This document shows positions 1 to 64,000 of a stretch of DNA of 64,000 nucleotides, piece by piece (position 1 is the stretch's first letter; every line of letters begins with the position of its first letter). The notes under the pieces were generated by a model. The model saw only the letters and a program-made list of their open reading frames with translations, was not told where the DNA came from and did not search any database. Made by a program: the position numbers and the translations under genes. Origin of the DNA: a virus; the IMG/VR virus record IMGVR_UViG_3300024999_000034, positions 62,001 through 126,000 of that record, one strand, 5' to 3'.

Positions 1-1
1 G

Positions 2-355
2 AAAGTAACATTATTCTATATTACTGATTTTGGAAGCGTAGCAAATCAAATGGTAACGCTCGATAGTGTTGAGTATACTAAATACGCGCAGTATGATAAT
101 GCAGTAAAATTGACTTGGATACCAAAAGGAAAAAGGAAACAGTATTACAATTTCTTTTACAGCACTTTGTTAGTTTATGAGGGATGGTTAGAACTTCCTC
201 AAAGTGTTCTGCATGAAGTGAGCGAATCTAATGATTTTGTCATAACAAAAACTAAATATTTGAGCTGTGATAAAAAGCAGTATGACGAGATTTTAGACCA
301 TTATGAAGTACAGGGACTTAAACCAGTGATAAATACCTATAAACCTACATTCTAA
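2..355 (+). CDS. Hypothetical protein, 5' end outside the window
   Basis: The reading frame is open from base 2 without a stop, so the gene very probably begins upstream; the ATG at 50 has no Shine-Dalgarno before it. The visible 117 residues are mixed alpha/beta with aromatic patches (KRKQYYNFFYSTLLVYEGWLE) and end in VINTYKPTF. I do not recognise the family. Confidence 0.7.
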   Translation, partial: KVTLFYITDFGSVANQMVTLDSVEYTKYAQYDNAVKLTWIPKGKRKQYYNFFYSTLLVYEGWLELPQSVLHEVSESNDFVITKTKYLSCDKKQYDEILDHYEVQGLKPVINTYKPTF

Positions 356-385
356 CGCTTATAACAGCCATTCTATGCAGTTTGT

Positions 386-412
386 GAAGGTTCTGCCATA
401 ACAAAAACCTTC
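386..412 (+). promoter_or_regulatory. ATAACA-loop stem-loop, copy 1
   Basis: GAAGGTT (386-392) pairs with AACCTTC (406-412) around a 13-base loop containing CCATAACAAA. It lies between the first gene and the homing endonuclease and is the first member of the intercistronic hairpin family described in the findings. Confidence 0.5.
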
Positions 413-433
413 AATACATACTAGGAGGGCAAA

Positions 434-1882
434 ATGAAAAAATGGGAAAAATTATGTTGGGATAGTTTACCGAGAAAAGGCAAATATATTGATTGGAAAA
501 ATACTGTTGGAATGACATTGAAGGGTGTGTATAACAAACTAAACTTTGAAATATTGATAATTAATTATAATATTGTTTATCGAGTATTAACTGTTAAATA
601 TTTAGATAAAGAAACCTATGATATTAGTGCAAATGGTTTTATTAGATGTCAATTAGGGGAATATTTGTTTGACAGAAGCAAACATAAAAGAAAAGTAGGA
701 GATATATTTATAACAAATACGGGTGAACAATTGGAAATAACAGAGTGCTTTGAAAAGTATAATTATAAAACACAACTTTATCGTTCAAAATGGTATAAAT
801 ACAGATGTTTAAATTGTACATATGAAGGAGAGATTATTGAGGGTAATCTGACTATTGGGCAAGGATGTTCTTGTTGTAGCAATTCTAAAGTAATTGTAGA
901 GGGCATTAATGATATTCCAACTACTGCTCCTTGGATGGTAAAATATTTTCAAGGTGGTTACGATGAAGCAAAATTATATGTTAAAACTACCCATAAAAAG
1001 ATTAAACCTATATGCCCCGACTGCAATAGGATAAAAAATAAGGAAATGGGAATATATAACATCTATAGGAATCGTTCAATAGGATGTTCTTGTGGCGATG
1101 GTATTAGTTATCCCGAAAAGATTATGTATTCAGTTTTAGACCAATTAAATATATATTTTTTTACTCAATTAAATAAAACCATATTAGATTGGTGTGAGGG
1201 GTTTAAATATGATTTTTATATTCCTTCTCCAAGCAGTATAGTTGAGACACATGGTAAACAGCATTATGAGGAAATTTCAAGGAAATCAAAAACAACATTA
1301 ATTCAAATTCAGAAAAATGATAAAAATAAAAAGGATTTGGCATTATACAATGATGTGGATAATTATATAATTATTAATTGTAGATATTCCGAACTAAATT
1401 TTATTAAAAATAATATATTGAATAGTGAATTATCTAGTATGTTTGATCTAACTATTATAAATTGGAATAAATGTGAAGAATTCGCTACAAATAATTTAGC
1501 AAAAGAAATATGTAAATTTAAAAACAATAATGAGGTCTTATCTGCAAATAAGATTAGTAAAATATTTAAAATTGGTACAACTACAGTAACATCCTATCTT
1601 AATAAAGGTACTAAATTCGGATGGTGCAATTACGATGGCAAAGAAGAAATGAAAAGAAGTGCTTTTAAAGTTGGTAAATTAAATTCTAAAAGAGTTGAGA
1701 TTTTCAAAGATGGCAAAAGTATAGGGATATTTAAAAGTAACAACGATCTGGAAAGACAAAGCGAAGAATTATTTGGAGTTAAATTATTAAATAGTGCAAT
1801 ATCGGCAGTTTGCAGAGGGAAAAGACAATCTCATAAAGGTTATTTTTTTAAATATGTAGAGGAGGTTGTAACAAATGTTTAA
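434..1882 (+). CDS. Free-standing homing endonuclease, zinc-finger plus Vsr-like nuclease
   Basis: 482 residues. The first ~100 residues are uncharacterised. Next come cysteine pairs typical of treble-clef fingers (CLNC, CSCC, CPDC, CSC). From about residue 235 there is a Vsr/EDxHD-type nuclease core: an E in PEKIMYSVLDQL, D in FKYDFYIP, and ETHGKQHY. The tail (about 420-480) resembles a NUMOD-type DNA-binding repeat (VEIFKDGKSIGIFKSNND). Such proteins cut a target lacking their gene and spread by repair; I infer this role. It overlaps the next methyltransferase gene by 8 bases. GGAGGGC precedes the ATG. Confidence 0.75.
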   Translation: MKKWEKLCWDSLPRKGKYIDWKNTVGMTLKGVYNKLNFEILIINYNIVYRVLTVKYLDKETYDISANGFIRCQLGEYLFDRSKHKRKVGDIFITNTGEQLEITECFEKYNYKTQLYRSKWYKYRCLNCTYEGEIIEGNLTIGQGCSCCSNSKVIVEGINDIPTTAPWMVKYFQGGYDEAKLYVKTTHKKIKPICPDCNRIKNKEMGIYNIYRNRSIGCSCGDGISYPEKIMYSVLDQLNIYFFTQLNKTILDWCEGFKYDFYIPSPSSIVETHGKQHYEEISRKSKTTLIQIQKNDKNKKDLALYNDVDNYIIINCRYSELNFIKNNILNSELSSMFDLTIINWNKCEEFATNNLAKEICKFKNNNEVLSANKISKIFKIGTTTVTSYLNKGTKFGWCNYDGKEEMKRSAFKVGKLNSKRVEIFKDGKSIGIFKSNNDLERQSEELFGVKLLNSAISAVCRGKRQSHKGYFFKYVEEVVTNV

Positions 1883-3476
1883 AGATATTAAAGACTTCTA
1901 TCCCACTCCACAGCCACTAATTAGAAAAATGCTAGAGAAAATAGACTTCAAAATGGTTTCAAGTATTCTAGAAAATTCAGCAGGTAAAGGAGATTTGGCA
2001 GACGCTATAATTGAGAAACTAAAATATGCTCATAGTTCATATTATAACCGCGAAGCAAAATGGGATCTCGATTGCATTGAGGTTGATGAAAACTTACAAC
2101 ATATTCTAAGAGGAAAAGGATATAGGGTAATTCATGATAACTATTTGACTTTTGAAAGTTTCAAACATTATGACGCTGTGATAATGAACCCTCCATTCAG
2201 CACAGGAGACAAATTTTTACTAAAAGCAATTGACATGCAAAAAGATCAAGGTGGAATTATTGTGTCATTGCTCAGTGCTGAGAACCTAAAAAATCCATAT
2301 ACCAATATTAGAAAAGACTTAGTACAAAAACTAGAGGATTATAACGCTGAAATCGAATATATTCAAAATGCTTTTATTGATTCAGAACGCTCTACAATGG
2401 TTGAGGTAGCACTAATATATGTCAACATTCCAAAAACTGAACAGTCATCTATAATTCTAGAAGGATTAAGGCAACAAGAAGTATTCCGCGAGGAAGTCCA
2501 TAACAGCGGTAAAGTGGTCAATGCAGACTTTTTAAAAGGAATAGTCCAGAAGTATAATTTTGAAGTCAAAGCAGGACTAAGATTAATTGCAGAATATGAA
2601 GCAATAAAACCATTTATACTATCTTCTTTTAAAGAAGATAGTAGTAACACAATTCTAAATTTAACTGTCAACGATAAAGATGGAAATTGTTCAAAAGAAA
2701 ATTCTTATATTAAACAAGTCAGAATGAAATATTGGCTTGCACTTTTCACCAATGAGGAATTTATGAGTCTATTTACATCAAATCTAAGGGAAAAATATAG
2801 GTCTAAAATAAGTGAGCTTAAAGACTACGATTTCAGCCTCTATAACATTTACACCATTAAAATTCAGTTAAACAACGAAATGGTAAAAGGGGTAGAGGAT
2901 ACTATTTTAAATCTATTTGAGCAATTCAGCCATAAGCACCATTGGCACGATGAAACATCAAAAAATATACACTACTTCAATGGTTGGAAGACTAATAAAG
3001 GTTGGAAAATTAACAAGAAAGTTATTATTCCTTTACATGCTTTTAACGACTATAGTGGAGAGTTTCAACCAACTGATTATAAAATTGTTGATAAACTAAC
3101 CGACACGGAAAAGGTTTTCAATTATCTTGATCAGGGAGCGACAGAGGATGTAAATATTAAAGAAACATTGAAGTTTGCTGAAGGATATGGAGACACAAAG
3201 AAAATACCACTAAAATATTTTACTGTCACATTCTATAAGAAAGGTACTTGCCATATTGAATTTACTAATTTGGATTTGCTACATAAGTTCAATTTGTTCG
3301 GATCACAAAGAAAAGGTTGGTTGCCTCCTTCATATGGAAAATCAAATTATAAAGATATGACAAAGGAAGAAAAGACTATTATTGATGAATTTGAAGGAAA
3401 AGATTCCTATGCTAATGTCATGAGCAACAAAGACTATTTTATAGTCGAGACTTCTAAGTTGTTAATGTTGGCTTAG
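1875..3476 (+). CDS. N6-adenine DNA methyltransferase with C-terminal DUF4942-like region
   Basis: 533 residues. The N-terminus has the FYPTPQPL start typical of phage adenine methyltransferases, a motif-I-like NSAGKGDL (about 34-41) for S-adenosylmethionine and the catalytic NPPF (105-108). The C-terminal half (about 300-530) resembles the DUF4942 region attached to such enzymes. It probably methylates adenine in DNA, protecting the element or altering expression. GAGGAGG lies 10 bases before the ATG, inside the end of the homing endonuclease gene, so the two are translationally coupled. Confidence 0.75.
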   Translation: MFKDIKDFYPTPQPLIRKMLEKIDFKMVSSILENSAGKGDLADAIIEKLKYAHSSYYNREAKWDLDCIEVDENLQHILRGKGYRVIHDNYLTFESFKHYDAVIMNPPFSTGDKFLLKAIDMQKDQGGIIVSLLSAENLKNPYTNIRKDLVQKLEDYNAEIEYIQNAFIDSERSTMVEVALIYVNIPKTEQSSIILEGLRQQEVFREEVHNSGKVVNADFLKGIVQKYNFEVKAGLRLIAEYEAIKPFILSSFKEDSSNTILNLTVNDKDGNCSKENSYIKQVRMKYWLALFTNEEFMSLFTSNLREKYRSKISELKDYDFSLYNIYTIKIQLNNEMVKGVEDTILNLFEQFSHKHHWHDETSKNIHYFNGWKTNKGWKINKKVIIPLHAFNDYSGEFQPTDYKIVDKLTDTEKVFNYLDQGATEDVNIKETLKFAEGYGDTKKIPLKYFTVTFYKKGTCHIEFTNLDLLHKFNLFGSQRKGWLPPSYGKSNYKDMTKEEKTIIDEFEGKDSYANVMSNKDYFIVETSKLLMLA

Positions 3477-3492
3477 ATTTGACAATGCAAAA

Positions 3493-3514
3493 GGCTGTAT
3501 AAGCTATAACAGCC
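3493..3514 (+). promoter_or_regulatory. ATAACA-associated stem-loop, copy 2
   Basis: GGCTGT (3493-3498) pairs with ACAGCC (3509-3514). The sequence CTATAACAGCC falls across the loop and the 3' arm. It is followed within 20 bases by a second hairpin. Confidence 0.4.
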
Positions 3515-3530
3515 ACACTACAAGGGTTCG

Positions 3531-3557
3531 AGGGTATCCCTAGAAAATACCCTTTAA
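3531..3557 (+). terminator. Possible terminator after the methyltransferase gene
   Basis: AGGGTAT (3531-3537) pairs with ATACCCT (3547-3553), followed by TTTAAATAATTATTTTTAA. The stem is short and the T-run is broken, so termination may be partial. A promoter-like sequence follows at 3589. Confidence 0.45.
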
Positions 3558-3588
3558 ATAATTATTTTTAAATTCACTCTATCCCTAC

Positions 3589-3617
3589 TTATAAATTCTA
3601 TGACATCATGATATAAT
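3589..3617 (+). promoter_or_regulatory. Promoter, extended -10
   Basis: TATAAT at 3612-3617 is preceded by TGA (extended -10) and lies 17 bases after TTATAA (3589-3594). An inverted repeat ATGAC/GTCAT flanks the -10. It would drive the run of small genes starting at 3774. Confidence 0.5.
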
Positions 3618-3665
3618 AAGTCATGGACTAAAGCAACAAATAATTATTTTGATGATGCCTAAGAT

Positions 3666-3740
3666 CCTGCAAACTATAACAATCATAACAATAGGTTGCA
3701 GGTGCTTGGAGTTTATCAAGGTAGGTAAGTATGATAAACT
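3666..3740 (+). promoter_or_regulatory. Bipartite ATAACA stem-loop, copy 3
   Basis: First hairpin: CCTGCAA (3666-3672) with TTGCAGG (3696-3702), loop holding TATAACAATCATAACAAT, so two motif copies. Second hairpin: AGTTTATC (3710-3717) with GATAAACT (3733-3740). The pair lies in the leader of the gene at 3774, just before its AAGGAGGA. Confidence 0.6.
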
Positions 3741-3773
3741 AGAGGAAGAATTAAGGAGGAATACATATTATGG

Positions 3774-4004
3774 ATGAAAAACATGAACTTAAAAGAGCAA
3801 TATGCAGCACGATTAGAGGAAATTTTTAAGAAATATGATCTTGATGGTGGTATGATACATTCGGCTTATGAGAGAGGGATTCAGACAGAAAACTTTTCAT
3901 CATGCTATATTGATTCTAGGGTAAAAAATTCTAAGAAAATAAGCACAGAGCTTGCAATTCTCTTGGATTATTACTTTCAGGATTTTCCAAATGCTAAAAT
4001 GTAA
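3774..4004 (+). CDS. Hypothetical small protein
   Basis: 76 residues, helical (LKEQYAARLEEIFKKYDLDGG), no recognised family. The start is uncertain. AAGGAGGA (3753-3760) sits 13 bases upstream, while a better-spaced ATG at 3770 opens a different frame of only 19 codons. That short overlapping frame may compete for ribosomes. Confidence 0.6.
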   Translation: MKNMNLKEQYAARLEEIFKKYDLDGGMIHSAYERGIQTENFSSCYIDSRVKNSKKISTELAILLDYYFQDFPNAKM

Positions 4005-4050
4005 TTCCAACGAAATACGAATTTCTTGTGAAATGAAAGGAAGTTTTAAA

Positions 4051-4197
4051 ATGGATAAATTGACATTAATGTGTAATAATTGCTATGAAGTAGTTGTGAA
4101 TTGTGGCGAAACTCCTATTGATTGTCCTCATTGTGGATCAATAGAAACATGGGTTTTAAAAATCCCTATGAAGGAGAGTGTTAGAAATGCTAAATAA
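4051..4197 (+). CDS. Zinc-ribbon miniprotein
   Basis: 48 residues with two cysteine pairs, CNNC and CPHC, 17 residues apart, the layout of a rubredoxin-like zinc ribbon. The ATG at 4051 follows AAAGGAAG. Upstream in-frame codons lack a ribosome site. It overlaps the next ORF by 11 bases. It probably binds nucleic acid or protein; no specific function can be assigned. Confidence 0.65.
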   Translation: MDKLTLMCNNCYEVVVNCGETPIDCPHCGSIETWVLKIPMKESVRNAK

Positions 4198-4312
4198 ATC
4201 AAAATTAACCAAACACCGCAAGTATATCAAGAAGCGTAAAAAAGTTTGGATTGCTTTATATGGATTGCCTTATCCGGTTAAACAAAATTATAGTCCTATT
4301 ACTTATCTATAG
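4187..4312 (+). CDS. Hypothetical basic miniprotein
   Basis: 41 residues, very basic at the start (NKSKLTKHRKYIKKRKK) and then aromatic. AAGGAGAG lies about 10 bases before the ATG, inside the end of the zinc-ribbon gene, so the two are probably coupled. Too short to place in a family. Confidence 0.5.
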   Translation: MLNKSKLTKHRKYIKKRKKVWIALYGLPYPVKQNYSPITYL

Positions 4313-4332
4313 GTCAATCAATGCAGAGTGGT

Positions 4333-4390
4333 AGAGCGTAATAACAATCAACGCTCTATTAATGCACAGAGCAGGTCACAAGTCCTGCTC
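4333..4390 (+). promoter_or_regulatory. Bipartite ATAACA stem-loop, copy 4
   Basis: First hairpin AGAGCGT (4333-4339) with ACGCTCT (4351-4357), loop AATAACAATCA. Second hairpin GAGCAGG (4369-4375) with CCTGCTC (4384-4390), loop TCACAAGT. It is followed by AGATGCTAAA and the Shine-Dalgarno of the gene at 4421. The same arrangement recurs at 4895. Confidence 0.65.
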
Positions 4391-4420
4391 AGATGCTAAA
4401 TATTGAGGAGAGTGTACATA

Positions 4421-4882
4421 ATGGCTAAAAGAATTATGAATGAGGTTAAAGTTTTTGTAATACGTTCTCAAAGAGATAGTTCCATCAGAGGCGAACGCGT
4501 TTTCTTAAACGAGCAATACGCAAAAAGTTTAGAATACGATTGTACTTATTTAGGTGGAGAGGATGTATATATAGATTCTATAACATTACCTTTTGTCGGC
4601 AAGCATGTTTCATATGTAGATGTATACAGAGGTTTTGACTATGATTACCCAGGAATGCATGATGCGGTTTATAAATCTGAATTATATCCATCTATTGAAC
4701 AAGCAAAATCAAGCAGAGCATGGAAACAAATCGAACAAGAGGTAGCAAAAGATCCTGAAGAATTCAATGTTTATCAAGATAAAATTTGTTCAAAGGATTA
4801 TGGTGGAGAAGACTGGTATTATGGAGATGTCATGGAAGGAAAGGTTTCAGCAAAAATAAAAAGGCTAAAAGTTATTCATTAA
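4421..4882 (+). CDS. Hypothetical protein
   Basis: 153 residues, acidic C-terminal half rich in Tyr and Asp (KDYGGEDWYYGDVMEG). No family recognised. The ATG follows TGAGGAG at good spacing. It is preceded by the bipartite stem-loop at 4333. Confidence 0.65.
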   Translation: MAKRIMNEVKVFVIRSQRDSSIRGERVFLNEQYAKSLEYDCTYLGGEDVYIDSITLPFVGKHVSYVDVYRGFDYDYPGMHDAVYKSELYPSIEQAKSSRAWKQIEQEVAKDPEEFNVYQDKICSKDYGGEDWYYGDVMEGKVSAKIKRLKVIH

Positions 4883-4894
4883 ACCTTGCAGAAG

Positions 4895-4975
4895 ACAACC
4901 GCAATATAACAATAACAATCATGCGGTTGTAATGCACCAGCGCACGTTCCAAGTCGTGGCAGGATGCTAAAGAGG
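4895..4975 (+). promoter_or_regulatory. Bipartite ATAACA stem-loop, copy 5
   Basis: ACAACCGCA (4895-4903) pairs perfectly with TGCGGTTGT (4922-4930) around a loop with overlapping ATAACAATAACAATCA. Downstream, AATGCACCAG, a CACG/CGTG hairpin with loop TTCCAAGT and GGATGCTAAA repeat the layout seen at 4360-4400 before the RBS of the next gene. Confidence 0.65.
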
Positions 4976-4986
4976 AGGTTAAATAT

Positions 4987-5172
4987 ATGCATATTAATTT
5001 AGTTCTAAATGATGAACAAACCAATTCAATTAAACAATCTTTATTTTCTGTATTATCTACTGGAGAATTAGCAGGTACTTTGTTTTCTAGAGTTATTACT
5101 GATAAATTCAATACCAATGAAAGCAAAGAACTAAAAACTGCATTAATTAATTTTTTAAGGTCTATTGAGTAA
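4987..5172 (+). CDS. Hypothetical small protein
   Basis: 61 residues. The pattern (HINLVLNDEQTNSIKQSLFSVL then a long C-terminal helix ending in LINFLRSIE) suggests a compact helical domain. AGAGGAGG precedes the ATG. Family unknown. Confidence 0.6.
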   Translation: MHINLVLNDEQTNSIKQSLFSVLSTGELAGTLFSRVITDKFNTNESKELKTALINFLRSIE

Positions 5173-5220
5173 CTTCCCATGAAACTTACATTTCCAAGGC
5201 TCTAGCATCCACCACAATCC

Positions 5221-5249
5221 TTCCATAACGCACGCACGTATGCTATACT
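5221..5249 (+). promoter_or_regulatory. Promoter and operator before the RHH gene
   Basis: TATACT (5244-5249) is a good -10; the -35 (TTCCAT, 5221-5226) is poor. The spacer holds GCACGCACGTATGC, whose octamer ACGTATGC recurs in the second promoter at 5426. This fits an autoregulated repressor. Confidence 0.5.
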
Positions 5250-5274
5250 TGTAATAACAGAAGGAGGTATCACG

Positions 5275-5418
5275 ATGCAGGTATCACTAAATACTAGAAT
5301 CGAATTAGAATTACGTCAAAGACTAGACACTCATATCAAAAAAGTGAACCGTCCAATAGCTCAAATAGTTGCAGAAGCTATTGAAAAATATTTAGACGAA
5401 AAGGAGAAAAAAGACTAA
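5275..5418 (+). CDS. Ribbon-helix-helix (CopG/Arc-type) DNA-binding protein
   Basis: 47 residues. A short beta strand (MQVSLNTRIE) is followed by two helices (LELRQRLDTHIKK; AQIVAEAIEKYLDEKEK), the classic ribbon-helix-helix layout at typical minimal length. Such proteins bind DNA as dimers of dimers. AAGGAGGT lies 7 bases before the ATG. The gene sits between two promoters sharing ACGTATGC, so it probably represses itself and the gene at 5505. Confidence 0.8.
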   Translation: MQVSLNTRIELELRQRLDTHIKKVNRPIAQIVAEAIEKYLDEKEKKD

Positions 5419-5425
5419 ATTTTTA

Positions 5426-5454
5426 TTGACGTATGCGTGCAAGCGTGATATATT
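5426..5454 (+). promoter_or_regulatory. Promoter with operator-like spacer
   Basis: TTGACG (5426-5431), a 17-base spacer and TATATT (5449-5454). The spacer overlaps ACGTATGCGTGC, sharing ACGTATGC with the upstream promoter and TGCGTGC in inverse orientation. Probably regulated by the adjacent ribbon-helix-helix protein. Confidence 0.7.
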
Positions 5455-5504
5455 GTTATTAATCTATTTGAATATTATTTATTAATTTAAAGGAAGTGCT
5501 AATT

Positions 5505-5768
5505 GTGTTTAGAGACGAAGAAGAAAAAGTAATGACTTCTAAAATCCAAAAAGTTAAACACACTATTAACAAAATCTTAGAGGGATGCGAAAATTGTCCA
5601 GAAGTCCAATATGGTTGGAGTGGTATGAGTATTGATGTATATTTATCTGGTGGTAGTTATCAAGTCAGAAATATGGTCGAAAGTCATTTCGTATACAGTA
5701 GAAAATATAGAGGGGTTGAAATATCAAATAATGACACCAAGAAACGCATTAGTTTTGTTCTTGCTTAA
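5505..5768 (+). CDS. Hypothetical protein, GTG start
   Basis: 87 residues. GTG at 5505 lies 9 bases after AAAGGAA and is preferred to the GTG at 5496, which overlaps the ribosome site. Two cysteines (EGCENCPEVQYGWSG) sit near the N-terminus. First gene behind the promoter at 5426. Family unknown. Confidence 0.6.
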   Translation: MFRDEEEKVMTSKIQKVKHTINKILEGCENCPEVQYGWSGMSIDVYLSGGSYQVRNMVESHFVYSRKYRGVEISNNDTKKRISFVLA

Positions 5769-5793
5769 ATCTTAAAAGAGGGAGTTTTTAAAA

Positions 5794-6111
5794 ATGAATG
5801 ATGAGAATTTAAGAAAAGCATGGAAAACATTTGGTTGGGATAAACAAAAACCAGAAGAATTTAAGGCAATTGGAACACCTGAATTTGAAGAAATGCTAAA
5901 AGAATCAAAAATTGAAAAAATGATCAAAAACCTAGATGTCACTGAAAAAGATGCAAATTATATCAAAGATTCTCTAGTAGAAATTCAAATGCATCCTGAA
6001 GAAATCCTGGAAGTCAAAGAATCTGGTCAATTTACTTCAGACGGAGACATAATTTACAAAGTGGTTTTAACCTTAGATGGAGACATGGAAAGATTCGTTT
6101 GTTATATTTGA
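5794..6111 (+). CDS. Hypothetical acidic protein
   Basis: 105 residues, acidic, mainly helical N-terminal half and a beta C-terminus (IIYKVVLTLDGDMERFVCYI). Preceded by AGAGGGAG. It may form an operon with the gene at 5505. No family recognised. Confidence 0.6.
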   Translation: MNDENLRKAWKTFGWDKQKPEEFKAIGTPEFEEMLKESKIEKMIKNLDVTEKDANYIKDSLVEIQMHPEEILEVKESGQFTSDGDIIYKVVLTLDGDMERFVCYI

Positions 6112-6120
6112 GTGATTTGT

Positions 6121-6186
6121 AGATTAAAGCCAGAGATACAGGACTTTAAGCATAACAATAACAGTTCTATATCTCTCCTTTAGTCT
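6121..6186 (+). promoter_or_regulatory. ATAACA stem-loop, copy 6 (nested)
   Basis: Outer stem AGATTAAAG (6121-6129) with CTTTAGTCT (6178-6186), inner stem AGAGATA (6132-6138) with TATCTCT (6170-6176). The interior contains CATAACAATAACAG. It fills the gap before the gene at 6211. Confidence 0.6.
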
Positions 6187-6210
6187 ATTAATTAGAAAGA
6201 AGGTCGTAAA

Positions 6211-6732
6211 ATGAAAATCAACGTTCTACACAGTCAACAAGATCCATTTTCCCAAACTATTCTATATGCTCCAGAACTTATTATTTCTGAAGCAATCCAC
6301 ATTGCTGAAAAATGTTTTCCTGCTGTAAGATTCTCAGAATTATATCCTCAAGAATATTTCTTCATTCTTGAAAGTGAAATCTGTCAATATGAAGAATATT
6401 CACGATATTCCAAAAAACCATCTATATACTCCTATTTTGGTGGGAAAGAAGAATTAGAAGTAAAATTCCAAGAAATGTATGAGAAGCAAATGAATAAATT
6501 AGGAGAATGTAAAATGGAAGATGCCATACTCATTAAAACCTACAATATTGGAGGCAAAACAACTGAACTACGTTTCACACCAAAAGCCAATACTCAAACA
6601 TGGCCAGGATATGATGACTCATTACCTTTACGCTATGCAGGATATTGGTATGGAACACATGACAACCATGAACACATTGGAAAGACAGAGAAAGAAGCAA
6701 TGGAATATCTTGCAGGAAATTATGGTATTTGA
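6211..6732 (+). CDS. Hypothetical protein
   Basis: 173 residues. The C-terminal third (LPLRYAGYWYGTHDNHEHIG followed by TEKEAMEYLAGNY) looks like a small domain of its own. An internal AGGAG followed by ATG near 6514 could allow a shorter product. AAGAAGG precedes the start. Family unknown. Confidence 0.6.
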   Translation: MKINVLHSQQDPFSQTILYAPELIISEAIHIAEKCFPAVRFSELYPQEYFFILESEICQYEEYSRYSKKPSIYSYFGGKEELEVKFQEMYEKQMNKLGECKMEDAILIKTYNIGGKTTELRFTPKANTQTWPGYDDSLPLRYAGYWYGTHDNHEHIGKTEKEAMEYLAGNYGI

Positions 6733-6748
6733 TTAATTGAATTTGGAT

Positions 6749-6796
6749 TCAATACACCATAAACCTATAATCTCTATAACAATCGCGGTGTATTGA
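6749..6796 (+). promoter_or_regulatory. ATAACA stem-loop, copy 7
   Basis: TCAATACACC (6749-6758) pairs with GGTGTATTGA (6787-6796). The 28-base loop contains CTCTATAACAATCG. It lies in the leader of the gene at 6834. Confidence 0.6.
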
Positions 6797-6833
6797 TTCG
6801 AGGTAAAATTAGTTAAATTAAGGAGTGAAGGAA

Positions 6834-6977
6834 ATGAAAAAATGTTTTACTTTTAATATTTTTGCTACCAAAGAAAAGGCAGAAGCGTATGCAAAAGAGA
6901 TTCACAAACGAAAATATACAATTAGTGAGACAACCGATAAAAGCGGTTGGATACTTGCTTATTATCAGTGGAATTGA
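6834..6977 (+). CDS. Hypothetical miniprotein
   Basis: 47 residues: FNIFATKEKAEAYAKEIHKRKY followed by a strand ending in WILAYYQWN. It resembles a half ferredoxin-like fold (strand-helix-strand). AAGGAGTGAAGG precedes the ATG. Function unknown. Confidence 0.55.
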   Translation: MKKCFTFNIFATKEKAEAYAKEIHKRKYTISETTDKSGWILAYYQWN

Positions 6978-7024
6978 TTTACTTTAAATCAATAATTTTC
7001 TGGGAAATGAAAGGAGTTTTATTA

Positions 7025-7240
7025 ATGGAGAAGACTAAAGAACAGCACTACACAGAAGTAATTAACAATATGCTTCAAAGAGAATTAGAAGATTTGAAGA
7101 CAATTGTTCGAGACGTTGAAAAGGTATTGAAAGCGGATCTAATGAGCATTGACAACAAAGCTATTAAAGTATTAGAGATTATGCAAATGGTAAGATTTAA
7201 TACAGAGATTCTTAGAGAACTTCAACAAATGAAAAGGTAA
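7025..7240 (+). CDS. Hypothetical coiled-coil protein
   Basis: 71 residues, almost entirely helical with heptad-like leucine spacing (ELEDLKTIVRDVEKVLK; FNTEILRELQQMKR). The ATG at 7025 follows GAAAGGAG. Possibly oligomeric. No family recognised. Confidence 0.6.
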   Translation: MEKTKEQHYTEVINNMLQRELEDLKTIVRDVEKVLKADLMSIDNKAIKVLEIMQMVRFNTEILRELQQMKR

Positions 7241-7268
7241 ATAGGGCACTCAAAGCCCTTCCAAGCAT

Positions 7269-7316
7269 CCTTGCAACGCTCATAACAGCATAACACCAAA
7301 CACTTGCAGAGCAAGG
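7269..7316 (+). promoter_or_regulatory. ATAACA stem-loop, copy 8
   Basis: CCTTGC (7269-7274) pairs with GCAAGG (7311-7316). The loop contains CATAACAGCATAACACC, two motif copies. A second hairpin AGAGT/ACTCT follows near 7325-7343, repeating the bipartite pattern. Confidence 0.5.
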
Positions 7317-7370
7317 GGGTTTAGAAGAGTTCTGAAGACTCTATAAATAAAATCTAAGGAGGAATGTAAA

Positions 7371-7694
7371 ATGTATAAATGTGAATGTGTAAGATGTGGA
7401 TGGACAATAACCAATGATGACAGAGAAGAAATTATTCAAATTATTAAAGAAGGTGGTGGAGAGTATAAGGAATATGAATATTCAGAATGTCCTAGTTGTA
7501 TGCTTGACGGTTTGGATATTAGTCTAATTCCTGAATTAAATTTAAGCGAAAGCTTTAAACCAATTAAGTGTAAAGACTGTAATGAAGAATTTTATATTGC
7601 AGATGGCGAAAGAAAATTCTTTGAATCGAAAGGATTAAACTTACCAGTGAGATGTCATTTTTGTAGAGATAAAAGAAAAAATTATGCACGATAA
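7371..7694 (+). CDS. Double zinc-ribbon protein
   Basis: 107 residues. The N-terminal half has C-x4-C and CPSC cysteines. The C-terminal half (CKDCNEEFYIADGERKFFES, then RCHFC) closely matches the short probable zinc-ribbon domain common in Bacillota. It is likely a regulatory or nucleic-acid-associated small protein. AAGGAGGA precedes the ATG. Confidence 0.65.
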   Translation: MYKCECVRCGWTITNDDREEIIQIIKEGGGEYKEYEYSECPSCMLDGLDISLIPELNLSESFKPIKCKDCNEEFYIADGERKFFESKGLNLPVRCHFCRDKRKNYAR

Positions 7695-7710
7695 ATAAAC
7701 TACACTATCT

Positions 7711-7776
7711 AAAGAGCTTATGCTCTTTGCTCAGTCCTTGTATAACAAAACTCAATATAACAGTGGGTATACAAGG
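7711..7776 (+). promoter_or_regulatory. Bipartite ATAACA stem-loop, copy 9
   Basis: AAAGAGC (7711-7717) with GCTCTTT (7722-7728), then CCTTGTAT (7736-7743) with ATACAAGG (7769-7776). The second loop contains AACAAAACTCAATATAACAG. It lies between the zinc-ribbon gene and 7841. Confidence 0.6.
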
Positions 7777-7840
7777 GTTGACCAAAGGATATAAACCTAA
7801 TCGATATATCCTAAAATAAATAAAGGAGGAGGAAACAATC

Positions 7841-7948
7841 ATGAATTTAAAACTACTCAAGGAATTCAAAGCAATTTGTGCCGAACATCCTCAAGTCCCT
7901 TTTACTATGGATGCTTTCGAAAAATTCATTGCTCATATTTCCAAATAA
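7841..7948 (+). CDS. Hypothetical 35-residue protein
   Basis: Short helical protein (NLKLLKEFKAICAEHPQVPF then MDAFEKFIAHISK). A very strong AAGGAGGAGG lies 10 bases before the ATG, which is the main support for it being expressed. Confidence 0.5.
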   Translation: MNLKLLKEFKAICAEHPQVPFTMDAFEKFIAHISK

Positions 7949-8009
7949 TCTACATATTCTATATCATCTAACCAAATCACTAAATAAATTTATGAAAGAA
8001 GGTATTCCA

Positions 8010-8294
8010 ATGCAAAAACCTAAAAACATGAAAAACTTAACTCATTCTGCTTCAAAATTAAATATCCTATACTTAGGCAAAGAAATTGTTTACACTGGCG
8101 AAGGTCACTCTCTAAAGCCTTACAGGGGAGAAATCATCAACATTGCTTACTACTCAAACCTTGAACCTGTTCCATATGCCGAGATTAAACTTAAAATCTG
8201 GAATAACCGGACAGTAACTAAGATCATGAAGTTATCTGATGTTGTGCTAGTATCCTCTATTAAGAAATCAAAGAAATCCAGAGTAGCAGCTTAA
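8010..8294 (+). CDS. Hypothetical protein
   Basis: 94 residues, beta-rich centre (EIVYTGEGHSLKPYRGEIIN) and a basic tail (IKKSKKSRVAA). The ATG at 8010 follows AGAAGG. The ATG at 7992 lies upstream of that site. Family unknown. Confidence 0.55.
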   Translation: MQKPKNMKNLTHSASKLNILYLGKEIVYTGEGHSLKPYRGEIINIAYYSNLEPVPYAEIKLKIWNNRTVTKIMKLSDVVLVSSIKKSKKSRVAA

Positions 8295-8296
8295 TT

Positions 8297-8386
8297 CAAT
8301 ATCTTTTATATGGACACTGTATGATGTAAAATAATTATAACAATTGATGCCAATACGTTGTACAGTGTAATTCTTAAAGGATATTG
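8297..8386 (+). promoter_or_regulatory. ATAACA stem-loop, copy 10 (nested)
   Basis: Outer stem CAATATC plus TTTT (from 8297) with AAAGGATATTG ending at 8386. Inner stem ACACTGTA (8314-8321) with TACAGTGT (8361-8368). The inner loop contains AATTATAACAATT, itself partly self-complementary. Confidence 0.55.
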
Positions 8387-8457
8387 TATAAATACAAACT
8401 ATCAATTAAATATCTCATTTTCACTATAACAAATCAAGTTAGGAGGTTGGAGCCACA

Positions 8458-8718
8458 ATGTCAAAATCAAAAGTATCAAAGTCAAATCATGAAATAATTT
8501 ATATCATTGCAAAATCTAAAGGATTCGTATATAATGGAGAAAATATATTTACATATGCAGACTGGTTAGCAAAAGGTTTTAGAGTAATCAAAGGTGAAAG
8601 AGCTTTCTCTACAACCAACTTATGGACCAAAGGAATCAATCGAAGAAAAACTTTGCAAAGTATTTTTACTATTGATCAAGTGGTTAAAATTTATACTAAG
8701 GAGTTGATTATGGTATAA
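8458..8718 (+). CDS. ArdC-like ssDNA-binding domain protein (tentative)
   Basis: 86 residues. YADWLAKGFRVIKGERAF and LWTKG resemble the signature (W..lG..V.kGekA) of the N-terminal single-stranded-DNA-binding domain of ArdC-type antirestriction proteins, which occurs alone in Gram-positive phages. AGGAGG precedes the ATG. I infer DNA binding only by this pattern. Confidence 0.45.
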   Translation: MSKSKVSKSNHEIIYIIAKSKGFVYNGENIFTYADWLAKGFRVIKGERAFSTTNLWTKGINRRKTLQSIFTIDQVVKIYTKELIMV

Positions 8719-8759
8719 TTTCCATAACAATTCCACTTTAGAATCACAAGGAGGTTAAT

Positions 8760-8852
8760 ATGACATATAAATTCAAGCAAGCAATTGTAAGTCAAGATCA
8801 ATATGTTTATGGTTTTAGATTTTATCTATCAATTGTGAAGTGGTATAGATAA
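8760..8852 (+). CDS. Hypothetical 30-residue protein
   Basis: TYKFKQAIVSQDQYVYGFRF and a short tail. AAGGAGG lies 6 bases before the ATG. Small but well placed between neighbours. Function unknown. Confidence 0.4.
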   Translation: MTYKFKQAIVSQDQYVYGFRFYLSIVKWYR

Positions 8853-8890
8853 TCCATCAAACTAAATTAAATTATTAGGAGGAATTAAAA

Positions 8891-9262
8891 ATGATGCTAA
8901 CTGAAACTAAAATTGACCAAATGAGAAGAGATGTTTCCAGAATGAATCAAGCAACTGAATTCTTTATGTGGTATTCTGAAGAATATACACAAGAATGTAT
9001 TAAAAATCAAACACAACGTCCCAACATTATGATTATTAATGAAAAACCTTATCTAGTTTGTGGCTTAAGTTATTCAATTATGGAAATTCCTAAATGGTGC
9101 TATAGAAATGATACTAAATTTATTGGTGTAATTCCTAAAAGACTTCCTACATATCTAGATTTAGGAAATGATGAATCATATTCTAAATTGTTTGAAGATG
9201 CTTATAACAATTCTCATGTTACCGAACCAGTAAATGGAATTATAGAAAGGTTGTGTAATTGA
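8891..9262 (+). CDS. Hypothetical protein
   Basis: 123 residues. AGGAGG precedes two adjacent ATGs (8891, 8894). Mixed composition with a proline-rich centre (GVIPKRLPTYLDLG). Its stop overlaps the start of the next gene (TGATG), indicating coupled translation. Confidence 0.6.
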   Translation: MMLTETKIDQMRRDVSRMNQATEFFMWYSEEYTQECIKNQTQRPNIMIINEKPYLVCGLSYSIMEIPKWCYRNDTKFIGVIPKRLPTYLDLGNDESYSKLFEDAYNNSHVTEPVNGIIERLCN

Positions 9263-9651
9263 TGGAATTAGGCAATATTGTAAAAACCAAAGATCAAAGA
9301 CAAGGTAAAATTGTTCAAATTCAATTATCTTTAACTAGTAGAAAAATTTATGTAGTAGAATTTACTCAAAATGTTAGTGATGGATTTTTTGAGGAAGAAC
9401 TTGAGTTGGTTGACAATACTACAGTTTGGTATGATGTATTTGAAGCAATACGAGAATTATACAGGGATAAAAGCAAGAAAGCAGTATCGAAGAAAGGAGA
9501 AATTAAGTGGATAGAAAGGACTCTAGACAATATCTCAAAGGATAAGGTTAAAGACCTTGTATATATCAATGTGAATGGATTCGAGCATAATATACTTAGA
9601 GATATTGTGTTAGAATCATTGAACTTCAATATATGGTCTATTGTTGAGTAG
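9262..9651 (+). CDS. Hypothetical protein with SH3/KOW-like N-terminus
   Basis: 129 residues. The N-terminus (ELGNIVKTKDQRQGKIVQIQ ... YVVEF) reads like a small beta-barrel (KOW/SH3-like) often seen in nucleic-acid-associated proteins. The rest is helical and unrecognised. Coupled to the upstream gene by TGATG. Confidence 0.55.
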   Translation: MELGNIVKTKDQRQGKIVQIQLSLTSRKIYVVEFTQNVSDGFFEEELELVDNTTVWYDVFEAIRELYRDKSKKAVSKKGEIKWIERTLDNISKDKVKDLVYINVNGFEHNILRDIVLESLNFNIWSIVE

Positions 9652-9728
9652 AAATGTCATTTATGATATAACAGTTTGAGTTCTGAGGCTCTAGAGGATT
9701 TTTAATTAAATTAATTGGAGGAATAAAA

Positions 9729-10136
9729 ATGAAAATTGATAAAGCAAAGTTTATAGAACAGTGCGTAGAATCAAACGAATGTATAATTGAAGAATTCCAT
9801 GATTATTTTGAAGTAGTCTCTTGTAATTGTAAATACGAAAATTGCGAAGGTTGGCAATTGATAACAAAAGAAAATGCATTTGAAAAATTGCGAGATAAAG
9901 TATTGAATAATAATTTAAAAATCAAGTTAAACAAATTAGGATTTAAATCAGTTTTAATTGAAGAAGATAATCTAAATAATATCTATGTAAAAGTGTGGTT
10001 CAATTTTGAAATGAATGGTAAAATACATTCAGATGGTAGACATGAGTTTTGCGATATTGGAAATTCAGAAGAAACATTGAATTATATTATTAAGTGGATT
10101 GATGATAAGGAAAAAGGATTTAAGGTAATTTTGTAA
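9729..10136 (+). CDS. Hypothetical protein, paralogue A of the CNC-YENCEGW family
   Basis: 135 residues. Residues 14-41 carry SNECIIEEFHDYFEV, CNCKYENCEGW. The same block (SNECTLEEFHEYYEV, CNCEYENCEGW) makes up the protein at 62080, 52 kb away. The three or four cysteines suggest a metal site. The C-terminal ~90 residues are absent from the shorter paralogue. Function unknown. Confidence 0.65.
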   Translation: MKIDKAKFIEQCVESNECIIEEFHDYFEVVSCNCKYENCEGWQLITKENAFEKLRDKVLNNNLKIKLNKLGFKSVLIEEDNLNNIYVKVWFNFEMNGKIHSDGRHEFCDIGNSEETLNYIIKWIDDKEKGFKVIL

Positions 10137-10199
10137 ATTCTATATCCTTCGAATCTATTATTTCCAAGTATTCTAAATTTGAAGGAGCGTGTATTTATT

Positions 10200-10697
10200 A
10201 TGAAAAGACTATGTATTAACTATGAATTTGAACAAGAGATTCCAAAAGAAATACTCAAGGATAAAAATGTATACACTAGTGAAATCGGCTTTATCATTGT
10301 AAAAACTGAATACAAAAAGAAGTTTGAAAAGAAGTACGATATTCCATTAACAGACTTTTCAGAATGGTTTACGAAAAGATATAGTGAAACTAAAACGATT
10401 CATGAATTAATTTATGAAATATTAGAGGATGAACCACTTCTGAAGGATGAATGGGTAGAGCAAGATTTTACTGATAAATATTCTTCAGAAATGATTAAAT
10501 CAACACTCAATAAATTATCTTTTATGTCTGATGATAAAATTATTGAGTATATTTTAAGTTACAAGTTGGAAGAAGCATTGAAAATTGTTATTAAACCCTT
10601 TATAATGAATGAATCAATCAAAAAATATCAAGAGCGTGTTAAGGGTTTAGAAGATCAATATCGTATTGATTATTATAAGAAAATTACTGACCTTTAA
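10200..10697 (+). CDS. Hypothetical helical protein
   Basis: 165 residues, charged and helical with a C-terminal segment ESIKKYQERVKGLEDQYR. The ATG at 10200 follows GAAGGAG with a longish spacer. No family recognised. Confidence 0.6.
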   Translation: MKRLCINYEFEQEIPKEILKDKNVYTSEIGFIIVKTEYKKKFEKKYDIPLTDFSEWFTKRYSETKTIHELIYEILEDEPLLKDEWVEQDFTDKYSSEMIKSTLNKLSFMSDDKIIEYILSYKLEEALKIVIKPFIMNESIKKYQERVKGLEDQYRIDYYKKITDL

Positions 10698-10743
10698 AAA
10701 GCAAGGTTTATTGGAGTTTAAATAAGAAAGGAATTGAATATTA

Positions 10744-10806
10744 ATGGAAATTTTCAAAATCAAAGACATTGATTATTGTTCTAAATGCCCATATAAAAGT
10801 AAATAA
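10744..10806 (+). CDS. Possible 20-residue cysteine peptide
   Basis: MEIFKIKDIDYCSKCPYKSK with a CxxC. It is preceded by AAGAAAGG, 12 bases before the ATG. The N-terminus and cysteine pair look like the start of longer cysteine-rich miniproteins, so it may be a truncated relative. Confidence 0.3.
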   Translation: MEIFKIKDIDYCSKCPYKSK

Positions 10807-10861
10807 CTCTGGTTTGAGCCAGTATAAAAAAGTATCTTAAGCTTGGTATGGTTGTTTAACT

Positions 10862-10887
10862 CTGTTAGGTGGTATAACAAATAACAG
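10862..10887 (+). promoter_or_regulatory. ATAACA stem-loop next to an RBS, copy 11
   Basis: CTGTTA (10862-10867) pairs with TAACAG (10882-10887); the loop contains GGTATAACAAA. The 3' arm abuts GGAGG of the next gene, so folding could affect initiation. Confidence 0.45.
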
Positions 10888-10900
10888 GAGGATGATTAAA

Positions 10901-11074
10901 ATGACAAATTATGAAAAAATTATGAACATGAGCATTGAAGAATTTGCAAAAACTAGAATCAATTATGATCCTGAGTGGGGCGAATATGGAAATGATATTT
11001 CAGGTAATGTATATGTATACGAAAATGATGCAATTGAAGATGAAATTAAATGGTTAAAACAAAAGGTAGAATAA
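10901..11074 (+). CDS. Hypothetical small acidic protein
   Basis: 57 residues starting MTNYEKIMNMSIEEFAKTRI, an N-terminal pattern common among short phage proteins. AGGAGGATG precedes the ATG at 10901. No function can be assigned. Confidence 0.6.
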   Translation: MTNYEKIMNMSIEEFAKTRINYDPEWGEYGNDISGNVYVYENDAIEDEIKWLKQKVE

Positions 11075-11138
11075 CGATGTCTAATACTATCAAAAGTAAA
11101 TTTTAAATGTATATTTAAAAGAAAGAAGGAATTTAATT

Positions 11139-11708
11139 ATGACAACTGTTAATTTTAAATCTCTTAATTGGAAAATTGATGAGAGAACACTTAGAGGGGA
11201 TGGGAAATATAATACTGAAAAAGCAACAGTAGAAATTCAACTTCCAAATGGGGATTGGAAAATTTTTAGAAGTTATTCTCTTCATCGTGGAGCAAGTGTT
11301 GAAACGGATAATATTTGGAATCTTCTTATTCTTGATGGAAATTATTCCAAACATATTAATGTTGGCACTCTTGACAATGGCAAACAAATTACGGAAGAAG
11401 ACTATCGAGAATATATGCATAATTTATTTAATGGCATGACACAATATATTTTGTCTAGTGATTCAATTAATAATGTGGATGATGATAATAAATATTGTGA
11501 AGTTATCACTGAACATTTTGGAATTAAAAGAGAATATGAAATAACAAGATGTTCTACACTTGAAGAAGCAATAACAAAAGCAATGGAATTTTCTGATAAA
11601 ATTAAAAAGGTTTTTCATAGTCAAGATAGGGTATTTGTAAAAGTTGGTAATCTTTATTATAACCCTAACAAATTATTTTCAAATGGTATAGGTGTTTCTT
11701 GGATTTAA
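11139..11708 (+). CDS. Hypothetical protein
   Basis: 189 residues. Repeated strand-like segments in the first half (ATVEIQLPNGDWKIF) and a helix-strand C-terminus (TLEEAITKAMEFSDKIKKVF). AGAAAGAAGG precedes the start. Antisense frames across it are shadows. Family unknown. Confidence 0.65.
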   Translation: MTTVNFKSLNWKIDERTLRGDGKYNTEKATVEIQLPNGDWKIFRSYSLHRGASVETDNIWNLLILDGNYSKHINVGTLDNGKQITEEDYREYMHNLFNGMTQYILSSDSINNVDDDNKYCEVITEHFGIKREYEITRCSTLEEAITKAMEFSDKIKKVFHSQDRVFVKVGNLYYNPNKLFSNGIGVSWI

Positions 11709-11722
11709 TTTAAATTAATCTG

Positions 11723-11808
11723 TGCTAGTGATTTAATCTCATATCTTATATAACAGAGTCAATATAACAGATGCAGTTATAACATAGATATGGGATTATA
11801 TTATAGCA
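11723..11808 (+). promoter_or_regulatory. ATAACA stem-loop, copy 12 (three motif copies)
   Basis: AATCTCATATCT (11735-11746) pairs with AGATATGGGATT (11786-11797; one G-U pair). The 39-base loop contains ATAACA three times, each preceded by a T. An outer TGCTA/TAGCA stem closes it. The clearest member of the family. Confidence 0.65.
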
Positions 11809-11843
11809 TTGGTTGCTAAAAATAAAATTAAGGAGAAATTGAA

Positions 11844-12035
11844 ATGAAAAAATTAAATGAGATTCAATTAGAAATCCAAAGACTTGAAAGGGAAAATGAT
11901 ATTAATAGAGACAGGTTAGAATATTTTGAAAAATTAGGGGACATGGATAGAGCAAAAATGTACACAAAAATGATTAGTAATTGTAGTATAAAGATTGATA
12001 CTCTTGGATGGGCAATTGATTACAAATATTTATAG
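11844..12035 (+). CDS. Hypothetical coiled-coil miniprotein
   Basis: 63 residues, predicted largely helical (NEIQLEIQRLERENDINRDR). AAGGAG precedes the ATG. Possibly a dimeric adaptor. Unknown family. Confidence 0.55.
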   Translation: MKKLNEIQLEIQRLERENDINRDRLEYFEKLGDMDRAKMYTKMISNCSIKIDTLGWAIDYKYL

Positions 12036-12055
12036 CTTAAAATGTTATTTTCATT

Positions 12056-12083
12056 TGGTCATTTTTACCATAACAGCCGACCA
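12056..12083 (+). promoter_or_regulatory. ATAACA stem-loop, copy 13
   Basis: TGGTC (12056-12060) pairs with GACCA (12079-12083); the loop contains ACCATAACAGCC. It opens the 248-base noncoding stretch that also holds five further hairpins. Confidence 0.4.
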
Positions 12084-12105
12084 TATTTATTGCATGGACT
12101 TTTTA

Positions 12106-12252
12106 AACTATACGTTATTCGTATAGTTAATATCCTAAGTCACAAATTGCGACTTTAAAAAGACGAATATCGTCTAGTAGATTAACGCTACCCAATATTG
12201 GGGAACGTCTTCTAGTAGTTCAGAAAATGCTTCGTATGTATTACGGACGAAG
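12106..12252 (+). ncRNA. Candidate structured RNA: five consecutive hairpins
   Basis: AACTATACG/CGTATAGTT (12106-12128), AAGTC/GACTT (12137-12155), AGACG/CGTCT (12161-12175), the palindrome CCCAATATTGGG (12191-12202) and CTTCGT/ACGAAG (12230-12252) follow each other. CTAGTAG occurs twice between them. No tRNA cloverleaf fits. It sits in the leader of the gene at 12283, so it may be a leader or a small RNA. Confidence 0.45.
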
Positions 12253-12282
12253 TAAAATAAAATATAAAGGATGTGAATAACA

Positions 12283-12423
12283 ATGACACAAATACAAATT
12301 AAACATTCTTGTTGGTTCTGCCTCAATTTAGACTGCGATCATATAGAATATAAATCATGTCTCAAGAACCATAAACTTAAATTTATTTTCAATGTAAATG
12401 AATGTTCAGATTGGAATGGTTAA
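12283..12423 (+). CDS. Cysteine-rich miniprotein
   Basis: 46 residues with CWFC, CDH, C and a terminal CSDW. This spacing (CxxC...C...CxxW) recurs in other small proteins here (12815, 33461, 52932, 53291). It probably binds zinc. AAAGGATG lies 13 bases before the ATG. Confidence 0.55.
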   Translation: MTQIQIKHSCWFCLNLDCDHIEYKSCLKNHKLKFIFNVNECSDWNG

Positions 12424-12434
12424 TACTAATATCC

Positions 12435-12466
12435 AAGATATGGTATAACAGATTCAATATTATCTT
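12435..12466 (+). promoter_or_regulatory. ATAACA stem-loop, copy 14
   Basis: AAGATA (12435-12440) pairs with TATCTT (12461-12466) around a loop with GGTATAACAGATT. Confidence 0.4.
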
Positions 12467-12500
12467 TCCAACTTTGTTTTTATATTTGATTTAAAAACTA

Positions 12501-12528
12501 TTGCAATTTATTCCAAATGTGATAAGAT
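12501..12528 (+). promoter_or_regulatory. Promoter, TTGCAA type
   Basis: TTGCAA (12501-12506), 16-base spacer, TAAGAT (12523-12528). It uses the same -35 as promoters at 18582, 31990, 35287 and 49984. It would transcribe 12565 onward. Confidence 0.6.
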
Positions 12529-12564
12529 GTAACTAAGAAATAAATATTTAAGGAGTGGTACATA

Positions 12565-12777
12565 ATGAAATATGTAAGAACAAATGCGTTAGCTGAAATA
12601 AAAGTAGGGAGAATATTTGTTTCTAAAGAAAATAATTCCTATGTCTATTTGGTAAAAGAAATCTTAAATGGAGGGATTATGGCAAGTCCTATAGGTGAAT
12701 TTGGAGAATCAGAAGAAGTTTATATTGGTGGTTTTGAGTTAGCTAGATTGTTACATGCAGTAATTCTAGTTCAATAA
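12565..12777 (+). CDS. Hypothetical small protein
   Basis: 70 residues, beta-rich (EIKVGRIFVSKENNSYVYLV), possibly a small barrel. AAGGAGTG precedes the ATG. First gene behind the promoter at 12501. Unknown function. Confidence 0.6.
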   Translation: MKYVRTNALAEIKVGRIFVSKENNSYVYLVKEILNGGIMASPIGEFGESEEVYIGGFELARLLHAVILVQ

Positions 12778-12814
12778 TATCCCAGAAAAGGCAGAATTGA
12801 AAGGAGTTTGAATA

Positions 12815-13003
12815 ATGGAAAATAATTGTTTTGGTTGTGAACATTGTTTTAATATTCCATCATATTTACAAAAACATTATGCAGAAATTGGTATGAACTT
12901 CCCTGTAGGAACGACACTATGTGGTTTAATTAGAAATATTCTTCCTAGTAATAACACTTGTAATGAGTTTGAAGAAAGAGAATGGGAGGATGATAAATCA
13001 TGA
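12815..13003 (+). CDS. Cysteine-rich miniprotein
   Basis: 62 residues with CFGCEHC near the start, a central C and a final CNEF. A member of the recurring Cys-rich set. Its last four bases overlap the next gene (ATGA), giving coupled translation. Confidence 0.6.
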   Translation: MENNCFGCEHCFNIPSYLQKHYAEIGMNFPVGTTLCGLIRNILPSNNTCNEFEEREWEDDKS

Positions 13004-13194
13004 ATGAAAATTATATTGTACTAGAGGGAGACATTGAAAACTCAGATGAGGATTGCACATTTGCTAAAATTATAAAAGGCGGAATATCATTAAAGCAATA
13101 TGATTCTAAAAGTAAACAAATGGTTACGATTTTCTTGACAAATGAAGAAGTCGGAGAATTGGAAAAAGAATTATCTACTAGAGGGAAATATTAA
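13000..13194 (+). CDS. Hypothetical small protein
   Basis: 64 residues, starting inside the stop of the upstream gene after GGGAGGATG. Strand-rich start, helical acidic end (NEEVGELEKELSTRG). Unknown family. Confidence 0.55.
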   Translation: MNENYIVLEGDIENSDEDCTFAKIIKGGISLKQYDSKSKQMVTIFLTNEEVGELEKELSTRGKY

Positions 13195-13219
13195 TTAAAA
13201 TTTAAGGAGGATGTATTAT

Positions 13220-13447
13220 ATGACAAATACAAAATTAGTAAAAGAATGTGTCCAAGAGGATGTTGTAAAATACTTTGTGAAACGTGAAGATGGAATTGAT
13301 TACCTAAAAGTAAATGTTAAAAAGGATGGCACAATCAAGAAAACCAAATATATACTTAGAGGAATGAGTAACTATGAGATGGAATTGGAGAAAACCAGAT
13401 TAATTAGGCAAGGGTATACTGAGCAAATTTTACCCAACCAAATGTAA
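13220..13447 (+). CDS. Hypothetical basic small protein
   Basis: 75 residues, lysine-rich (VNVKKDGTIKKTKYILRG). AAGGAGG precedes the ATG at 13220. Unknown function. Confidence 0.6.
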   Translation: MTNTKLVKECVQEDVVKYFVKREDGIDYLKVNVKKDGTIKKTKYILRGMSNYEMELEKTRLIRQGYTEQILPNQM

Positions 13448-13494
13448 CTTTTAAATGCTTTGGAAAATAAAATTTAAAGAGGAGAGTGTACATA

Positions 13495-14157
13495 ATGAAA
13501 AAGAATTTAGTACCTGCTATTCCGGTGATGTCTTGGGATAAAGAATTAACTGAAAGACAAATAAACCTCGCAAAAGGAAGTTGTCACAAAATATCTAAGA
13601 AGCAAATGGTTAAAAGAATCTTATCATTCATGAAAAGTAATCAAATTACTGATGCGGATAGAAAGGTGTTTAATAAAATCCTTGGTGATACTAAACTATT
13701 AAATAAACTTCAGATTTGCACGGATGGTTCTTGGCTTAATGGTAGAATTTTTTATAAGAATTTCTTTAATCAATCTGATGCAAATATTTGTGTTGACGGA
13801 GAATATTGGATGCAATATTATAGGGATAATAATGTAAGTCCCGACACTTTTACAAAACTTAACTACATGAAATACAATTTCGAGGTAATATATTTACACT
13901 TGGTTAGCAATAGTAGAGAATTTGATCACGAATACCATGAAGAAAACCTACTAACAAATTTCAATGTTGATCAACTTCCAATTTATGAAAAAGCATTAAA
14001 AGATTTTGGAGACAGTAGTTTATACATTACTGATCAAGCTTATGATAATCGTGGAAGATTATTATCTGACTATTATTCATTAAGAACAAAATCAAATAAA
14101 GATAGATCAGATTTTTGGAAATTATTCAGAGGAATAAGAGATAAAATTTCAGCATAA
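13495..14157 (+). CDS. Hypothetical protein
   Basis: 220 residues. Helical N-terminus with a basic patch (KGSCHKISKKQMVKRILSFM) and an aromatic middle. AGAGGAGAG lies 14 bases before the ATG. No recognised family despite its size. Confidence 0.65.
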   Translation: MKKNLVPAIPVMSWDKELTERQINLAKGSCHKISKKQMVKRILSFMKSNQITDADRKVFNKILGDTKLLNKLQICTDGSWLNGRIFYKNFFNQSDANICVDGEYWMQYYRDNNVSPDTFTKLNYMKYNFEVIYLHLVSNSREFDHEYHEENLLTNFNVDQLPIYEKALKDFGDSSLYITDQAYDNRGRLLSDYYSLRTKSNKDRSDFWKLFRGIRDKISA

Positions 14158-14201
14158 AACAGTCTTTGGACGGATTTTATAATTAGAAAGGATGAAGGAA
14201 A

Positions 14202-14477
14202 ATGAAAAGAATTCCTTACTCATTTAGCAAACGTGGAGATATAATTAACCATCCTAGTATCAATCAAATTGTATGGTACTGTGATGCCGATAAACCAGAT
14301 ATGAGAGTAGTAATTATCAATAAGGTAAATCGTAATTATTACAGCAATGGAGGAGATCAATGGGAATGGCAAGAGGTATTTGAGGATGGCACTTTAGGAA
14401 GAGAAGAAAGTGGAAGAGATAATTTTTATTTATATTATGGTGGATATAAGGTTTTCAAAACTGTAGAATTTAATTAA
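14202..14477 (+). CDS. Hypothetical protein
   Basis: 91 residues, beta-rich (IVWYCDADKPDMRVVIINKV; GGDQWEWQEVFEDGTLG), glycine-tyrosine repeats near the end. AGAAAGGATGAAGG precedes the ATG. Unknown. Confidence 0.6.
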   Translation: MKRIPYSFSKRGDIINHPSINQIVWYCDADKPDMRVVIINKVNRNYYSNGGDQWEWQEVFEDGTLGREESGRDNFYLYYGGYKVFKTVEFN

Positions 14478-14498
14478 GATTAAGAAAGGATGATAATA

Positions 14499-14672
14499 AT
14501 GGATAAGATTAAAAGACTTGGTAAAATACTTGAAGAATATAAAAATGGGAAAAGTTATTCTGCTTGTTTGGCATTAATTGATGATATGGAAAAGAACTGT
14601 TTTAATTTTGAGTTATTATGTCAAACATTTGATGATGCAATACAAAGTGTGACTCCTAGAAGTGGCCCATAG
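14499..14672 (+). CDS. Hypothetical small protein
   Basis: 57 residues, helical (KRLGKILEEYKNGKSYSACL). ATG 14499 is preferred to 14490 because AAGAAAGG directly abuts the latter. The leader follows the AAAGGATGAT pattern seen throughout. Unknown. Confidence 0.55.
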   Translation: MDKIKRLGKILEEYKNGKSYSACLALIDDMEKNCFNFELLCQTFDDAIQSVTPRSGP

Positions 14673-14706
14673 CTTCATTCTTAGAGTCGTAATATCCCTT
14701 AAAATC

Positions 14707-14735
14707 ACTCTTTCAAAGAGTATAACAGAGGAGGT
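14707..14735 (+). promoter_or_regulatory. Hairpin plus TATAACAG before an RBS
   Basis: ACTCT/AGAGT hairpin (14707-14721) followed directly by ATAACAG and GAGGAGG. It is the last, degenerate member of the ATAACA series seen going rightward. Confidence 0.3.
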
Positions 14736-14741
14736 AATATA

Positions 14742-14936
14742 ATGAAAGTTGTAGGTAAAGGTGATCACAGACAGGTTGCACATGAATGTTCGTGGTGTGG
14801 TGAGTATATCAATGAGTTAGAAGGTGATGATAAAACAACTCATGATGGTAACATGTATCATTATGGATGTTTTGAAGAAATGATGGATGAAAATAGATTT
14901 TATGAATCCGTAGATAAAATACATGAGAGCGAATAA
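14742..14936 (+). CDS. Zinc-finger miniprotein
   Basis: 64 residues. CSWC followed by H...YHYGC gives a CxxC...HxxxC site like a half-LIM finger. Acidic tail. GAGGAGG precedes the ATG. Zinc binding inferred; role unknown. Confidence 0.6.
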   Translation: MKVVGKGDHRQVAHECSWCGEYINELEGDDKTTHDGNMYHYGCFEEMMDENRFYESVDKIHESE

Positions 14937-15021
14937 ATCTGACATATCATGAGAAAAAGGTATTTCCTCTTAAATATAGAACTTATACTAAAATACTATT
15001 ACACAAGGGGAGATACCAAAA

Positions 15022-15225
15022 ATGCATTGGAAATCTAACATAACTTCATGGAAAGATCCAAACACAAATGAATTTGTCACTCGAAAAGAATATGGAAAAT
15101 TATCTAAGAGAGCGTCAGTTAATGGATTGTCTGCTCCTGAATATTTAATCTCTAAGGGTTATTTTAAAGACAGATATCATTATTACAGGTTTAAGGATAA
15201 AATGTTTTTGGATAGGGAAAATTGA
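15022..15225 (+). CDS. Hypothetical small basic protein
   Basis: 67 residues (NEFVTRKEYGKLSKRASVNG; EYLISKGYFKDRYHYYRFKD), resembling a small helical DNA-binding fold without a clear match. Weak AAGGGGAG before the ATG. Confidence 0.55.
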   Translation: MHWKSNITSWKDPNTNEFVTRKEYGKLSKRASVNGLSAPEYLISKGYFKDRYHYYRFKDKMFLDREN

Positions 15226-15240
15226 AAGGATGATTAAATT

Positions 15241-15477
15241 ATGGGATACTCAATTTATAAAATAGATTTTGACACTCAAGAGAAAACTATATTATATGAT
15301 TGTATTGAAGATATTCAAAAAGCAGATTTATTAGCACAATTGGCAATGTGTAATAAAACAACTAATGAACTGATTTTCATTTGTGCAGGATGGAATAGGA
15401 GTATTGATAGAGATTCAGAATTGTATAGTAAAGTTTTGGAATTGGCTGTAGAATATAAAAGCGAAAGGAAGTGTTAA
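15241..15477 (+). CDS. Hypothetical small protein
   Basis: 78 residues. GYSIYKIDFDTQEKTI start and an internal FICAGWNRSI. GAAAGGATGAT precedes the ATG. The next gene begins 2 bases after its stop. Confidence 0.55.
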   Translation: MGYSIYKIDFDTQEKTILYDCIEDIQKADLLAQLAMCNKTTNELIFICAGWNRSIDRDSELYSKVLELAVEYKSERKC

Positions 15478-15478
15478 G

Positions 15479-15739
15479 ATGGATAAATTTAAAATTATGA
15501 AAGAAGCACTAGAAAAGATATCGAATGCGTGTGATGTTTTTGATATGGAAGGCAAAAGCGATTATGATTGTTTTGAAGAGTGTATATTTATTGCATCAAA
15601 GGCATTGAGCCTATTAGAAGAAGAAAAACATTGCTTGGTTGATTATTGTCTATATAATTCGAATCTTAAATGTCCTTTTAATAACTACTTGTCATTTTCT
15701 AAGCAAATTAAAACTATAACTGAATGTCCATTTAATTAA
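15479..15739 (+). CDS. Hypothetical cysteine-containing protein
   Basis: 86 residues, helical first half (KIMKEALEKISNACDVFD), then C-rich end (CLVDYCLYN, CPFN, CPFN), perhaps a metal site. Coupled to 15241. GAAAGGAAG precedes the ATG. Confidence 0.55.
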   Translation: MDKFKIMKEALEKISNACDVFDMEGKSDYDCFEECIFIASKALSLLEEEKHCLVDYCLYNSNLKCPFNNYLSFSKQIKTITECPFN

Positions 15740-15788
15740 TCAAATCAATCATGCAACTTAACTGATAATTATTAAGGAGGAATTAACA

Positions 15789-16034
15789 ATGTACGCTATA
15801 ACAAAACAAAGTGGGTTATTTGGCACTCAAGTAGATAGAACTGATTATCTAGGTTGGCAAGAACCAGCATGGGACGAAGACGGTTATTTTTGGACTTCAA
15901 AAGAAACAATTTATGAAATACATCAAGAAGGAAATAATACAATTGGACATCAATTTTTATTTAAAACAGAAGAGCAAGCAAAACGATTAGCTGTAAAATT
16001 AGAGATAGTTGACTATGGTATTGAAGAATTGTAA
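15789..16034 (+). CDS. Hypothetical small protein
   Basis: 81 residues with aromatic centre (YLGWQEPAWDEDGYFWTSKE). The short C-terminal helix TEEQAKRLAVKLE is typical of phage ASCH-like or YrdF-like small folds, but no match is certain. AAGGAGG precedes. Confidence 0.55.
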   Translation: MYAITKQSGLFGTQVDRTDYLGWQEPAWDEDGYFWTSKETIYEIHQEGNNTIGHQFLFKTEEQAKRLAVKLEIVDYGIEEL

Positions 16035-16056
16035 GTGATGTGATGGAGGTACATCT

Positions 16057-16236
16057 ATGGCAAGAGGTGGTATTAGAGAATTATTGTATAAAACTCCAGA
16101 AGAGAAAAGAGCAGAAGAATATATTCAAAAATATCTTAAAGATGACTGGTTATATCAATATTTACCTTTTATTGTAGGAGCAGTAGCAATTGTTTTTATG
16201 TTGATTGTGGTTAATTTATTTGATGTTAATAAATAA
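16057..16236 (+). CDS. Single-pass membrane miniprotein
   Basis: 59 residues. A charged N-terminal half precedes one hydrophobic helix (about residues 37-55: LPFIVGAVAIVFMLIVVNL). It probably sits in the cytoplasmic membrane with the N-terminus inside. TGGAGG precedes the ATG. Confidence 0.55.
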   Translation: MARGGIRELLYKTPEEKRAEEYIQKYLKDDWLYQYLPFIVGAVAIVFMLIVVNLFDVNK

Positions 16237-16260
16237 ATTGATAAAAGGAGTTTGATAAAA

Positions 16261-16545
16261 ATGTTAACTAAAACATATTTAGGTCAACCAGTAGTTTTCA
16301 AAAATAAAGTTTATGGAAGAATTGTTTCTTTAAAGGGTTTATCCGTAAATTGTGGTACTTTACATTCTATTGTTCAATTTAGCACTCCATCAGGAATGGT
16401 TGTTGAAACTGGGATATTTTATCTAAATGAACAAGAAGAGAATGACATCCTAAAACTAAAAGAATTTGAACAATGGCATTTAGATAATTTACCAAATGAA
16501 AAAATGTATGATGGTAGATTAGAAAGTGTGGATATTTCTGATTAA
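16261..16545 (+). CDS. Hypothetical protein
   Basis: 94 residues, beta-rich N-terminus (TYLGQPVVFKNKVYGRIVSL) resembling a small barrel, helical tail. AAAGGAG precedes the ATG. Unknown. Confidence 0.55.
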   Translation: MLTKTYLGQPVVFKNKVYGRIVSLKGLSVNCGTLHSIVQFSTPSGMVVETGIFYLNEQEENDILKLKEFEQWHLDNLPNEKMYDGRLESVDISD

Positions 16546-16596
16546 GACATTTCCCACATAATGACGATTTGAAAGTAAAAATAGAGGAGAATTTTA

Positions 16597-16857
16597 TTGG
16601 AAACAGAACGATACCAAATATATTGTTTAATCCGTTTAAATAATGGAAACATTGTGTATGTAAATAGTTTTTATTATTATTCTGATGCTTTTGATTATAT
16701 GACAAATGATTATAATAAAATAATGCGTACTACTTATTTTCCTAGAATACTCTCAAATTATAGTAATGATTGGAAGGCAGAAATCAATTTAACTGATGGT
16801 CAGTTTGATAAATGGGATATTATCGAATCTTATATTGAAACACCAAAAGTCAAATAA
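16597..16857 (+). CDS. Hypothetical protein, TTG start
   Basis: 86 residues. No in-frame ATG near the ribosome site AGAGGAGA; TTG lies 8 bases after it. Tyrosine-rich (SFYYYSDAFDYMTNDYN). Unknown. Confidence 0.55.
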   Translation: METERYQIYCLIRLNNGNIVYVNSFYYYSDAFDYMTNDYNKIMRTTYFPRILSNYSNDWKAEINLTDGQFDKWDIIESYIETPKVK

Positions 16858-16901
16858 CTTCAAATAATATTTTTAATTGAAAAATTAAGGAGGATAAAAT
16901 A

Positions 16902-17402
16902 ATGGTTAAATTTATAGCACTGTTAATTTTCACAGCTCTATTCATCATAACTTTCATATGCTTTTTATTATATCTATATTTTACTCTCATTACATCCAAG
17001 CAAATTGAAAAAGAAATCCAACTCAAACAAGAGCAACGTACAAAAACAGAAATAAATCTTAATCAAAAACTAATTAATTTATGCTCCTTATTTTCAATAC
17101 CTCTTGAGTATAAAAATGATTTAGGTACAGCAGCAGGACATATTTTATATCATCAAGACAGGAAAGGAAGAATATTTTTAGACAATTGTAAAATTGAAGT
17201 GTTAGAAAAACATCAAAACAAACCTTGGGTATTAGCACATGAGATAGGCCACTACATAGCGTTAAATAAACTTAAAGATGATACTGAGGAAATGGCAGAT
17301 CAGATGGCGAATGAATTATGTTGTATGCTTTTATCAGAAAACGAACAGAAGGATTTAGAAATTGGCTTGAAGGTTTATTTTAAACAAGAAGGAAGGAGAT
17401 GA
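16902..17402 (+). CDS. Membrane-anchored ImmA/IrrE-type metalloprotease
   Basis: 166 residues. One hydrophobic helix (3-29) is followed by a charged linker. A metallopeptidase core has HEIGH (113-117) and a downstream acidic/ADQMANE segment (131-138), as in ImmA/IrrE enzymes that cut repressors. Unlike the usual soluble forms it has an N-terminal anchor. The partner repressor is not obvious nearby; the HTH-like gene at 18644 is a candidate. AAGGAGG precedes the ATG. Confidence 0.75.
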   Translation: MVKFIALLIFTALFIITFICFLLYLYFTLITSKQIEKEIQLKQEQRTKTEINLNQKLINLCSLFSIPLEYKNDLGTAAGHILYHQDRKGRIFLDNCKIEVLEKHQNKPWVLAHEIGHYIALNKLKDDTEEMADQMANELCCMLLSENEQKDLEIGLKVYFKQEGRR

Positions 17403-17410
17403 AATATAAA

Positions 17411-18055
17411 ATGTGTCTAGCTACTAATTACACATCTCAACTATTAGAAATCTATCACAAAATTAATTCAGATGTTAAGCGTCTTACTGAAGAGGTTAGA
17501 ACTGCTAATCTCTTTAATATAGACATGCTACATAAAATTATGAATACAAATTTTAATGCTTGTGAAGGTTATAAATTAGCTAAAGAAATTAAAGACAACC
17601 AACTGTTTAGGCAACAAGCAAAATGTGAATTAACAACCCTAATTCAACTCAAAAAACATATAAGTACTAATATCCATTCATTAAATCAAGTTCATTCAGA
17701 AATAATCAATGATAATACTAGATATAAATATAATATCGAGAACAAAGTGTATAATCCAAAAGTAATGGGTACTAAAACTGTTTCTGAGCCTGAAGTGGGT
17801 AGTAGAGAATTTATAGATCCAGTAGCATTTAATAGTGAGAAACGTAAAGTTATTTCAAAACCTGTTCAAGCTAAACCTATTCCACAAGGATTATCTATTA
17901 CATTAGGAGATGCTATACATAAGAAAACGAATGTAAAAATGAAAGTAATAAGTAAAATTGATGATGGTCATTATTTAGTTAAGGTTAAAAATGGATATCA
18001 AGTTATATGTAGTAAACATATTGTTAGTTTGGAATTTCAACAATCTGCTAAATGA
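17411..18055 (+). CDS. Hypothetical protein, paralogue A of the FNACEGY family
   Basis: 214 residues. A helical N-terminal domain contains TNFNACEGYKLAKEI; the protein at 40094 has TKFNACEGYNLSKEL in the same position, so the two are related. The C-terminus is a distinct beta-rich segment (MKVISKIDDGHYLVKVKNG). GGAAGGAG lies 12 bases before ATG 17411; the ATG at 17399 abuts it and overlaps the protease stop. Confidence 0.6.
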   Translation: MCLATNYTSQLLEIYHKINSDVKRLTEEVRTANLFNIDMLHKIMNTNFNACEGYKLAKEIKDNQLFRQQAKCELTTLIQLKKHISTNIHSLNQVHSEIINDNTRYKYNIENKVYNPKVMGTKTVSEPEVGSREFIDPVAFNSEKRKVISKPVQAKPIPQGLSITLGDAIHKKTNVKMKVISKIDDGHYLVKVKNGYQVICSKHIVSLEFQQSAK

Positions 18056-18099
18056 CTTCAAAGAATGCTTTCAATGGGTATGAAAGGGGAATAATTACT

Positions 18100-18519
18100 A
18101 TGTTGATCAGTCGATTTTCTTTAGACGGATTTGAGCCACAAAATCAAACATTGCACAAAAGTTATTCAACAGAAGAATTATTCCCTGATTGTGAATACGG
18201 AGTGTATGCTTATGTCCAAGGCGTAGAAAATAAGATGTTTCTAAATCATCTCCCTAAAGAGAAACAAGACAAATTATCTTTATGGATTGGTGAGATAGAT
18301 AATGATGCTACAGTCTTTGTTTGTGGTATACCTAAAAATAAAAAGTGGTATGACTTAAAGAAAACAACCTTTGGAGAAATTAAAAGCAAAGAAACTAAAC
18401 CAAATGAATTATTCATACCTGCTGAATCATGTTTAAAGATTAAAAATGTAAGGAAGATTTATGATTTCAGATGGGTTAGTGACTATGCAAGAACGATGTG
18501 TGAATATGACTTAGGATAA
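18100..18519 (+). CDS. Hypothetical protein
   Basis: 139 residues. ATG 18100 follows AAAGGGGA. An in-frame ATG at 18052 overlaps the upstream stop and has no site. Beta-rich middle (YGVYAYVQGVENKMFLNHLP). Unknown. Confidence 0.55.
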   Translation: MLISRFSLDGFEPQNQTLHKSYSTEELFPDCEYGVYAYVQGVENKMFLNHLPKEKQDKLSLWIGEIDNDATVFVCGIPKNKKWYDLKKTTFGEIKSKETKPNELFIPAESCLKIKNVRKIYDFRWVSDYARTMCEYDLG

Positions 18520-18581
18520 AAACGCAATTGTATGGCATTATAAATATAAAAATAATCTTTTTTATTTATATCAAAATGGTA

Positions 18582-18610
18582 TTGCAAATACCCTATAAAT
18601 ATGGTAAGAT
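18582..18610 (+). promoter_or_regulatory. Promoter, TTGCAA type
   Basis: TTGCAA (18582-18587), 17-base spacer, TAAGAT (18605-18610). It lies in a 124-base gap and drives 18644 onward. Confidence 0.7.
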
Positions 18611-18643
18611 ACAACTATCAAATAGAAAGGAGTTACCACAGCA

Positions 18644-18910
18644 ATGAAAGTCAAAAACACCTATACTCAATCAGAATTGTTAAATATTATGCAGAAGTAT
18701 AATTCTACTGACAGACAGATCATCAAGACTAATCTTCAGGAAATCAAAAAAGTATATAACTTTGGCAATGTAGATATTGTAAATGATCTAGGGCATAAAT
18801 CAGAACTAGTTAAATCATGGTTTAATAAAGCCAATCCAAACATTCCAATATTTGAAGATGCTTTAAGGTTGGCAGTACATTATGACTTTGATATTACTGA
18901 ATTAATTTAG
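18644..18910 (+). CDS. Helix-turn-helix-like protein
   Basis: 88 residues. The region NDLGHKSELVKSWFNK followed by EDALRLAVHYDFDITELI has the cadence of a Cro/C1-type domain (short HTH and the closing helix naming a start position). First gene of its promoter. It could be the repressor paired with the ImmA-like protease at 16902; inference only. Confidence 0.5.
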   Translation: MKVKNTYTQSELLNIMQKYNSTDRQIIKTNLQEIKKVYNFGNVDIVNDLGHKSELVKSWFNKANPNIPIFEDALRLAVHYDFDITELI

Positions 18911-18937
18911 AGGAATTGAAAAAAGGAGAAATCTAAA

Positions 18938-19210
18938 ATGAAATTAAAAACTAAACAAGAATTAATAGACAGTGGATTCATTCACATTGCAACTAATTTA
19001 GTAAATGGAGTTGAAAAATGGGCCAAGTTTACTGGTTATGAAGATTTTATTCAGCAAATAGATTTCAAAGAAGGAGAATACACCGGAGAAATTGAGGTAA
19101 TTACTTTTGGCAAACTTGGCTTATATGAAAAAATGTTTAAAAAGATGATGTTTTATCCTAAAGTAAATCAGAATGGTTATATGGAAAAGATGTCCGAAAA
19201 ATGGTTGTAA
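18938..19210 (+). CDS. Hypothetical protein
   Basis: 90 residues, basic tail (LYEKMFKKMMFYPKVNQ). AAAAGGAG precedes the ATG. Unknown. Confidence 0.55.
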   Translation: MKLKTKQELIDSGFIHIATNLVNGVEKWAKFTGYEDFIQQIDFKEGEYTGEIEVITFGKLGLYEKMFKKMMFYPKVNQNGYMEKMSEKWL

Positions 19211-19234
19211 TTATATTGCGAAAGGATGATTGAA

Positions 19235-19465
19235 ATGGAAAAGAAAATCGTATTCAAAAATGTTAAACAGGTTAATGAAGTTGATGAAGAAAAGGTTAAA
19301 GGAATTACTGATCAAATTAATCAAGAAATCACTGAAGACGAAGATTACTGCGTTGAATGTGGAAGCGAAGATTTAACATGGGATTTCAGAAATCAATATC
19401 ATAACTTTTGGATATGTAAAAATTGTGGGCATGAATTTAGGACGCAAAGAATTGAGGAAGAATAA
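19235..19465 (+). CDS. Zinc-ribbon miniprotein
   Basis: 76 residues. Acidic N-terminus, then CVECGSEDLTWD and CKNCGHEF, a standard two-knuckle zinc ribbon. ATG 19235 follows AAAGGATGAT. It probably interacts with nucleic acid or polymerase; unproven. Confidence 0.6.
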   Translation: MEKKIVFKNVKQVNEVDEEKVKGITDQINQEITEDEDYCVECGSEDLTWDFRNQYHNFWICKNCGHEFRTQRIEEE

Positions 19466-19517
19466 TCCTATCAATGTCTAAGTTTATACTCTAAATTTGA
19501 AAGGAGAATGATCACTA

Positions 19518-19793
19518 ATGAAATTACAAAACGATGTACAACAAACCATTGTGCGATTAGTAAAGAAAACTCTTTATACTACAAATCAAGATATATTAGA
19601 TTCATTCAAACAAATTTTAATGTACAGTATTTCTTCAGAAACATTTAAATCTTGGATTTATGAGAAAGTTGAATTAGAGATTAAAAAACTAATCGAATGG
19701 AGTGTAATTTATGAAGTAGAGGAGGAAGGTGAATTAGCAGGATATTATCAAACTGACTGGACTGATGAGCAGATTGATTTGATTAGTAAGTAA
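19518..19793 (+). CDS. Hypothetical protein
   Basis: 91 residues, helical, with an acidic C-terminus (EGELAGYYQTDWTDEQIDLI). GAAAGGAGAATGATC precedes the ATG. Unknown. Confidence 0.55.
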   Translation: MKLQNDVQQTIVRLVKKTLYTTNQDILDSFKQILMYSISSETFKSWIYEKVELEIKKLIEWSVIYEVEEEGELAGYYQTDWTDEQIDLISK

Positions 19794-19811
19794 AAAAAGG
19801 AGGTATTAATT

Positions 19812-20006
19812 ATGGTGGACTTCAATGGTACAAACGACTTAAGAGATGTTATAAAAGATTTTATCTATTGGCAAGTTGATAAGAAAACTAATTCAGAAGA
19901 AGAACGTGAATTAATGTCAGAACAAATTTATTCATTATCAGAAGAGACTATCAAAAGACTCAAAGACGAAGTTGAAACCAACATTAGAATTTTTACAAAT
20001 GTATAA
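19812..20006 (+). CDS. Hypothetical small protein
   Basis: 64 residues, acidic, helical (RDVIKDFIYWQVDKKTNSEE). AAGGAGG precedes. Unknown. Confidence 0.55.
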   Translation: MVDFNGTNDLRDVIKDFIYWQVDKKTNSEEERELMSEQIYSLSEETIKRLKDEVETNIRIFTNV

Positions 20007-20051
20007 TTGGCTTGACAAAGGGCAAGCAATTTAAAGGAGGAAGATTATAAA

Positions 20052-20885
20052 ATGTTTAATAATACAGAAACCAATCTATTATTTATGGAATCACTTCTAT
20101 CAGGTGATGTAAGCAAAGCAATTGAAAATCAGGAAAAAAGAGGTCAATCTGCATTAGTAAATAGTTTTAGTTTACCTATTAAATATGGAAGAGGAAATGT
20201 TAAAGATACTGTTGAATACTTAAACAAACTTAAAGAAATTGGTATTAAAGTCTTAGGTGATAAAGATGATTTATTTATGGAAGTTGAATTGCCTACTGGA
20301 TGGAGTTTAAAAAGAACAGACCATAGTATGTGGTCAAACTTAGTAGACAACAAAGGAAGAGAAAGGGCTAGTATCTTTTATAAAGCGGCTTTTTATGATA
20401 GAGATGCATTTATTAATTTCAATAGAAGATTACACATAAGTTCTGAAAAACATGATTACGATGAAGAACAATTTGAACGGCAACCAGAATTTATCACAGT
20501 TGGTTATGAAGAAGTATTGGAAAAAGTAAAAGAAGAAAGTTCTTATGATAGAGATGATAGATATTATTATGGTTACGAAGATAGTTATGAAATGTTTTCT
20601 GTGAAGAAAGTTAAGAAACCAATTCAAGAAAAGAATCCTAATTACAAACCACTTACAGGTTATGAAAAATATTCTCAACCTTTTCATTTTGAAGTTTATG
20701 ATTTTGACGGAACAGTGTTATTTAAATCAGATATAGTAAAGACTGATTTCGAATATTCTAAGGATAGGCATTGGGAATTTTTTGATCATAGGGATCAAGT
20801 TGAAGAGTGGGCAAAGTTTCAATGTGAAGTGTGGTTAGATATGAATTATCTAGGTTGGAAAAATGATTTAGCTTATTGGGACTAA
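20052..20885 (+). CDS. Hypothetical protein
   Basis: 277 residues, one of the larger unknowns. The middle (VELPTGWSLKRTDHSMWSNL; ASIFYKAAFYDRDAF) reads as beta-rich and resembles phage proteins of unknown role. The C-terminus (FEVYDFDGTVLFKSDIV) forms a second beta segment. AAGGAGG precedes the ATG. Confidence 0.65.
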   Translation: MFNNTETNLLFMESLLSGDVSKAIENQEKRGQSALVNSFSLPIKYGRGNVKDTVEYLNKLKEIGIKVLGDKDDLFMEVELPTGWSLKRTDHSMWSNLVDNKGRERASIFYKAAFYDRDAFINFNRRLHISSEKHDYDEEQFERQPEFITVGYEEVLEKVKEESSYDRDDRYYYGYEDSYEMFSVKKVKKPIQEKNPNYKPLTGYEKYSQPFHFEVYDFDGTVLFKSDIVKTDFEYSKDRHWEFFDHRDQVEEWAKFQCEVWLDMNYLGWKNDLAYWD

Positions 20886-20913
20886 TAGTCATTACATTAA
20901 GGAGATGAGAATT

Positions 20914-21108
20914 ATGGGAAAATATGATTTAACAAGTAAGCAGATATCATTATTAACAACAATGTTATTAAAAAATGTATTGTTTACATGTGAAGACAAA
21001 TAACACCAAGCAAAAGTTAGAACAGACAGTAGAGAACTGTTTAAAATGCTTATGAGTAAACACAATGAACAAGAATCTGAGGAGTTAAAAACATACGCTA
21101 GTTATTAA
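20914..21108 (+). pseudogene. Small gene interrupted by an in-frame TAA
   Basis: AAGGAGATGAG precedes ATG 20914. The frame reads 29 residues (MGKYDLTSKQISLLTTMLLK...) to TAA at 21001. It then continues in the same frame for 34 residues (HQAKVRTDSRELFKMLMSKH...) to TAA at 21106. A single-base change (for example from CAA) explains the break. The downstream part has no start of its own. Could also be a sequencing error. Confidence 0.55.
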
Positions 21109-21148
21109 ACTCTAAATATTTTGCCTTGAAAGGAAGGTTTCGAAGGAT

Positions 21149-21334
21149 ATGGATAATGATGTTCGTCAAATTGTGGATAAGTGGGAAGACGCATTTAGAA
21201 AAGTTAATCAAAAAGAACCTCCTACTATTGAGTATGTTCGTGGGTGGATTAGATTTGCAAATACTGGTCAAAAAGTTAGGAAGAAACAACTTATTGAAAT
21301 GACCGAAACACTTTTACAAAGAGTTAATTCCTAG
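21149..21334 (+). CDS. Hypothetical small protein
   Basis: 61 residues, basic and helical (RQIVDKWEDAFRKVNQKEPP; GWIRFANTGQKVRKKQL). GGAAGG lies about 14 bases before the ATG, with a second GAAGG closer. Unknown. Confidence 0.5.
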   Translation: MDNDVRQIVDKWEDAFRKVNQKEPPTIEYVRGWIRFANTGQKVRKKQLIEMTETLLQRVNS

Positions 21335-21403
21335 TAAAATACTATTGTATGGGAAATTGAAAGATGAATTTATTGGCTCTAAGGAGCAGAAAGAGGTATA
21401 AAA

Positions 21404-21730
21404 GTGAATAAATTAAGAGTATGGCACATCCCACAAGTTGGTCATGATGCAATATTATATATCCCAGTTGAAACGGCAGAGGAAGGCAAGAAAGTTATGG
21501 ACATTTTAGCTTGCTATGATCTATTTCAACTAGAGAATAGAATTAAACCTGATTATTGTAATATTTCTGGACTTCAAGTATTTAATGAAGAAAAGCAAGA
21601 ATGGGAAGATTGGATTCTTGAGACAGAAGATAATTATTTTGATAATGTTGATGAGTATTTTGAAGACGATGAAAAATGCAAATGTTTGTTAAAGAGTTGT
21701 TTAGGCAACTTAAAGGGAATTAAATACTAA
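21404..21730 (+). CDS. Widespread phage protein of YDLFQ type, GTG start
   Basis: 108 residues. The N-terminal VWHIPQVG and the core YDLFQLENRIKPDY...GLQVF are a familiar small phage protein pattern of unknown biochemical role (some relatives carry superinfection-exclusion labels, which I cannot verify). Very acidic tail. GTG 21404 follows AAGGAGCAGAAAGAGG. Confidence 0.55.
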   Translation: MNKLRVWHIPQVGHDAILYIPVETAEEGKKVMDILACYDLFQLENRIKPDYCNISGLQVFNEEKQEWEDWILETEDNYFDNVDEYFEDDEKCKCLLKSCLGNLKGIKY

Positions 21731-21748
21731 TTGAAAGGATTGATATTA

Positions 21749-21925
21749 ATGGATAATAATAATAAGGAATATTTTGAATTTCTTGATGATTTAAGAGACG
21801 GTGGCACGGTTAATATGTTTGGTGCTTCGGTAGACCTTAGAGAAGAATTTGGTTTAGGTAAAAGTGAAGCTAGAAAAATTCTTAGTCAATGGATGGATAC
21901 TTACGATGAAAGACATCCAGAATAA
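21749..21925 (+). CDS. Hypothetical small protein
   Basis: 58 residues (EYFEFLDDLRDGGTVNMFGA then KSEARKILSQWMDTY), the cadence of a small phage protein with a helix-turn-helix-like end. GAAAGGATTGA precedes ATG 21749. Confidence 0.55.
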   Translation: MDNNNKEYFEFLDDLRDGGTVNMFGASVDLREEFGLGKSEARKILSQWMDTYDERHPE

Positions 21926-21983
21926 AGGCAATCCCTCGAAAGCCCGATTTCCTAGTATCGTAAAATGAAAGGATGATAAATCA

Positions 21984-22316
21984 ATGGAATTAGAAAACAA
22001 ATTCAATCAATTATGCGTATGGCAAGGTACTGTACTAGAAGATTCAACAGTAGATGATTTCATAAATTTCTTCAAAGAAAATTTTAATGCAAGAATAAAA
22101 TTTTGTGAAGAAGTTAAAACAAATGGCAGTGTTGAACGCAATGAAGAAGGTGGAAGAAACGACATCTTATTTTACATTCATGATGATGATATTTCTCACT
22201 TTGCTGTAAATAGATTAGAATATGGTATAAGATGGTGGGAAGATGTTGTCTCATATAATGATAATTCTTATTTATATTCTCAGGAAGTTTTGAATAAATA
22301 TCAGGTTAAGTGGTAG
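21984..22316 (+). CDS. Hypothetical protein
   Basis: 110 residues, acidic; EEVKTNGSVERNEEGGRNDI followed by a beta segment and RWWEDVVSYND. AAAGGATGAT precedes. Unknown. Confidence 0.55.
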   Translation: MELENKFNQLCVWQGTVLEDSTVDDFINFFKENFNARIKFCEEVKTNGSVERNEEGGRNDILFYIHDDDISHFAVNRLEYGIRWWEDVVSYNDNSYLYSQEVLNKYQVKW

Positions 22317-22373
22317 AAATATTATAAACTGATTCGACAAAGGGCGAACAGTTAAGAAGGAGTAAAATTGAAA

Positions 22374-22874
22374 ATGGGTATAAGCACATGTGGAGCATTA
22401 AAAAGGGAAATAACTGCTAAAGAAGTTTTTGATTTTGTTGTAGCAAATTTTGATCAAAAAGCCAAGTTAGAACAAAATTCAACCAACTCTCATTATATTA
22501 ATTTAAATTATCTGGGAGAAGTTAGATCCCTTCATATTTATTATGGAAATGATTATAGAGAAGAAACAGATGGATATAGTGCAAATAACGAAATTACTGA
22601 GATTGTCGTTAATAAATGGGGTCATGCTGAACAAATCATTGAACCAATCGTGAAACATTTTGGAGGTTGGTATATAGCTGATGACTGTATTAGTAATCGA
22701 GATGAACATGTTATATTTTATGAATTCAATCAAAATACAGACATTATTATAACTACTCCAATTGAGAGATATGTTTTTGATAAAATGGTTGAAGAAAAAG
22801 ATTGGAAATTAAAAATTAGACTAGCACAATTTATTAAAGACAATTTAGATGAGATTAAAACCTTCCAAAGATAG
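22374..22874 (+). CDS. Hypothetical protein
   Basis: 166 residues. ATG 22374 lies 11 bases after AAGGAG; TTG 22368 (5 bases) is an alternative. Alpha/beta, with GGWYIADDCISNRDEHVIFY in the middle. Unknown. Confidence 0.55.
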   Translation: MGISTCGALKREITAKEVFDFVVANFDQKAKLEQNSTNSHYINLNYLGEVRSLHIYYGNDYREETDGYSANNEITEIVVNKWGHAEQIIEPIVKHFGGWYIADDCISNRDEHVIFYEFNQNTDIIITTPIERYVFDKMVEEKDWKLKIRLAQFIKDNLDEIKTFQR

Positions 22875-22918
22875 AATTGAACGGAAATTTAATTTAAAAA
22901 TGAAAGAAGGAAACAACA

Positions 22919-23209
22919 ATGAGTTATGATGATATCAAAAGACTTGAACAACAATTAAAGGATGCTAAGACTAGCCAAGAAAATTTAGAAAGAAATTGCA
23001 ATCACCAATGGAGCGAAGTTAAATCTGACCCTGAAAAATTTAGGGAGGAATACTTAACCGGAGAGTATGAAACACAAGGAATTCATATGTGGCCTAAAAG
23101 TTCTTTCAAAGATTCTTATAAGAATAGATGGAGTAGAACTTGTAAGAAATGTGGTAAAACAGAGTATACTTATGAACAAAAAGCGGTTAAATATGAACCT
23201 AAATTTTAA
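22919..23209 (+). CDS. Coiled coil plus zinc-ribbon protein
   Basis: 96 residues. The N-terminal helix (DDIKRLEQQLKDAKTSQENL) is followed by CNH...W and a C-terminal CKKCGKTEY, a C/H-CxxC metal site. AAAGAAGGAAAC precedes. Similar architecture is common in phages; role unknown. Confidence 0.55.
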   Translation: MSYDDIKRLEQQLKDAKTSQENLERNCNHQWSEVKSDPEKFREEYLTGEYETQGIHMWPKSSFKDSYKNRWSRTCKKCGKTEYTYEQKAVKYEPKF

Positions 23210-23231
23210 GGAGGAAGGAGTAAATTAATCA

Positions 23232-23387
23232 ATGGATAAAAACTATTTATTAACTTATCAAAAGGGAAATTGTCAATCTTATGCGTGGTTTGATACAGAA
23301 GAGGAATTAGATGATTTTGTAGACAAATATGATGCTGATGTAATTGAAATTTTTAAGATTAATGATATTGAATTAATAAGCGAATAG
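23232..23387 (+). CDS. Hypothetical small acidic protein
   Basis: 51 residues (KNYLLTYQKGNCQSYAWFDT then EEELDDFVDKYDADVIEIF), strand-helix-strand. AAGGAGGAAGGAG precedes ATG 23232. Unknown. Confidence 0.5.
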   Translation: MDKNYLLTYQKGNCQSYAWFDTEEELDDFVDKYDADVIEIFKINDIELISE

Positions 23388-23399
23388 GAGGCAATTATT

Positions 23400-23435
23400 A
23401 TGAAAGGTGGTGGTGATATATATGATTGTAAATAA
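23400..23435 (+). CDS. Possible 11-residue peptide
   Basis: MKGGGDIYDCK, supported only by an upstream AGGAGG and ATG at normal spacing. It lies in the leader of the HNH gene and could be a leader peptide. Confidence 0.2.
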   Translation: MKGGGDIYDCK

Positions 23436-23494
23436 ATATTATTAATAACATTAGTAAAATATAATAATTTAAAGAAAGAGGTAATAAATAATAT

Positions 23495-24394
23495 ATGACA
23501 ACGGTCAATACACATGCATTATATGTTCAAAATCACAGAACAAATGATAATGGAATAGTAGAAAGAAGATGTACGAAATGCCAAGAATGGTTGGAAGAAA
23601 GCTATGACAATTATTACTATGTAAATAAAAAAGACGTAAATAAAAAATTTCTACCCGAATGTAGAAAATGTACCGTTAAAAGATCAAGTAAAAACCAAGC
23701 CGAAAATAAGGATAGAGCAAGTGCTACTCAAAAAGCATGGAAAGATGAGAGAAGAGATGAATTACACGATGCTTTTAGAGCATGGAAAAAATCAGTTATA
23801 GGACATATTAGACGGTATCAAAGAGGATACCAACAATCAAGCAAGGGTAAGAGTAAATATAAAGTATACGGTCTAAAAAGATATTTTGAAAAGAATCACG
23901 ATATTAGTTCTAAAGAGTGGATTGCTTGTAAAGACTATTTTAAAGATAAAGATGGTGATTGGAGTTGTGCCTACTGTGGATTAAAAATACAAGATCACTT
24001 AATAGATCGTGCAGGAAATTTGGTAAAGAGCGACTTTCATAAAGAACACAATAACGATAAGGGGTCAAACGATCTGAGTAATTGCATACCTAGTTGCGGA
24101 AGTTGTAATTACAAAAAGTGGTCATTTCCTTTCGAAGAATGGTATAGGAATTATGAATATTTTAACGAAGATAGATATGATAAAATAATTAAATGGATAG
24201 AGGAGGATTATAAATTTTATATTGAAGATAAACCACCATATCGTATTAGAAAAAAGAAGAATAAAGATAACAATAAATTTCATCATGAATTATGGACTGT
24301 TGACAAGTACAGAAATATGATAGAATGTATAGCAATAGCAGATAAAAAGAAAGACTTACATACATTTATTCAAAAATATTTTAATGTTGCATAA
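23495..24394 (+). CDS. HNH homing endonuclease with N-terminal zinc ribbon
   Basis: 299 residues. Cysteines 26, 29, 56 and 59 form a zinc ribbon. A basic helical linker follows. The HNH core has CAYC (158-161), FHKEH (181-185), N (about 192-196) and CIPSCGSC (197-204). The C-terminal ~90 residues bind DNA in relatives. The gene at 45180 is a clear paralogue. Inferred to be a free-standing mobile endonuclease. A long hairpin follows. The RBS is AAAGAGG, weaker than its neighbours. Confidence 0.8.
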   Translation: MTTVNTHALYVQNHRTNDNGIVERRCTKCQEWLEESYDNYYYVNKKDVNKKFLPECRKCTVKRSSKNQAENKDRASATQKAWKDERRDELHDAFRAWKKSVIGHIRRYQRGYQQSSKGKSKYKVYGLKRYFEKNHDISSKEWIACKDYFKDKDGDWSCAYCGLKIQDHLIDRAGNLVKSDFHKEHNNDKGSNDLSNCIPSCGSCNYKKWSFPFEEWYRNYEYFNEDRYDKIIKWIEEDYKFYIEDKPPYRIRKKKNKDNNKFHHELWTVDKYRNMIECIAIADKKKDLHTFIQKYFNVA

Positions 24395-24398
24395 TTAA

Positions 24399-24431
24399 TT
24401 ATTGGAGTTATATAATTTATAACTCCAATAA
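24399..24431 (+). terminator. Hairpin after the HNH endonuclease
   Basis: A perfect 14-bp stem, TTATTGGAGTTATA (24399-24412) with its complement (24418-24431), loop TAATT. No U-run follows, so it may terminate weakly or protect the 3' end. Its GGAGTTATAT recurs in the hairpin at 40007. Confidence 0.55.
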
Positions 24432-24465
24432 CCCAATAATCTAGAAGGAAAGGAATTGATAAATT

Positions 24466-24719
24466 ATGAATGAAAAAATTGCTATTCAAATAATCAAAAA
24501 CAATTATCCAGATAATTCAACTGTTTTTGGAGAAGCATTAGATTTAGCAATAAAAGCTTTAGAGAAACAAATACCTAAGAAACCAATAATGGAAAATGGA
24601 ATCCTGCTCGATGCCCTTCGTGTGATGAAGCATTGAGTGAAAGTGCAGGAGATGGTTATTATACACATTCTTATCATTTAAAGTTTTGTGAGTGTGGGCA
24701 AAAATTAGAGTGGAATTAA
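24466..24719 (+). pseudogene. Frameshifted zinc-ribbon protein
   Basis: The first frame (24466-24636) gives ALDLAIKALEKQIPKKP, a family hallmark, then runs into ILLDALRVMKH. A -1 shift near 24600 restores NPARCPSCDEALSES...FCECGQKLEWN, the zinc ribbon expected at the end of this common phage protein. A one-base deletion or a real frameshift explains it. The gene at 27054 ends in a similar ribbon. Confidence 0.65.
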
Positions 24720-24747
24720 AAATTATATTTAGAGGGAGGAATATTTT

Positions 24748-24945
24748 ATGAAAAGAATAAGAATTATTTCCAATAGTCCTCAAACTGAAAATTGTAGTGA
24801 TATTAGTAAGTATGTCGGACAAGAGTTTGATGTATATGAAGAAAATATATACGATAATCATATCAAAATGATTAAACCTAATGACCCAGACTATATTATT
24901 ACGATTTGGAATGAAGAATTTGAATTTGTTAAAATGTCTAACTAA
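24748..24945 (+). CDS. Hypothetical small protein
   Basis: 65 residues, beta-rich (RIRIISNSPQTENCSDISKY; DPDYIITIWNEEFEF), perhaps a small barrel. GAGGGAGG precedes the ATG. Confidence 0.55.
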   Translation: MKRIRIISNSPQTENCSDISKYVGQEFDVYEENIYDNHIKMIKPNDPDYIITIWNEEFEFVKMSN

Positions 24946-24993
24946 ATACTTTGAATGACTCATTTCAAAGGTATATTGAAAGGATGATGAATA

Positions 24994-25323
24994 ATGACAG
25001 GTTTAGAATTATTAAAAAATCAGATTGAAGCACTAAATACAACAGAGTTTTTAGTTTTAGTAGAAGAGGAATGTGCAAAAAGAAAAGTTGCTAGAGATAA
25101 TGTCAAAGGTGGCAATGACATTGAAATTAACAAAATCTATATGTTACTAACAGATCAGTTTTGGATGAGAGAAATTTTCGTAGTATTGTATAATGGTATG
25201 TATCAAGGATTTAAATTAACAGAGTTAGAAGCAAAAGAAGCAGTAATACATTTTAGTAGATATTGTTTTCCCAATAATGCTACTTATAAAAGAGAAATTG
25301 TAGATTTAAGAGATATTTATTAA
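24994..25323 (+). CDS. Hypothetical protein
   Basis: 109 residues, helical (LELLKNQIEALNTTEFLVLV). GAAAGGATGATG precedes. Unknown. Confidence 0.55.
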   Translation: MTGLELLKNQIEALNTTEFLVLVEEECAKRKVARDNVKGGNDIEINKIYMLLTDQFWMREIFVVLYNGMYQGFKLTELEAKEAVIHFSRYCFPNNATYKREIVDLRDIY

Positions 25324-25351
25324 TCAAATTATTTAGAAAAGATGATGTAAA

Positions 25352-25690
25352 ATGTCTAAATGTTTAAGATGTGGTCATTGCTGTAAAGATTATTTATGCT
25401 TTGTGCCAAAATATGAAACCAGTAATTTATCTCCTGAATTTTTGGAAACTATAGATGAAGATCGTCTAGATGATTATATAAATGAAAATATTGAAGAACA
25501 AGGAAGTGCTTGCAAATGGTTGACTGTAGACAAGTTAGGACTACATTCTTGTTTAGCGTATGATAGAAGGTCTAGTATGTGTAGAGATCATAATTCTTTG
25601 ATTGGAAAGTGTTTAATAGGAATTTCATATTGGAAAGACAAAGAGGATATTCCTGAAGAAATTAAGAGTATGCTAGGAGGTAGAATTTAA
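25352..25690 (+). CDS. YkgJ-type cysteine-cluster protein
   Basis: 112 residues. CLRCGHCC near the start, then CKWL, SCLAYDRRSSMCRDH: the CxxCxxCC...C...C pattern of the YkgJ family, which is proposed to bind zinc or an iron-sulfur cluster. The biochemical role is unsettled. Ends directly before the next ATG. Confidence 0.65.
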   Translation: MSKCLRCGHCCKDYLCFVPKYETSNLSPEFLETIDEDRLDDYINENIEEQGSACKWLTVDKLGLHSCLAYDRRSSMCRDHNSLIGKCLIGISYWKDKEDIPEEIKSMLGGRI

Positions 25691-25885
25691 ATGAAATTAA
25701 CCAAAGATAAATATGGTATAGATTGTTTTTCTATTATGGTTAATCAAGTAAGTGATATCGGAAAACAATGTGGCGTAGAAACAACTAATTATCTGGCGAG
25801 CGAATATGGTAATGAGCATTATTTGTTAAGAAATAAAGGCGTATTTGGTTGCATTGTGCTGAAAGAAAATTGCACTGTATTATAA
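25691..25885 (+). CDS. Hypothetical small protein
   Basis: 64 residues. The start immediately follows the upstream stop, with AGGAGG inside the end of the YkgJ-like gene. Unknown. Confidence 0.5.
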   Translation: MKLTKDKYGIDCFSIMVNQVSDIGKQCGVETTNYLASEYGNEHYLLRNKGVFGCIVLKENCTVL

Positions 25886-25906
25886 TTAAGAAAGAGGTAA
25901 TTAAAA

Positions 25907-26461
25907 ATGAAACTAATTAATATTGCAAACAAAATTGACAAATCCCAAAAGAACGAATCTCAAGTTGACACAATGGAATTTAGCAATGAACTCAACTATG
26001 AATTTGATTATGTAAATCAAGACAGACTTAAAGCTTATTGGATAGGTAATTGGTATTGCACAGACTCTTATGTAGGATATAGAATGTATTTCTTAGACGA
26101 TGAACCAGTAGCAGTATCCATGCAAACAGGTAGAAAAAATAATGAAGAATTTGAATGGTTTAGCAATGAATTGGCTCTAAAGGTTAGAGATTATTTAATT
26201 TCTCTTATGTCTGAAAATGAATTAAATATTGAATTATGTGACATCAATAGGGACATAGGAGATAGTTATCAAATTAATTTTAACTCTGAAATATTACATC
26301 CAGAAAGAGCAATTTATAATGGTGAACCAATTGAAATATTAGAACAAATCAAGGATAAAAATAATTGGGGAATTGGAACAGAATTAAGAATTAAACTCCT
26401 TAGCGGTGAAGAAAAAGTTGTAGATATTAAGGAAATAGATTTTGAGTTTAATTTGGTGTAA
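25907..26461 (+). CDS. Hypothetical protein
   Basis: 184 residues, beta-rich central part (YRMYFLDDEPVAVSMQTGRK) and a terminal strand pair (RIKLLSGEEKVVDIKEIDFE). AAAGAGG precedes. Resembles phage proteins of unknown role. Confidence 0.6.
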   Translation: MKLINIANKIDKSQKNESQVDTMEFSNELNYEFDYVNQDRLKAYWIGNWYCTDSYVGYRMYFLDDEPVAVSMQTGRKNNEEFEWFSNELALKVRDYLISLMSENELNIELCDINRDIGDSYQINFNSEILHPERAIYNGEPIEILEQIKDKNNWGIGTELRIKLLSGEEKVVDIKEIDFEFNLV

Positions 26462-26507
26462 GATATCAATTAATCCATAAACTAAAAATATAAAGGAGAA
26501 TTTAAAA

Positions 26508-26801
26508 ATGAATCAATTAAATAAACTATCCAAACAAGATATTCAAAATAAATATCTTAACAAACCAATACTCATTGTAGATGACGAAAATTCTAAGAAA
26601 TGGTATATTGTAAAAGATACTAATACTTCAATGCCTTTACATTTATTAGATGAAGAAGAGTCAGATTTATATGATCAAGATGAAAGCAATATAGAAGGCA
26701 TTGAAGTTGCAGGAGTAAATGGTAATGGATATTTAATGTGGATTTATTTTAGTCACAATGATGAGAAAAATGATGGTTGGAAAGCATTTGGATATGAGTA
26801 A
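26508..26801 (+). CDS. Hypothetical acidic protein
   Basis: 97 residues, very acidic centre (LDEEESDLYDQDESNIEGIE) and an aromatic end. AAAGGAG precedes. Acidic miniproteins of this kind can mimic DNA, but nothing specific shows it here. Confidence 0.55.
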   Translation: MNQLNKLSKQDIQNKYLNKPILIVDDENSKKWYIVKDTNTSMPLHLLDEEESDLYDQDESNIEGIEVAGVNGNGYLMWIYFSHNDEKNDGWKAFGYE

Positions 26802-26834
26802 TCTTATATTAGTTAGAAATGAGGAGGAAATATT

Positions 26835-27014
26835 ATGTTTTGTAATCACAAATGGAAATTACTTTCAACTCATACGTTTGATAGTGAATTGAAGAATGTT
26901 ACTGAGGCAAGAATGCAAACATCTCTTATGATGGAATTGACCAAAAGAGGAGTAATTACAGTTTCACAATGTGAAAAATGTGGAAAGATAGTACATTTAA
27001 AAACTATCCTATAG
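26835..27014 (+). CDS. Zinc-binding miniprotein
   Basis: 59 residues: CNHKW at the start and CEKCGKIVH near the end, a CxH...CxxC site bridged by a helix. GAGGAGG precedes ATG 26835. Confidence 0.55.
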   Translation: MFCNHKWKLLSTHTFDSELKNVTEARMQTSLMMELTKRGVITVSQCEKCGKIVHLKTIL

Positions 27015-27053
27015 TTTAAAATACTTATTTTATATGTTAGGAGGATTAAAACA

Positions 27054-27227
27054 ATGGATGAAAAAGAAATACCAAAAGCATTAAAATTATATCGAGGGAG
27101 AGATAAAAGAGATTGTGGTAGAGTTCATTGTCCTAATTGTGACCAGTTATTACCAGTAGGGAACGGAAAAATCTCGAATTGCCCGTTTTGTAACCAAAAA
27201 TTGGATTGGAATTTATTGATGAAATAA
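27054..27227 (+). CDS. Zinc-ribbon miniprotein
   Basis: 57 residues with CPNC and CPFCNQKLDW, closely similar to the C-terminus of the broken gene at 24466. TAGGAGG precedes. Probably a structural zinc site. Confidence 0.6.
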   Translation: MDEKEIPKALKLYRGRDKRDCGRVHCPNCDQLLPVGNGKISNCPFCNQKLDWNLLMK

Positions 27228-27256
27228 ATTATATAGAGGAAGGATGAGATTCAATT

Positions 27257-27492
27257 ATGTTTATTGTATATGAGATTACAGCAACAGCCCATTTTGCTTT
27301 TTCAATGAACAAAAAGTAAGACATAGAGAATTAATTAGTGATAATATTTTTATCACAGATAAATTCTTAAAGGATTGGGAGCAAAGAGTTATTCAAGCAA
27401 CAAAAGATAATATGAGAGAAGTTTTAAAATTAACTGATTTTAAAATTGAAGAACTTGCTGTGTTGGAATCTTTAGAGGAATTAAGAAAGTGA
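27257..27492 (+). pseudogene. Frameshifted small gene (T-run)
   Basis: ATG 27257 follows GAGGAAGGATGAG and reads FIVYEITATAHFAF, then stops at 27317. From the five-T run at 27298-27302 the -1 frame continues FNEQKVRHRELISDNIFITD for about 65 residues to 27492. One missing T, a real mutation, or slippage on TTT explains it. Confidence 0.6.
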
Positions 27493-27504
27493 GGGGAAAA
27501 TAAA

Positions 27505-27843
27505 ATGATTCATACATCCGAGATAATTGAAGTTTCTCAAGTAGATGATGGAGAATGGATAGCAAAAACTCATGTAACATTTTTCAGTTCAAAAGGTAAA
27601 CAAAATGAAGTGTTTGGAGATGTATCTACTTATTGCTCATTTAATTCAATTACAAAAGCAATAGATACATTGTTAGAAACCTTAAATGAATCAGGAGTAA
27701 TAATTAGAGAAAGTTTTACTTTGGCTTATACTTATATGGGCATTGAAGATCAAGAAAATCCACCTGTAAGTAAAAATTGGAAAGAGATTATTATTGGTGA
27801 AGTTGAATCTAGAGGTTGGGAAGCATTTGTAGAGGTTGAATAA
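27505..27843 (+). CDS. Hypothetical protein
   Basis: 112 residues, beta-rich (DDGEWIAKTHVTFFSSKGKQ) with a central helix. GAGGGGAA precedes. Last gene before a promoter. Confidence 0.55.
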   Translation: MIHTSEIIEVSQVDDGEWIAKTHVTFFSSKGKQNEVFGDVSTYCSFNSITKAIDTLLETLNESGVIIRESFTLAYTYMGIEDQENPPVSKNWKEIIIGEVESRGWEAFVEVE

Positions 27844-27903
27844 AAATTTATTTAAAACTATCGTAACACCATAATAAATATAAAAATAATATGTTTGTAC
27901 ATA

Positions 27904-27932
27904 TAGACAGAGATATTATTTTATGTTAAGAT
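27904..27932 (+). promoter_or_regulatory. Promoter of the ParB/kinase/helicase cassette
   Basis: TAGACA (27904-27909), 17-base spacer, TAAGAT (27927-27932), in a 124-base gap. It would transcribe 27968-31103 and perhaps the methyltransferase. Confidence 0.65.
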
Positions 27933-27967
27933 AAATACAAATAAAATAAAGAAATGAGGAATTAAAA

Positions 27968-28543
27968 ATGAATAAAGAAATCGTAAAAGCAAACCAAAAC
28001 ATCAGAGACACCTTTGTTAGTTCGCAAGAGGTAAAACTCTTAAATTTATCAGACATTACCTTGGTTGAGCCAATACATATTAATGCAAAATGTAATTTAT
28101 TTAAGAGAGTTAATAAATTAAGAAATAAAAATGTAACTCAACTTAATAAACCTATTATTGTCAAAGAAGAATCAGATGATAAATATTCTTTGGTCATGGG
28201 TTATAGCGGTTACATGGTAGCATCTTCCTTGGGACATACTAAAGTTCCATGTGTTATAATTAATGAGAAGCGAAAAGAATTAAGTAACAAATTAGGTTTT
28301 AAAAGTCCAAGACTTGCAACCGGATCAGATAAATTTATGCCAATTTATAAAATCATTGTCCCTAAAGAATTTAAATGGGTTAGAAAAGAAAAAGTTGACA
28401 AATGTATAGAATATTTTAAGCAGAACGGATGCTTTGACAAACCTGTAATCATTAAAAATAATGGACTATGCGTTGATGGATTTTCTAGATTAATGGCCGC
28501 TAAGAGATTGAATTTAAGTAAAGTTGCGGTTAAGATTGCATGA
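27968..28543 (+). CDS. ParB-like protein with two ParB/Srx-type modules
   Basis: 191 residues. Two segments resemble the ParB/sulfiredoxin fold. One is NKPIIVKEESDDKYSLVMGY...YMVASSLGHTKVPCVI. The other is KPVIIKNNGLCVDGFSRLMA...AKRLNLSKVAVKI. In ParB relatives this fold binds nucleotide or DNA. No partition role is implied without a ParA. The last 4 bases overlap the kinase-fold gene. Confidence 0.65.
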   Translation: MNKEIVKANQNIRDTFVSSQEVKLLNLSDITLVEPIHINAKCNLFKRVNKLRNKNVTQLNKPIIVKEESDDKYSLVMGYSGYMVASSLGHTKVPCVIINEKRKELSNKLGFKSPRLATGSDKFMPIYKIIVPKEFKWVRKEKVDKCIEYFKQNGCFDKPVIIKNNGLCVDGFSRLMAAKRLNLSKVAVKIA

Positions 28544-28968
28544 GCATGATTAAAATAGGCGAAGGATCTGGTAGGAAAGTTTATGATTTAGGAAATGGAT
28601 ATGTTTTAAAAGAACCATATAGTGAAACTGGATTGCAACAAAATGAAACTGAATTGCATGTTTACAATAATGCAATTCAGTTCAGAGAATATTTATGTCC
28701 AACTTTTAAAGGCAATGATCATTGTAACACAATGATAAAAGTAGATTTAATAACTTTAGAAGAGTTTAATCTAATAAAAACTAATCCTAAAATTATTGAA
28801 GTTTTGAGTTATCTATATGAAAATTTTGGTTTGAACGATGATATTAATCATTACAAATCATGGGGAAAACTTAATGGAAAATATGTTTTACTTGATTATG
28901 GATATACTAATGAATTATTTAATGAGATAATGTTTAAATATACAGGTGATATTCAATATCTAACTTGA
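28540..28968 (+). CDS. Small protein-kinase-fold protein
   Basis: 142 residues. A glycine-rich loop IGEGSGRKVYDLGNGYVLKE (6-25) with a candidate lysine K24 and a late LLDYG resembling the DFG region suggest a minimal kinase-like fold. The catalytic HRD loop is not visible, so it may be inactive or an adaptor. Coupled by ATGA overlap to the ParB-like gene. Confidence 0.55.
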   Translation: MSMIKIGEGSGRKVYDLGNGYVLKEPYSETGLQQNETELHVYNNAIQFREYLCPTFKGNDHCNTMIKVDLITLEEFNLIKTNPKIIEVLSYLYENFGLNDDINHYKSWGKLNGKYVLLDYGYTNELFNEIMFKYTGDIQYLT

Positions 28969-28998
28969 TTATATTAATTTTAAGGAGTGTTTACAAGA

Positions 28999-31103
28999 AT
29001 GAAAGACATTAAACTTTATCCACACAATCAAGAAACTTACGATAAGATCCAAACACTATGGAAAACTGAAAACAAAGTTTCAGCAGTTCAGGCCACCGGC
29101 ACAGGAAAATCATATCTGATACTAAAGTGTATCTATAATGATCCTGAAGCAAACAAGGTAGTTCTAGCACCTTCTAATTACATATTAGAGCAATTGATAA
29201 ATGAAGCAGGAGAAGAATTACCGAATACAAAAACTCTTACCTATTCTAAATTATCATATATGAGTGATACAGAAATAAAAGAGTTAAATATTGGATATAT
29301 TTTCCTTGATGAATTTCATAGATGCGGAGCAGAGCAATGGGGAGATGGAGTACAAAGATTATTAAATGCATTTCCAAATGCTAAAGTATTGGGAACATCT
29401 GCAACTCATATTAGATTTCTAGATAACGCAAGAAACATGGGAGAAGAATTATTCAATGGAAACATTGTTAATAATCTATCTCTTGCAGAAGCAATTGTAA
29501 AAAAGATATTACCTATGCCTAAATATATTTCTGCATTGTATACTTTTGACGATGAAGTTAATAATCTCAAAACGAAAGTAGAAAACAGTAAAAATGATGA
29601 AGAATCTAAAAAAGAAATGTTAAAAGAAATTGAAATAATGAAGAATAAATTAAACAAAAGCAAAGGCATTCCTAATATTCTAAAGAAACATTTGTCTAAA
29701 GACTATAGTGGAAAGTTTATTATTTTCTGTAAAGATAAAGTTCATTTGGATGAAATGAAAGAAACTGTTGTTGAATGGTTTATGAATGGTTTAAGCAATC
29801 AAAAGTCACAAAACAAGTAGATGTTTACACTATTTATAGTAATTATACAAATGGTGATATTGAAGTCAATGAATTTATAAATAATAAAAATCCTAAATCA
29901 ATTAAACTTTTATTTAGCATTGGAATGTTTAATGAAGGAATTCATATTGAGGACGTAACAGGGGTTATTTTATTAAGACCCACTACATCTCCTATTATTT
30001 ATTATCAACAAGTGGGTAGAGCTATGCAGGTTGGAAATGGTAATTCTCCCATTATATTTGATTTAGTAAATAATTTTAGTAATATGGGAGCAAAGAATTT
30101 TATTAGTGATTTGGAAAAACATGCCGAACGAGAGAATGATAAGCATAAAGATGATAGCGAAAATAATTGCATTGATGTTTCTGAATTTATTATTTTTGAT
30201 GAAATTATCGAAGCTACGGATTTGTTTACCACAATTGAAAATAATTTAATTGGAGATTGGGATGCGATGTATGAGGAAATAAAATATTTTTACAATGAAA
30301 ATGGGCATTGTAATGTTAATACAAAGACTGGTGGAAAATTAGGGAATTGGGTACATACACAGAGAAGGTGTTTTAAATTATTAGAACTAAAAGAAGAAAG
30401 AATTAAATTACTTAATGATATTAATTTTGCTTGGGAAATAAATGATAAAAATTGGTATGATAAAGCTTGGGAAGACACATTTAAATTATTATCAGAATAT
30501 TATAATATATATAATCATTTTCCGGCCAAAGGAGAGGTTTATAAGGAAAACATACTCGGAAATTGGATAATTCAACAGAGAAGATTCTTTAAACAAGGAG
30601 AATTGTCTTTTGATAAAGAAAATAAATTAAATTCCATAAATTTCATTTGGGATATGCACCAAGATAGACGAGAAGAAATAACTAATCGTATTTTAGATTT
30701 TAAACAAAAATATGGTCACTTAAATATTCCTGAAAATTATGTGATAAACGGTAATAAGTTGTTATCACAAGTATATGTCATAAGAAAAGGTTATAAAAAA
30801 GGTAATTTATCTAACGAAATAATTAATAAGTTAAATGGTGTTGGATTTGAATGGGATAATAAGGAACATCATAAAGATATATTTGAAAAATATCATCTAT
30901 ATAATGTTTTAAAAGAAAATAATACAGGTATTGTAGAGTTTTCTAAATTAATAGGAGTCCAGAGAACAAGTGTTGGGGCTTGGGTAAACAATAGAAGCGA
31001 TATACCTAAAAAATATATCTCTAAAATTTCCGAAATGTTTAATATTGAACCACAATTGCTTCAACCACAAAAAGGAGATAGATGTGTTAATAAAATAGCG
31101 TAA
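28999..31103 (+). pseudogene. Superfamily-2 helicase with HA repeats, split by an 11-bp duplication
   Basis: N-terminal frame (28999-29820): GTGKS (34-38), DEFH (104-107), TSAT (133-136). C-terminal frame (to 31103): motif VI QQVGRAMQVG, then three helicase-associated repeats (W...LG.W...QRR type) and an HTH-like tail. TGAATGGTTTA occurs twice in tandem at 29772-29793. Removing one copy joins the frames as VVEWFKQSKVT. As assembled, a full helicase cannot be made without a -1 shift. The downstream fragment has only an unsupported internal ATG at 29775. Confidence 0.85.
29772..29793 (+). repeat. 11-bp tandem duplication in the helicase gene
   Basis: Copy one 29772-29782, copy two 29783-29793, identical TGAATGGTTTA. 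The extra 11 bases change the reading frame; recombination or slippage could remove one copy and restore the gene. Confidence 0.9.
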
Positions 31104-31171
31104 ATTAAATTATCCCAATACAGCAAACCCTACTCCCACGCCACTTTCAAAATCTCAATACCCAATAAAAA

Positions 31172-31200
31172 TTGCATTTTAAATGATTATAAAATAATAT
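31172..31200 (+). promoter_or_regulatory. Possible promoter before the methyltransferase
   Basis: TTGCAT (31172-31177), 17 bases, TAATAT (31195-31200), 12 bases before ATG 31213. The transcript start would lie near or inside the ribosome site, so it is uncertain. Confidence 0.35.
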
Positions 31201-31212
31201 TGGAGGAATTAA

Positions 31213-31968
31213 ATGTTAGAATTAAATAAAGTATATAATGAAGACTGTATTGGCGAAAGAGGTATGTGTCTAATTAAAGATAAGTCAATAGACATGATTT
31301 TATGTGATTTGCCGTATGGTGTCACTGCAAGGAATAAATGGGATTCAATTATACCATTTGATAAACTTTGGAAACAATATGAGTGTATAATTAAGGATAA
31401 TGGAGCAATAGTATTATTTGCTAAATCTCCATTCGACAAGTCTTTAGCAATGAGTAATATAAATTTGTATAAATATGAATGGATATGGTACAAAAACAAA
31501 GTAACAGGACATTTAAATTCTAAAAAGATGCCTATGCAAGCTCATGAAAACATATTAGTGTTTTATAAAAAACTTCCTACATATAATCCTCAAATGAGCG
31601 AAGGACATAAACCTATGAACTATGCTGTCAACCATCACGAAAATATTAGTACATATGGAGATGGAAAGAAAACAAAAAATCAAGCAGGAACCACAAAGCG
31701 GTATCCTAAAACCATTCTCGAATTCAACGTAGTAAATCAAGATAGTCCTGAAAGAATCCACCCATCGCAAAAACCAGTTGAATTATGTGAATGGCTAGTA
31801 AATACATACACAAATGAAAATGATTTAGTTTTGGATAATTGTATGGGAAGTTTTACTACCGCAATAGCATGTATTAACACAAATAGAAATTATATTGGAT
31901 TTGAATTAGATGATGGGTATTATGATTTAGGGAATAAAAGATTAGAAAGTTTGATATATGTAAAGTGA
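31213..31968 (+). CDS. Beta-class DNA methyltransferase (DLPY)
   Basis: 251 residues. The catalytic DLPYG (32-36) comes before the S-adenosylmethionine site (DNCMGSFTTA, about 215-224), the beta-class order. SQKPVELCEWLV is the usual target-domain end. It modifies N6-adenine or N4-cytosine; the specificity cannot be read. The FxGxG is altered to MGSFT, as in several phage enzymes. Upstream TGGAGG. A promoter-hairpin composite follows. Confidence 0.8.
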   Translation: MLELNKVYNEDCIGERGMCLIKDKSIDMILCDLPYGVTARNKWDSIIPFDKLWKQYECIIKDNGAIVLFAKSPFDKSLAMSNINLYKYEWIWYKNKVTGHLNSKKMPMQAHENILVFYKKLPTYNPQMSEGHKPMNYAVNHHENISTYGDGKKTKNQAGTTKRYPKTILEFNVVNQDSPERIHPSQKPVELCEWLVNTYTNENDLVLDNCMGSFTTAIACINTNRNYIGFELDDGYYDLGNKRLESLIYVK

Positions 31969-31981
31969 AAAATAAATATCT

Positions 31982-32018
31982 TACACCCATTGCAATACGG
32001 ATGTAATGGGTGTATAAT
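31982..32018 (+). promoter_or_regulatory. Composite hairpin and TTGCAA promoter
   Basis: TACACCCATT (31982-31991) pairs with AATGGGTGTA (32005-32014). TTGCAA (31990-31995), 17 bases, TATAAT (32013-32018) lie within it. The same arrangement follows the methyltransferase at 60017. It could be an operator or a terminator-promoter switch. Confidence 0.65.
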
Positions 32019-32052
32019 TGGGATAAGAAGTAAATCAGAGGAGGAAGAATTT

Positions 32053-32358
32053 ATGTTAAATACAATTATCTTTGAGGTATTAGACGAAGTTTTAGATCGA
32101 AATGTTTTTAGTACAGATTGCCACTTTTCAAAATCACACGGAAGACATAAACTAGATTTAATGACAAGAAGGGCAATTTCCTATAAAGAATTTATTAAGG
32201 AAACAAAAAGCCTTGTATTAGAATATGACATCGCTAGTTATGATGAAGATTCCGATTTCTTTCAAATAAGTATTGACTTAACTGAAGAATCAATAAACAA
32301 ATTTATTGAACGAGCAAAACAATTATGTCTTTATGAATTCGAGAATATGAAGAAGTAA
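32053..32358 (+). CDS. Hypothetical acidic protein
   Basis: 101 residues (RNVFSTDCHFSKSHGRHKLD; IASYDEDSDFFQISIDL), alpha/beta. ATG 32053 follows GAGGAGGAAG, as part of the transcript from the promoter at 31990. Unknown. Confidence 0.6.
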   Translation: MLNTIIFEVLDEVLDRNVFSTDCHFSKSHGRHKLDLMTRRAISYKEFIKETKSLVLEYDIASYDEDSDFFQISIDLTEESINKFIERAKQLCLYEFENMKK

Positions 32359-32379
32359 AATTGAAGGAGGTAATCACAT

Positions 32380-32538
32380 ATGTTTGAAAGCAAAATCGAG
32401 GATTGGACTATTATGATTGAAAGTATTAAAAACAAGTTATCACTTATTGATAATCAAACAGACGAGATCAAAAAAGCACGAAAACAATTGTCTAATGCAA
32501 GTGACAATTTAATAAAGCACATTAGAAAAACAAAATAA
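32380..32538 (+). CDS. Hypothetical coiled-coil miniprotein
   Basis: 52 residues, wholly helical (EDWTIMIESIKNKLSLIDNQ then KKARKQLSNASDNLIK). GAAGGAGG precedes. Unknown. Confidence 0.55.
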   Translation: MFESKIEDWTIMIESIKNKLSLIDNQTDEIKKARKQLSNASDNLIKHIRKTK

Positions 32539-32554
32539 AGGAGTTTGATGTAAA

Positions 32555-32785
32555 ATGACACTCGCTAAAATGTTTTCGTTGTTTTCAAATGAAAAACTTA
32601 AAGAAGCGTTTGACGAATATCAAGAGCATGAAGAGACAGGGGTTATCAAAAACGGAATACTTAGAAGTATGGTAGATTTAATGTTGATGGAAGAAAATGA
32701 TATTAACCAAAATATTGCAGTATTAATGGAAAATGTAGAAGAAGGTCTATTGAAGGAGATAGCATCTAGATTCTATGATAAATAA
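32555..32785 (+). CDS. Hypothetical helical protein
   Basis: 76 residues, acidic, helical (SNEKLKEAFDEYQEHEETGV). AAAGGAG precedes. Unknown. Confidence 0.55.
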   Translation: MTLAKMFSLFSNEKLKEAFDEYQEHEETGVIKNGILRSMVDLMLMEENDINQNIAVLMENVEEGLLKEIASRFYDK

Positions 32786-32800
32786 AGGAGCGTGTAAATA

Positions 32801-33244
32801 ATGATTGTAAACCAAAAAGTATTAAATGGTAAATTAGAAATTACTTTAACATTAGATGAAAATGATATTAAAGTAATGAAGCTGATTAAGTCTAAGAGTA
32901 GATTAGAAATCACTTCTTGTTGTAGAACCGATGAAGAATGGGAAATGCTTGAGCCAGTGGATAACTTGGAAAAATATAGTTTAATTGAAGACCGATTGAG
33001 TATTAGCAAATATGAATTGACCAAATTAGGACGCAGAATGCTTGATAAAATGAATCCTTATATTTGTCCTAATTGTGGAACAGAATGGGAACAAAACGAC
33101 GGAGATTTAATATCTAAAGAACATATGTCAGATTTTTGGATTTGGCTTTGTCGCTATTCTTTTTCAATGTCCGAGTATAAAGACTGTCCATCATGTAATA
33201 ATTCTGAAAATGATTGGGAATTGATTGATAATAGGAGTGAATAA
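32801..33244 (+). CDS. Zinc-ribbon protein with winged-helix-like start
   Basis: 147 residues. Residues 20-85 have a helical pattern with LSISKYELTKLGRRML that resembles a winged helix. CPNCGTEW and CPSCNNSENDW form a zinc ribbon. It may be a regulator; tentative. AAAGGAG precedes. Confidence 0.5.
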   Translation: MIVNQKVLNGKLEITLTLDENDIKVMKLIKSKSRLEITSCCRTDEEWEMLEPVDNLEKYSLIEDRLSISKYELTKLGRRMLDKMNPYICPNCGTEWEQNDGDLISKEHMSDFWIWLCRYSFSMSEYKDCPSCNNSENDWELIDNRSE

Positions 33245-33246
33245 AT

Positions 33247-33447
33247 ATGATGAATTTTGAAGAAATCTATTATTACGATTATGAAAATGAACCAATTGGT
33301 GGAGGGAATCCATATAAAAGATGTGTATATTGTAAAATTTCTGCTCCTCAAATTAATGGGAGATTATCTGGTCATGCAGAATGGTGTGAATATAGAATAA
33401 AGATGGAGGAAGAGATTAGATTAAAAACAAGGACAACTAATGATTGA
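33247..33447 (+). CDS. Zinc-finger miniprotein (CVYC...HAEWCEYR)
   Basis: 66 residues. CVYCKISAPQINGRLSGHAE and WCEYR give a CxxC...HxxxC site, a pattern seen in other phage miniproteins. Two ATGs are adjacent (33247, 33250). Confidence 0.6.
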   Translation: MMNFEEIYYYDYENEPIGGGNPYKRCVYCKISAPQINGRLSGHAEWCEYRIKMEEEIRLKTRTTND

Positions 33448-33460
33448 GGAGGAATTTAAT

Positions 33461-33649
33461 ATGGATTTTATAAATACATGTATTCTTAATATGTTTTGTC
33501 AAAATAATTGTGTTAATTATAATCAAGGATGCAAGGGGTTCTTTGAGCAAGAAGACAAATGCAGTGCATACATGTTTATAAAGTGGTTACGTGAGAATGG
33601 TCAAAATATTGGCGATTTAATTAAACAAACAAGGAATAAACAAGAATAA
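33461..33649 (+). CDS. Cysteine-rich miniprotein
   Basis: 62 residues with C, C, C, C spacing (TCILNMFCQNNCVNYNQGC, KCSAY) and an Arg-rich end. A member of the recurring Cys-rich set. TGAGGAGG precedes ATG 33461. Confidence 0.55.
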   Translation: MDFINTCILNMFCQNNCVNYNQGCKGFFEQEDKCSAYMFIKWLRENGQNIGDLIKQTRNKQE

Positions 33650-33664
33650 AAGGAGTGGTACATA

Positions 33665-34147
33665 ATGTTTGACTTCCTAAGAAAGAAAATTTTAATAGAA
33701 GATGAGAAACCAAAATTATATCGTTGTTTTATGTGTAAAGGTAATTATCATAAAGAAGATATTGACTTCCTTGAAAGTAGAAGATTAGGTAATAATGTTT
33801 GTACAAGATGTGCAGAATATCTCAAAGGTAATTCAAATAAAAGAAAGGAAGTGTATACTAAAATGAAAAACTTAGAAACAATTGTTAAAAATAGAGACAT
33901 CTTAAAGAAATCAGTAGATAATATTTGGACAGAAGTATTTGCCGTTAAGAATGGTCGAGAGTGGCCTGAATTATCAAAAGAAGAACAAGGGACAGTTGGT
34001 AAATCGCTTAGTTTGAAGGATCGTTATTACAATCAATTAATAGCATTAGATTTTGTATTGAATGAAAATGCGTGGTTATTGGATTATAGAACGGATAGAA
34101 ATTATGATGGATTTGTAGACGAGAGATTCTTTGCGAATTTAATCTAA
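33665..34147 (+). CDS. Zinc-finger protein
   Basis: 160 residues. RCFMCKGNYHKEDIDF and CTRCAEYL form a CxxC...CxxC site at 20-55, followed by a helical region (KNLETIVKNRDILKKSVDNI). AAAGGAGTG precedes. Similar small finger proteins occur in Gram-positive phages; role unknown. Confidence 0.55.
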   Translation: MFDFLRKKILIEDEKPKLYRCFMCKGNYHKEDIDFLESRRLGNNVCTRCAEYLKGNSNKRKEVYTKMKNLETIVKNRDILKKSVDNIWTEVFAVKNGREWPELSKEEQGTVGKSLSLKDRYYNQLIALDFVLNENAWLLDYRTDRNYDGFVDERFFANLI

Positions 34148-34163
34148 GGAGTGATTTGTTTTT

Positions 34164-34334
34164 ATGGTTAATGAAAAAGGTAAAATTGTTCTAAATATTG
34201 AATATGGTTTAGATGAGTGTAAAATATATTTTACTGATAGTACACTATTAATAATTAAAGCTATCGGTGGTGTATTTGATGATTCTGATACAAGTCCTGA
34301 ATTGGGATATGAACATATTAAAGAGGAGGAGTAA
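34164..34334 (+). CDS. Hypothetical small protein
   Basis: 56 residues, a strand-rich start and acidic end. AAGGAGTG lies about 12 bases before the ATG. Unknown. Confidence 0.45.
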   Translation: MVNEKGKIVLNIEYGLDECKIYFTDSTLLIIKAIGGVFDDSDTSPELGYEHIKEEE

Positions 34335-34398
34335 AATGATCATATGAATGTGAATGTCGTTTTGAGGGGGTATAAAAATATTAAAGGATGTGTATAAA

Positions 34399-34797
34399 AT
34401 GAAAAGAAGTGAAATGATTAAACTTATGGACAAATATTTTGATACTCGTACAGTATCATCTATGGATGAATTATTATCTATAATGGAAAAGTTAGGAATG
34501 ATGCCTCCTAGAAACCCTAATATCACTTTTACACAGCAAGCAGATCATAAAACATTGCATATTTGGGAAGATGAAAAAGAGGATCAAGTTGAAACTATAC
34601 TAGGTGGGAAAGTAAAGTTTACTTTCATTAGAGAAAGACAAAAATCTTTTTATGGAGATAAGGTCTTTGATGGTACATTTGTTAGAAAAGGTAATGAATG
34701 CTTTATAGAATCATTAGTTAACGCAACATATGGTGAAATTAGAGATTGTGGGTACGATTATTTTAAATTAGATGATGTAAAATTTGAAATGGTTTAA
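34399..34797 (+). CDS. Hypothetical protein
   Basis: 132 residues: an HTH-sized helical start (KRSEMIKLMDKYFDTRTVSS) and beta-rich remainder. AAAGGATGTG precedes ATG 34399. Unknown. Confidence 0.55.
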   Translation: MKRSEMIKLMDKYFDTRTVSSMDELLSIMEKLGMMPPRNPNITFTQQADHKTLHIWEDEKEDQVETILGGKVKFTFIRERQKSFYGDKVFDGTFVRKGNECFIESLVNATYGEIRDCGYDYFKLDDVKFEMV

Positions 34798-34887
34798 ATA
34801 GAGCATAAAGAAAAATATTAAATTGATATTTATAGAGGTTAGATTATTCTAATCTCTATAAATTTATAAAGAAGGAGAGATTTAATT

Positions 34888-35133
34888 ATGAAAGCAGTTG
34901 TTAAAGGCAATCAAATTCAATGCCCAATTTGCCACACCAATGAATTTTATGTAAAAGAGGATGTAGAAATTAGAGCAATAGTAACAAAATATCATGAAGA
35001 TCATTTGTATGATATTTGCAAAGATGAATTGCAATGTGAGAACTGTGGATGGACTGGATATTTTGAGAATAATGTTGATTCAGAAAAGGATTATAAATCA
35101 AAGAAAATAACTTATACTTATGATGAAAATTAA
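34888..35133 (+). CDS. Zinc-ribbon protein
   Basis: 81 residues. CPICHTNEFYV and CENCGWTGYF are separated by about 35 residues, a zinc ribbon. GAAGGAGAG precedes. Its end overlaps the next start. Confidence 0.6.
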   Translation: MKAVVKGNQIQCPICHTNEFYVKEDVEIRAIVTKYHEDHLYDICKDELQCENCGWTGYFENNVDSEKDYKSKKITYTYDEN

Positions 35134-35302
35134 AGTAACCCGCAATTGTAAATCATGTATATATCATTACTGGAAAGACCTTGAAGATGATCTATGCTAT
35201 GAAAAAGGTGGCTGTCTTCTATTCTCTCCGATTGGATTAAAGTTAGAAGATGTTGAAGTTGTGGGAGAATTAGGTAGTATTGACTATTGCAATAACTCTT
35301 GA
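35120..35302 (+). CDS. Cysteine-rich miniprotein
   Basis: 60 residues: CKSCIYHYWKD, C, CLLF and a final C. It starts within the end of the upstream gene (ATGATG) with no separate strong site, so translation is probably coupled. The family hallmark CxxC...W...C...C matches the other Cys-rich miniproteins. Confidence 0.5.
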   Translation: MMKIKVTRNCKSCIYHYWKDLEDDLCYEKGGCLLFSPIGLKLEDVEVVGELGSIDYCNNS

Positions 35303-35315
35303 TCTGTGATATTAT
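35287..35315 (+). promoter_or_regulatory. Promoter, TTGCAA type
   Basis: TTGCAA (35287-35292), 17 bases, TATTAT (35310-35315). It overlaps the end of the upstream gene and leads into 35351 and the SprT-like gene. Confidence 0.6.
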
Positions 35316-35350
35316 AAACACAGAAATAAATTTATCAGGAGGTACATAAA

Positions 35351-35596
35351 ATGGCAACAACCGCAAGAGAAAAGCATATTGCAAGTATTAATGCACTTTT
35401 AGTAAAACATGGTGCAACGCTAGACAGATGGGGTATGTATCACATTGGAAAATATAAGTTTGATACTCGTAAAGTTAATCTAAAAATTACAGTTAACGAT
35501 TTGAAAATCTTATCAACTTCAATGAGTAAATTAACTTTAGAAGAATTTGAGAAAAGATTAAAAATTTATGTTGCAAGGGAGAGTGAATCAAAATGA
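35351..35596 (+). CDS. Hypothetical basic protein
   Basis: 81 residues, basic (REKHIASINALLVKHGATLD; KRLKIYVARESES). CAGGAGG precedes. It overlaps the SprT-like gene by 4 bases. Confidence 0.6.
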   Translation: MATTAREKHIASINALLVKHGATLDRWGMYHIGKYKFDTRKVNLKITVNDLKILSTSMSKLTLEEFEKRLKIYVARESESK

Positions 35597-36075
35597 GCAG
35601 ATATAACAAACTTCTCCAAGAAGTAATACTAGAAGCCAAACAACTAAACATTCCAATATCTCAAAACATTGATCAAAATGTCATAATCAACACCAGAGCA
35701 AAAAGATTCGGAAGATGCTCTAGAAAGTCAGATAAATTTATTATTGAATTATCATCAATATTTGACAAAGCAGAGGATAAAATGGCGAAACAAACTCTTG
35801 CACACGAACTATGCCACACCTGTCCTGACTCTATGAATCATCAAGCATTATGGAAATCTCATGTAAGCAAAATGAATAGAGCATACGGATATAATATTGC
35901 TCGTACTAATTCCTGTGAGAACATTGGAGTAGAAAGAGAAATATCCAAGAATGCTAAATATACTATTGAGTGTCAGAAATGTCATAATAAATCTTATAAG
36001 GATCGTATATCAGGAGTAATTATAAATCCTGAACAATATCATTGTAAATGTGGTGGTAGGTTAACTGTAAACTAG
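35593..36075 (+). CDS. SprT-like metalloprotease
   Basis: 160 residues. LAHELCHTCPDSMNH holds the HExxH zinc motif (71-75), with the helix-loop of the SprT fold around it. The C-terminal CxxC...CxC (127, 130, 151, 153) is the usual SprT zinc ribbon. Relatives such as Spartan cut DNA-bound proteins; here the substrate is unknown. Coupled to 35351. Confidence 0.8.
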   Translation: MSRYNKLLQEVILEAKQLNIPISQNIDQNVIINTRAKRFGRCSRKSDKFIIELSSIFDKAEDKMAKQTLAHELCHTCPDSMNHQALWKSHVSKMNRAYGYNIARTNSCENIGVEREISKNAKYTIECQKCHNKSYKDRISGVIINPEQYHCKCGGRLTVN

Positions 36076-36092
36076 AAAGGAGTGAAAATTAA

Positions 36093-36299
36093 ATGGATTT
36101 ATCACAAACCCAAATTCACTGGAAATCTTCTTCTGAAGAAATTCAAGCAATGACTTATGAACAAGCGATTGAATTATTAGAGAATCAAATTAAAATGGGT
36201 AAAAGTACAAATCCTCAAGCAGCAGGGCCACGAAAACATATGGTTAAAGCTTATGAATTAGCGATTGAGGCATTGAAGAAATTTAAGGGGGGAAATTAA
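36093..36299 (+). CDS. Hypothetical small protein
   Basis: 68 residues. QAMTYEQAIELLENQIKMGK and MVKAYELAIEALKKF are two helices of the common phage helical protein family. AAAGGAGTG precedes. Confidence 0.55.
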   Translation: MDLSQTQIHWKSSSEEIQAMTYEQAIELLENQIKMGKSTNPQAAGPRKHMVKAYELAIEALKKFKGGN

Positions 36300-36300
36300 G

Positions 36301-36711
36301 ATGGGAAATTATCGTTTAGAGGATGAAGTCTGGGATGAAGCATGGGAGAATAATCCTACAGAAGAAATTACCGAAATGAGAGATAAAGACAACAAATTAT
36401 TTGTATTTGTTCATGCTAATAATCAAGAACAGCAAAAATTTCTGACAGAGGCATTGGAGAATAATTGTTTTGCTCAACCAGTAAACTTTATGGTATTACA
36501 AGCAGGAAAAGATATTTACACAAATAAGGTTTATCATCAAGATAAAGAAATCACAGAACCAGAAGAAATTAAGCGATTGTGGAATGGTACTAGACCTTAT
36601 TTTTCAATATCTAATGCTAATCCTGATCATATTGGAAACTATTGTAATTGGACATATCTTGAATCAATTATTGAAACTGGTTGGAAAAGACAATTTTCTG
36701 GTTGGTTGTAA
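36301..36711 (+). CDS. Hypothetical protein
   Basis: 136 residues with an acidic start and aromatic end; no family. Begins one base after the upstream stop, behind AAGGGGGG. Confidence 0.55.
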   Translation: MGNYRLEDEVWDEAWENNPTEEITEMRDKDNKLFVFVHANNQEQQKFLTEALENNCFAQPVNFMVLQAGKDIYTNKVYHQDKEITEPEEIKRLWNGTRPYFSISNANPDHIGNYCNWTYLESIIETGWKRQFSGWL

Positions 36712-36770
36712 ATTAAATTAAATTTACCATTTTATGTCTATTAACTTAAAATTTAGAGGAGGAAAATATT

Positions 36771-37046
36771 ATGGCTGATTATTCTTGTGAATGGTGTAAA
36801 CATGATGAAGATTGTAAATATGCTTGGAATTCAACAACTTGCGAACCTCAAGAAATGTTAGATTTGTACAACGCTTTACCAAAAGAAAAATATGAAGAAA
36901 TAGTGTCTCTTGTTGAATATCTTAAAACAAAAGAGGATGATAGTGATTATATCCAAACTATTGCATCTCAATTACAAAATAATATAATTTATAATTATCC
37001 TACAGAGGAAGAATTAAAGTATATTAAAGATTTGCTTTCTGATTAA
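36771..37046 (+). CDS. Cysteine-containing helical protein
   Basis: 91 residues. CEWCKHDEDCKYAWNSTTCE near the start is a probable zinc knuckle. The remainder is helical with no family match. GAGGAGG precedes. Confidence 0.55.
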   Translation: MADYSCEWCKHDEDCKYAWNSTTCEPQEMLDLYNALPKEKYEEIVSLVEYLKTKEDDSDYIQTIASQLQNNIIYNYPTEEELKYIKDLLSD

Positions 37047-37085
37047 TATCAGATTCATTCTATAGAAAGGAGGTGATACTTATAA

Positions 37086-37307
37086 ATGAGAATGAAAGGA
37101 TTTTCACTAAATGATTTAGTTCAACTCTTACATAAATATAACTGGATAAGATTACGGCAAAAGGGTTCACACATTACATTTCAAAATACATATACTAAAA
37201 AGTCTATAACTTTAACAGACCATGGAAAATCTAAGGAAATATGTAGACCACTTGCAAAAAGGATACTGAAAGAAACTGGGTTATTGGAAATCGCATATTG
37301 TATGTAA
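37086..37307 (+). CDS. hicA: HicA-like mRNA interferase toxin
   Basis: 73 residues. The dsRNA-binding-like fold (GFSLNDLVQLLHKYNWIRLR), the GSH motif (QKGSHITFQNT) with the catalytic histidine and the strand-helix end match HicA toxins, which cleave mRNA. A HicB antitoxin is not next to it. AAAGGAGGTGAT precedes. It may be a phage-borne orphan with another role. Confidence 0.7.
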   Translation: MRMKGFSLNDLVQLLHKYNWIRLRQKGSHITFQNTYTKKSITLTDHGKSKEICRPLAKRILKETGLLEIAYCM

Positions 37308-37346
37308 TACTGCACAATGTAAAAATAATTATCTAAGGAGTAATTT

Positions 37347-37394
37347 ATGTGGTCATATCAATTCAACACTGTAAGTATAATTTATTGTGGTTGA
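37347..37394 (+). CDS. Possible 15-residue peptide or broken gene
   Basis: MWSYQFNTVSIIYCG after AAGGAG. In the +1 frame the sequence continues as VEVSTANQDKLIIRKERYDH, so it may be a longer gene with one inserted base. Weak evidence. Confidence 0.25.
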   Translation: MWSYQFNTVSIIYCG

Positions 37395-37447
37395 GGTATC
37401 TACTGCCAATCAGGATAAATTAATAATTAGAAAGGAGCGATATGACC

Positions 37448-37567
37448 ATGAAAAATAAAATCATAATTGCTGTTTTAATCGTTTTGAGTGTTGTTGCTTA
37501 TGTTAGTATTAGTGGAGGCAATAAAGAGGCTTACAAGTCAAATCAGAGTCTTACTGTGAAGATTTAA
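37448..37567 (+). CDS. Small membrane or secreted peptide
   Basis: 39 residues. NKIIIAVLIVLSVVAYVSIS is a hydrophobic helix or signal sequence with a short charged tail. ATG 37448 lies 9 bases after AAAGGAG, better than ATG 37442. Confidence 0.5.
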   Translation: MKNKIIIAVLIVLSVVAYVSISGGNKEAYKSNQSLTVKI

Positions 37568-37579
37568 GGAGGTATAATC

Positions 37580-38257
37580 ATGGCAAAGAAAGCAGAAATT
37601 TTTACAAAAGAATGTAAAGAGTGTGGAACTCCTGCTATCAAAAATTCTATTATTTGTACTGAATGCGGTGCAGAACTTAAATCTTCTAAGGGAATGGGAG
37701 TAGTACAGCCAATACGCGATAAGGCAAAGATTGAAGAAATGAAAGTTTACTTAAAATCTCATTCTCTTAGAGATTATACTCTTTTTATTCTAGGTATTAA
37801 TTCTGCATTAAGAATATCTGATTTGCTTAATTTGAAAGTATCTGATGTTTATGATGAAAACGGAAAAGTGCGAGAAAGGATTTTGGTTAAAGAAATCAAA
37901 ACTAGCAAGTCTAAAAATTTCCCTTTTAATAACAGTGTGAAATCTGCTTTAAATGAATATTATCATACAATAAAACCTGCTCAGACTGTTCTATTTGCTT
38001 CTCGTAAAGGCGATGAGAGTATTACTAGGCAACAGTCACATCGTATCATTAACGAGGCAGCTAAGGCATGTAATATTAAAGAACCCTGCTCAAATCATTC
38101 CCTTAGAAAAACATTTGCCACAGCTCTGTATGAAGCAGGAGTAGATTTAACACGTATTCAAGCTCTGCTCAATCATTCTTCACCAAAAGAAACCATCCGT
38201 TATATTGGCCTCAATCAATTACAGAATGATCAGATTTATTTAAATTTAAATTTATAA
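37580..38257 (+). CDS. Tyrosine recombinase with N-terminal zinc ribbon
   Basis: 225 residues. A zinc ribbon (Cys 12, 15, 26, 29) takes the place of a longer arm. The catalytic residues are R78 (ALRISD), probable K, H173-x-x-R176 (HSLR), H199 (LLNHSS) and Y208 (YIGL). The short length and absence of a clear core-binding domain suggest a compact resolvase or mobile-element type rather than a standard phage integrase. Strong AAGGAGGT. Confidence 0.8.
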   Translation: MAKKAEIFTKECKECGTPAIKNSIICTECGAELKSSKGMGVVQPIRDKAKIEEMKVYLKSHSLRDYTLFILGINSALRISDLLNLKVSDVYDENGKVRERILVKEIKTSKSKNFPFNNSVKSALNEYYHTIKPAQTVLFASRKGDESITRQQSHRIINEAAKACNIKEPCSNHSLRKTFATALYEAGVDLTRIQALLNHSSPKETIRYIGLNQLQNDQIYLNLNL

Positions 38258-38281
38258 TAATAAAAATAAAGGATGGATTAA

Positions 38282-39988
38282 ATGAAAAATAAAGAATTGA
38301 AATACAATAATGTTAAAAAGCACATTGAAAGTTTGGGATATATTTTAATTAGTACAAAATATATTAATAATTCATCTAAAATAATTATCAAAGACTCAGT
38401 CGGTTATTATTATTTAACAACTTATGGCAATTTATGTAGTAATCACATTCCTTCTAAGGCTCATAAATCAAATCCATATGCTATTCAAAATATTCAACTA
38501 TGGACTGAATTAAATAAAAAACCATTTAAACCAGTAAGTGATCAACAATATATTGTGGCAAATGATAATCTCAAATGGGAATGTTTTAAATGCGGAGAAA
38601 CATTTAAAGCTACATGGGCAAATATATCCCATGTATCTAAAAATTATGGTTGTGGATTATGTAGTGGACATCAAGTTGGATTATCAAATTGTTTAGAAAC
38701 ATTAAATCCAACTCTTGCCTCAGAGTGGCATCCTACAAAAAATGGAAGTCTCACCCCTAATGATGTGACTTGTGGATCAGGAAAATTTGTTTGGTGGGAA
38801 TGTTCTAAAAATCATAAACATGAATGGGAGGCAGATATTTACAGTAGGAATGACGGTCATGGATGTCCATATTGTAGTGGACATAGACCTAGTGAAGATT
38901 ATAATTTATTAGTAACTAACCCTATTCTTTGTAAGGAATGGCATCCTACTCTAAATGATAAAAATCCGAATGAGTATTGCCCAAGTTCTCATGAATTTGT
39001 ATGGTGGAAATGCGGTCAAGGACATGAATGGTATGCTGTAATTAGTAGTAGAAGTGGTATAAATGGTAATAATTGCCCATATTGTGCAGGACAGTTACCA
39101 ACTGAGGATAATAATTTATTGGTTGATAATCCTCATCTTTGTGAAGAGTGGTATTATGAAAAGAATGATAAAAGACCAGAGGAATATTGTCCAAATTCTA
39201 ATCAAGAAGTTTGGTGGCAATGTAAAAAAGGACATGAATGGCCTGCATTAATTTCTAATAGGAACTCTAAAGAGTCGGGATGTCCATATTGTGCAGGACA
39301 ATTGCCGAGTAAGGAAAATAATTTATTTACTAGAGACCCAGTTTTAGCATCTGAATGGCACACTACAAAAAACGGAGATTTAACTCCTTACGATGTAACT
39401 GTTAGTAGTAATAAATATGCTTGGTGGAAATGTAAAGAATGCGATCACGAATGGTATACTATGATTAATTGGAGAAGTGGTGAAAATGGTTCAGGTTGCC
39501 CCGAATGTAACAAAACTAGCACAGGTGAGATATTGATTAGTAGCGTCCTAGATTCATATAGTATACCAAATACTTCTCAATTTAGAATTGAAGAATGTAG
39601 AAATAAAAACAAACTTCCTTTTGATCATGCAGTTTTTGGAGATATCGAAAAAACAGACTTAATCTTCCTCATAGAATTTGATGGATACCACCATTTTTAC
39701 CCTGTCTGTTTCGGTGGAATTTCAGAAGAAATGGCCATTAAAACAATGAAACAAACACAATTTCATGACAAAATAAAAGATAAATACTGTCTAGACAACA
39801 ATATACATCTTCTTCGTATTAATTACAAAGATTTTGATAATATCCCAACTATTATAACTACAGAATTGCAAAAATATAATTTACTACCATGTAATTTCTT
39901 AGATTATTCAGATACATATATGAATAAACTTTTACCTGAAAATATTATTGAAATACAAAATAGCGTATCTACTCCATACACAAACTAA
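38282..39988 (+). CDS. Zinc-finger-repeat protein with Vsr-like nuclease end
   Basis: 568 residues. From about 80 to 420, five treble-clef repeats follow each other (four with a WWxC...H.W core and CPYC or CPEC ends), the pattern of DUF4379. The end (about 425-520) has GEILISSVLD, LPFDHAV and LIEFDGYHHF, a Vsr-like E/D/E-D-G-H nuclease. It is probably a DNA-cutting enzyme, perhaps a homing endonuclease or a part of the recombinase module. A hairpin follows. Confidence 0.7.
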   Translation: MKNKELKYNNVKKHIESLGYILISTKYINNSSKIIIKDSVGYYYLTTYGNLCSNHIPSKAHKSNPYAIQNIQLWTELNKKPFKPVSDQQYIVANDNLKWECFKCGETFKATWANISHVSKNYGCGLCSGHQVGLSNCLETLNPTLASEWHPTKNGSLTPNDVTCGSGKFVWWECSKNHKHEWEADIYSRNDGHGCPYCSGHRPSEDYNLLVTNPILCKEWHPTLNDKNPNEYCPSSHEFVWWKCGQGHEWYAVISSRSGINGNNCPYCAGQLPTEDNNLLVDNPHLCEEWYYEKNDKRPEEYCPNSNQEVWWQCKKGHEWPALISNRNSKESGCPYCAGQLPSKENNLFTRDPVLASEWHTTKNGDLTPYDVTVSSNKYAWWKCKECDHEWYTMINWRSGENGSGCPECNKTSTGEILISSVLDSYSIPNTSQFRIEECRNKNKLPFDHAVFGDIEKTDLIFLIEFDGYHHFYPVCFGGISEEMAIKTMKQTQFHDKIKDKYCLDNNIHLLRINYKDFDNIPTIITTELQKYNLLPCNFLDYSDTYMNKLLPENIIEIQNSVSTPYTN

Positions 39989-40006
39989 TACTAATAAATA
40001 AATTTT

Positions 40007-40042
40007 ATATAACTCCTTGATTTAATACCCAAGGAGTTATAT
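40007..40042 (+). terminator. Hairpin after the zinc-finger nuclease
   Basis: ATATAACTCCTTG (40007-40019) pairs with CAAGGAGTTATAT (40030-40042), 13 bp. No U-run follows. The arms share GGAGTTATAT with the hairpin behind the HNH gene at 24399. Confidence 0.55.
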
Positions 40043-40093
40043 AATAAACCTATCATCAATCCAAAAATAAACATAGAAAGGAGCAATACATAA

Positions 40094-40495
40094 ATGCCAG
40101 TTATCTCACACGTACAAAACATAATCAATTCATTTGAAACACTACGTCGCGATATGGACACGGTTTCTAATAAAATTAAAAATTGTCATTCAGAACAAGA
40201 TGATATGTTACATGAAATAGAATTAACTAAATTCAACGCTTGTGAAGGTTATAATCTATCAAAAGAATTGCAATTGATAAGACATAAACGCAGAAAATAT
40301 CTTGAACAAGAGGAACAATTGGACATCCTAAGAGGGTTCATGAATAAATATAAATGGCTTGTCAATGAGTTGAAACCTATTGTTATAGTATTGGAAAATA
40401 AAAAGGAACAGCAAACTAACAGGAAATATACGCCAAAGATTAGGACTAATTTAAAGATTGTTAGGATACAAGGAATGAAGGAAACTGCTAAGTAA
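40094..40495 (+). CDS. Hypothetical protein, paralogue B of the FNACEGY family
   Basis: 133 residues, helical. The TKFNACEGYNLSKEL segment matches TNFNACEGYKLAKEI in the 17411 product. This copy has a short basic tail in place of the beta segment. GAAAGGAGC precedes. Confidence 0.6.
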   Translation: MPVISHVQNIINSFETLRRDMDTVSNKIKNCHSEQDDMLHEIELTKFNACEGYNLSKELQLIRHKRRKYLEQEEQLDILRGFMNKYKWLVNELKPIVIVLENKKEQQTNRKYTPKIRTNLKIVRIQGMKETAK

Positions 40496-40519
40496 ATTAT
40501 TGAGGGAGATATATGCAAA

Positions 40520-40705
40520 ATGATAAGAACGGAGAGTCAAATGTTAATTGATATATTGATTTATTTTGTAGGTATTTCCGTGATAATAACTAGTTTTTGT
40601 ATGGGGTGGTCTGGTGAATTGAAATATATTGAATCTATTAATATTTCAATTTTAGGAATGTTGACTATAATTTATGCTCATATGAGAGGGCAGAATAATA
40701 AATAG
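40520..40705 (+). CDS. Two-helix membrane miniprotein
   Basis: 61 residues, two hydrophobic segments (about 9-28 and 37-53). ATG 40520 lies 11 bases after AGGGAG; an out-of-frame ATG at 40513 is closer but ends after 12 codons. Probably in the cytoplasmic membrane. Confidence 0.5.
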   Translation: MIRTESQMLIDILIYFVGISVIITSFCMGWSGELKYIESINISILGMLTIIYAHMRGQNNK

Positions 40706-40724
40706 AAAGGAGTTGACTACATAA

Positions 40725-41087
40725 ATGTATCCGCTATACTTCATCCCAAAACGTGTAATTCAAGAATATCAAACAAAAATCCACAATGCCAAATACCTAA
40801 CCACTCCAATTATCAAGAGAAAAATCAGTGCTATGATTCATGCTACAAAATATTGTAGAATTGATTTAGGAAATGGTAAATATCAACACAGATTTGGTCA
40901 TTGCAAAATGATTGTTGAAGAGAACAATTTAACTGTATCAAAAGTTGAATATACTATTATTGGTAGCGTTCCAAAAGGTGATGGGAAGTTTTATGATAAG
41001 ATATGTAAAAAATGTTATGGTCTGAACGATAAGCATACGGAATTTGCGGAGACTTGTAGAAATAAAATTATTGAAGGAGTGTGTTAA
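40725..41087 (+). CDS. Hypothetical protein with C-terminal CxxC
   Basis: 120 residues, basic N-terminus, CKKC and C near the end suggest a metal site. AAAGGAGTTG precedes. Confidence 0.55.
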   Translation: MYPLYFIPKRVIQEYQTKIHNAKYLTTPIIKRKISAMIHATKYCRIDLGNGKYQHRFGHCKMIVEENNLTVSKVEYTIIGSVPKGDGKFYDKICKKCYGLNDKHTEFAETCRNKIIEGVC

Positions 41088-41089
41088 TA

Positions 41090-41350
41090 ATGAAAAAGTT
41101 ATTAATTTTATCTTTAATTGCAATGGTTGCTTTAACTGGTTGTGGTAGACCACAAAAGGGCGAGGATCTTTTAGGTAATAAATTTACAATTAAAAGTGTA
41201 ACAATCGGCGAAGGTTTAAATTCAGATATTTATGTTTTAGTTGATAAAAAATATGGGGTTAATTATTATTATATAGTTAATGGACATGGTAGATCATTGT
41301 GTCCTATCTATGATAAAGAAGGTAAAGTTGTAATTGATAAAGTAGAATAA
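41090..41350 (+). CDS. Lipoprotein
   Basis: 86 residues. A signal peptide (KKLLILSLIAMVALTGCG) with the lipobox LTGC predicts a lipid-anchored exported protein of about 70 residues. The C-terminal GVNYYYIV...PIYDKEGKVVI resembles the DUF6440 domain. It is one of the few surface candidates, perhaps related to superinfection exclusion; inference. GAAGGAGTG precedes. Confidence 0.7.
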   Translation: MKKLLILSLIAMVALTGCGRPQKGEDLLGNKFTIKSVTIGEGLNSDIYVLVDKKYGVNYYYIVNGHGRSLCPIYDKEGKVVIDKVE

Positions 41351-41402
41351 TCCTTGGAAATGTTTAATTCCTAGTATTTATAATAAGAAGGAGAGATTTA
41401 TT

Positions 41403-41759
41403 ATGAAGGACATTATTATTGGAGATAAAAAGAGTAGTAGTTGTTCAGCAGTAATATATTTTGAGCATCCAGAGGTTCAAAATATTATAAGTCAAAATTC
41501 CCAACTATATTGGTGCCATGAGGAATTTACTAGAACATCAATTTTTATTTTAAAAGATACAGATGAAGGTGAAGCACTAACCGCATTACTTCATTGTAAA
41601 AGTTCTTTGGAATGTGTAGAAAACTTTTTACTTAATATTGCATTGAGCAATATGGATGTTTCGGATTTTAGAATTATAATGGAAAATTGTAGCAAAAGTT
41701 CTTTTGGAGATGGCATAAAATATAATCAACAACAACTAAGAAAAGTTATGGGAATTTAA
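41403..41759 (+). CDS. Hypothetical protein
   Basis: 118 residues with cysteines but no metal-site pattern. GAAGGAGAG precedes. Unknown. Confidence 0.55.
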   Translation: MKDIIIGDKKSSSCSAVIYFEHPEVQNIISQNSQLYWCHEEFTRTSIFILKDTDEGEALTALLHCKSSLECVENFLLNIALSNMDVSDFRIIMENCSKSSFGDGIKYNQQQLRKVMGI

Positions 41760-41805
41760 CCTTCGAAACTTAGCATTTACGGGAATTAAGAAAGGATGAT
41801 CAAAA

Positions 41806-41952
41806 ATGATTAAAATTGAAAAGATTTCTGATGACAACTTTGAGGTTCTTATTTGTGATAAGTTAAAGAGTATTCTAGATAGAGACGAGATATTAATATT
41901 ATTATGGGACTTAGCAGACAAATTGGATTATGAAGTAAGGAGCAAGTGGTAA
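41806..41952 (+). CDS. Hypothetical miniprotein
   Basis: 48 residues, helical, acidic. AAAGGATGAT precedes the ATG. The next gene starts 2 bases after its stop. Confidence 0.5.
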   Translation: MIKIEKISDDNFEVLICDKLKSILDRDEILILLWDLADKLDYEVRSKW

Positions 41953-41954
41953 TT

Positions 41955-42224
41955 ATGATTAAATGTGAAAGATTTGTATTCTTTAAAAATAATGTAAGAT
42001 CAATTATTGCAATACACATTAAATGTAACTTATTCACAAGAACATTTTATCTTGATAAAGAAATTGAATGGGTTGCAGGGCCAGTTTATGACAATACATT
42101 AAACAAACAAAAGATTGAGGTAAAATTAGTCAATGATGATCCTAAATATGAGTTTCTAGTTGATGCTGTGGAATGGGAAGAGCTTAAAACTTATAAGGAA
42201 CAGATTGATAAGTTTCTGAAATAG
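41955..42224 (+). CDS. Hypothetical protein
   Basis: 89 residues, beta-rich (NVRSIIAIHIKCNLFTRTFY). ATG 41955 uses AAGGAG inside the upstream gene's end. Unknown. Confidence 0.55.
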   Translation: MIKCERFVFFKNNVRSIIAIHIKCNLFTRTFYLDKEIEWVAGPVYDNTLNKQKIEVKLVNDDPKYEFLVDAVEWEELKTYKEQIDKFLK

Positions 42225-42244
42225 AAAGGAAGATGATATTTATC

Positions 42245-42511
42245 ATGATAACCAAAGAAGAATTCCTAAATAATTGGGATGCTAAAATTACAGACCAAGG
42301 AATTATGCTTCCAAAAGACACTTGTTTTGTATTTCTTGCTTCAGAATATTGCAATAAACTTAAATTGAATATTGATGATAAAGATAGGGAAACGATTCAA
42401 AATTTCGGTTATTGGTTGGAAGGAATGTTCGAAGTTTGTGACGGAACAAAAGGTAGATCAAATTATAATTGTCAAGACAGAAACTTAGGGGAGGTTGGAA
42501 TAATTAAATGA
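42245..42511 (+). CDS. Hypothetical protein
   Basis: 88 residues, mixed, with two C-terminal cysteines. AAAGGAAGATG precedes ATG 42245. It overlaps the next gene by 4 bases. Confidence 0.55.
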   Translation: MITKEEFLNNWDAKITDQGIMLPKDTCFVFLASEYCNKLKLNIDDKDRETIQNFGYWLEGMFEVCDGTKGRSNYNCQDRNLGEVGIIK

Positions 42512-42864
42512 AAAAATCAGAACTGAAAAATGGTATGATTGTTAAAACAAGTGGTGGTAGATATGGTGTTATATGTCTAAAAGATGCAACAAATGAAAAT
42601 TGTATTAAATTTTTATATGATCCAGATTATTTATTAGATTATGGATGTCTTTTAAATAGCGGAAGCATGTTAGAATCATTAGATAATTTGGACGACAATT
42701 TAAATTTCTACTATTATGCAACAAAAGAAGATACCTTAATGGATATAAAAATCGGAGACAAATTAATAGTTGGACAAATAATTGAAGTGTTTGCTTTAAA
42801 TCAACTATGGTTAAGAAATAATTTATATCCTACGCCTAATGGGTTATACGGTGATAGTGAATAA
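42508..42864 (+). CDS. Hypothetical protein
   Basis: 118 residues, beta-rich N-terminus (LKNGMIVKTSGGRYGVICLK) typical of a small barrel. Coupled by ATGA overlap to the upstream gene. Confidence 0.55.
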   Translation: MKKSELKNGMIVKTSGGRYGVICLKDATNENCIKFLYDPDYLLDYGCLLNSGSMLESLDNLDDNLNFYYYATKEDTLMDIKIGDKLIVGQIIEVFALNQLWLRNNLYPTPNGLYGDSE

Positions 42865-42942
42865 AACTGCGATTTTATCCTATTTATGTATTTGAAAAGT
42901 AGAGTAAATTAAAGATAATAAGAGCATAAAGGAGATATAAAA

Positions 42943-43083
42943 ATGGCGTTATTAACTTTTGAAGAAATATTAAAAGAGATTGAAGAAGAAGGATTTTATG
43001 AACTTCCACCTAATTGTACAAGTGGAGAAGAATATGAAGAATGGTTAAGAAAAGATAAATCTGAGGAGGAATTAATTAAATGA
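42943..43083 (+). CDS. Hypothetical acidic miniprotein
   Basis: 46 residues, very acidic (FEEILKEIEEEGFYE; GEEYEEWLRKDKSEEE). AAAGGAG precedes. Coupled by ATGA overlap to the gene at 43080. Confidence 0.5.
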   Translation: MALLTFEEILKEIEEEGFYELPPNCTSGEEYEEWLRKDKSEEELIK

Positions 43084-43268
43084 AAATAACATCAATAATG
43101 GAAACAACCAAGCAAGAGAAAACTATCTTTTATGATGCTCTAAATGTATACATTAAATATCTTACAGAAATGCTATCAGAAAGCACAGAAGGTACTTCTA
43201 AGACGCTTATCACTACAACCCTAACAAATACCAATCGCTTATTATCAGAGATGGAATTAAGCCTGTAA
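43080..43268 (+). CDS. Hypothetical small protein
   Basis: 62 residues, helical (KQEKTIFYDALNVYIKYLTE). The ribosome site GAGGAGG lies inside the upstream gene. Unknown. Confidence 0.5.
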   Translation: MKITSIMETTKQEKTIFYDALNVYIKYLTEMLSESTEGTSKTLITTTLTNTNRLLSEMELSL

Positions 43269-43281
43269 AGGAGCATAAACA

Positions 43282-43440
43282 ATGACTGAAACAGAATTAT
43301 TAATCCAAGAAACAATTATTTATTTACTTGAAATCAGAAAAGATTATTCGAGAAGTGTATCGATGGATGATGTTGGCAAAGTAAGGACTTTAACTAATGC
43401 TGTAGAATTATTACATCAGTATTTAGGATTGATGCATTAA
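43282..43440 (+). CDS. Hypothetical miniprotein
   Basis: 52 residues, helical (TETELLIQETIIYLLEIRKD). AAAGGAGC precedes. Unknown. Confidence 0.5.
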   Translation: MTETELLIQETIIYLLEIRKDYSRSVSMDDVGKVRTLTNAVELLHQYLGLMH

Positions 43441-43459
43441 GAAAGGGGATTGTAATATT

Positions 43460-43669
43460 ATGAAAAACAATAAATTAGTAAAAGAAATCAAAGAATTTTT
43501 CTCAGAAAAAGGAATTGACAATACACAAGAAAAATTATTAGTGTGGTATGGATTTGCGGAATTACAAATTAAGGAAGATACTTATTGGAGTTCATGCGAA
43601 AACTGTGATAATCCTAGTTGTAGTATGACAGAAGATTTTCCAATATGGTTTTGTGTTGATCAGAAATAG
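43460..43669 (+). CDS. Zinc-binding miniprotein
   Basis: 69 residues. Cysteines SCENCDNPSCSM and a final C suggest a metal site. AAAGGGGA precedes. Confidence 0.5.
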   Translation: MKNNKLVKEIKEFFSEKGIDNTQEKLLVWYGFAELQIKEDTYWSSCENCDNPSCSMTEDFPIWFCVDQK

Positions 43670-43698
43670 ATTTAATTTATCGTAAGGGAGATATAACT

Positions 43699-43899
43699 AT
43701 GAGAGATTTCACTAAAGAGGAGAAAAGAATATTAATTAAAAATATAAATACAACATTAGATAAGATTAATTATGCCCTTGATCAAAATCAAATATCAGAA
43801 GCAGTAATTGAATTGGCAGTAACAATGAGAGAAGAAGGATTTCAAAAAGCTGTAAAAGAAATGAAGAAAATCATGATTAATGCAAGACTGGTCAATTAA
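43699..43899 (+). CDS. Hypothetical helical protein
   Basis: 66 residues, three short helices, basic C-terminus. AAGGGAG precedes. Confidence 0.5.
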   Translation: MRDFTKEEKRILIKNINTTLDKINYALDQNQISEAVIELAVTMREEGFQKAVKEMKKIMINARLVN

Positions 43900-43941
43900 A
43901 ATTCTACACTTATCGAAACAAAAAAGAAAGGAAATGATTTT

Positions 43942-44229
43942 ATGGAAGATTTAGAATCAAAAGTACAACAAAGAATTGATGATATAAATTTTGATTTATT
44001 TTGTGATGTGATTGACAAATTACAAGTTTATGGAGTTAATTTATATAATGGTGAAGGTAAATGGGACTTTAATCAGTTTAGAAATGATTGTAAAAAGACT
44101 TATAATATTTTATTTAAAAATGATAAAACACATCCAGAAACAGTTATTAAATATCAATTATGTGATTTTATGAGTGCAGTTCAAGCAATTGTAGGTATTA
44201 GGGATATTACAGAATTTATGTACAAATGA
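43942..44229 (+). CDS. Hypothetical protein
   Basis: 95 residues, alpha-rich. AAAGAAAGG precedes. Unknown. Confidence 0.5.
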   Translation: MEDLESKVQQRIDDINFDLFCDVIDKLQVYGVNLYNGEGKWDFNQFRNDCKKTYNILFKNDKTHPETVIKYQLCDFMSAVQAIVGIRDITEFMYK

Positions 44230-44254
44230 AAAATATAAGGAAGGAAGAAAATAA

Positions 44255-44701
44255 ATGAGCATAAATTATTATTTCATCAATAAACAAATACGTGATGAAA
44301 ACAACAATAGATTAGAACAGGTAAAGTTTTTAGATCCAGAGATAATGTTAAAACAACTGGTCGATACTAACCTATTTGAAGAAGTATCAAGATTAGAATA
44401 TAAAATAAATGAGTTTATAGACGAAGTAAAACAAATGGCACAACTAGAAAATCCATATATTCATATTTGTCAAAATGCAGGAAGTTGGAATACTTTATTT
44501 GCTAAAACTGAACATTATTCTACTTATGAAGAACTATTTCTATTTTATGATTCAAACAAAAGTAATTTATTAATAGTAGATGAATATGATAGAGAACTGA
44601 CTTGGCTTGAATTTGAAAAACAGATTTCTAAAAATGAAAGAACTAGAGGTGATTATAAATGTAAAAAGAAATACGACTGGAGTTATAATGATTTTAGTTA
44701 A
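44255..44701 (+). CDS. Hypothetical protein
   Basis: 148 residues, helical centre (YKINEFIDEVKQMAQLENPY). AAGGAAGG precedes. Unknown. Confidence 0.55.
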   Translation: MSINYYFINKQIRDENNNRLEQVKFLDPEIMLKQLVDTNLFEEVSRLEYKINEFIDEVKQMAQLENPYIHICQNAGSWNTLFAKTEHYSTYEELFLFYDSNKSNLLIVDEYDRELTWLEFEKQISKNERTRGDYKCKKKYDWSYNDFS

Positions 44702-44749
44702 GTAATGTCCTTGGAAAGACATGAACTAGAAGAAAGGAGAATATGACTT

Positions 44750-44992
44750 ATGGCAAGAGTCTATAAAACGGTAACTCATTATCTTATAACTGTAATTGAT
44801 CTTAAAAACTTTACAAAACAAATTTACTCCGATGAAGAAATTAGAAAATGGTTGATTTGTGATTCTGATATAAAAGATAATCATTTTTGGAAACTACTAA
44901 ATTGGAAATATATTATTTTTGAATGTGATGAAGATTATGAAATTTTAGGATTGCCAACTCCTGATCGTTGGGATGAGTATTATGGCCTATAG
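44750..44992 (+). CDS. Hypothetical protein
   Basis: 80 residues, aromatic and acidic; GAAAGGAG precedes. Unknown. Confidence 0.55.
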   Translation: MARVYKTVTHYLITVIDLKNFTKQIYSDEEIRKWLICDSDIKDNHFWKLLNWKYIIFECDEDYEILGLPTPDRWDEYYGL

Positions 44993-45179
44993 AAATATTA
45001 GGAAGTTTTACACTTAACGGAAAGTAGAAAAGATGAAAATAAATATGAATTTAAGATAACTATACTTTAGATGAAGTTAAAATTGTGCTAGATAAAATTC
45101 TAGAATCTATTAATTATATTTTTAGCCAAAGTAACTTGCAACAAAATAAAATAATAAATAAAAGGAGGAAATTAATAAA
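44993..45179 (+). other. Gap with possible decayed coding sequence
   Basis: No intact gene. One frame reads NKYEFKITIL to a TAG near 45067, and the -1 frame continues LDEVKIVLDKILESINYIFS. This suggests a fragment of a lost gene just before the HNH insertion. No start codon with a ribosome site is visible. Confidence 0.3.
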
Positions 45180-46088
45180 TTGGGATCAGTTAAACAGTAT
45201 GAAGTTGCTGAAAGAAAAAGATTAGAGAAATTGGAAAGGGAACATAAAATAATAAATGGGGTAGATTATAAATTCTGCAATAAACATCATATTCATTTTC
45301 CAGATGAGGATATTTGGTTCCCTTCTACTACTGAATATTTTTACAAATCACACAATAAAACTGATGGGTTATATCCTTATTGCAAACGATGTGGAGTTGT
45401 AAGAGCTGAAATATGGGCAAAAGAAAATCCTGAAAGAACTGTAATACTTACAAAAAGAAAAAGGACTTCTCCACGCAAAAGAGAATATAGTAGACTCGCT
45501 CATGCAAAAGCTCGTGAAAGTGGTTACTATGCAGAATATATGAGTAAACCAGAAGTTAAGGCGAGAAAATATGGTAGTAGGCATAGAGACCATGAGATAA
45601 GTGAAAAGGAATGGATATATTGTAAAGATTACTTTAAAGATAAAGATGGCGACTGGTGTTGTGCTTATTGTGGAATAAAAATAAAAAATCATTTTATTGT
45701 AATTAAAGGAGTTATTAAAAATAGTGATCTCCATAAAGAACACAAAGATGATAAGGGAGCTAATGACATAAGAAATTGCATACCAAGTTGTAGAGACTGT
45801 AACTCAAATAAATGGGCTTTTGATTTTGAAGAATGGTATAGAAAACAAAAGTTTTTCACCGATGAAAGATATAATAAAATAATTCAATGGTGTACTGAAG
45901 ATTATAAATTATACATAGAAAACAAACCTTTGTTTAAAATATACAAAAAGAAAAATGATATTGGTAGTAAGTTTCATTATGAGATTTGGGAATTAGACGA
46001 ATTGATGAATCGAGTTGGATGTATATCTACGGCAGACAAGAAAAAAGATTTAGTGGATGAATTGGAAAAATTAATTTTAAATACATAA
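45180..46088 (+). CDS. HNH homing endonuclease, paralogue of 23495
   Basis: 302 residues. N-terminal cysteines (C, CKRCG) form a zinc ribbon. The HNH core (CAYCG, DLHKEHKDDKG, N, CIPSCRDCN) aligns with the protein at 23495 over the last ~170 residues, including WIYCKDYFKDKDGDW. Different N-terminus, so the two probably recognise different DNA sites. AAAGGAGG precedes; its own terminator follows. Confidence 0.8.
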   Translation: MGSVKQYEVAERKRLEKLEREHKIINGVDYKFCNKHHIHFPDEDIWFPSTTEYFYKSHNKTDGLYPYCKRCGVVRAEIWAKENPERTVILTKRKRTSPRKREYSRLAHAKARESGYYAEYMSKPEVKARKYGSRHRDHEISEKEWIYCKDYFKDKDGDWCCAYCGIKIKNHFIVIKGVIKNSDLHKEHKDDKGANDIRNCIPSCRDCNSNKWAFDFEEWYRKQKFFTDERYNKIIQWCTEDYKLYIENKPLFKIYKKKNDIGSKFHYEIWELDELMNRVGCISTADKKKDLVDELEKLILNT

Positions 46089-46094
46089 ATAATT

Positions 46095-46125
46095 TCCTAT
46101 AAGCGACATCGTTTATGGGATTTTT
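46095..46125 (+). terminator. Rho-independent terminator
   Basis: TCCTATAAGCG (46095-46105) pairs with CGTTTATGGGA (46110-46120, one G-U), loop ACAT, followed by TTTTT (46121-46125). The best terminator in the window; it ends the HNH transcript. Confidence 0.75.
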
Positions 46126-46151
46126 GAAAACATTTAGAAAGAGGGTATTTT

Positions 46152-46508
46152 ATGAACAATTTAAAAATTAAAGCTTTTATTAAACCAAAATTTGATAAAC
46201 ATAATAGTTTTGATTATGGTGGATTTGATGTAGGTGAAGGTACTCCGTACAAGATTGTATCTATTAATTTTAATAGACGATCTATTACAGTTCACGAACC
46301 TAAATGGATTGATTATATGGCATTTTTAGTTGATATTGAACATGGAAGAACTACATCTGGATTTTGCGGATATACAACCAATGACTATTCATTTGATGAT
46401 ATTGAAATACAGTCCATAGATATTGATGGTAATGTATTATCTGAACGTGAAATGCAGAGTATGAGAGATATTGCAGAAAATGAACTTAGGTTAATGAATG
46501 AATATTGA
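46152..46508 (+). CDS. Hypothetical protein
   Basis: 118 residues, beta-rich, acidic end. AAAGAGGG precedes. Unknown. Confidence 0.55.
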   Translation: MNNLKIKAFIKPKFDKHNSFDYGGFDVGEGTPYKIVSINFNRRSITVHEPKWIDYMAFLVDIEHGRTTSGFCGYTTNDYSFDDIEIQSIDIDGNVLSEREMQSMRDIAENELRLMNEY

Positions 46509-46545
46509 GCAATTAAAACACAACTTTTAATTGAGAGTGGGTAAT

Positions 46546-46701
46546 ATGATGAAATATAAACAAGTTATTAAATATTTTACAAAAGAACTAAATAGAGAAT
46601 TAACTGAAGAAGAATGCAATATTGTTAAAATATCTTTTAGTTTGGGAGAACAAAATATGTTCGATCAAATGATAGATGAAGAATATTCAATAAATAATTA
46701 A
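46546..46701 (+). CDS. Hypothetical miniprotein
   Basis: 51 residues, helical. GAGAGTGGG precedes two adjacent ATGs. Unknown. Confidence 0.5.
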   Translation: MMKYKQVIKYFTKELNRELTEEECNIVKISFSLGEQNMFDQMIDEEYSINN

Positions 46702-46726
46702 AATTAAAAAAAGGATGATGAACACA

Positions 46727-47035
46727 ATAATAAATAAAGAAAATAATCTATCAACCAAAATTCATAATGCCCTACTGCTTTGTCATCCAGACGATAATAT
46801 AGTAATTGAACTAGATTACTATGAACTTTCTAAAATTTACTCTACATTAAAAGCACAAGAATTATACGATGCTACTTTAGAAAAATGTTTAATGGATGGA
46901 TTTGATAAAGTTGATAATACGATTTCAATTGAAAAAGATAATGATATTAAAACCTTAAATGATAAATTCTTTAAAAGAGTTGATAAAAGCATTGAAGATA
47001 AATTAACATTAAAATATGGGGAGGTTACACAATGA
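46727..47035 (+). CDS. Hypothetical protein, probable AUA start
   Basis: 102 residues if started at ATA 46727. The AAAGGATGATG element normally lies about 8-12 bases before the start in this DNA (as at 24994), which points to ATA 46727. The ATGs at 46715 and 46718 overlap or abut the ribosome site. Helical and acidic. Ends in ATGA overlap with the next gene. Confidence 0.45.
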   Translation: MINKENNLSTKIHNALLLCHPDDNIVIELDYYELSKIYSTLKAQELYDATLEKCLMDGFDKVDNTISIEKDNDIKTLNDKFFKRVDKSIEDKLTLKYGEVTQ

Positions 47036-47304
47036 GAAAAGGGCAAAGAGGTAAGTTCATAGGTCATAAAAATTATGATGGTGATTTACAAGGAGGAGAA
47101 TTTTTCACAATTACATATGTTGATGAATATTTTCCAGAAGAAAAGAAATGGTTAATTGAGGTTGAATTGGATACAGGAGAAACTACATTCTTATTAAGTG
47201 ATATGGTTGAAATGTCTACTGAAGAAAGTGATTTAATGACGTTAAAGATATTGGTTGATAAATATCCGGAGCAAGCTAAGTTTTATATAAAATTATTAGG
47301 ATAA
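47032..47304 (+). CDS. Hypothetical protein with small barrel
   Basis: 90 residues. RKGQRGKFIGHKNYDGDLQG...FFTITYVDEYF reads like an SH3-like barrel, followed by a helical end. Coupled to the upstream gene by ATGA overlap; GGGGAGG precedes. Confidence 0.55.
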   Translation: MRKGQRGKFIGHKNYDGDLQGGEFFTITYVDEYFPEEKKWLIEVELDTGETTFLLSDMVEMSTEESDLMTLKILVDKYPEQAKFYIKLLG

Positions 47305-47349
47305 TTTAAATTCGTTCTTTGCTAGGAAAATAGAAAGGAAGTAATTTAA

Positions 47350-47715
47350 ATGAAAGACAACAAAGAACTATTTATGAAAGAATATTTATGCAAATTGGTT
47401 GAACCATCCGAAGGATATCAAGAAGCATATAAATTATGGGTTAAATATCATTATGAATGTGAAAGATTTGACAAATTTGTTTGTACGGGAGGCACAGATG
47501 AATATGGATTTGTTAAACCAAGTGATATGCACGAAAGACTTTTAATTAATAGAAATTCTTCAAACTTAATAAATGATTTATATACAAAAATAAAAATAAT
47601 TGGAATTAGTAGTGAAGATTTAGAGAAAGCCAAAAGAGATGTAAATAGATTGACATGTAAGGGGTTAGAAGAAGAGTATAGGAGGTTATTTATATTACAG
47701 ATCAAGATAAACTAA
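47350..47715 (+). CDS. Hypothetical protein
   Basis: 121 residues, helical with GLEEEYRRLF at the end. GAAAGGAAG precedes. The final 22 bases overlap the next gene in the -1 frame. Confidence 0.55.
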   Translation: MKDNKELFMKEYLCKLVEPSEGYQEAYKLWVKYHYECERFDKFVCTGGTDEYGFVKPSDMHERLLINRNSSNLINDLYTKIKIIGISSEDLEKAKRDVNRLTCKGLEEEYRRLFILQIKIN

Positions 47716-48029
47716 ACATTAAAGAAAAATATCAAAATTTAAAAGAATGTTATCAACACAATCCAGTAGCATTTTATGAAGATTTATGTCCAGAAATTAA
47801 GCTTCTACCATATCAAAAGACATTCTTAAATGCAATGATGTCAAAACAAAATGATTTTTATTATGTCAATCCTTATACGACACATAGAAGATGGTTATCA
47901 AATATGAGATTAGAATTAATGAAATTAATGCAAATGGATTTTACAGTATTGAGTCCTGGTAGTAGAGATGATTATGAAAAAGGTGTATTGGTTAAGACGG
48001 TAAAGAATAAGAAAGGAAGTAGTAAATAA
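47694..48029 (+). CDS. Hypothetical protein, AUU start
   Basis: 111 residues. The open frame has no ATG, GTG or TTG before 47832. ATT 47694 lies exactly 8 bases after AGGAGG (47680-47685). The N-terminal CYQHNPVAFYEDLC and LLPYQKTFLNAM read as coding sequence. The start near terminase-like NPVxFxEDxxxIKLxxYQK is suggestive but too short to assign. Alternatively produced by -1 shift from the upstream gene. Confidence 0.5.
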   Translation: MTDQDKLNIKEKYQNLKECYQHNPVAFYEDLCPEIKLLPYQKTFLNAMMSKQNDFYYVNPYTTHRRWLSNMRLELMKLMQMDFTVLSPGSRDDYEKGVLVKTVKNKKGSSK

Positions 48030-48254
48030 ATGAAAATGACAGATGAAATGTTCTTAGCTCTTAATTTTAAAAGAGAAAGTACCTACTGGCATTATCTAGA
48101 ATATAAAGGAACTTATCATGATATTAAAGTGAATTACAATGCTAATAAAGATATAGAACTTGAAGAAGTATTAAAAAAATTAAAAAGTGCATGGGTTAAG
48201 GAAGCTGAAGACAATCTAAGATATAGTTTTAGGAGTTTACTTGGTATAAAATAA
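48030..48254 (+). CDS. Hypothetical protein
   Basis: 74 residues, directly after the upstream stop; GAAAGGAAG lies in the end of that gene. Basic C-terminus (NLRYSFRSLLGIK). Unknown. Confidence 0.5.
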   Translation: MKMTDEMFLALNFKRESTYWHYLEYKGTYHDIKVNYNANKDIELEEVLKKLKSAWVKEAEDNLRYSFRSLLGIK

Positions 48255-48364
48255 ATTGTACTATACTAGATTAAATTCTTTATTTTATGGTAAATTGTAA
48301 GTATAGAAACGTGATTATAGCCTTGTTTTTGAATTTATATAATATTGAAAGTGGGTGAGTTTTT

Positions 48365-48400
48365 ATGTTAAATCATAAATATTATAATCAGTGGCATTGA
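48365..48400 (+). CDS. Micro-ORF of the LNHKYYN family, copy 1
   Basis: MLNHKYYNQWH. GGGTGAG lies 7 bases before the ATG. The peptide, but not all codons, is repeated at 59927 (INHKYYNKWNLNI), so selection seems to act on the peptide. Confidence 0.5.
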   Translation: MLNHKYYNQWH

Positions 48401-48460
48401 TTGTGAATTAATAAAGCACAAATAAAATAATAGATAAAATAAAGGAGTAGATAATATTTA

Positions 48461-49237
48461 ATGGCAAAAGTTAAGAAAGATGAAAATGGTTTAGTGGTTA
48501 CATATGAACAAAGTAGAGAGTCTATAGTAAAAGGTAATTCATGGGTTTATACTGATAGTTTAAATTTAGCTAAGACTATGATAGTAGAACACAAAGAAGC
48601 TCTAAAAAAGATAAGAAAAGTGTTGGCAGAATACAAAATATCAACGGGGGAAGATGCTCCACCCGTCACCGAAATACAAGAATACATATATAAACACACT
48701 GATTTCACATATGCAATCAATTATTATAAAGATGCTAAAGGAGAAATGAGACCATATTATAAATTATCAAAAGATTTATTAACTTTAGTAATGTTCTCAT
48801 TTCAAACAGAAAGAGCAAAAGAATTTAGATTACTTTATATAGCAAAATTCAACGCAATGGAAAAAGAACTAAATTGGTATAATGCTAGATACTTGGGCAT
48901 TGTTACAAGAAATTATATGACTGATTGTATCAGGGATTATTACGATGGAAATCAATCTAAAGAAAATCCATACGTAGTATTTACAAATTTAGTTTATTCA
49001 ACATTATATGGTTATGATGCTTATAAATTAAGAATGATACATAAATTACCCAAAGGCGAAAATATAAGACCTTGGTTATCGGACGAAGATGTTAAGATTG
49101 TTGATAAAATGGAGCAAGAAGTTGGGACTCTTATTTCTTATGGAATATCATTGAAGGAAATTAGGTCTATGATCGGTAAGAAACATGGAAGCAATGATAA
49201 GAGAGAATTAGTTTTATTGAGTGAGAAAAGAAAATAA
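48461..49237 (+). CDS. Rha-family phage regulatory protein
   Basis: 258 residues. The start TDSLNLAKTMIVEHKEALKK, DFTYAINYYKDAKGEMRPYYKLSKDLLTLVMFSF and AKEFRLLYIAKFNAME match the Rha domain, thought to be a phage DNA-binding regulator. A longer C-terminal region (about 130 residues) is unassigned. AAAGGAG lies about 15 bases upstream. Confidence 0.75.
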   Translation: MAKVKKDENGLVVTYEQSRESIVKGNSWVYTDSLNLAKTMIVEHKEALKKIRKVLAEYKISTGEDAPPVTEIQEYIYKHTDFTYAINYYKDAKGEMRPYYKLSKDLLTLVMFSFQTERAKEFRLLYIAKFNAMEKELNWYNARYLGIVTRNYMTDCIRDYYDGNQSKENPYVVFTNLVYSTLYGYDAYKLRMIHKLPKGENIRPWLSDEDVKIVDKMEQEVGTLISYGISLKEIRSMIGKKHGSNDKRELVLLSEKRK

Positions 49238-49260
49238 TAAATAAAATAGGAGTGATCAAT

Positions 49261-49953
49261 ATACAATACTTTGGAGGCAAAACACGTACAGCAAAAGATA
49301 TTGTCCAATGTTTAAATAGTTATAGAAATTCAAATCAAGACTACATAGAACCATTTGTAGGAGGAGGTATAATATTAAGCAAAATATCAGATAAAAGAAT
49401 AGCATATGATAAACATCCATATCTAATAGCAATGTATAAAGAGTTACAAAAAGGGTGGATTCCGCCAGATAGTATTACTAAAGAAGAATACTATTACATA
49501 AAAAATAATAAAGATGAAAAACCACATTTGACAGGATTTGTAGGATTCGGATGTAGTTTTGCAGGAAAATGGTTTGGTGGTTATGCCTCAAATTCAAGAG
49601 GAGATAATTATTGCTTAAATTCTAAGAATTCTATATTAAGAAAAATGAATACACTTAACGATGTTTGTTTTGAAGTAGCAGACTATAAAGATTTAATATT
49701 TAAAGATTGTTTAATTTATTGTGATCCTCCATATCAAGGAACTACACAATATGGATTAGTTGGAGAATTTGATTCAAATGAGTTTTGGGAAACTATGAGA
49801 AAATGGTCACAGGATAATACAGTAATAATTTCTGAATATAATGCTCCTGATGATTTCGAATGTATATGGGAAAGAAAAACAAAAACCGAGATTAGGAATA
49901 GCGAGAATGTAAGAGAAGATAGAGTAGAGAGATTGTATACATATATAAATTGA
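49261..49953 (+). CDS. D12-class (Dam-like) adenine methyltransferase, AUA start
   Basis: 230 residues. The family begins at MxYFGGK; here ATA 49261 is followed by QYFGGKTRTAK and lies 8 bases after AGGAG, while the upstream GTG 49252 overlaps the ribosome site. YFGGK (3-7), EPFVGGG (30-36) and DPPY (155-158) are the D12 motifs, in the FGGK-to-DPPY order of Dam-type enzymes. It methylates adenine N6, perhaps at GATC-like sites; unproven. Confidence 0.8.
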   Translation: MQYFGGKTRTAKDIVQCLNSYRNSNQDYIEPFVGGGIILSKISDKRIAYDKHPYLIAMYKELQKGWIPPDSITKEEYYYIKNNKDEKPHLTGFVGFGCSFAGKWFGGYASNSRGDNYCLNSKNSILRKMNTLNDVCFEVADYKDLIFKDCLIYCDPPYQGTTQYGLVGEFDSNEFWETMRKWSQDNTVIISEYNAPDDFECIWERKTKTEIRNSENVREDRVERLYTYIN

Positions 49954-49983
49954 ATAAAAGAATAAATAATATTGTTAGATTAA

Positions 49984-50012
49984 TTGCAAAGCAATACATA
50001 TTGTGATATTAT
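49984..50012 (+). promoter_or_regulatory. Promoter, TTGCAA type
   Basis: TTGCAA (49984-49989), 17 bases, TATTAT (50007-50012). It leads into the gene at 50046. Confidence 0.65.
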
Positions 50013-50045
50013 GATTATAGACAAAAACATTAGGAGGCTTTATTT

Positions 50046-50267
50046 ATGTAAAAAGAAATCATTGCCTATATTATGGTATGGATTGAAGAGGAAGAAAAAT
50101 GGTATTATTTCATCGGAGATTTTAATAGAGGTCAATTTGTGAATGGATATAGCGATTATTTTATTGAAGTTGAGAATAATATTATAATAAATGATTCCTA
50201 TGATCATACAAATAAAGGAAATATCTTTAAAGATTGTTATGATATTAAATTATGGGGGATAGTGTAA
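50046..50267 (+). pseudogene. Small gene with TAA as second codon
   Basis: AGGAGG lies 6 bases before ATG 50046, but the second codon is TAA; the same frame then runs without a stop to 50267 (KEIIAYIMVWIEEEEKWYYF...). A one-base mutation, a start-stop regulatory element with reinitiation at ATG 50073, or sequencing error are possible. The 65-codon frame from 50073 alone has no ribosome site. Confidence 0.5.
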
Positions 50268-50505
50268 AATTCTAAATTATAGGATTTTAAAAGTGGCTTA
50301 TATCAACGCTTTTAGAGTCATAGAACCATTTAAAATTTACATTTTATGGTATTATAATATCTCTATTTACTTTTACTATAAAATAGTGTACTATTGTGAA
50401 TAGGTGGAGAAGTGTTTCATAAAGGCAACTCCTCACCGAAAGAGAGACCTTTAGAAAGTCTCTCTTTCTAATATTTAATTACCACATAAATAGTAAAATA
50501 AATGT
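50268..50505 (+). ncRNA. Noncoding stretch with promoter-like -10 and hairpin
   Basis: No ORF with a ribosome site. TATAAT-like bases lie near 50353 with a poor -35. GGTGGAG pairs roughly with CTCCTCACC (50403-50437). GAAAGAGAGAC (50438-50448) pairs perfectly with GTCTCTCTTTC (50458-50468). It may be a small RNA or a terminator; tentative. Confidence 0.35.
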
Positions 50506-50534
50506 TTGCATTATTAATAGTATTATGTTATAAT
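50506..50534 (+). promoter_or_regulatory. Promoter, TTGCAT type
   Basis: TTGCAT (50506-50511), 17 bases, TATAAT (50529-50534). Drives the gene at 50569. Confidence 0.7.
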
Positions 50535-50568
50535 TATTAAGGGATGATATAGAGAGGAGGCGATACAT

Positions 50569-50757
50569 ATAAAAACCAAAAGTGATATTTGCAATAGAAT
50601 AATTGAATTAGACAAAAAATTAAAAATCATCAGACAATCAATAGTTGATTCGGAAAATACTCCTTACTCATATTTAAATCAAGAAGATAAAAAGAATGCG
50701 CTACATTATTTTCAAGGTGAAGTCGCTTCATTATATTGGATGCTAAAACAAAATTAA
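50569..50757 (+). CDS. Hypothetical protein, AUA start
   Basis: 62 residues, read from ATA 50569, which lies 8 bases after AGAGGAGG (50555-50560). No ATG, GTG or TTG occurs near. Helical (NRIIELDKKLKIIRQSIVDS; NALHYFQGEVASLYWM). It has its own strong promoter, so initiation at AUA is well supported by context. Confidence 0.6.
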   Translation: MKTKSDICNRIIELDKKLKIIRQSIVDSENTPYSYLNQEDKKNALHYFQGEVASLYWMLKQN

Positions 50758-50778
50758 AAATTTTAAGGAGCGATAATT

Positions 50779-51174
50779 GTGATTAATGTTAAAGAATTTT
50801 TGTTAAAAAATAATATGGATTTTGGAACATATGCTTTAGTAACTTACAACAATAAAACAGAGGCAACTTTGTTTTCCAAACATAATTTTAAAGGAGAGGA
50901 TTGGTTCTTAGAGTCTCCCTGTGTATTATATAAAATAATGGAAGTGATAAAACCAATTGATAAATTTGCAAGGGATTATGTAAAAGACTTATTAGAAGAA
51001 GATGCAGATATAGAGGATTATATCAATAAACACGTAAAGCCAATGATAGTAGATGATATACTATATGAAATAGAAAACTTTCAATGTTCTCCATATTTAC
51101 CTAAAGAAGTAGATGGGATTGAGTTAATAAGTGAACGAGAATGTCTAATTTATATGTTAACTCAAACAAAATAG
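50779..51174 (+). CDS. Hypothetical protein, GTG start
   Basis: 131 residues, acidic, helical. AAGGAGCG lies about 8 bases before GTG 50779. Unknown. Confidence 0.6.
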   Translation: MINVKEFLLKNNMDFGTYALVTYNNKTEATLFSKHNFKGEDWFLESPCVLYKIMEVIKPIDKFARDYVKDLLEEDADIEDYINKHVKPMIVDDILYEIENFQCSPYLPKEVDGIELISERECLIYMLTQTK

Positions 51175-51208
51175 TTTGATTATATTATAATAAAGAGGTG
51201 AATTTTAT

Positions 51209-51403
51209 ATGAAATTTTATCAATTATATCTAGCCAATAAATTAACTCTTAATGACATTGACGATTATTTTGTACAATGGCATAATAGTGACAGTGAAGA
51301 AACAATTTATGAATTCTTAGGCATGACTGAAGATGTTTATAGATTGTGGGTTGATACTTGCCAGTTACAAAGATTCACAAATATAATATTAAAGGGAGAG
51401 TGA
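51209..51403 (+). CDS. Hypothetical small protein
   Basis: 64 residues (FYQLYLANKLTLNDIDDYFV, then EFLGMTEDVYRLWV), a common phage fold of unknown role. AAAGAGGTG precedes. Confidence 0.6.
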   Translation: MKFYQLYLANKLTLNDIDDYFVQWHNSDSEETIYEFLGMTEDVYRLWVDTCQLQRFTNIILKGE

Positions 51404-51411
51404 AAAATATA

Positions 51412-51981
51412 ATGAAAACAATATGTTTTACAGGTCATAGACCAGACAAACTCAAAGGCGGTTATAATTGGGACTCATTAGATAATCAAAAACTTAGAGG
51501 AAAATTGTGGAATTTAATAGTCGATTTAATTAACACTACATCTAAAGATTTAGATGAAAAAGACTTTAAATTCATTTTTGGAGGAGCAATCGGAATTGAT
51601 CAAGTAGTGTTCTCTATTTGTGAGGAATTAAAACAAACTATTGTAAAACATGGCATTTTCACAATTAAATTAGAATTAGCTATTCCTTTTGAAAAACAAG
51701 CAAGTAAATGGTTTGAACGTGATGTGGATAGGTATGAATTACAAAAGCAACATGCAGATATAGTAACATTTGTTGATTCAATTGAAGGATATGAATTCAA
51801 AGGTGTACCTGTAGGTGAATATCATCCTGCCAAGATGCAAATTAGAAATCGTTATATGGTTAATAATTCAGATATTGTTATTGCTGTATGGAATGGTAGC
51901 AAGGGTGGTACTGCTAATTGTGTGAACTATGCCAAGAAACAAGGCAAAGAGATTATTGTTATGAATCCAGATGAGATTTAA
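51412..51981 (+). CDS. SLOG-family protein (YpsA/DUF1273-like)
   Basis: 189 residues. TGHRPDKL at the start, GGAIGIDQ in the middle and a C-terminal GGTANCVNYAKKQGKEI define the Rossmann-like SLOG fold, which binds nucleotide ligands. YpsA relatives are linked to stress and division in Bacillus. ATG 51412 follows AAAGGGAGAG. Possible nucleotide-signal sensor here. Confidence 0.65.
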   Translation: MKTICFTGHRPDKLKGGYNWDSLDNQKLRGKLWNLIVDLINTTSKDLDEKDFKFIFGGAIGIDQVVFSICEELKQTIVKHGIFTIKLELAIPFEKQASKWFERDVDRYELQKQHADIVTFVDSIEGYEFKGVPVGEYHPAKMQIRNRYMVNNSDIVIAVWNGSKGGTANCVNYAKKQGKEIIVMNPDEI

Positions 51982-52002
51982 AGAAAGGAGAGTGAAATAA
52001 TT

Positions 52003-52263
52003 ATGTGGATTAGAAGTCAAGACAAAAACAGTTTAAGAAATTATCAAGGAATTAGTGGTGATTCTGATACAGTATGGGGTGATTCAAATAATACAAATGA
52101 TTCATATGTTTTAGGTCAATATAATACAAAAGATAGAGTAATGGCAGTGTTAGATGATATTCAATGGTGGATTGCTTATGATGAACATTATTCACGATCA
52201 GGAGAAAATAATTCTGGTTGTAAAAATAATAGGCATACAATTTATCAAATGCCAGAAAAATAA
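52003..52263 (+). CDS. Hypothetical protein
   Basis: 86 residues, rich in Ser/Asn/Asp (DSDTVWGDSNNTND). GAAAGGAGAG precedes. A common small phage family without known role. Confidence 0.55.
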   Translation: MWIRSQDKNSLRNYQGISGDSDTVWGDSNNTNDSYVLGQYNTKDRVMAVLDDIQWWIAYDEHYSRSGENNSGCKNNRHTIYQMPEK

Positions 52264-52291
52264 AATAGGAATAGGAAGGAGATATATATAT

Positions 52292-52528
52292 ATGCTAACA
52301 CGAAAAACAGGAAAAGAATTTAGAGATTCAGGACTTCTATGGTTTATTAATTCTACTTTACACCTATTTGGTTGGGCAATAGTATGGAATCCAGACAATG
52401 ATGAGATATATCCTGCAAGAGTAAAATTTAGAGGATTTGATGAGAAAAATGTTACTGAAGGATATATTAAAGTTTCTAATTATTTAAAAGAAAATATTGA
52501 TGAATTATTACAAGAGGCAAAAGATTAA
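52292..52528 (+). CDS. Hypothetical protein
   Basis: 78 residues (RDSGLLWFINSTLHLFGWAI, then RVKFRGFDE), a short phage protein type of unknown role. GGAAGGAG precedes ATG 52292. Confidence 0.6.
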   Translation: MLTRKTGKEFRDSGLLWFINSTLHLFGWAIVWNPDNDEIYPARVKFRGFDEKNVTEGYIKVSNYLKENIDELLQEAKD

Positions 52529-52547
52529 TAATAAAGGAGGAAACAAT

Positions 52548-52733
52548 ATGAAAATTGTAGCAACAAGCAATTATGCTCAAGATAATTTTAGTGAATATGT
52601 TATAGCTGAAAATCTTAATAGTTATTATGGTAAATTAATTTGTGATTTTCTACAAGATAAGGTTCAAGATGGTGATGATGTTTGGCCTACATTGGTGGAG
52701 GATGATTATGTGCCGTTTGTGTGGGAACCTTGA
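52548..52733 (+). CDS. Hypothetical protein
   Basis: 61 residues, MKIVATSNYAQDNFSEYVIA and YGKLICDFLQDK, ending LVEDDYVPFVWEP; a recurrent phage miniprotein. AAAGGAGG precedes. Confidence 0.6.
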   Translation: MKIVATSNYAQDNFSEYVIAENLNSYYGKLICDFLQDKVQDGDDVWPTLVEDDYVPFVWEP

Positions 52734-52767
52734 TGTGTTTGGATTAATTTAAGGAGGTGAAGTTAAT

Positions 52768-52803
52768 ATGTATGGTGATAATTACATAGAAGATGATCGG
52801 TAA
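52768..52803 (+). CDS. Possible 11-residue peptide
   Basis: MYGDNYIEDDR after AAGGAGGTGA at good spacing. Supported by the ribosome site only. Confidence 0.25.
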   Translation: MYGDNYIEDDR

Positions 52804-52860
52804 TAATTAGGGAGTTTATTCTCCCTTCTTGAATTAATTAAATTATAAAATAAATATATG

Positions 52861-52890
52861 TTGACATAGTGTTAGGTTGTATGTTATAAT
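52861..52890 (+). promoter_or_regulatory. Strong consensus promoter
   Basis: TTGACA (52861-52866), 18 bases, TATAAT (52885-52890), both hexamers perfect. Drives the cysteine-rich miniproteins from 52932 toward the origin region. Confidence 0.8.
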
Positions 52891-52931
52891 GAAGTGTAGA
52901 AGAAATATAGGTGAGAGGAGTTGAATAAATA

Positions 52932-53072
52932 ATGACTTGTGCAAATATAATTAATGGTTACTGCAATATTTTAGATATCGAGTGTAAACATCCAGAAGAA
53001 AACAATCCTGATAATTATAATGAGGAAACTGGATTTCCATGTATTTGTGGAATGTTCACACCAGAGGAATAA
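52932..53072 (+). CDS. Cysteine-rich miniprotein
   Basis: 46 residues: TCANIINGYCNILDIEC and CICGMF. Member of the Cys-rich set, first gene behind the consensus promoter, so probably highly expressed. GAGAGGAG precedes. Confidence 0.6.
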   Translation: MTCANIINGYCNILDIECKHPEENNPDNYNEETGFPCICGMFTPEE

Positions 53073-53096
53073 GTAAAAGGAGGTGATAATGCAATT

Positions 53097-53258
53097 ATGT
53101 GTTTTGTAAAAGTTGATATCAATACAATTACTGAAGAAAAATGTAAAGATCCTGAATTCAAAAGAGAATATGAAAAAGTTAAAGAAAGATATAGTGGTAA
53201 AAATATTGGTAAGAAAAGATATAGAGCAATTGATAGGGTTAGAATGAGGGAGAAGTAA
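53097..53258 (+). CDS. Hypothetical basic miniprotein
   Basis: 53 residues, very basic C-terminus (GKNIGKKRYRAIDRVRMREK), perhaps nucleic-acid binding. AAAGGAGGTGAT precedes at longer spacing. Confidence 0.5.
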   Translation: MCFVKVDINTITEEKCKDPEFKREYEKVKERYSGKNIGKKRYRAIDRVRMREK

Positions 53259-53290
53259 TATAAAATAAAATACAAAAGGAGAGATTGTAT

Positions 53291-53461
53291 ATGTTATTAG
53301 TCGATTGGCCTATGCCACCTAAATGTTCTCTATGTCCTTTTTATAGTTTTATTGAAAGTGATAATTGCGGTGATTGTCTTTTACTTCATGATGATTATAG
53401 TGAAATTGACGCAGGATTTGAAGGTAAATTAGATATATGTCCTTTGATTGAAGTTGAGTAA
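53291..53461 (+). CDS. Cysteine-rich miniprotein
   Basis: 56 residues. PPKCSLCPFY, CGDCLLL and CPL give a CxxC...CxxC...C pattern. AAAGGAGAG precedes. Confidence 0.55.
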   Translation: MLLVDWPMPPKCSLCPFYSFIESDNCGDCLLLHDDYSEIDAGFEGKLDICPLIEVE

Positions 53462-53499
53462 TTATTAAGATTTGTAGATTTTGAGAGGAGGTGAGAAGC

Positions 53500-53535
53500 A
53501 TAAGCAAGAAATATGTTGTGTATGGATTTACTTAG
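53500..53535 (+). CDS. Possible 11-residue peptide, AUA start
   Basis: (M)SKKYVVYGFT from ATA 53500, 8 bases after AGGAGG (53486-53491). Supported by spacing that matches the other AUA starts nearby. Confidence 0.3.
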   Translation: MSKKYVVYGFT

Positions 53536-53580
53536 GTATAAATTAAATTTTAACAATTATGAAAGGATGATTAAACAATT

Positions 53581-53823
53581 ATGATTTCTAAACAAACAAA
53601 TATACAACAAACTAAAAAAGATTATTGTATAATGTCTTTACAACTAGCTCAAATATTAATGAATAAAGGTTATGAATTACATAATACAGCACCAAATAAA
53701 AAATTCCCCAATCTAAATGTTTATTATTTTTACTACAATGATTTAATTGAGCAAGAAGTAAAATTATATGAACAAAACAATAAAAGAAATAAATTTAACA
53801 AAACATTTTCTAATCGTGTTTAG
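53581..53823 (+). CDS. Hypothetical protein, DUF5659-like
   Basis: 80 residues: LAQILMNKGYELHNTAPN...VYYFYYNDLI resembles DUF5659 of Bacillota phages. AAAGGATGAT precedes. Role unknown. Confidence 0.5.
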   Translation: MISKQTNIQQTKKDYCIMSLQLAQILMNKGYELHNTAPNKKFPNLNVYYFYYNDLIEQEVKLYEQNNKRNKFNKTFSNRV

Positions 53824-53880
53824 CGAGTAGGAGAACATTATTCTCTCTTATTAAGAATTAGTTACTCTTATTACACCTTA

Positions 53881-53955
53881 TTAGGCGTACTGGATTTAAC
53901 ACGGGTAAAGTTAGGGATACCTTAGATTAGGCGTACCAGATTTAGTACGGGTAAA
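53881..53955 (+). repeat. Two 29-bp iteron-like direct repeats
   Basis: Copies 53881-53909 and 53927-53955 share TTAGGCGTAC, GATTTA and ACGGGTAAA and differ only at two dinucleotides. ACCTTA precedes each and occurs again at 53961. They lie directly before the Rep-like gene. The layout fits iterons of a replication origin; other regulatory uses are possible. Confidence 0.6.
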
Positions 53956-53998
53956 ATTTTACCTTATTTATGGATTAAAATTTAGCAAAGGACAGTGA

Positions 53999-55488
53999 AT
54001 TAACATTAAACAAATAAACAAAGAACAAGATAGAGAATTTTCCAAGATTCCAAATAAGCTTTTCTATACTAAAGATGAAGGAGAGAAAAGTATTTTAGAA
54101 AAATCAGACTTTAATGAAAAAGCATTATGCATTTTAGATTATCTATATATGGGAACTGATAGAAGAGGTATAATTAGATTTACAATTGAAAACATGATAA
54201 AACAATGTAGATTTAAAATAAGAACTGGAGAAAAAGAATCGGCATCTCAATTTAAAAAGATATTACATATGTTGCAAAGACAATCAATAATACAAATTCT
54301 ATCAGACAATGAAAATTTAACATATAGCCCACTGATAGAAAATTATAAACTAAAAGATTTAATTATGTGTTCTTTAATGATAGATTTGACCGAACAATTT
54401 GTTTTATTAGATGCAAAAGAGAAAGATAAAATATATGGATATGATGAAGAGAAAATAAATCATTTAAGACTTTTATTATATTATTGTTACTTGAAATGTA
54501 GAATACATAAACGTAAAAAAGGTGATGAATTAGTTAAGTCAGGAGGTAGGGCAGAAGTATCATATCCAACATTTGAAAGAATTAATAAAGATTTAGGTCT
54601 TACAGATGATACAATTGACAAATATAATAAGATTCTAGTTGCTTTAGATATGATAAGATATAAGTCAGCAGGAACTTGGTACTATAAGACAGATCCTAAT
54701 AAAATAGTAAGAGAAAGTGTTAATTTTTATGCTTTATTTACTGATGAAGAAAATACACAGCATCATTTAAAAGAAGGAATAAAATTCTTTAAGAATATGG
54801 AAAGAAATTCTGACAAAGTGTTTACAGGAAAAAAGGATTATAAAAATAATAATAAAGTGTTAAATGGTGAGCTTGGGTCTATTATTAAGAAAGAGAAGAA
54901 AGGCACTGCTACAGCAGAGGATATTATTAGAAAGAATCAGATTATATTTTCTATTACTGCCAATGAAGAGCAACATGGTATTCAAGCATTGCTAGATTCA
55001 AATCCTGATACATTACTTTCTGATATTTATAGTAGTTTTGGTAGTGAAAATAAAGCAGATAAATATTATGAATTAGAGGAGTCATTAGGATTACTTGACA
55101 CTGGTAAGGAGTTTGGTGTTGATTTTAAGTATTATAAATGGATAATGATGAATTATGATAAAGAAGAGCATGATAAATTTGTACATTGCGTTAATAATAA
55201 AAAGAAAGCTCAATTAACGAACGATGATATAATATATTTTGCCGATCTAAAACCACAAAAACATAAGGGATTTGGTCAAAAGATATAGAGGAAGTAACAG
55301 AGGAAAAGCCAGAACCATTTGATGATTGGTTTGAAGATGATGATAATTATGAATACGAAATGACAGAAGATGATATTCAAGCAATGCATGAGATAGAACA
55401 ATTAAATCGTGCTCAAATTCCAGATGATGTATTAAGAGAAATAGAAAGAATGGAAAATGACAACGAAGATGATGATTTATTTAGTTAA
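53999..55488 (+). pseudogene. Replication-initiator-like protein, frameshifted near its C-terminus
   Basis: The frame opens after TGA 53996 with no ATG for 50 codons; ATT 53999 lies 6 bases after AAAGGA. Residues 20-110 (FSKIPNKLFYT..., ALCILDYLYMGTDRRGIIRF, FKKILHMLQRQSIIQIL) resemble the winged-helix start of Rep/DnaD-type initiators. The main frame stops at 55288. In the -1 frame from the A4 run at 55278 an acidic tail (DIEEVTEEKPEPFDDWFEDD...) continues to 55488. One missing A or frameshifting explains it. Confidence 0.55.
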
Positions 55489-55498
55489 GTGATAGTCA

Positions 55499-55517
55499 GG
55501 GGCGGTAACTCCGTCCC
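55499..55517 (+). promoter_or_regulatory. GC-rich hairpin in a leader
   Basis: GGGGCGG (55499-55505) pairs with CCGTCCC (55511-55517, one G-U), loop TAACT. TCCC further on could pair with GGGA of the ribosome site at 55541, so it may control the gene at 55555. Confidence 0.45.
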
Positions 55518-55554
55518 AAATAATTCCCTACAATATACGTGGGAGGTGAGATTA

Positions 55555-55752
55555 ATGAATATGGATGAAGTATATAATAAATTAGGTTATAAGAATCGTA
55601 TGGATTATATCGTTGGTATGAGTAAGATAATGAATTCTTCCTTAGAAAAAGATATTAAAAGATGTGATAATGATAAGTTTGATAAATTTATGCTTTTTCT
55701 TTCAAGTAATGAAGATTTTGAATATGTTCCATTGAGTGAAATATTAAAATAA
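55555..55752 (+). CDS. Hypothetical small protein
   Basis: 65 residues, helical (DEVYNKLGYKNRMDYIVGMS). ATG 55555 follows GGGAGGTGAG. Unknown. Confidence 0.55.
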   Translation: MNMDEVYNKLGYKNRMDYIVGMSKIMNSSLEKDIKRCDNDKFDKFMLFLSSNEDFEYVPLSEILK

Positions 55753-55768
55753 AGGAGATAAAACAAAA

Positions 55769-56062
55769 ATGATCACACAATTACCAAACGGAATCCGCAT
55801 AATAACTTTAGGTGAAAATAATACTCAAGTCAGTCAAGTTGTTCATAAAGATGAAACAGAATCAAAAGGAATATGTTTTTGCAATAGTTTCTTAGAAAAT
55901 GGCAAACCTTCAAATGATGGTGTAATTATTAATATTGTTAATATTGAAGGCGTAGTGAGTTATATTAAAGCATTATCAGACATGTTAGCAACATGGGAAA
56001 TTGAAGGTGCAGAGAAGGAATTAGAATTATTGAGAAAGAGTTTGGAGGAATTAAGACAATGA
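55769..56062 (+). CDS. Hypothetical protein
   Basis: 97 residues, strand-rich start and a C-terminal helix (EGAEKELELLRKSLEELR). AAAGGAG precedes. Coupled to the next gene by ATGA. Confidence 0.55.
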   Translation: MITQLPNGIRIITLGENNTQVSQVVHKDETESKGICFCNSFLENGKPSNDGVIINIVNIEGVVSYIKALSDMLATWEIEGAEKELELLRKSLEELRQ

Positions 56063-56253
56063 ATAAGATTACATACAATAATAAAACAATAAATACTACT
56101 TCAAAAGGTGTATTTATAGACGATATTTTTGTTCCTTATAAGAAAGGAATGAAGGGTAATTCAACTTCAATTATCAATGGGAAATTTATGTTGATGGATA
56201 TGAGCTTAAAGCAGGAAAATGGAAGAGAACATTTATGTCATTATGGAATTTAA
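56059..56253 (+). CDS. Hypothetical small protein
   Basis: 64 residues, beta-rich. The ribosome site GGAGG lies inside the upstream gene. Unknown. Confidence 0.5.
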   Translation: MNKITYNNKTINTTSKGVFIDDIFVPYKKGMKGNSTSIINGKFMLMDMSLKQENGREHLCHYGI

Positions 56254-56278
56254 TATTTTAAGGAGGAGACAAAAAACC

Positions 56279-56998
56279 ATGCTAAAATTCATAGGTACAG
56301 GTTCAGCATTCAATACTAAATTAGGAAATACTTCAGCATATATAAAAGAAAATAATACATTATTACTCATTGATTGCGGTGAATTAACTTTTAATAGAAT
56401 CTTAAAACTAAATCTATTATCAGATGTAAATGAAGTACATATTGCAGTAACTCATTGTCATCCAGATCATATAGGTAGTCTAGGGAGTTTCATATTTTAT
56501 TGTCATTTCATCAAGAATATTAAACCAACATTCCATGCTGCTAATTCTGATTTTATTGAATTGCTTGAGATTATGGGAGTTACAGAAGATCATTGTGAAT
56601 TTGATAATTGTGTTGTGAATCAATATGCAGAAATAAATAAATTAAATCTTCAAATGCTATTTATACCAACTAAACATGTCAAGGAAATAACTTCTTTCGG
56701 AATATTAATTCTCAATCTAAATACAAGGAAGAGTTCTTATTATAGTGGTGATAGCAATTCTATTCCTAAATCTATTTTATACGGATTGGAATGTGGCGAA
56801 CTTCATTATTTGTATCAAGATACTTGTAAAGCTGATTATGATGGAAATGTTCATTTGTCATTGAGAAAATTATGTGAACTTATTCCAATGGAATATCGAG
56901 ATAGAGTGTATATTATGCACACTGATGAAGGTTTTGATTTTGATGAAGCAGAGGGATTAGGATTTAAGGTTGCAGAGATTGAGAAGGGAAGTGATTAA
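56279..56998 (+). CDS. Metallo-beta-lactamase-fold hydrolase
   Basis: 239 residues. THCHPDHIGSL carries HxHxDH (59-64). Further metal ligands are likely in PTKHV, YYSGDSNS and IMHTDEG. The GTGSAFN start and size match the RNase Z/phosphodiesterase-like branch. The substrate (RNA end, cyclic nucleotide or other) is unknown. ATG 56279 follows AAGGAGGAG. Confidence 0.75.
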   Translation: MLKFIGTGSAFNTKLGNTSAYIKENNTLLLIDCGELTFNRILKLNLLSDVNEVHIAVTHCHPDHIGSLGSFIFYCHFIKNIKPTFHAANSDFIELLEIMGVTEDHCEFDNCVVNQYAEINKLNLQMLFIPTKHVKEITSFGILILNLNTRKSSYYSGDSNSIPKSILYGLECGELHYLYQDTCKADYDGNVHLSLRKLCELIPMEYRDRVYIMHTDEGFDFDEAEGLGFKVAEIEKGSD

Positions 56999-57001
56999 AC
57001 A

Positions 57002-57157
57002 ATGAATAATTCTACATTAATCATAGATGCACTACACCAAGTTAATTTTCTATTTGATCTGGAAGATGCAACAGGAGATTTTCCAGAACCGGAATGGCTA
57101 GAGGCCAAAAGATTAGTTAAGTTGGCATTAGAAGAATTAAAGGAGATGGATAAATAA
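57002..57157 (+). CDS. Hypothetical acidic miniprotein
   Basis: 51 residues, helical acidic. GAAGGGAAG of the upstream end lies before the ATG. Unknown. Confidence 0.5.
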   Translation: MNNSTLIIDALHQVNFLFDLEDATGDFPEPEWLEAKRLVKLALEELKEMDK

Positions 57158-57628
57158 ATGAGCAAAAACATATCAAATTACACAAGAAAACAAAATATTA
57201 AAAATATACTCGATAAAATCATAATCAAAATATTCGATATGATTCTCTATCCACTAAGATATATCTATAAACATAAATATGATGGTTCTGAATTACAGTC
57301 CAAAAGAAAAGTCAAGAAAGCATATAAGAAGTTAAAGAATGATATTTACAAAGAATTATTATGTGAAGATCATATTTATATTACTGATTCTTTTGTAGGT
57401 TCAGACAATGATGGCTTAAATATAGTTTCAATAAGTGAGTATTATACTCTATTGCATTTTTCAAAGAAAACTTCTAAGGTTATATTTAATGAAATAGAAG
57501 AGATTTTAAGAGCAGATGAGAGTTTAGTAGTTGAGAGCGTTAAAGTTAAGGATGTGTTTAAATATGGTTGTTATAAGGAAGACAGTAGAGTTATTAAGGT
57601 TATGATTATTGATAAGGAGGAGAAATAA
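57158..57628 (+). CDS. Hypothetical protein with basic helix
   Basis: 156 residues. A basic, partly hydrophobic N-terminus (IKNILDKIIIKIFDMILYPL) may be membrane-associated; the rest is alpha/beta. Starts right after the upstream stop, AAGGAG upstream. Confidence 0.5.
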   Translation: MSKNISNYTRKQNIKNILDKIIIKIFDMILYPLRYIYKHKYDGSELQSKRKVKKAYKKLKNDIYKELLCEDHIYITDSFVGSDNDGLNIVSISEYYTLLHFSKKTSKVIFNEIEEILRADESLVVESVKVKDVFKYGCYKEDSRVIKVMIIDKEEK

Positions 57629-57631
57629 ACT

Positions 57632-57772
57632 ATGAATAATATTGCTTTTACTGAAGAACTTAAATTATTACTAAACAAATATAATGTTTCTATTGTTAAA
57701 AATGAAGATGGATGTTTTTGGTTTGATGAAAATGGTGTTCCTATTTTGTTTGCACCAATGCAATACTCATAA
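57632..57772 (+). CDS. Hypothetical miniprotein
   Basis: 46 residues (FTEELKLLLNKYNVSIVKNE...FDENGVPILF). AAGGAGGAG precedes. Unknown. Confidence 0.5.
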   Translation: MNNIAFTEELKLLLNKYNVSIVKNEDGCFWFDENGVPILFAPMQYS

Positions 57773-57826
57773 AAGGCATGTTCGGAAAGTAAATTATACA
57801 AAAATAAAAGAGGAGAGATAAAAATT

Positions 57827-58900
57827 ATGGCATTTTATTCATTACCACTAGAGAAAAACAATGTAAAAGTACCAGAGGAATATTGCTATTTAGTAATAGT
57901 AAAATATCAAGAGGATAATTTCAAACCGTCAAAAGGTAAAAAATTATCTGCTGAAGAATCAAAAAATAAAAAAGGAAAACTTCTCGCACAGCAAGAAACT
58001 ATTAAACAATTGGATACCGGTTACTGTAACATACATAATCGAAAAATTGAACTAAGCACAATTTTTGATTCATTCTTTGTAGGATATTTAGATAAATATG
58101 ATAACCATCTAATCTATAAAATCAAACCTCTTGCTTCTAATGAAATTTCAAAAAGTTATGATTCACAAAAAAGATTTGAAGTTTCAGAGTTTGATGTGGT
58201 CAAAAAGTTTAAAGACAAAAGTGAAATTATTCAACAAATACACAAAGATAAATTACTACCTGAGTTTTCTGCCATAATGTTTGACAAATTATCTTATACA
58301 AATGCAGAACATAGAGAAAAGTTATTTGCTTATTTTCAATATATTAATAATGTATTTAAAGATTTAGAAATATCATTGGCAGATATATTATTAAGCAATG
58401 ATTATAATATGGCATTTAGAGGTAAATTTAAGAAAAATGATACTGGTGAATCGACAAAAGAAAATATTAGATATCTACTTGACAATAAATATATTAAATA
58501 TTTTAAGGAAGGAGATTATTATCAAGTAAAATTAATAGTTGGTTTAGTAGATTGTGGATTATTTGATGTAGCTTTAGAATGTATAAAATTGTTAGACGAG
58601 CGCGATGTTGAAGAATTGAAAAAGAATAAGGATTTTGATATCGCTTTGAAAAAATGGTCTATGGATGAGGCCGTTAAGGAAATTATCAATGTTCTAGGAA
58701 TTAAATTAAGTGGCATGACTTTGACTGTAAAGGAGTATATGGATTATGGCGAAGATCGAATTATAGAAACTGAGATATTTGATAATATTGGAGATATAAA
58801 GACACATTTGATTAAGAAATATGATGTTCCATTTGAAAGAGTGATGAGTAAGGATATTGATGGGTTGGAATGGGATGGTTTTGAGTTTAGGGTAAGTTAG
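57827..58900 (+). CDS. Hypothetical protein
   Basis: 357 residues, a beta-rich first third and helical remainder. The largest unknown gene here with no family that I recognise. AGAGGAGAG precedes. A strong hairpin follows. Confidence 0.6.
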   Translation: MAFYSLPLEKNNVKVPEEYCYLVIVKYQEDNFKPSKGKKLSAEESKNKKGKLLAQQETIKQLDTGYCNIHNRKIELSTIFDSFFVGYLDKYDNHLIYKIKPLASNEISKSYDSQKRFEVSEFDVVKKFKDKSEIIQQIHKDKLLPEFSAIMFDKLSYTNAEHREKLFAYFQYINNVFKDLEISLADILLSNDYNMAFRGKFKKNDTGESTKENIRYLLDNKYIKYFKEGDYYQVKLIVGLVDCGLFDVALECIKLLDERDVEELKKNKDFDIALKKWSMDEAVKEIINVLGIKLSGMTLTVKEYMDYGEDRIIETEIFDNIGDIKTHLIKKYDVPFERVMSKDIDGLEWDGFEFRVS

Positions 58901-58909
58901 GGTAATTTG

Positions 58910-58945
58910 TATTGGTATTGTATAGTAATTTGTACGATACCAATA
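58910..58945 (+). terminator. Hairpin after the 58900 gene
   Basis: TATTGGTATTGT (58910-58921) pairs with ACGATACCAATA (58934-58945), 12 bp with one G-U. No U-run follows. Confidence 0.5.
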
Positions 58946-59007
58946 TTCTATCAAATGAATGTCTGGTTTTATTTGGTATAAAATAAATAATAAGGGAGAG
59001 ATTATTA

Positions 59008-59547
59008 ATGAGAGATGTTAAATTCAGAGCATGGGCTGAACACACAATAGATAATCGATGGAATTATGCATGGAATAAATCTGAAGAAGTATTTTCAAAA
59101 ACTGAACCCTCAAAACATTCACAAGAATGGAGCGAGTGGTATGATAAAAAAGAAGATTATAGAAATGAATTGTTAATGGAATGGGATTCTCAATTTATAG
59201 TCGATAGATATGTAAAAGAAAAAGCTATGATTACAAATATTATGGTTAATGGAACAGTACAAAGGCCACATGGGTATGAGATTATCGATATTATGCAATT
59301 TTCAGGATTAAAAGATCAAAGCAATAATAAAAATGAAGTGTATGAAGGTGATATTGTTGAGGAAATTGGATGGCAAGGTGATTATTATGTAGTCGAATTT
59401 ATTGATTGTGCTTTTTATGCAATATCATTGAAGAGATACGTTCCAGCAGGAATACGTACAAGGTATGTTAAATTAGATGAATTGATGAATATTCAAGTTG
59501 TTGGAAATAAATATGAAAATATAGAATTATTGGAAGGAGATAAATAA
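59008..59547 (+). CDS. YopX-like protein
   Basis: 179 residues. RDVKFRAW at the start, IMQFSGLKDQ and EVYEGDIVEE...YYVVEF, ending with NKYENIELLEGDK, match the YopX family found in phages and plasmids. The fold is a small beta domain of unknown function. AAGGGAGAG precedes. Confidence 0.7.
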   Translation: MRDVKFRAWAEHTIDNRWNYAWNKSEEVFSKTEPSKHSQEWSEWYDKKEDYRNELLMEWDSQFIVDRYVKEKAMITNIMVNGTVQRPHGYEIIDIMQFSGLKDQSNNKNEVYEGDIVEEIGWQGDYYVVEFIDCAFYAISLKRYVPAGIRTRYVKLDELMNIQVVGNKYENIELLEGDK

Positions 59548-59548
59548 T

Positions 59549-59827
59549 ATGTTTATAGAAAAGGTAATCACTAAAACCATCTTTGATCCTGAAGTTTTTA
59601 AAATAGGAACAAAAATACATGCAAAATATCAATGTGCAATCAGTGACGATTATAAATATTGGGAATATGATTTTAATGGAATTGTTAAATCTTATGATGA
59701 GGACATTATATGGTTAGAAGATCCAGATGATAGAGATTACAATGTATTTTCTGATGAATCGCGTCCTAGACGATATAAAATTGAATTGCAGTTAGTTAAA
59801 ATGGGATTTTGGGTATTAGAGTTTTAA
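59549..59827 (+). CDS. Hypothetical protein
   Basis: 92 residues, beta-rich (GTKIHAKYQCAISDDYKYWE), begins one base after the YopX-like stop behind GGAAGGAG. Unknown. Confidence 0.55.
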   Translation: MFIEKVITKTIFDPEVFKIGTKIHAKYQCAISDDYKYWEYDFNGIVKSYDEDIIWLEDPDDRDYNVFSDESRPRRYKIELQLVKMGFWVLEF

Positions 59828-59926
59828 CTCCTTTCAAATCCATATTTCCTCGTACTTTAAGAACCATGAAACCATTATGTAACCCAATTCTTAATTTTAG
59901 AAATTATTAAAAAGAGGTGAATGCTT

Positions 59927-59971
59927 ATAATAAATCATAAGTATTACAATAAATGGAATCTTAATATATAA
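59927..59971 (+). CDS. Micro-ORF of the LNHKYYN family, copy 2, AUA start
   Basis: (M)INHKYYNKWNLNI. Aligning with 48365, its ATA 59927 falls where that copy has ATG, 7 bases after AGAGGTGA. Lys and Tyr codons differ between copies (AAA/AAG, TAT/TAC) while the peptide is kept. Confidence 0.45.
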   Translation: MINHKYYNKWNLNI

Positions 59972-60016
59972 AATAGTTAAGTATCAATAAATAAAATATA
60001 GAAAGAGGTTGATTAT

Positions 60017-60747
60017 ATGGAAGAAAAAGTAATAATTTTGCCAGAGAGAGAGAGAGTCTACAACTAAATAAAACGTATAATATGGATTGCACCAAAGGAC
60101 TAGAGCAAATGTATAAAGAAGGAATTGTAGCAAATTGTATTGTAACTGATCCTCCTTATGGAATAAACTTTAGCACAAATCATAGAAAGAAAAATACGTT
60201 AACAACACAAAAAGGCATTCTTAATGATAAAGACAATAATGACTTTCTAGAAAATATAATTGATTTATCATATAAGGTATTGAAAGACAATGCACATATT
60301 TATTGGTTTACTCGTTGGGATAAAGTACCTGAGCATTTAGTGTTGTTAAGGAAATATTATAATGTTAAAAATGCTTTAATATGGGTTAAAAATAATTGGT
60401 CGATGGGTGATTTAACTGGTGCATATGCAGGGCAATATGAAGTAATTTTGTTTGGTCAAAAAGGTAGAAAAGAACTAAATGAAATTGATGGTCGAAAAAG
60501 ACATACAGATATATTGAATTATAATAGAGTATCGGGTAAGGAGCAAATACATAGTCATCAAAAACCAATAGATTTATTACAGTTTTTGATCAAGAAGTCC
60601 ACTGTTGAAGGCGAAGTAATATTAGATCCATTTGCTGGTGCGAGGTCAACAGAGATAGCTTCTAAGTGCTGTGGTAGGCAATACATAGGATTTGAATTTG
60701 ATAAAGAGATATATGATTTAAGTTTGAGTAGATTAATTAATTTGTAA
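60017..60747 (+). pseudogene. Beta-class DNA methyltransferase out of frame at an (AG)7 tract
   Basis: AAAGAGG precedes ATG 60017. The frame passes through (AG)7 (60043-60056) and stops at 60065. With one AG fewer it continues as SLQLNKTYNMDC into the methyltransferase (DPPYG about 23-27 from the internal Met, DPFAGARSTEIA near the end, SHQKPIDLLQ). The internal ATG at 60082 has no ribosome site. So the gene looks switched off at this tract length. Confidence 0.8.
60043..60056 (+). repeat. (AG)7 tract in the methyltransferase start
   Basis: Seven AG units between CC and TCT. Loss of one unit, or other changes of 2 modulo 3 bases, would open the reading frame. Confidence 0.9.
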
Positions 60748-60770
60748 TACATATAAACATAAAAATAATT

Positions 60771-60812
60771 ATTATACACTACTTGATATTTACCTATTGA
60801 GTGGTGTATAAT
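60771..60812 (+). promoter_or_regulatory. Composite hairpin and promoter after the methyltransferase
   Basis: ATTATACACTACT (60771-60783) pairs with AGTGGTGTATAAT (60800-60812). TTGATA (60783-60788), 18 bases, TATAAT (60807-60812) lie inside. GAAGTAAATCA before the next RBS is shared with the region at 32022, after the other methyltransferase. Confidence 0.65.
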
Positions 60813-60845
60813 AGTATTAAGAAGTAAATCAAAGGAGTGAAGTAA

Positions 60846-61004
60846 ATGAAAGTAAAAATCCTAAAAGATGGCGAAAATGACAGAATGGTTATATTAAACG
60901 TCTTAGATTGGAGTGAAGTTCAGGTTAGTGATTTGATAGGTAAAAAGATTGTTGATATAACTCTTGATAATAAATATGAGGAAACAACTTTGGAACTAGA
61001 ATAA
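60846..61004 (+). CDS. Hypothetical miniprotein
   Basis: 52 residues, beta-rich (KVKILKDGENDRMVILNVLD). AAAGGAGTG precedes. First gene behind the promoter at 60783. Confidence 0.55.
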   Translation: MKVKILKDGENDRMVILNVLDWSEVQVSDLIGKKIVDITLDNKYEETTLELE

Positions 61005-61044
61005 TCCCAAGAAATTATATTTTTAAAGGTAGGTGATAAATTAA

Positions 61045-61170
61045 ATGAACGGAGATAGAGAGTGTCCTCACTGCGGAGAAATGAGTTTATTCGAACAGGG
61101 TTTAAATCAATGGTTATGTGTAATTTGTGGTAGAGAGTTTGATGATGAATGGTTAGAAGGAGAAGAATAA
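61045..61170 (+). CDS. Zinc-ribbon miniprotein
   Basis: 41 residues, CPHCGEMSL and CVICGREFD, a minimal zinc ribbon. AGGTGAT precedes. Confidence 0.6.
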   Translation: MNGDRECPHCGEMSLFEQGLNQWLCVICGREFDDEWLEGEE

Positions 61171-61171
61171 T

Positions 61172-61366
61172 ATGGATTTAAACAAATTTAAACTAAACGA
61201 ACTGATTGAAGAAATAGAGTATCTGAAAGAAGCAGAGGAATTATTATTGCAAATATATACAAATGTTGGCGTATATAATCTAGAAGTTTTAGATAATAAA
61301 TTAGACTACCCACGACCATTATCTACGAGAATAAGAGATCATTTTAAATTTGACGATAGTGAATAA
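61172..61366 (+). CDS. Hypothetical helical protein
   Basis: 64 residues. Starts one base after the upstream stop, GAAGGAG in the overlap region. Unknown. Confidence 0.5.
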   Translation: MDLNKFKLNELIEEIEYLKEAEELLLQIYTNVGVYNLEVLDNKLDYPRPLSTRIRDHFKFDDSE

Positions 61367-61411
61367 AATGTTGCTTTTAAACTATAAAATCAATTGAAAG
61401 GAAAGTGTAAA

Positions 61412-61606
61412 ATGAGATATTTTGAAGTAATAATGAAAAGCGGAGAAAAGAATTATCTCTCATATGACGTTGTAGAAATTCAAAGAGAAGAAATATCGGA
61501 AATTATTCAAGAAATTGATAGGAATGATTTTTTAAGAGAAAAAGAAGGAATATGTGAAGAATTACTATGTCATTCATGCGAAGAAAATAAATGCAGTGTT
61601 ATTTAA
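61412..61606 (+). CDS. Cysteine-containing small protein
   Basis: 64 residues; the end has CEELLCHSCEENKCSV, a possible metal site. GAAAGGAAAG precedes ATG 61412. Confidence 0.5.
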   Translation: MRYFEVIMKSGEKNYLSYDVVEIQREEISEIIQEIDRNDFLREKEGICEELLCHSCEENKCSVI

Positions 61607-61646
61607 TACGAAGAAATATATTTAAATAAAAGGAGTGCAAAAGTAA

Positions 61647-61805
61647 ATGAAGAAATTATGTGTTGTATGTGGTCAAGAAATAGACACAAAGGAACAGCCA
61701 TATTTTAAATTTGGCTCTAAATATATTTGTGATGATACTGTGGATGTAGGGTGTTGCACCACATTTTTGAGTTGGCATAGAAAGAATGAAGATAAAACTG
61801 AATAA
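61647..61805 (+). CDS. Zinc-finger miniprotein
   Basis: 52 residues: CVVCGQEI and ICDD...CC, a CxxC...CC site. AAAGGAGTG precedes. Confidence 0.55.
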   Translation: MKKLCVVCGQEIDTKEQPYFKFGSKYICDDTVDVGCCTTFLSWHRKNEDKTE

Positions 61806-61845
61806 AATGGCACTTTCCAAGTATTTATAAAATGAGGTGAATGAA

Positions 61846-62072
61846 ATGGATAAGAAATATATATAGTAAAAGTAGTAGACGATAGTGATGAAACAATTTT
61901 AACATTACTTGATTTTGGAACAGTAAATTATTCATCAAAATTAATTAATGTTTGTAGTATTATTATGGATTCAAAAAACGTTAGTAAATTAAGAAAATGC
62001 AAATGCGTTTTGTCTGTTAGAGAAAGTAGATCAGGTAAGTGGTTGGATGGAATTAAAAAAGAAAGGGATTGA
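61846..62072 (+). pseudogene. Small gene frameshifted at a (TA)4 run
   Basis: ATG 61846 follows GAGGTGA and reads MDKKYI to TAG 61864. Removing one TA from the run at about 61858-61865 gives KYIVKVVDDSDETILTLLDF and an open frame to 62072. A second short-repeat frameshift in this part of the window. Confidence 0.6.
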
Positions 62073-62079
62073 ATATAAT

Positions 62080-62274
62080 ATGAAAATCAGTGAGGCAGAA
62101 TTTATCAGCAAATGCATGGAATCTAATGAATGTACTCTTGAAGAATTTCATGAATATTATGAAGTCTTTCCTTGTAATTGTGAATATGAAAACTGTGAAG
62201 GATGGAGGAATGAATTAAAAGAAGATGCAGTAAGGAAATTTTATGAAAATAGTAAAAAAGATCAAATCAAATGA
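62080..62274 (+). CDS. Hypothetical protein, paralogue B of the CNC-YENCEGW family
   Basis: 64 residues, SNECTLEEFHEYYEV, CNCEYENCEGW, nearly identical in layout to the N-terminus of the 9729 product but without its C-terminal part. GAAAGGG precedes ATG 62080. Probably a truncated duplicate or a domain-only form. Confidence 0.6.
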   Translation: MKISEAEFISKCMESNECTLEEFHEYYEVFPCNCEYENCEGWRNELKEDAVRKFYENSKKDQIK

Positions 62275-62304
62275 TGTTTTTAAAGGTATGAAAGGAGAGT
62301 AAAA

Positions 62305-62397
62305 ATGTTTAAAGTTATGGAAAAATGTTATGTAGAACATTGTGTTGATGGTTCAATGGCAAAGCTAGTATATGGAATATTAGAAGATAGCTGCTAA
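62305..62397 (+). CDS. Possible 30-residue protein
   Basis: MFKVMEKCYVEHCVDG and tail, with three cysteines. AAAGGAGAG precedes. Confidence 0.35.
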   Translation: MFKVMEKCYVEHCVDGSMAKLVYGILEDSC

Positions 62398-62439
62398 AAA
62401 TTATGAGTCATATGGTAATGAGTAAAGGAGAGAAAATAA

Positions 62440-62616
62440 ATGAAATTGATTAATATGAAATGCCTTTTCCATAAAAAACTTACAATACATGTTACTCATA
62501 ATGAATGTGACGCGATGAGTTGTTATGGTTGTAAATATTTGATAGATCAATATTCAAATCATGTAGAGCAAGAAGAAGAACATGATTCTGAACCTTGGAA
62601 TCCATTTGAAGATTAA
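62440..62616 (+). CDS. Cysteine-containing miniprotein
   Basis: 58 residues: CLFHKKLTIH, CDAMSCYGCKY, acidic tail ending EPWNPFED. It probably binds a metal. AAAGGAGAG precedes. Confidence 0.55.
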   Translation: MKLINMKCLFHKKLTIHVTHNECDAMSCYGCKYLIDQYSNHVEQEEEHDSEPWNPFED

Positions 62617-62655
62617 TTATGCTTTAAAATCATACATTGAAAGAAGTTTTTATAA

Positions 62656-62868
62656 ATGGAAGAACCAGAACTAACTGAAGAAGTGTTAAAACGAATCACA
62701 AATAGAATTCCTTGGTTTTTCTATATCCTAGAGGGACGTATTAACGGTTTTGATCAAGATATTGAAGAAATAAGACAATTACATGGAGAAAACAATCATT
62801 GGGAAGATTTTACTAGAGGACAACATAATGCATTTAAAGAAGCATGGAGTTTGTTGTTAGGTGATTAA
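62656..62868 (+). CDS. Hypothetical acidic protein
   Basis: 70 residues, helical. AAGAAG precedes; a weaker site than most. Unknown. Confidence 0.5.
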   Translation: MEEPELTEEVLKRITNRIPWFFYILEGRINGFDQDIEEIRQLHGENNHWEDFTRGQHNAFKEAWSLLLGD

Positions 62869-62930
62869 CAGATTATTCTTGACTATACTTTGATTTGAAT
62901 ATAAACTTAATCAAAAGACTAGGAGTAATC

Positions 62931-63254
62931 ATGAAAAGAAGCATAGAATGGCAAAACACACGTAATGCTAATTATATCAATATTCATAAAAGAGTATCTA
63001 ATGTTTCTCCAGGAATTGTAAGTAAATTAGGATACAATGAATCAGATAGGGCAATTATAGGATTTTCAGATGATGGACAATTTCTATACATTAAAAAATC
63101 AGACAATGGTTTGAAATTGTCTATCATCAATGAAAGAAGTTTTGGAAGAACATTTGCTTCAATTGCTCTTATTAAGAATTTTGGTGATATTATTGGTACT
63201 TATGAGTATGATAGAGTTGATAATGAAGGTGTAGTGGTGTTAAGGAAATTATAA
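62931..63254 (+). CDS. Hypothetical protein
   Basis: 107 residues: SIEWQNTRNANYINIHKRVS, then KLGYNESDRAIIGFSDDG and GDIIGTYEYDRV, an often-seen phage family of unknown role with an SpoVT/AbrB-like strand pattern. AGGAG precedes ATG 62931. Confidence 0.6.
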   Translation: MKRSIEWQNTRNANYINIHKRVSNVSPGIVSKLGYNESDRAIIGFSDDGQFLYIKKSDNGLKLSIINERSFGRTFASIALIKNFGDIIGTYEYDRVDNEGVVVLRKL

Positions 63255-63264
63255 GGAGGTAATT

Positions 63265-63603
63265 ATGAAAAATTATAAAGAAATATTACTAAATACCCTA
63301 TCAGATGATAATCTTGATCTAGAATCAGGAATCCCATCACTTAATAAACCACTTTTAGATTTTACAAAAAATTATCTAGAATTACGATTCTCAAATAATC
63401 TAAAGCAATACAATAATGATGAATCAAAAGCATATGATTTATTTTCTGCTAAGAAAGCAATGGAATATTTTAATATTTATGTTGAGGAATTATTCTTTTT
63501 AACAAGAGACAAAACTGATGGGAATTATTATGAACGAAAATTTCTCAGACAATTAATTCATTTGTTAAATTTAACGATTTTAGAGGTTGAAAATGGTGAG
63601 TAA
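63265..63603 (+). CDS. Hypothetical helical protein
   Basis: 112 residues, long helices (LDFTKNYLELRFSNNLKQYN). AAGGAGG precedes. Unknown. Confidence 0.55.
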   Translation: MKNYKEILLNTLSDDNLDLESGIPSLNKPLLDFTKNYLELRFSNNLKQYNNDESKAYDLFSAKKAMEYFNIYVEELFFLTRDKTDGNYYERKFLRQLIHLLNLTILEVENGE

Positions 63604-63612
63604 GGTGATTAT

Positions 63613-63762
63613 ATGATTTATCATGTCAGTTGGCTAGAAAGTGCCATTGTGAAACTTAGAGAGGATAATACTAAGGTTAGTGCTGTGAATGGCAACATGA
63701 CTATTGAGGAATTTATTAGAGAGTTTTGTGGTGAAGAATTGGATAAGAGTGTTAAATGTTAG
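63613..63762 (+). CDS. Hypothetical miniprotein
   Basis: 49 residues (YHVSWLESAIVKLREDNTKV; IEEFIREFCGEEL). Ribosome site weak (AAGGTGAT). Unknown. Confidence 0.45.
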   Translation: MIYHVSWLESAIVKLREDNTKVSAVNGNMTIEEFIREFCGEELDKSVKC

Positions 63763-63779
63763 AGAGAGGGATGATTATA

Positions 63780-64000
63780 ATGAATTTAGAACAAGCAATT
63801 TCAATAGCATCATTGGCCCATGAAGGACAATTAGATAAAGGTGGAGAACCATATATTTTACATCCTTTAAGGGTTATGATGAAACTTAAAGACGAGAAGC
63901 AAAGAATTGTGGCTGTATTGCATGATGTAATAGAGGATACGGATATTACTAGTTTTTATTTATTAAAACAAGGATTTGATTATGAATTAACTAATCACAT
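63780..64000 (+). CDS. HD-domain hydrolase, SpoT/MESH1-like, 3' end outside the window
   Basis: At least 73 residues. AHEGQLDKGGEPYILHPLRV (H14, H28) and VLHDVIEDT (H48 D49, E52 D53) are the HD motifs of (p)ppGpp hydrolases (RelA/SpoT N-terminal and MESH1-type). It may lower the alarmone in the host. The gene runs off the window. AGAGGGATG precedes. Confidence 0.75.
   Translation, partial: MNLEQAISIASLAHEGQLDKGGEPYILHPLRVMMKLKDEKQRIVAVLHDVIEDTDITSFYLLKQGFDYELTNH

Follow-up and report, generated by a model that had tools for sequence, protein, structure and literature searches.

The locus lies on the plus strand of the window, by which we mean the whole 64,000-nt stretch analysed (positions 62001–126000 of a 180,838-base, or 180.8-kb, virus record), and comprises two long open frames that overlap by 45 nt (29775–29820). 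ORF A (28999–29820, 273 aa) begins at ATG 28999 downstream of the Shine-Dalgarno sequence AAGGAG (−8.5 kcal/mol); the open-reading-frame listing gives GTG 28987 as an alternative start. It encodes the ResIII/DEAD half of a helicase (PF04851, ResIII, 1.1e-14; PF00270, DEAD, 1.3e-8), with motifs I (ATGTGKS), II (DEFH) and III (SAT) followed by the start of Helicase_C, and its final 12 residues are read in the wrong frame. ORF B (29775–31103, 442 aa) carries the remaining part of Helicase_C with motifs V and VI, three helicase-associated (HA) repeats (PF03457, 4e-37, three copies) and a C-terminal helix-turn-helix (HTH). Its match to PF00271 (Helicase_C, 6.1e-7) spans only profile positions 39–109 of 110. 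HA repeats are thought to bind DNA. Motifs V and VI are missing from ORF A and motifs I–III from ORF B, and the break falls inside Helicase_C, the second RecA-like domain. The locus is one superfamily-2 (SF2) helicase gene with HA repeats, split into ORF A and ORF B.

At the break, the 11-mer TGAATGGTTTA is present twice in exact tandem (29772–29793, plus strand; copies 29772–29782 and 29783–29793), as found by direct scan and by TRF, which reports a 100% match. The repeat itself creates the ATG at 29775 with which ORF B begins. A direct scan for exact two-copy tandems with a unit of at least 10 bp identified this pair as the only one in the window and detected no further example in 40 kb of flanking sequence, for a total of 104 kb of the record. 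Modelling the window as a second-order Markov sequence predicts about 0.08 chance tandems of unit 11 per 64 kb, or about 0.14 when longer units are counted too. By itself, the 11-bp repeat is only mildly improbable and is not strong evidence; its significance comes from comparison with relatives.

The homologue set assembled by a wider, alignment-based search consists of 53 loci, 4 on viral contigs and 49 in bacteria. The choice of query mattered in both databases: a scan of bacterial genomes with ORF A as the sole query returned no loci, compared with 49 from the alignment-based scan, and a viral scan with ORF B alone gave no matches because the HA part diverges fast. A DNA search of the phage collection with the whole gene also yielded no match, and a protein search of that collection gave distant matches only. 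The nearest homologue, on IMG/VR contig 3300024999_000048 (L002), shares 92% protein identity over ORF A and has a single copy of the 11-mer, with one frame running through the site for 782 codons from stop to stop. All four viral homologues (L002, L003, L004 and L028) have one open frame of 744–801 codons spanning the site. In the 45 homologues in which both halves were matched, both lie within one ORF (45/45), and none of these is split at the break site. The second half was unmatched in the other 8 of the 53, of which 3 lie at contig ends (L043, L066 and L072) and 5 are distant (22–27% identity); in the latter the ORF continues for at least 380 codons. The two-copy string was found in no other record of the virus collection. 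Because the homologues are single-ORF and no other record has the two-copy form, the single-copy form is ancestral and the two-copy form a young duplication private to this record.

The preliminary description, made from this DNA alone, had reported an exact 11-bp tandem duplication at 29772–29793, had placed the two helicase halves in different frames and had claimed that deleting one copy would rejoin them with no other change. The first two points hold, with motifs I–III in ORF A and motifs V–VI plus the HA repeats in ORF B. As for the third, when the helicase core is aligned at the DNA level with that of L002, the 11 bp is the sole gap that changes the frame without being compensated. In the comparison with homologues that it had suggested, the relatives proved to be single-copy and single-ORF, and no two-copy, two-protein homologue was found.

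ORF A and ORF B are both long open frames, the latter beginning with the repeat-created ATG, so that they might be read as two separate working proteins. However, the break lies within Helicase_C rather than between domains, no homologue is split there, and the Shine-Dalgarno signal at 29775 is very weak (−1.2 kcal/mol, compared with a median of −8.4 kcal/mol for 58 other starts). We consider a working pair of proteins very improbable. Less probable still is recoding, in which ribosomes would change frame, or jump 11 nt from one copy to its identical neighbour, and so make the full protein. Each codon of the first copy does have an identical landing codon 11 nt downstream, and bypassing can occur in phages, T4 gene 60 being an example (PMC11194080). 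The 45-nt overlap, read by eye, nevertheless contains no slippery heptamer and its local fold shows no unusual, stable or stimulatory RNA structure (z-score 0.19); the feature is also not conserved in relatives. Loss of the helicase is the likely outcome.

Selective constraint is evident on both sides of the break. With L002 as the comparison, ORF A has a dN/dS of 0.09; the first 120 codons of ORF B have 0.22, similar to the 0.26–0.32 of the intact pairs L002 versus L003 and L004. Protein changes assigned to the window branch versus the other branch number 5 versus 8 in ORF A and 7 versus 4 in ORF B; many are ambiguous and cannot be assigned, and the changes are not clearly concentrated on the window branch. 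ORF B contains no stop in 442 codons. In neutral simulations it remained open in 9% of cases at 3% divergence and in 2% at 5% divergence, and interpolation gives an unconstrained ORF B a probability of about 5% of staying open by about 4% divergence. The break is either recent on this simulated divergence scale or not present in the real DNA.

Under the second of these possibilities, the duplication would be an artefact of sequencing or assembly, the true DNA having one copy and the other having been gained at a read or contig join in a generally imperfect consensus. Other genes in the window bear on this question. For genes matched at 55% identity or higher, 4 are split in the window and 0 in the relatives (44 gene matches). 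The reference here was two related contigs, one represented by the regions L016 and L024 and the other by L087 and L088. The three frameshifts outside the helicase, near 24591, near 27298 and at 55270–55290, are each a net 1 nt and lie in or beside short runs. The first splits a small gene at 24466–24719 into two frames, and its homologue in L087 is intact (89 aa). The second is a 1-nt frameshift in a T run of a small phage gene (27258–27492), whose homologue in L078/L087 is intact and 89% identical. The third affects 54149–55488, where a 379-aa ORF shifts frame after about 55270 and the L024 homologue is a single 452-aa ORF; this one is less certain because conservation is poor in the acidic C-terminal part. 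Together, the three, which the preliminary description had not noted, are compatible with general decay of the genome as well as with a flawed consensus, and they make either of these more likely.

Several observations weigh against the artefact: (i) The usual error is a one-base change in run length, unlike an exact 11-bp duplication. (ii) Run-length statistics of the window resemble those of its relatives, with no shortage of long runs of the kind that signals a long-read consensus, although these counts neither prove nor exclude errors. (iii) The 104 kb scanned holds no other exact tandem with a unit of 10 bp or longer. On balance we regard an artefact as unlikely, while granting it an appreciable chance, and favour a real mutation because an exact 11-bp duplication is atypical of single-base error.

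The best reading is that the helicase gene was recently inactivated by a real mutation, an ordinary kind of event, and we consider this probable. The claim of a recent inactivation in the preliminary description is likewise supported by the single-copy, single-ORF homologues, the remaining open frame and the constraint on both sides. We infer that the DNA molecule itself, and not just its record, carries the duplication. The ancestral state was a continuous gene for an SF2 (ResIII/DEAD-like) DNA helicase with C-terminal HA repeats in a large, AT-rich phage. In this record, a single tandem duplication has affected an 11-bp segment within the second RecA-like domain. Its most likely cause is slippage of the strands during replication, although no clear microhomology pointing to slippage was seen at the unit borders. 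The resulting frameshift adds 12 foreign residues before a stop. The truncated product retains the ATP-binding motifs I–III but should be inactive because it has lost motifs V and VI along with the HA repeats, and ORF B is a remnant lacking a good start signal. No other helicase of the SF2/HA family that might substitute for it was found across the whole 180.8-kb record.

The surroundings of the break show further differences and similarities among relatives. Divergence is much faster in the HA-repeat region (30240–31100) than in the helicase core, and the number of repeats varies among relatives; in the window, the gene ends with an extra HTH_3 domain after the repeats. On the 3′ side of the helicase gene, a 61-bp stretch (31126–31186) shares 93% identity with the sequence that follows the L002 helicase and has a match in L078 as well. 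This similarity holds despite the diverged HA-repeat DNA in between, and the stretch may be a conserved element, intergenic or regulatory. Several related genes resembling endonuclease VII or HNH homing endonucleases occur throughout the record, with at least two in the window (23495–24394 and 45180–46088), and others are present in L090 (224–1135 and 8641–9498).

The preliminary description had also raised a reversible switch, in which slippage would add and remove the 11-mer and so toggle the helicase on and off in the phage population. A single perfect repeat unit is all that separates the two states, and reversion of a short insertion is known from phnE of E. coli K-12 (PMC6469041). Like any short tandem duplication, this one could in principle lose a copy by slippage. 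However, the frame is set by just two exact 11-bp copies, with no multi-copy tract prone to frequent changes in copy number; relatives have one-copy forms and no conserved contingency tract, and the two-copy form occurs in this record only. We consider such a switch improbable, and slightly more so a maintained one, with one- and two-copy molecules coexisting and the HA-repeat helicase alternately on and off. As a single two-copy event in one record, the duplication leaves the switch without positive support, and the reversion of phnE shows that such a change is possible, not that it has a function. If both states did coexist, a phage helicase would be switching by slippage, which would be unusual.

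Read as a recent inactivation, the locus adds one new example of a common event, the frameshifting of a gene by a short tandem duplication. For annotation, ORF A and ORF B should be treated as one gene, and other split genes in this record, which has several frameshifts, should be treated with care.

The locus can be compared with three known systems. The closest is the family of SF2 DEAD/DEAH-type helicases with HA (PF03457) repeats, represented by the four phage contigs and by bacterial genomes and plasmids, with which it shares the order of ResIII/DEAD and Helicase_C domains followed by HA repeats. The Walker A and DEAD-like motifs of the ResIII/DEAD domain are found in ORF A, and Helicase_C and the HA repeats in ORF B. 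The relatives L002–L004 have four or five HA repeats, whereas the window gene has three plus the HTH and a frameshift within Helicase_C. Both RecA-like domains lie in one continuous protein in all 45 comparable homologues but not here, and the locus is a disrupted, probably non-working member of this common family. The second is phnE, which is cryptic in E. coli K-12 through an 8-bp insertion and yields revertants by slippage (PMC6469041). There, as here, a short insertion frameshifts a gene that losing the extra bases restores; unlike the phage helicase, for which reversion is not in evidence, phnE was observed to revert under selection. The third is slipped-strand phase variation in repeat tracts, which resembles the present case in that repeat copy number determines the frame and differs in that here an 11-mer is present only twice, with no hypermutable tract and no lineage known to have both states.
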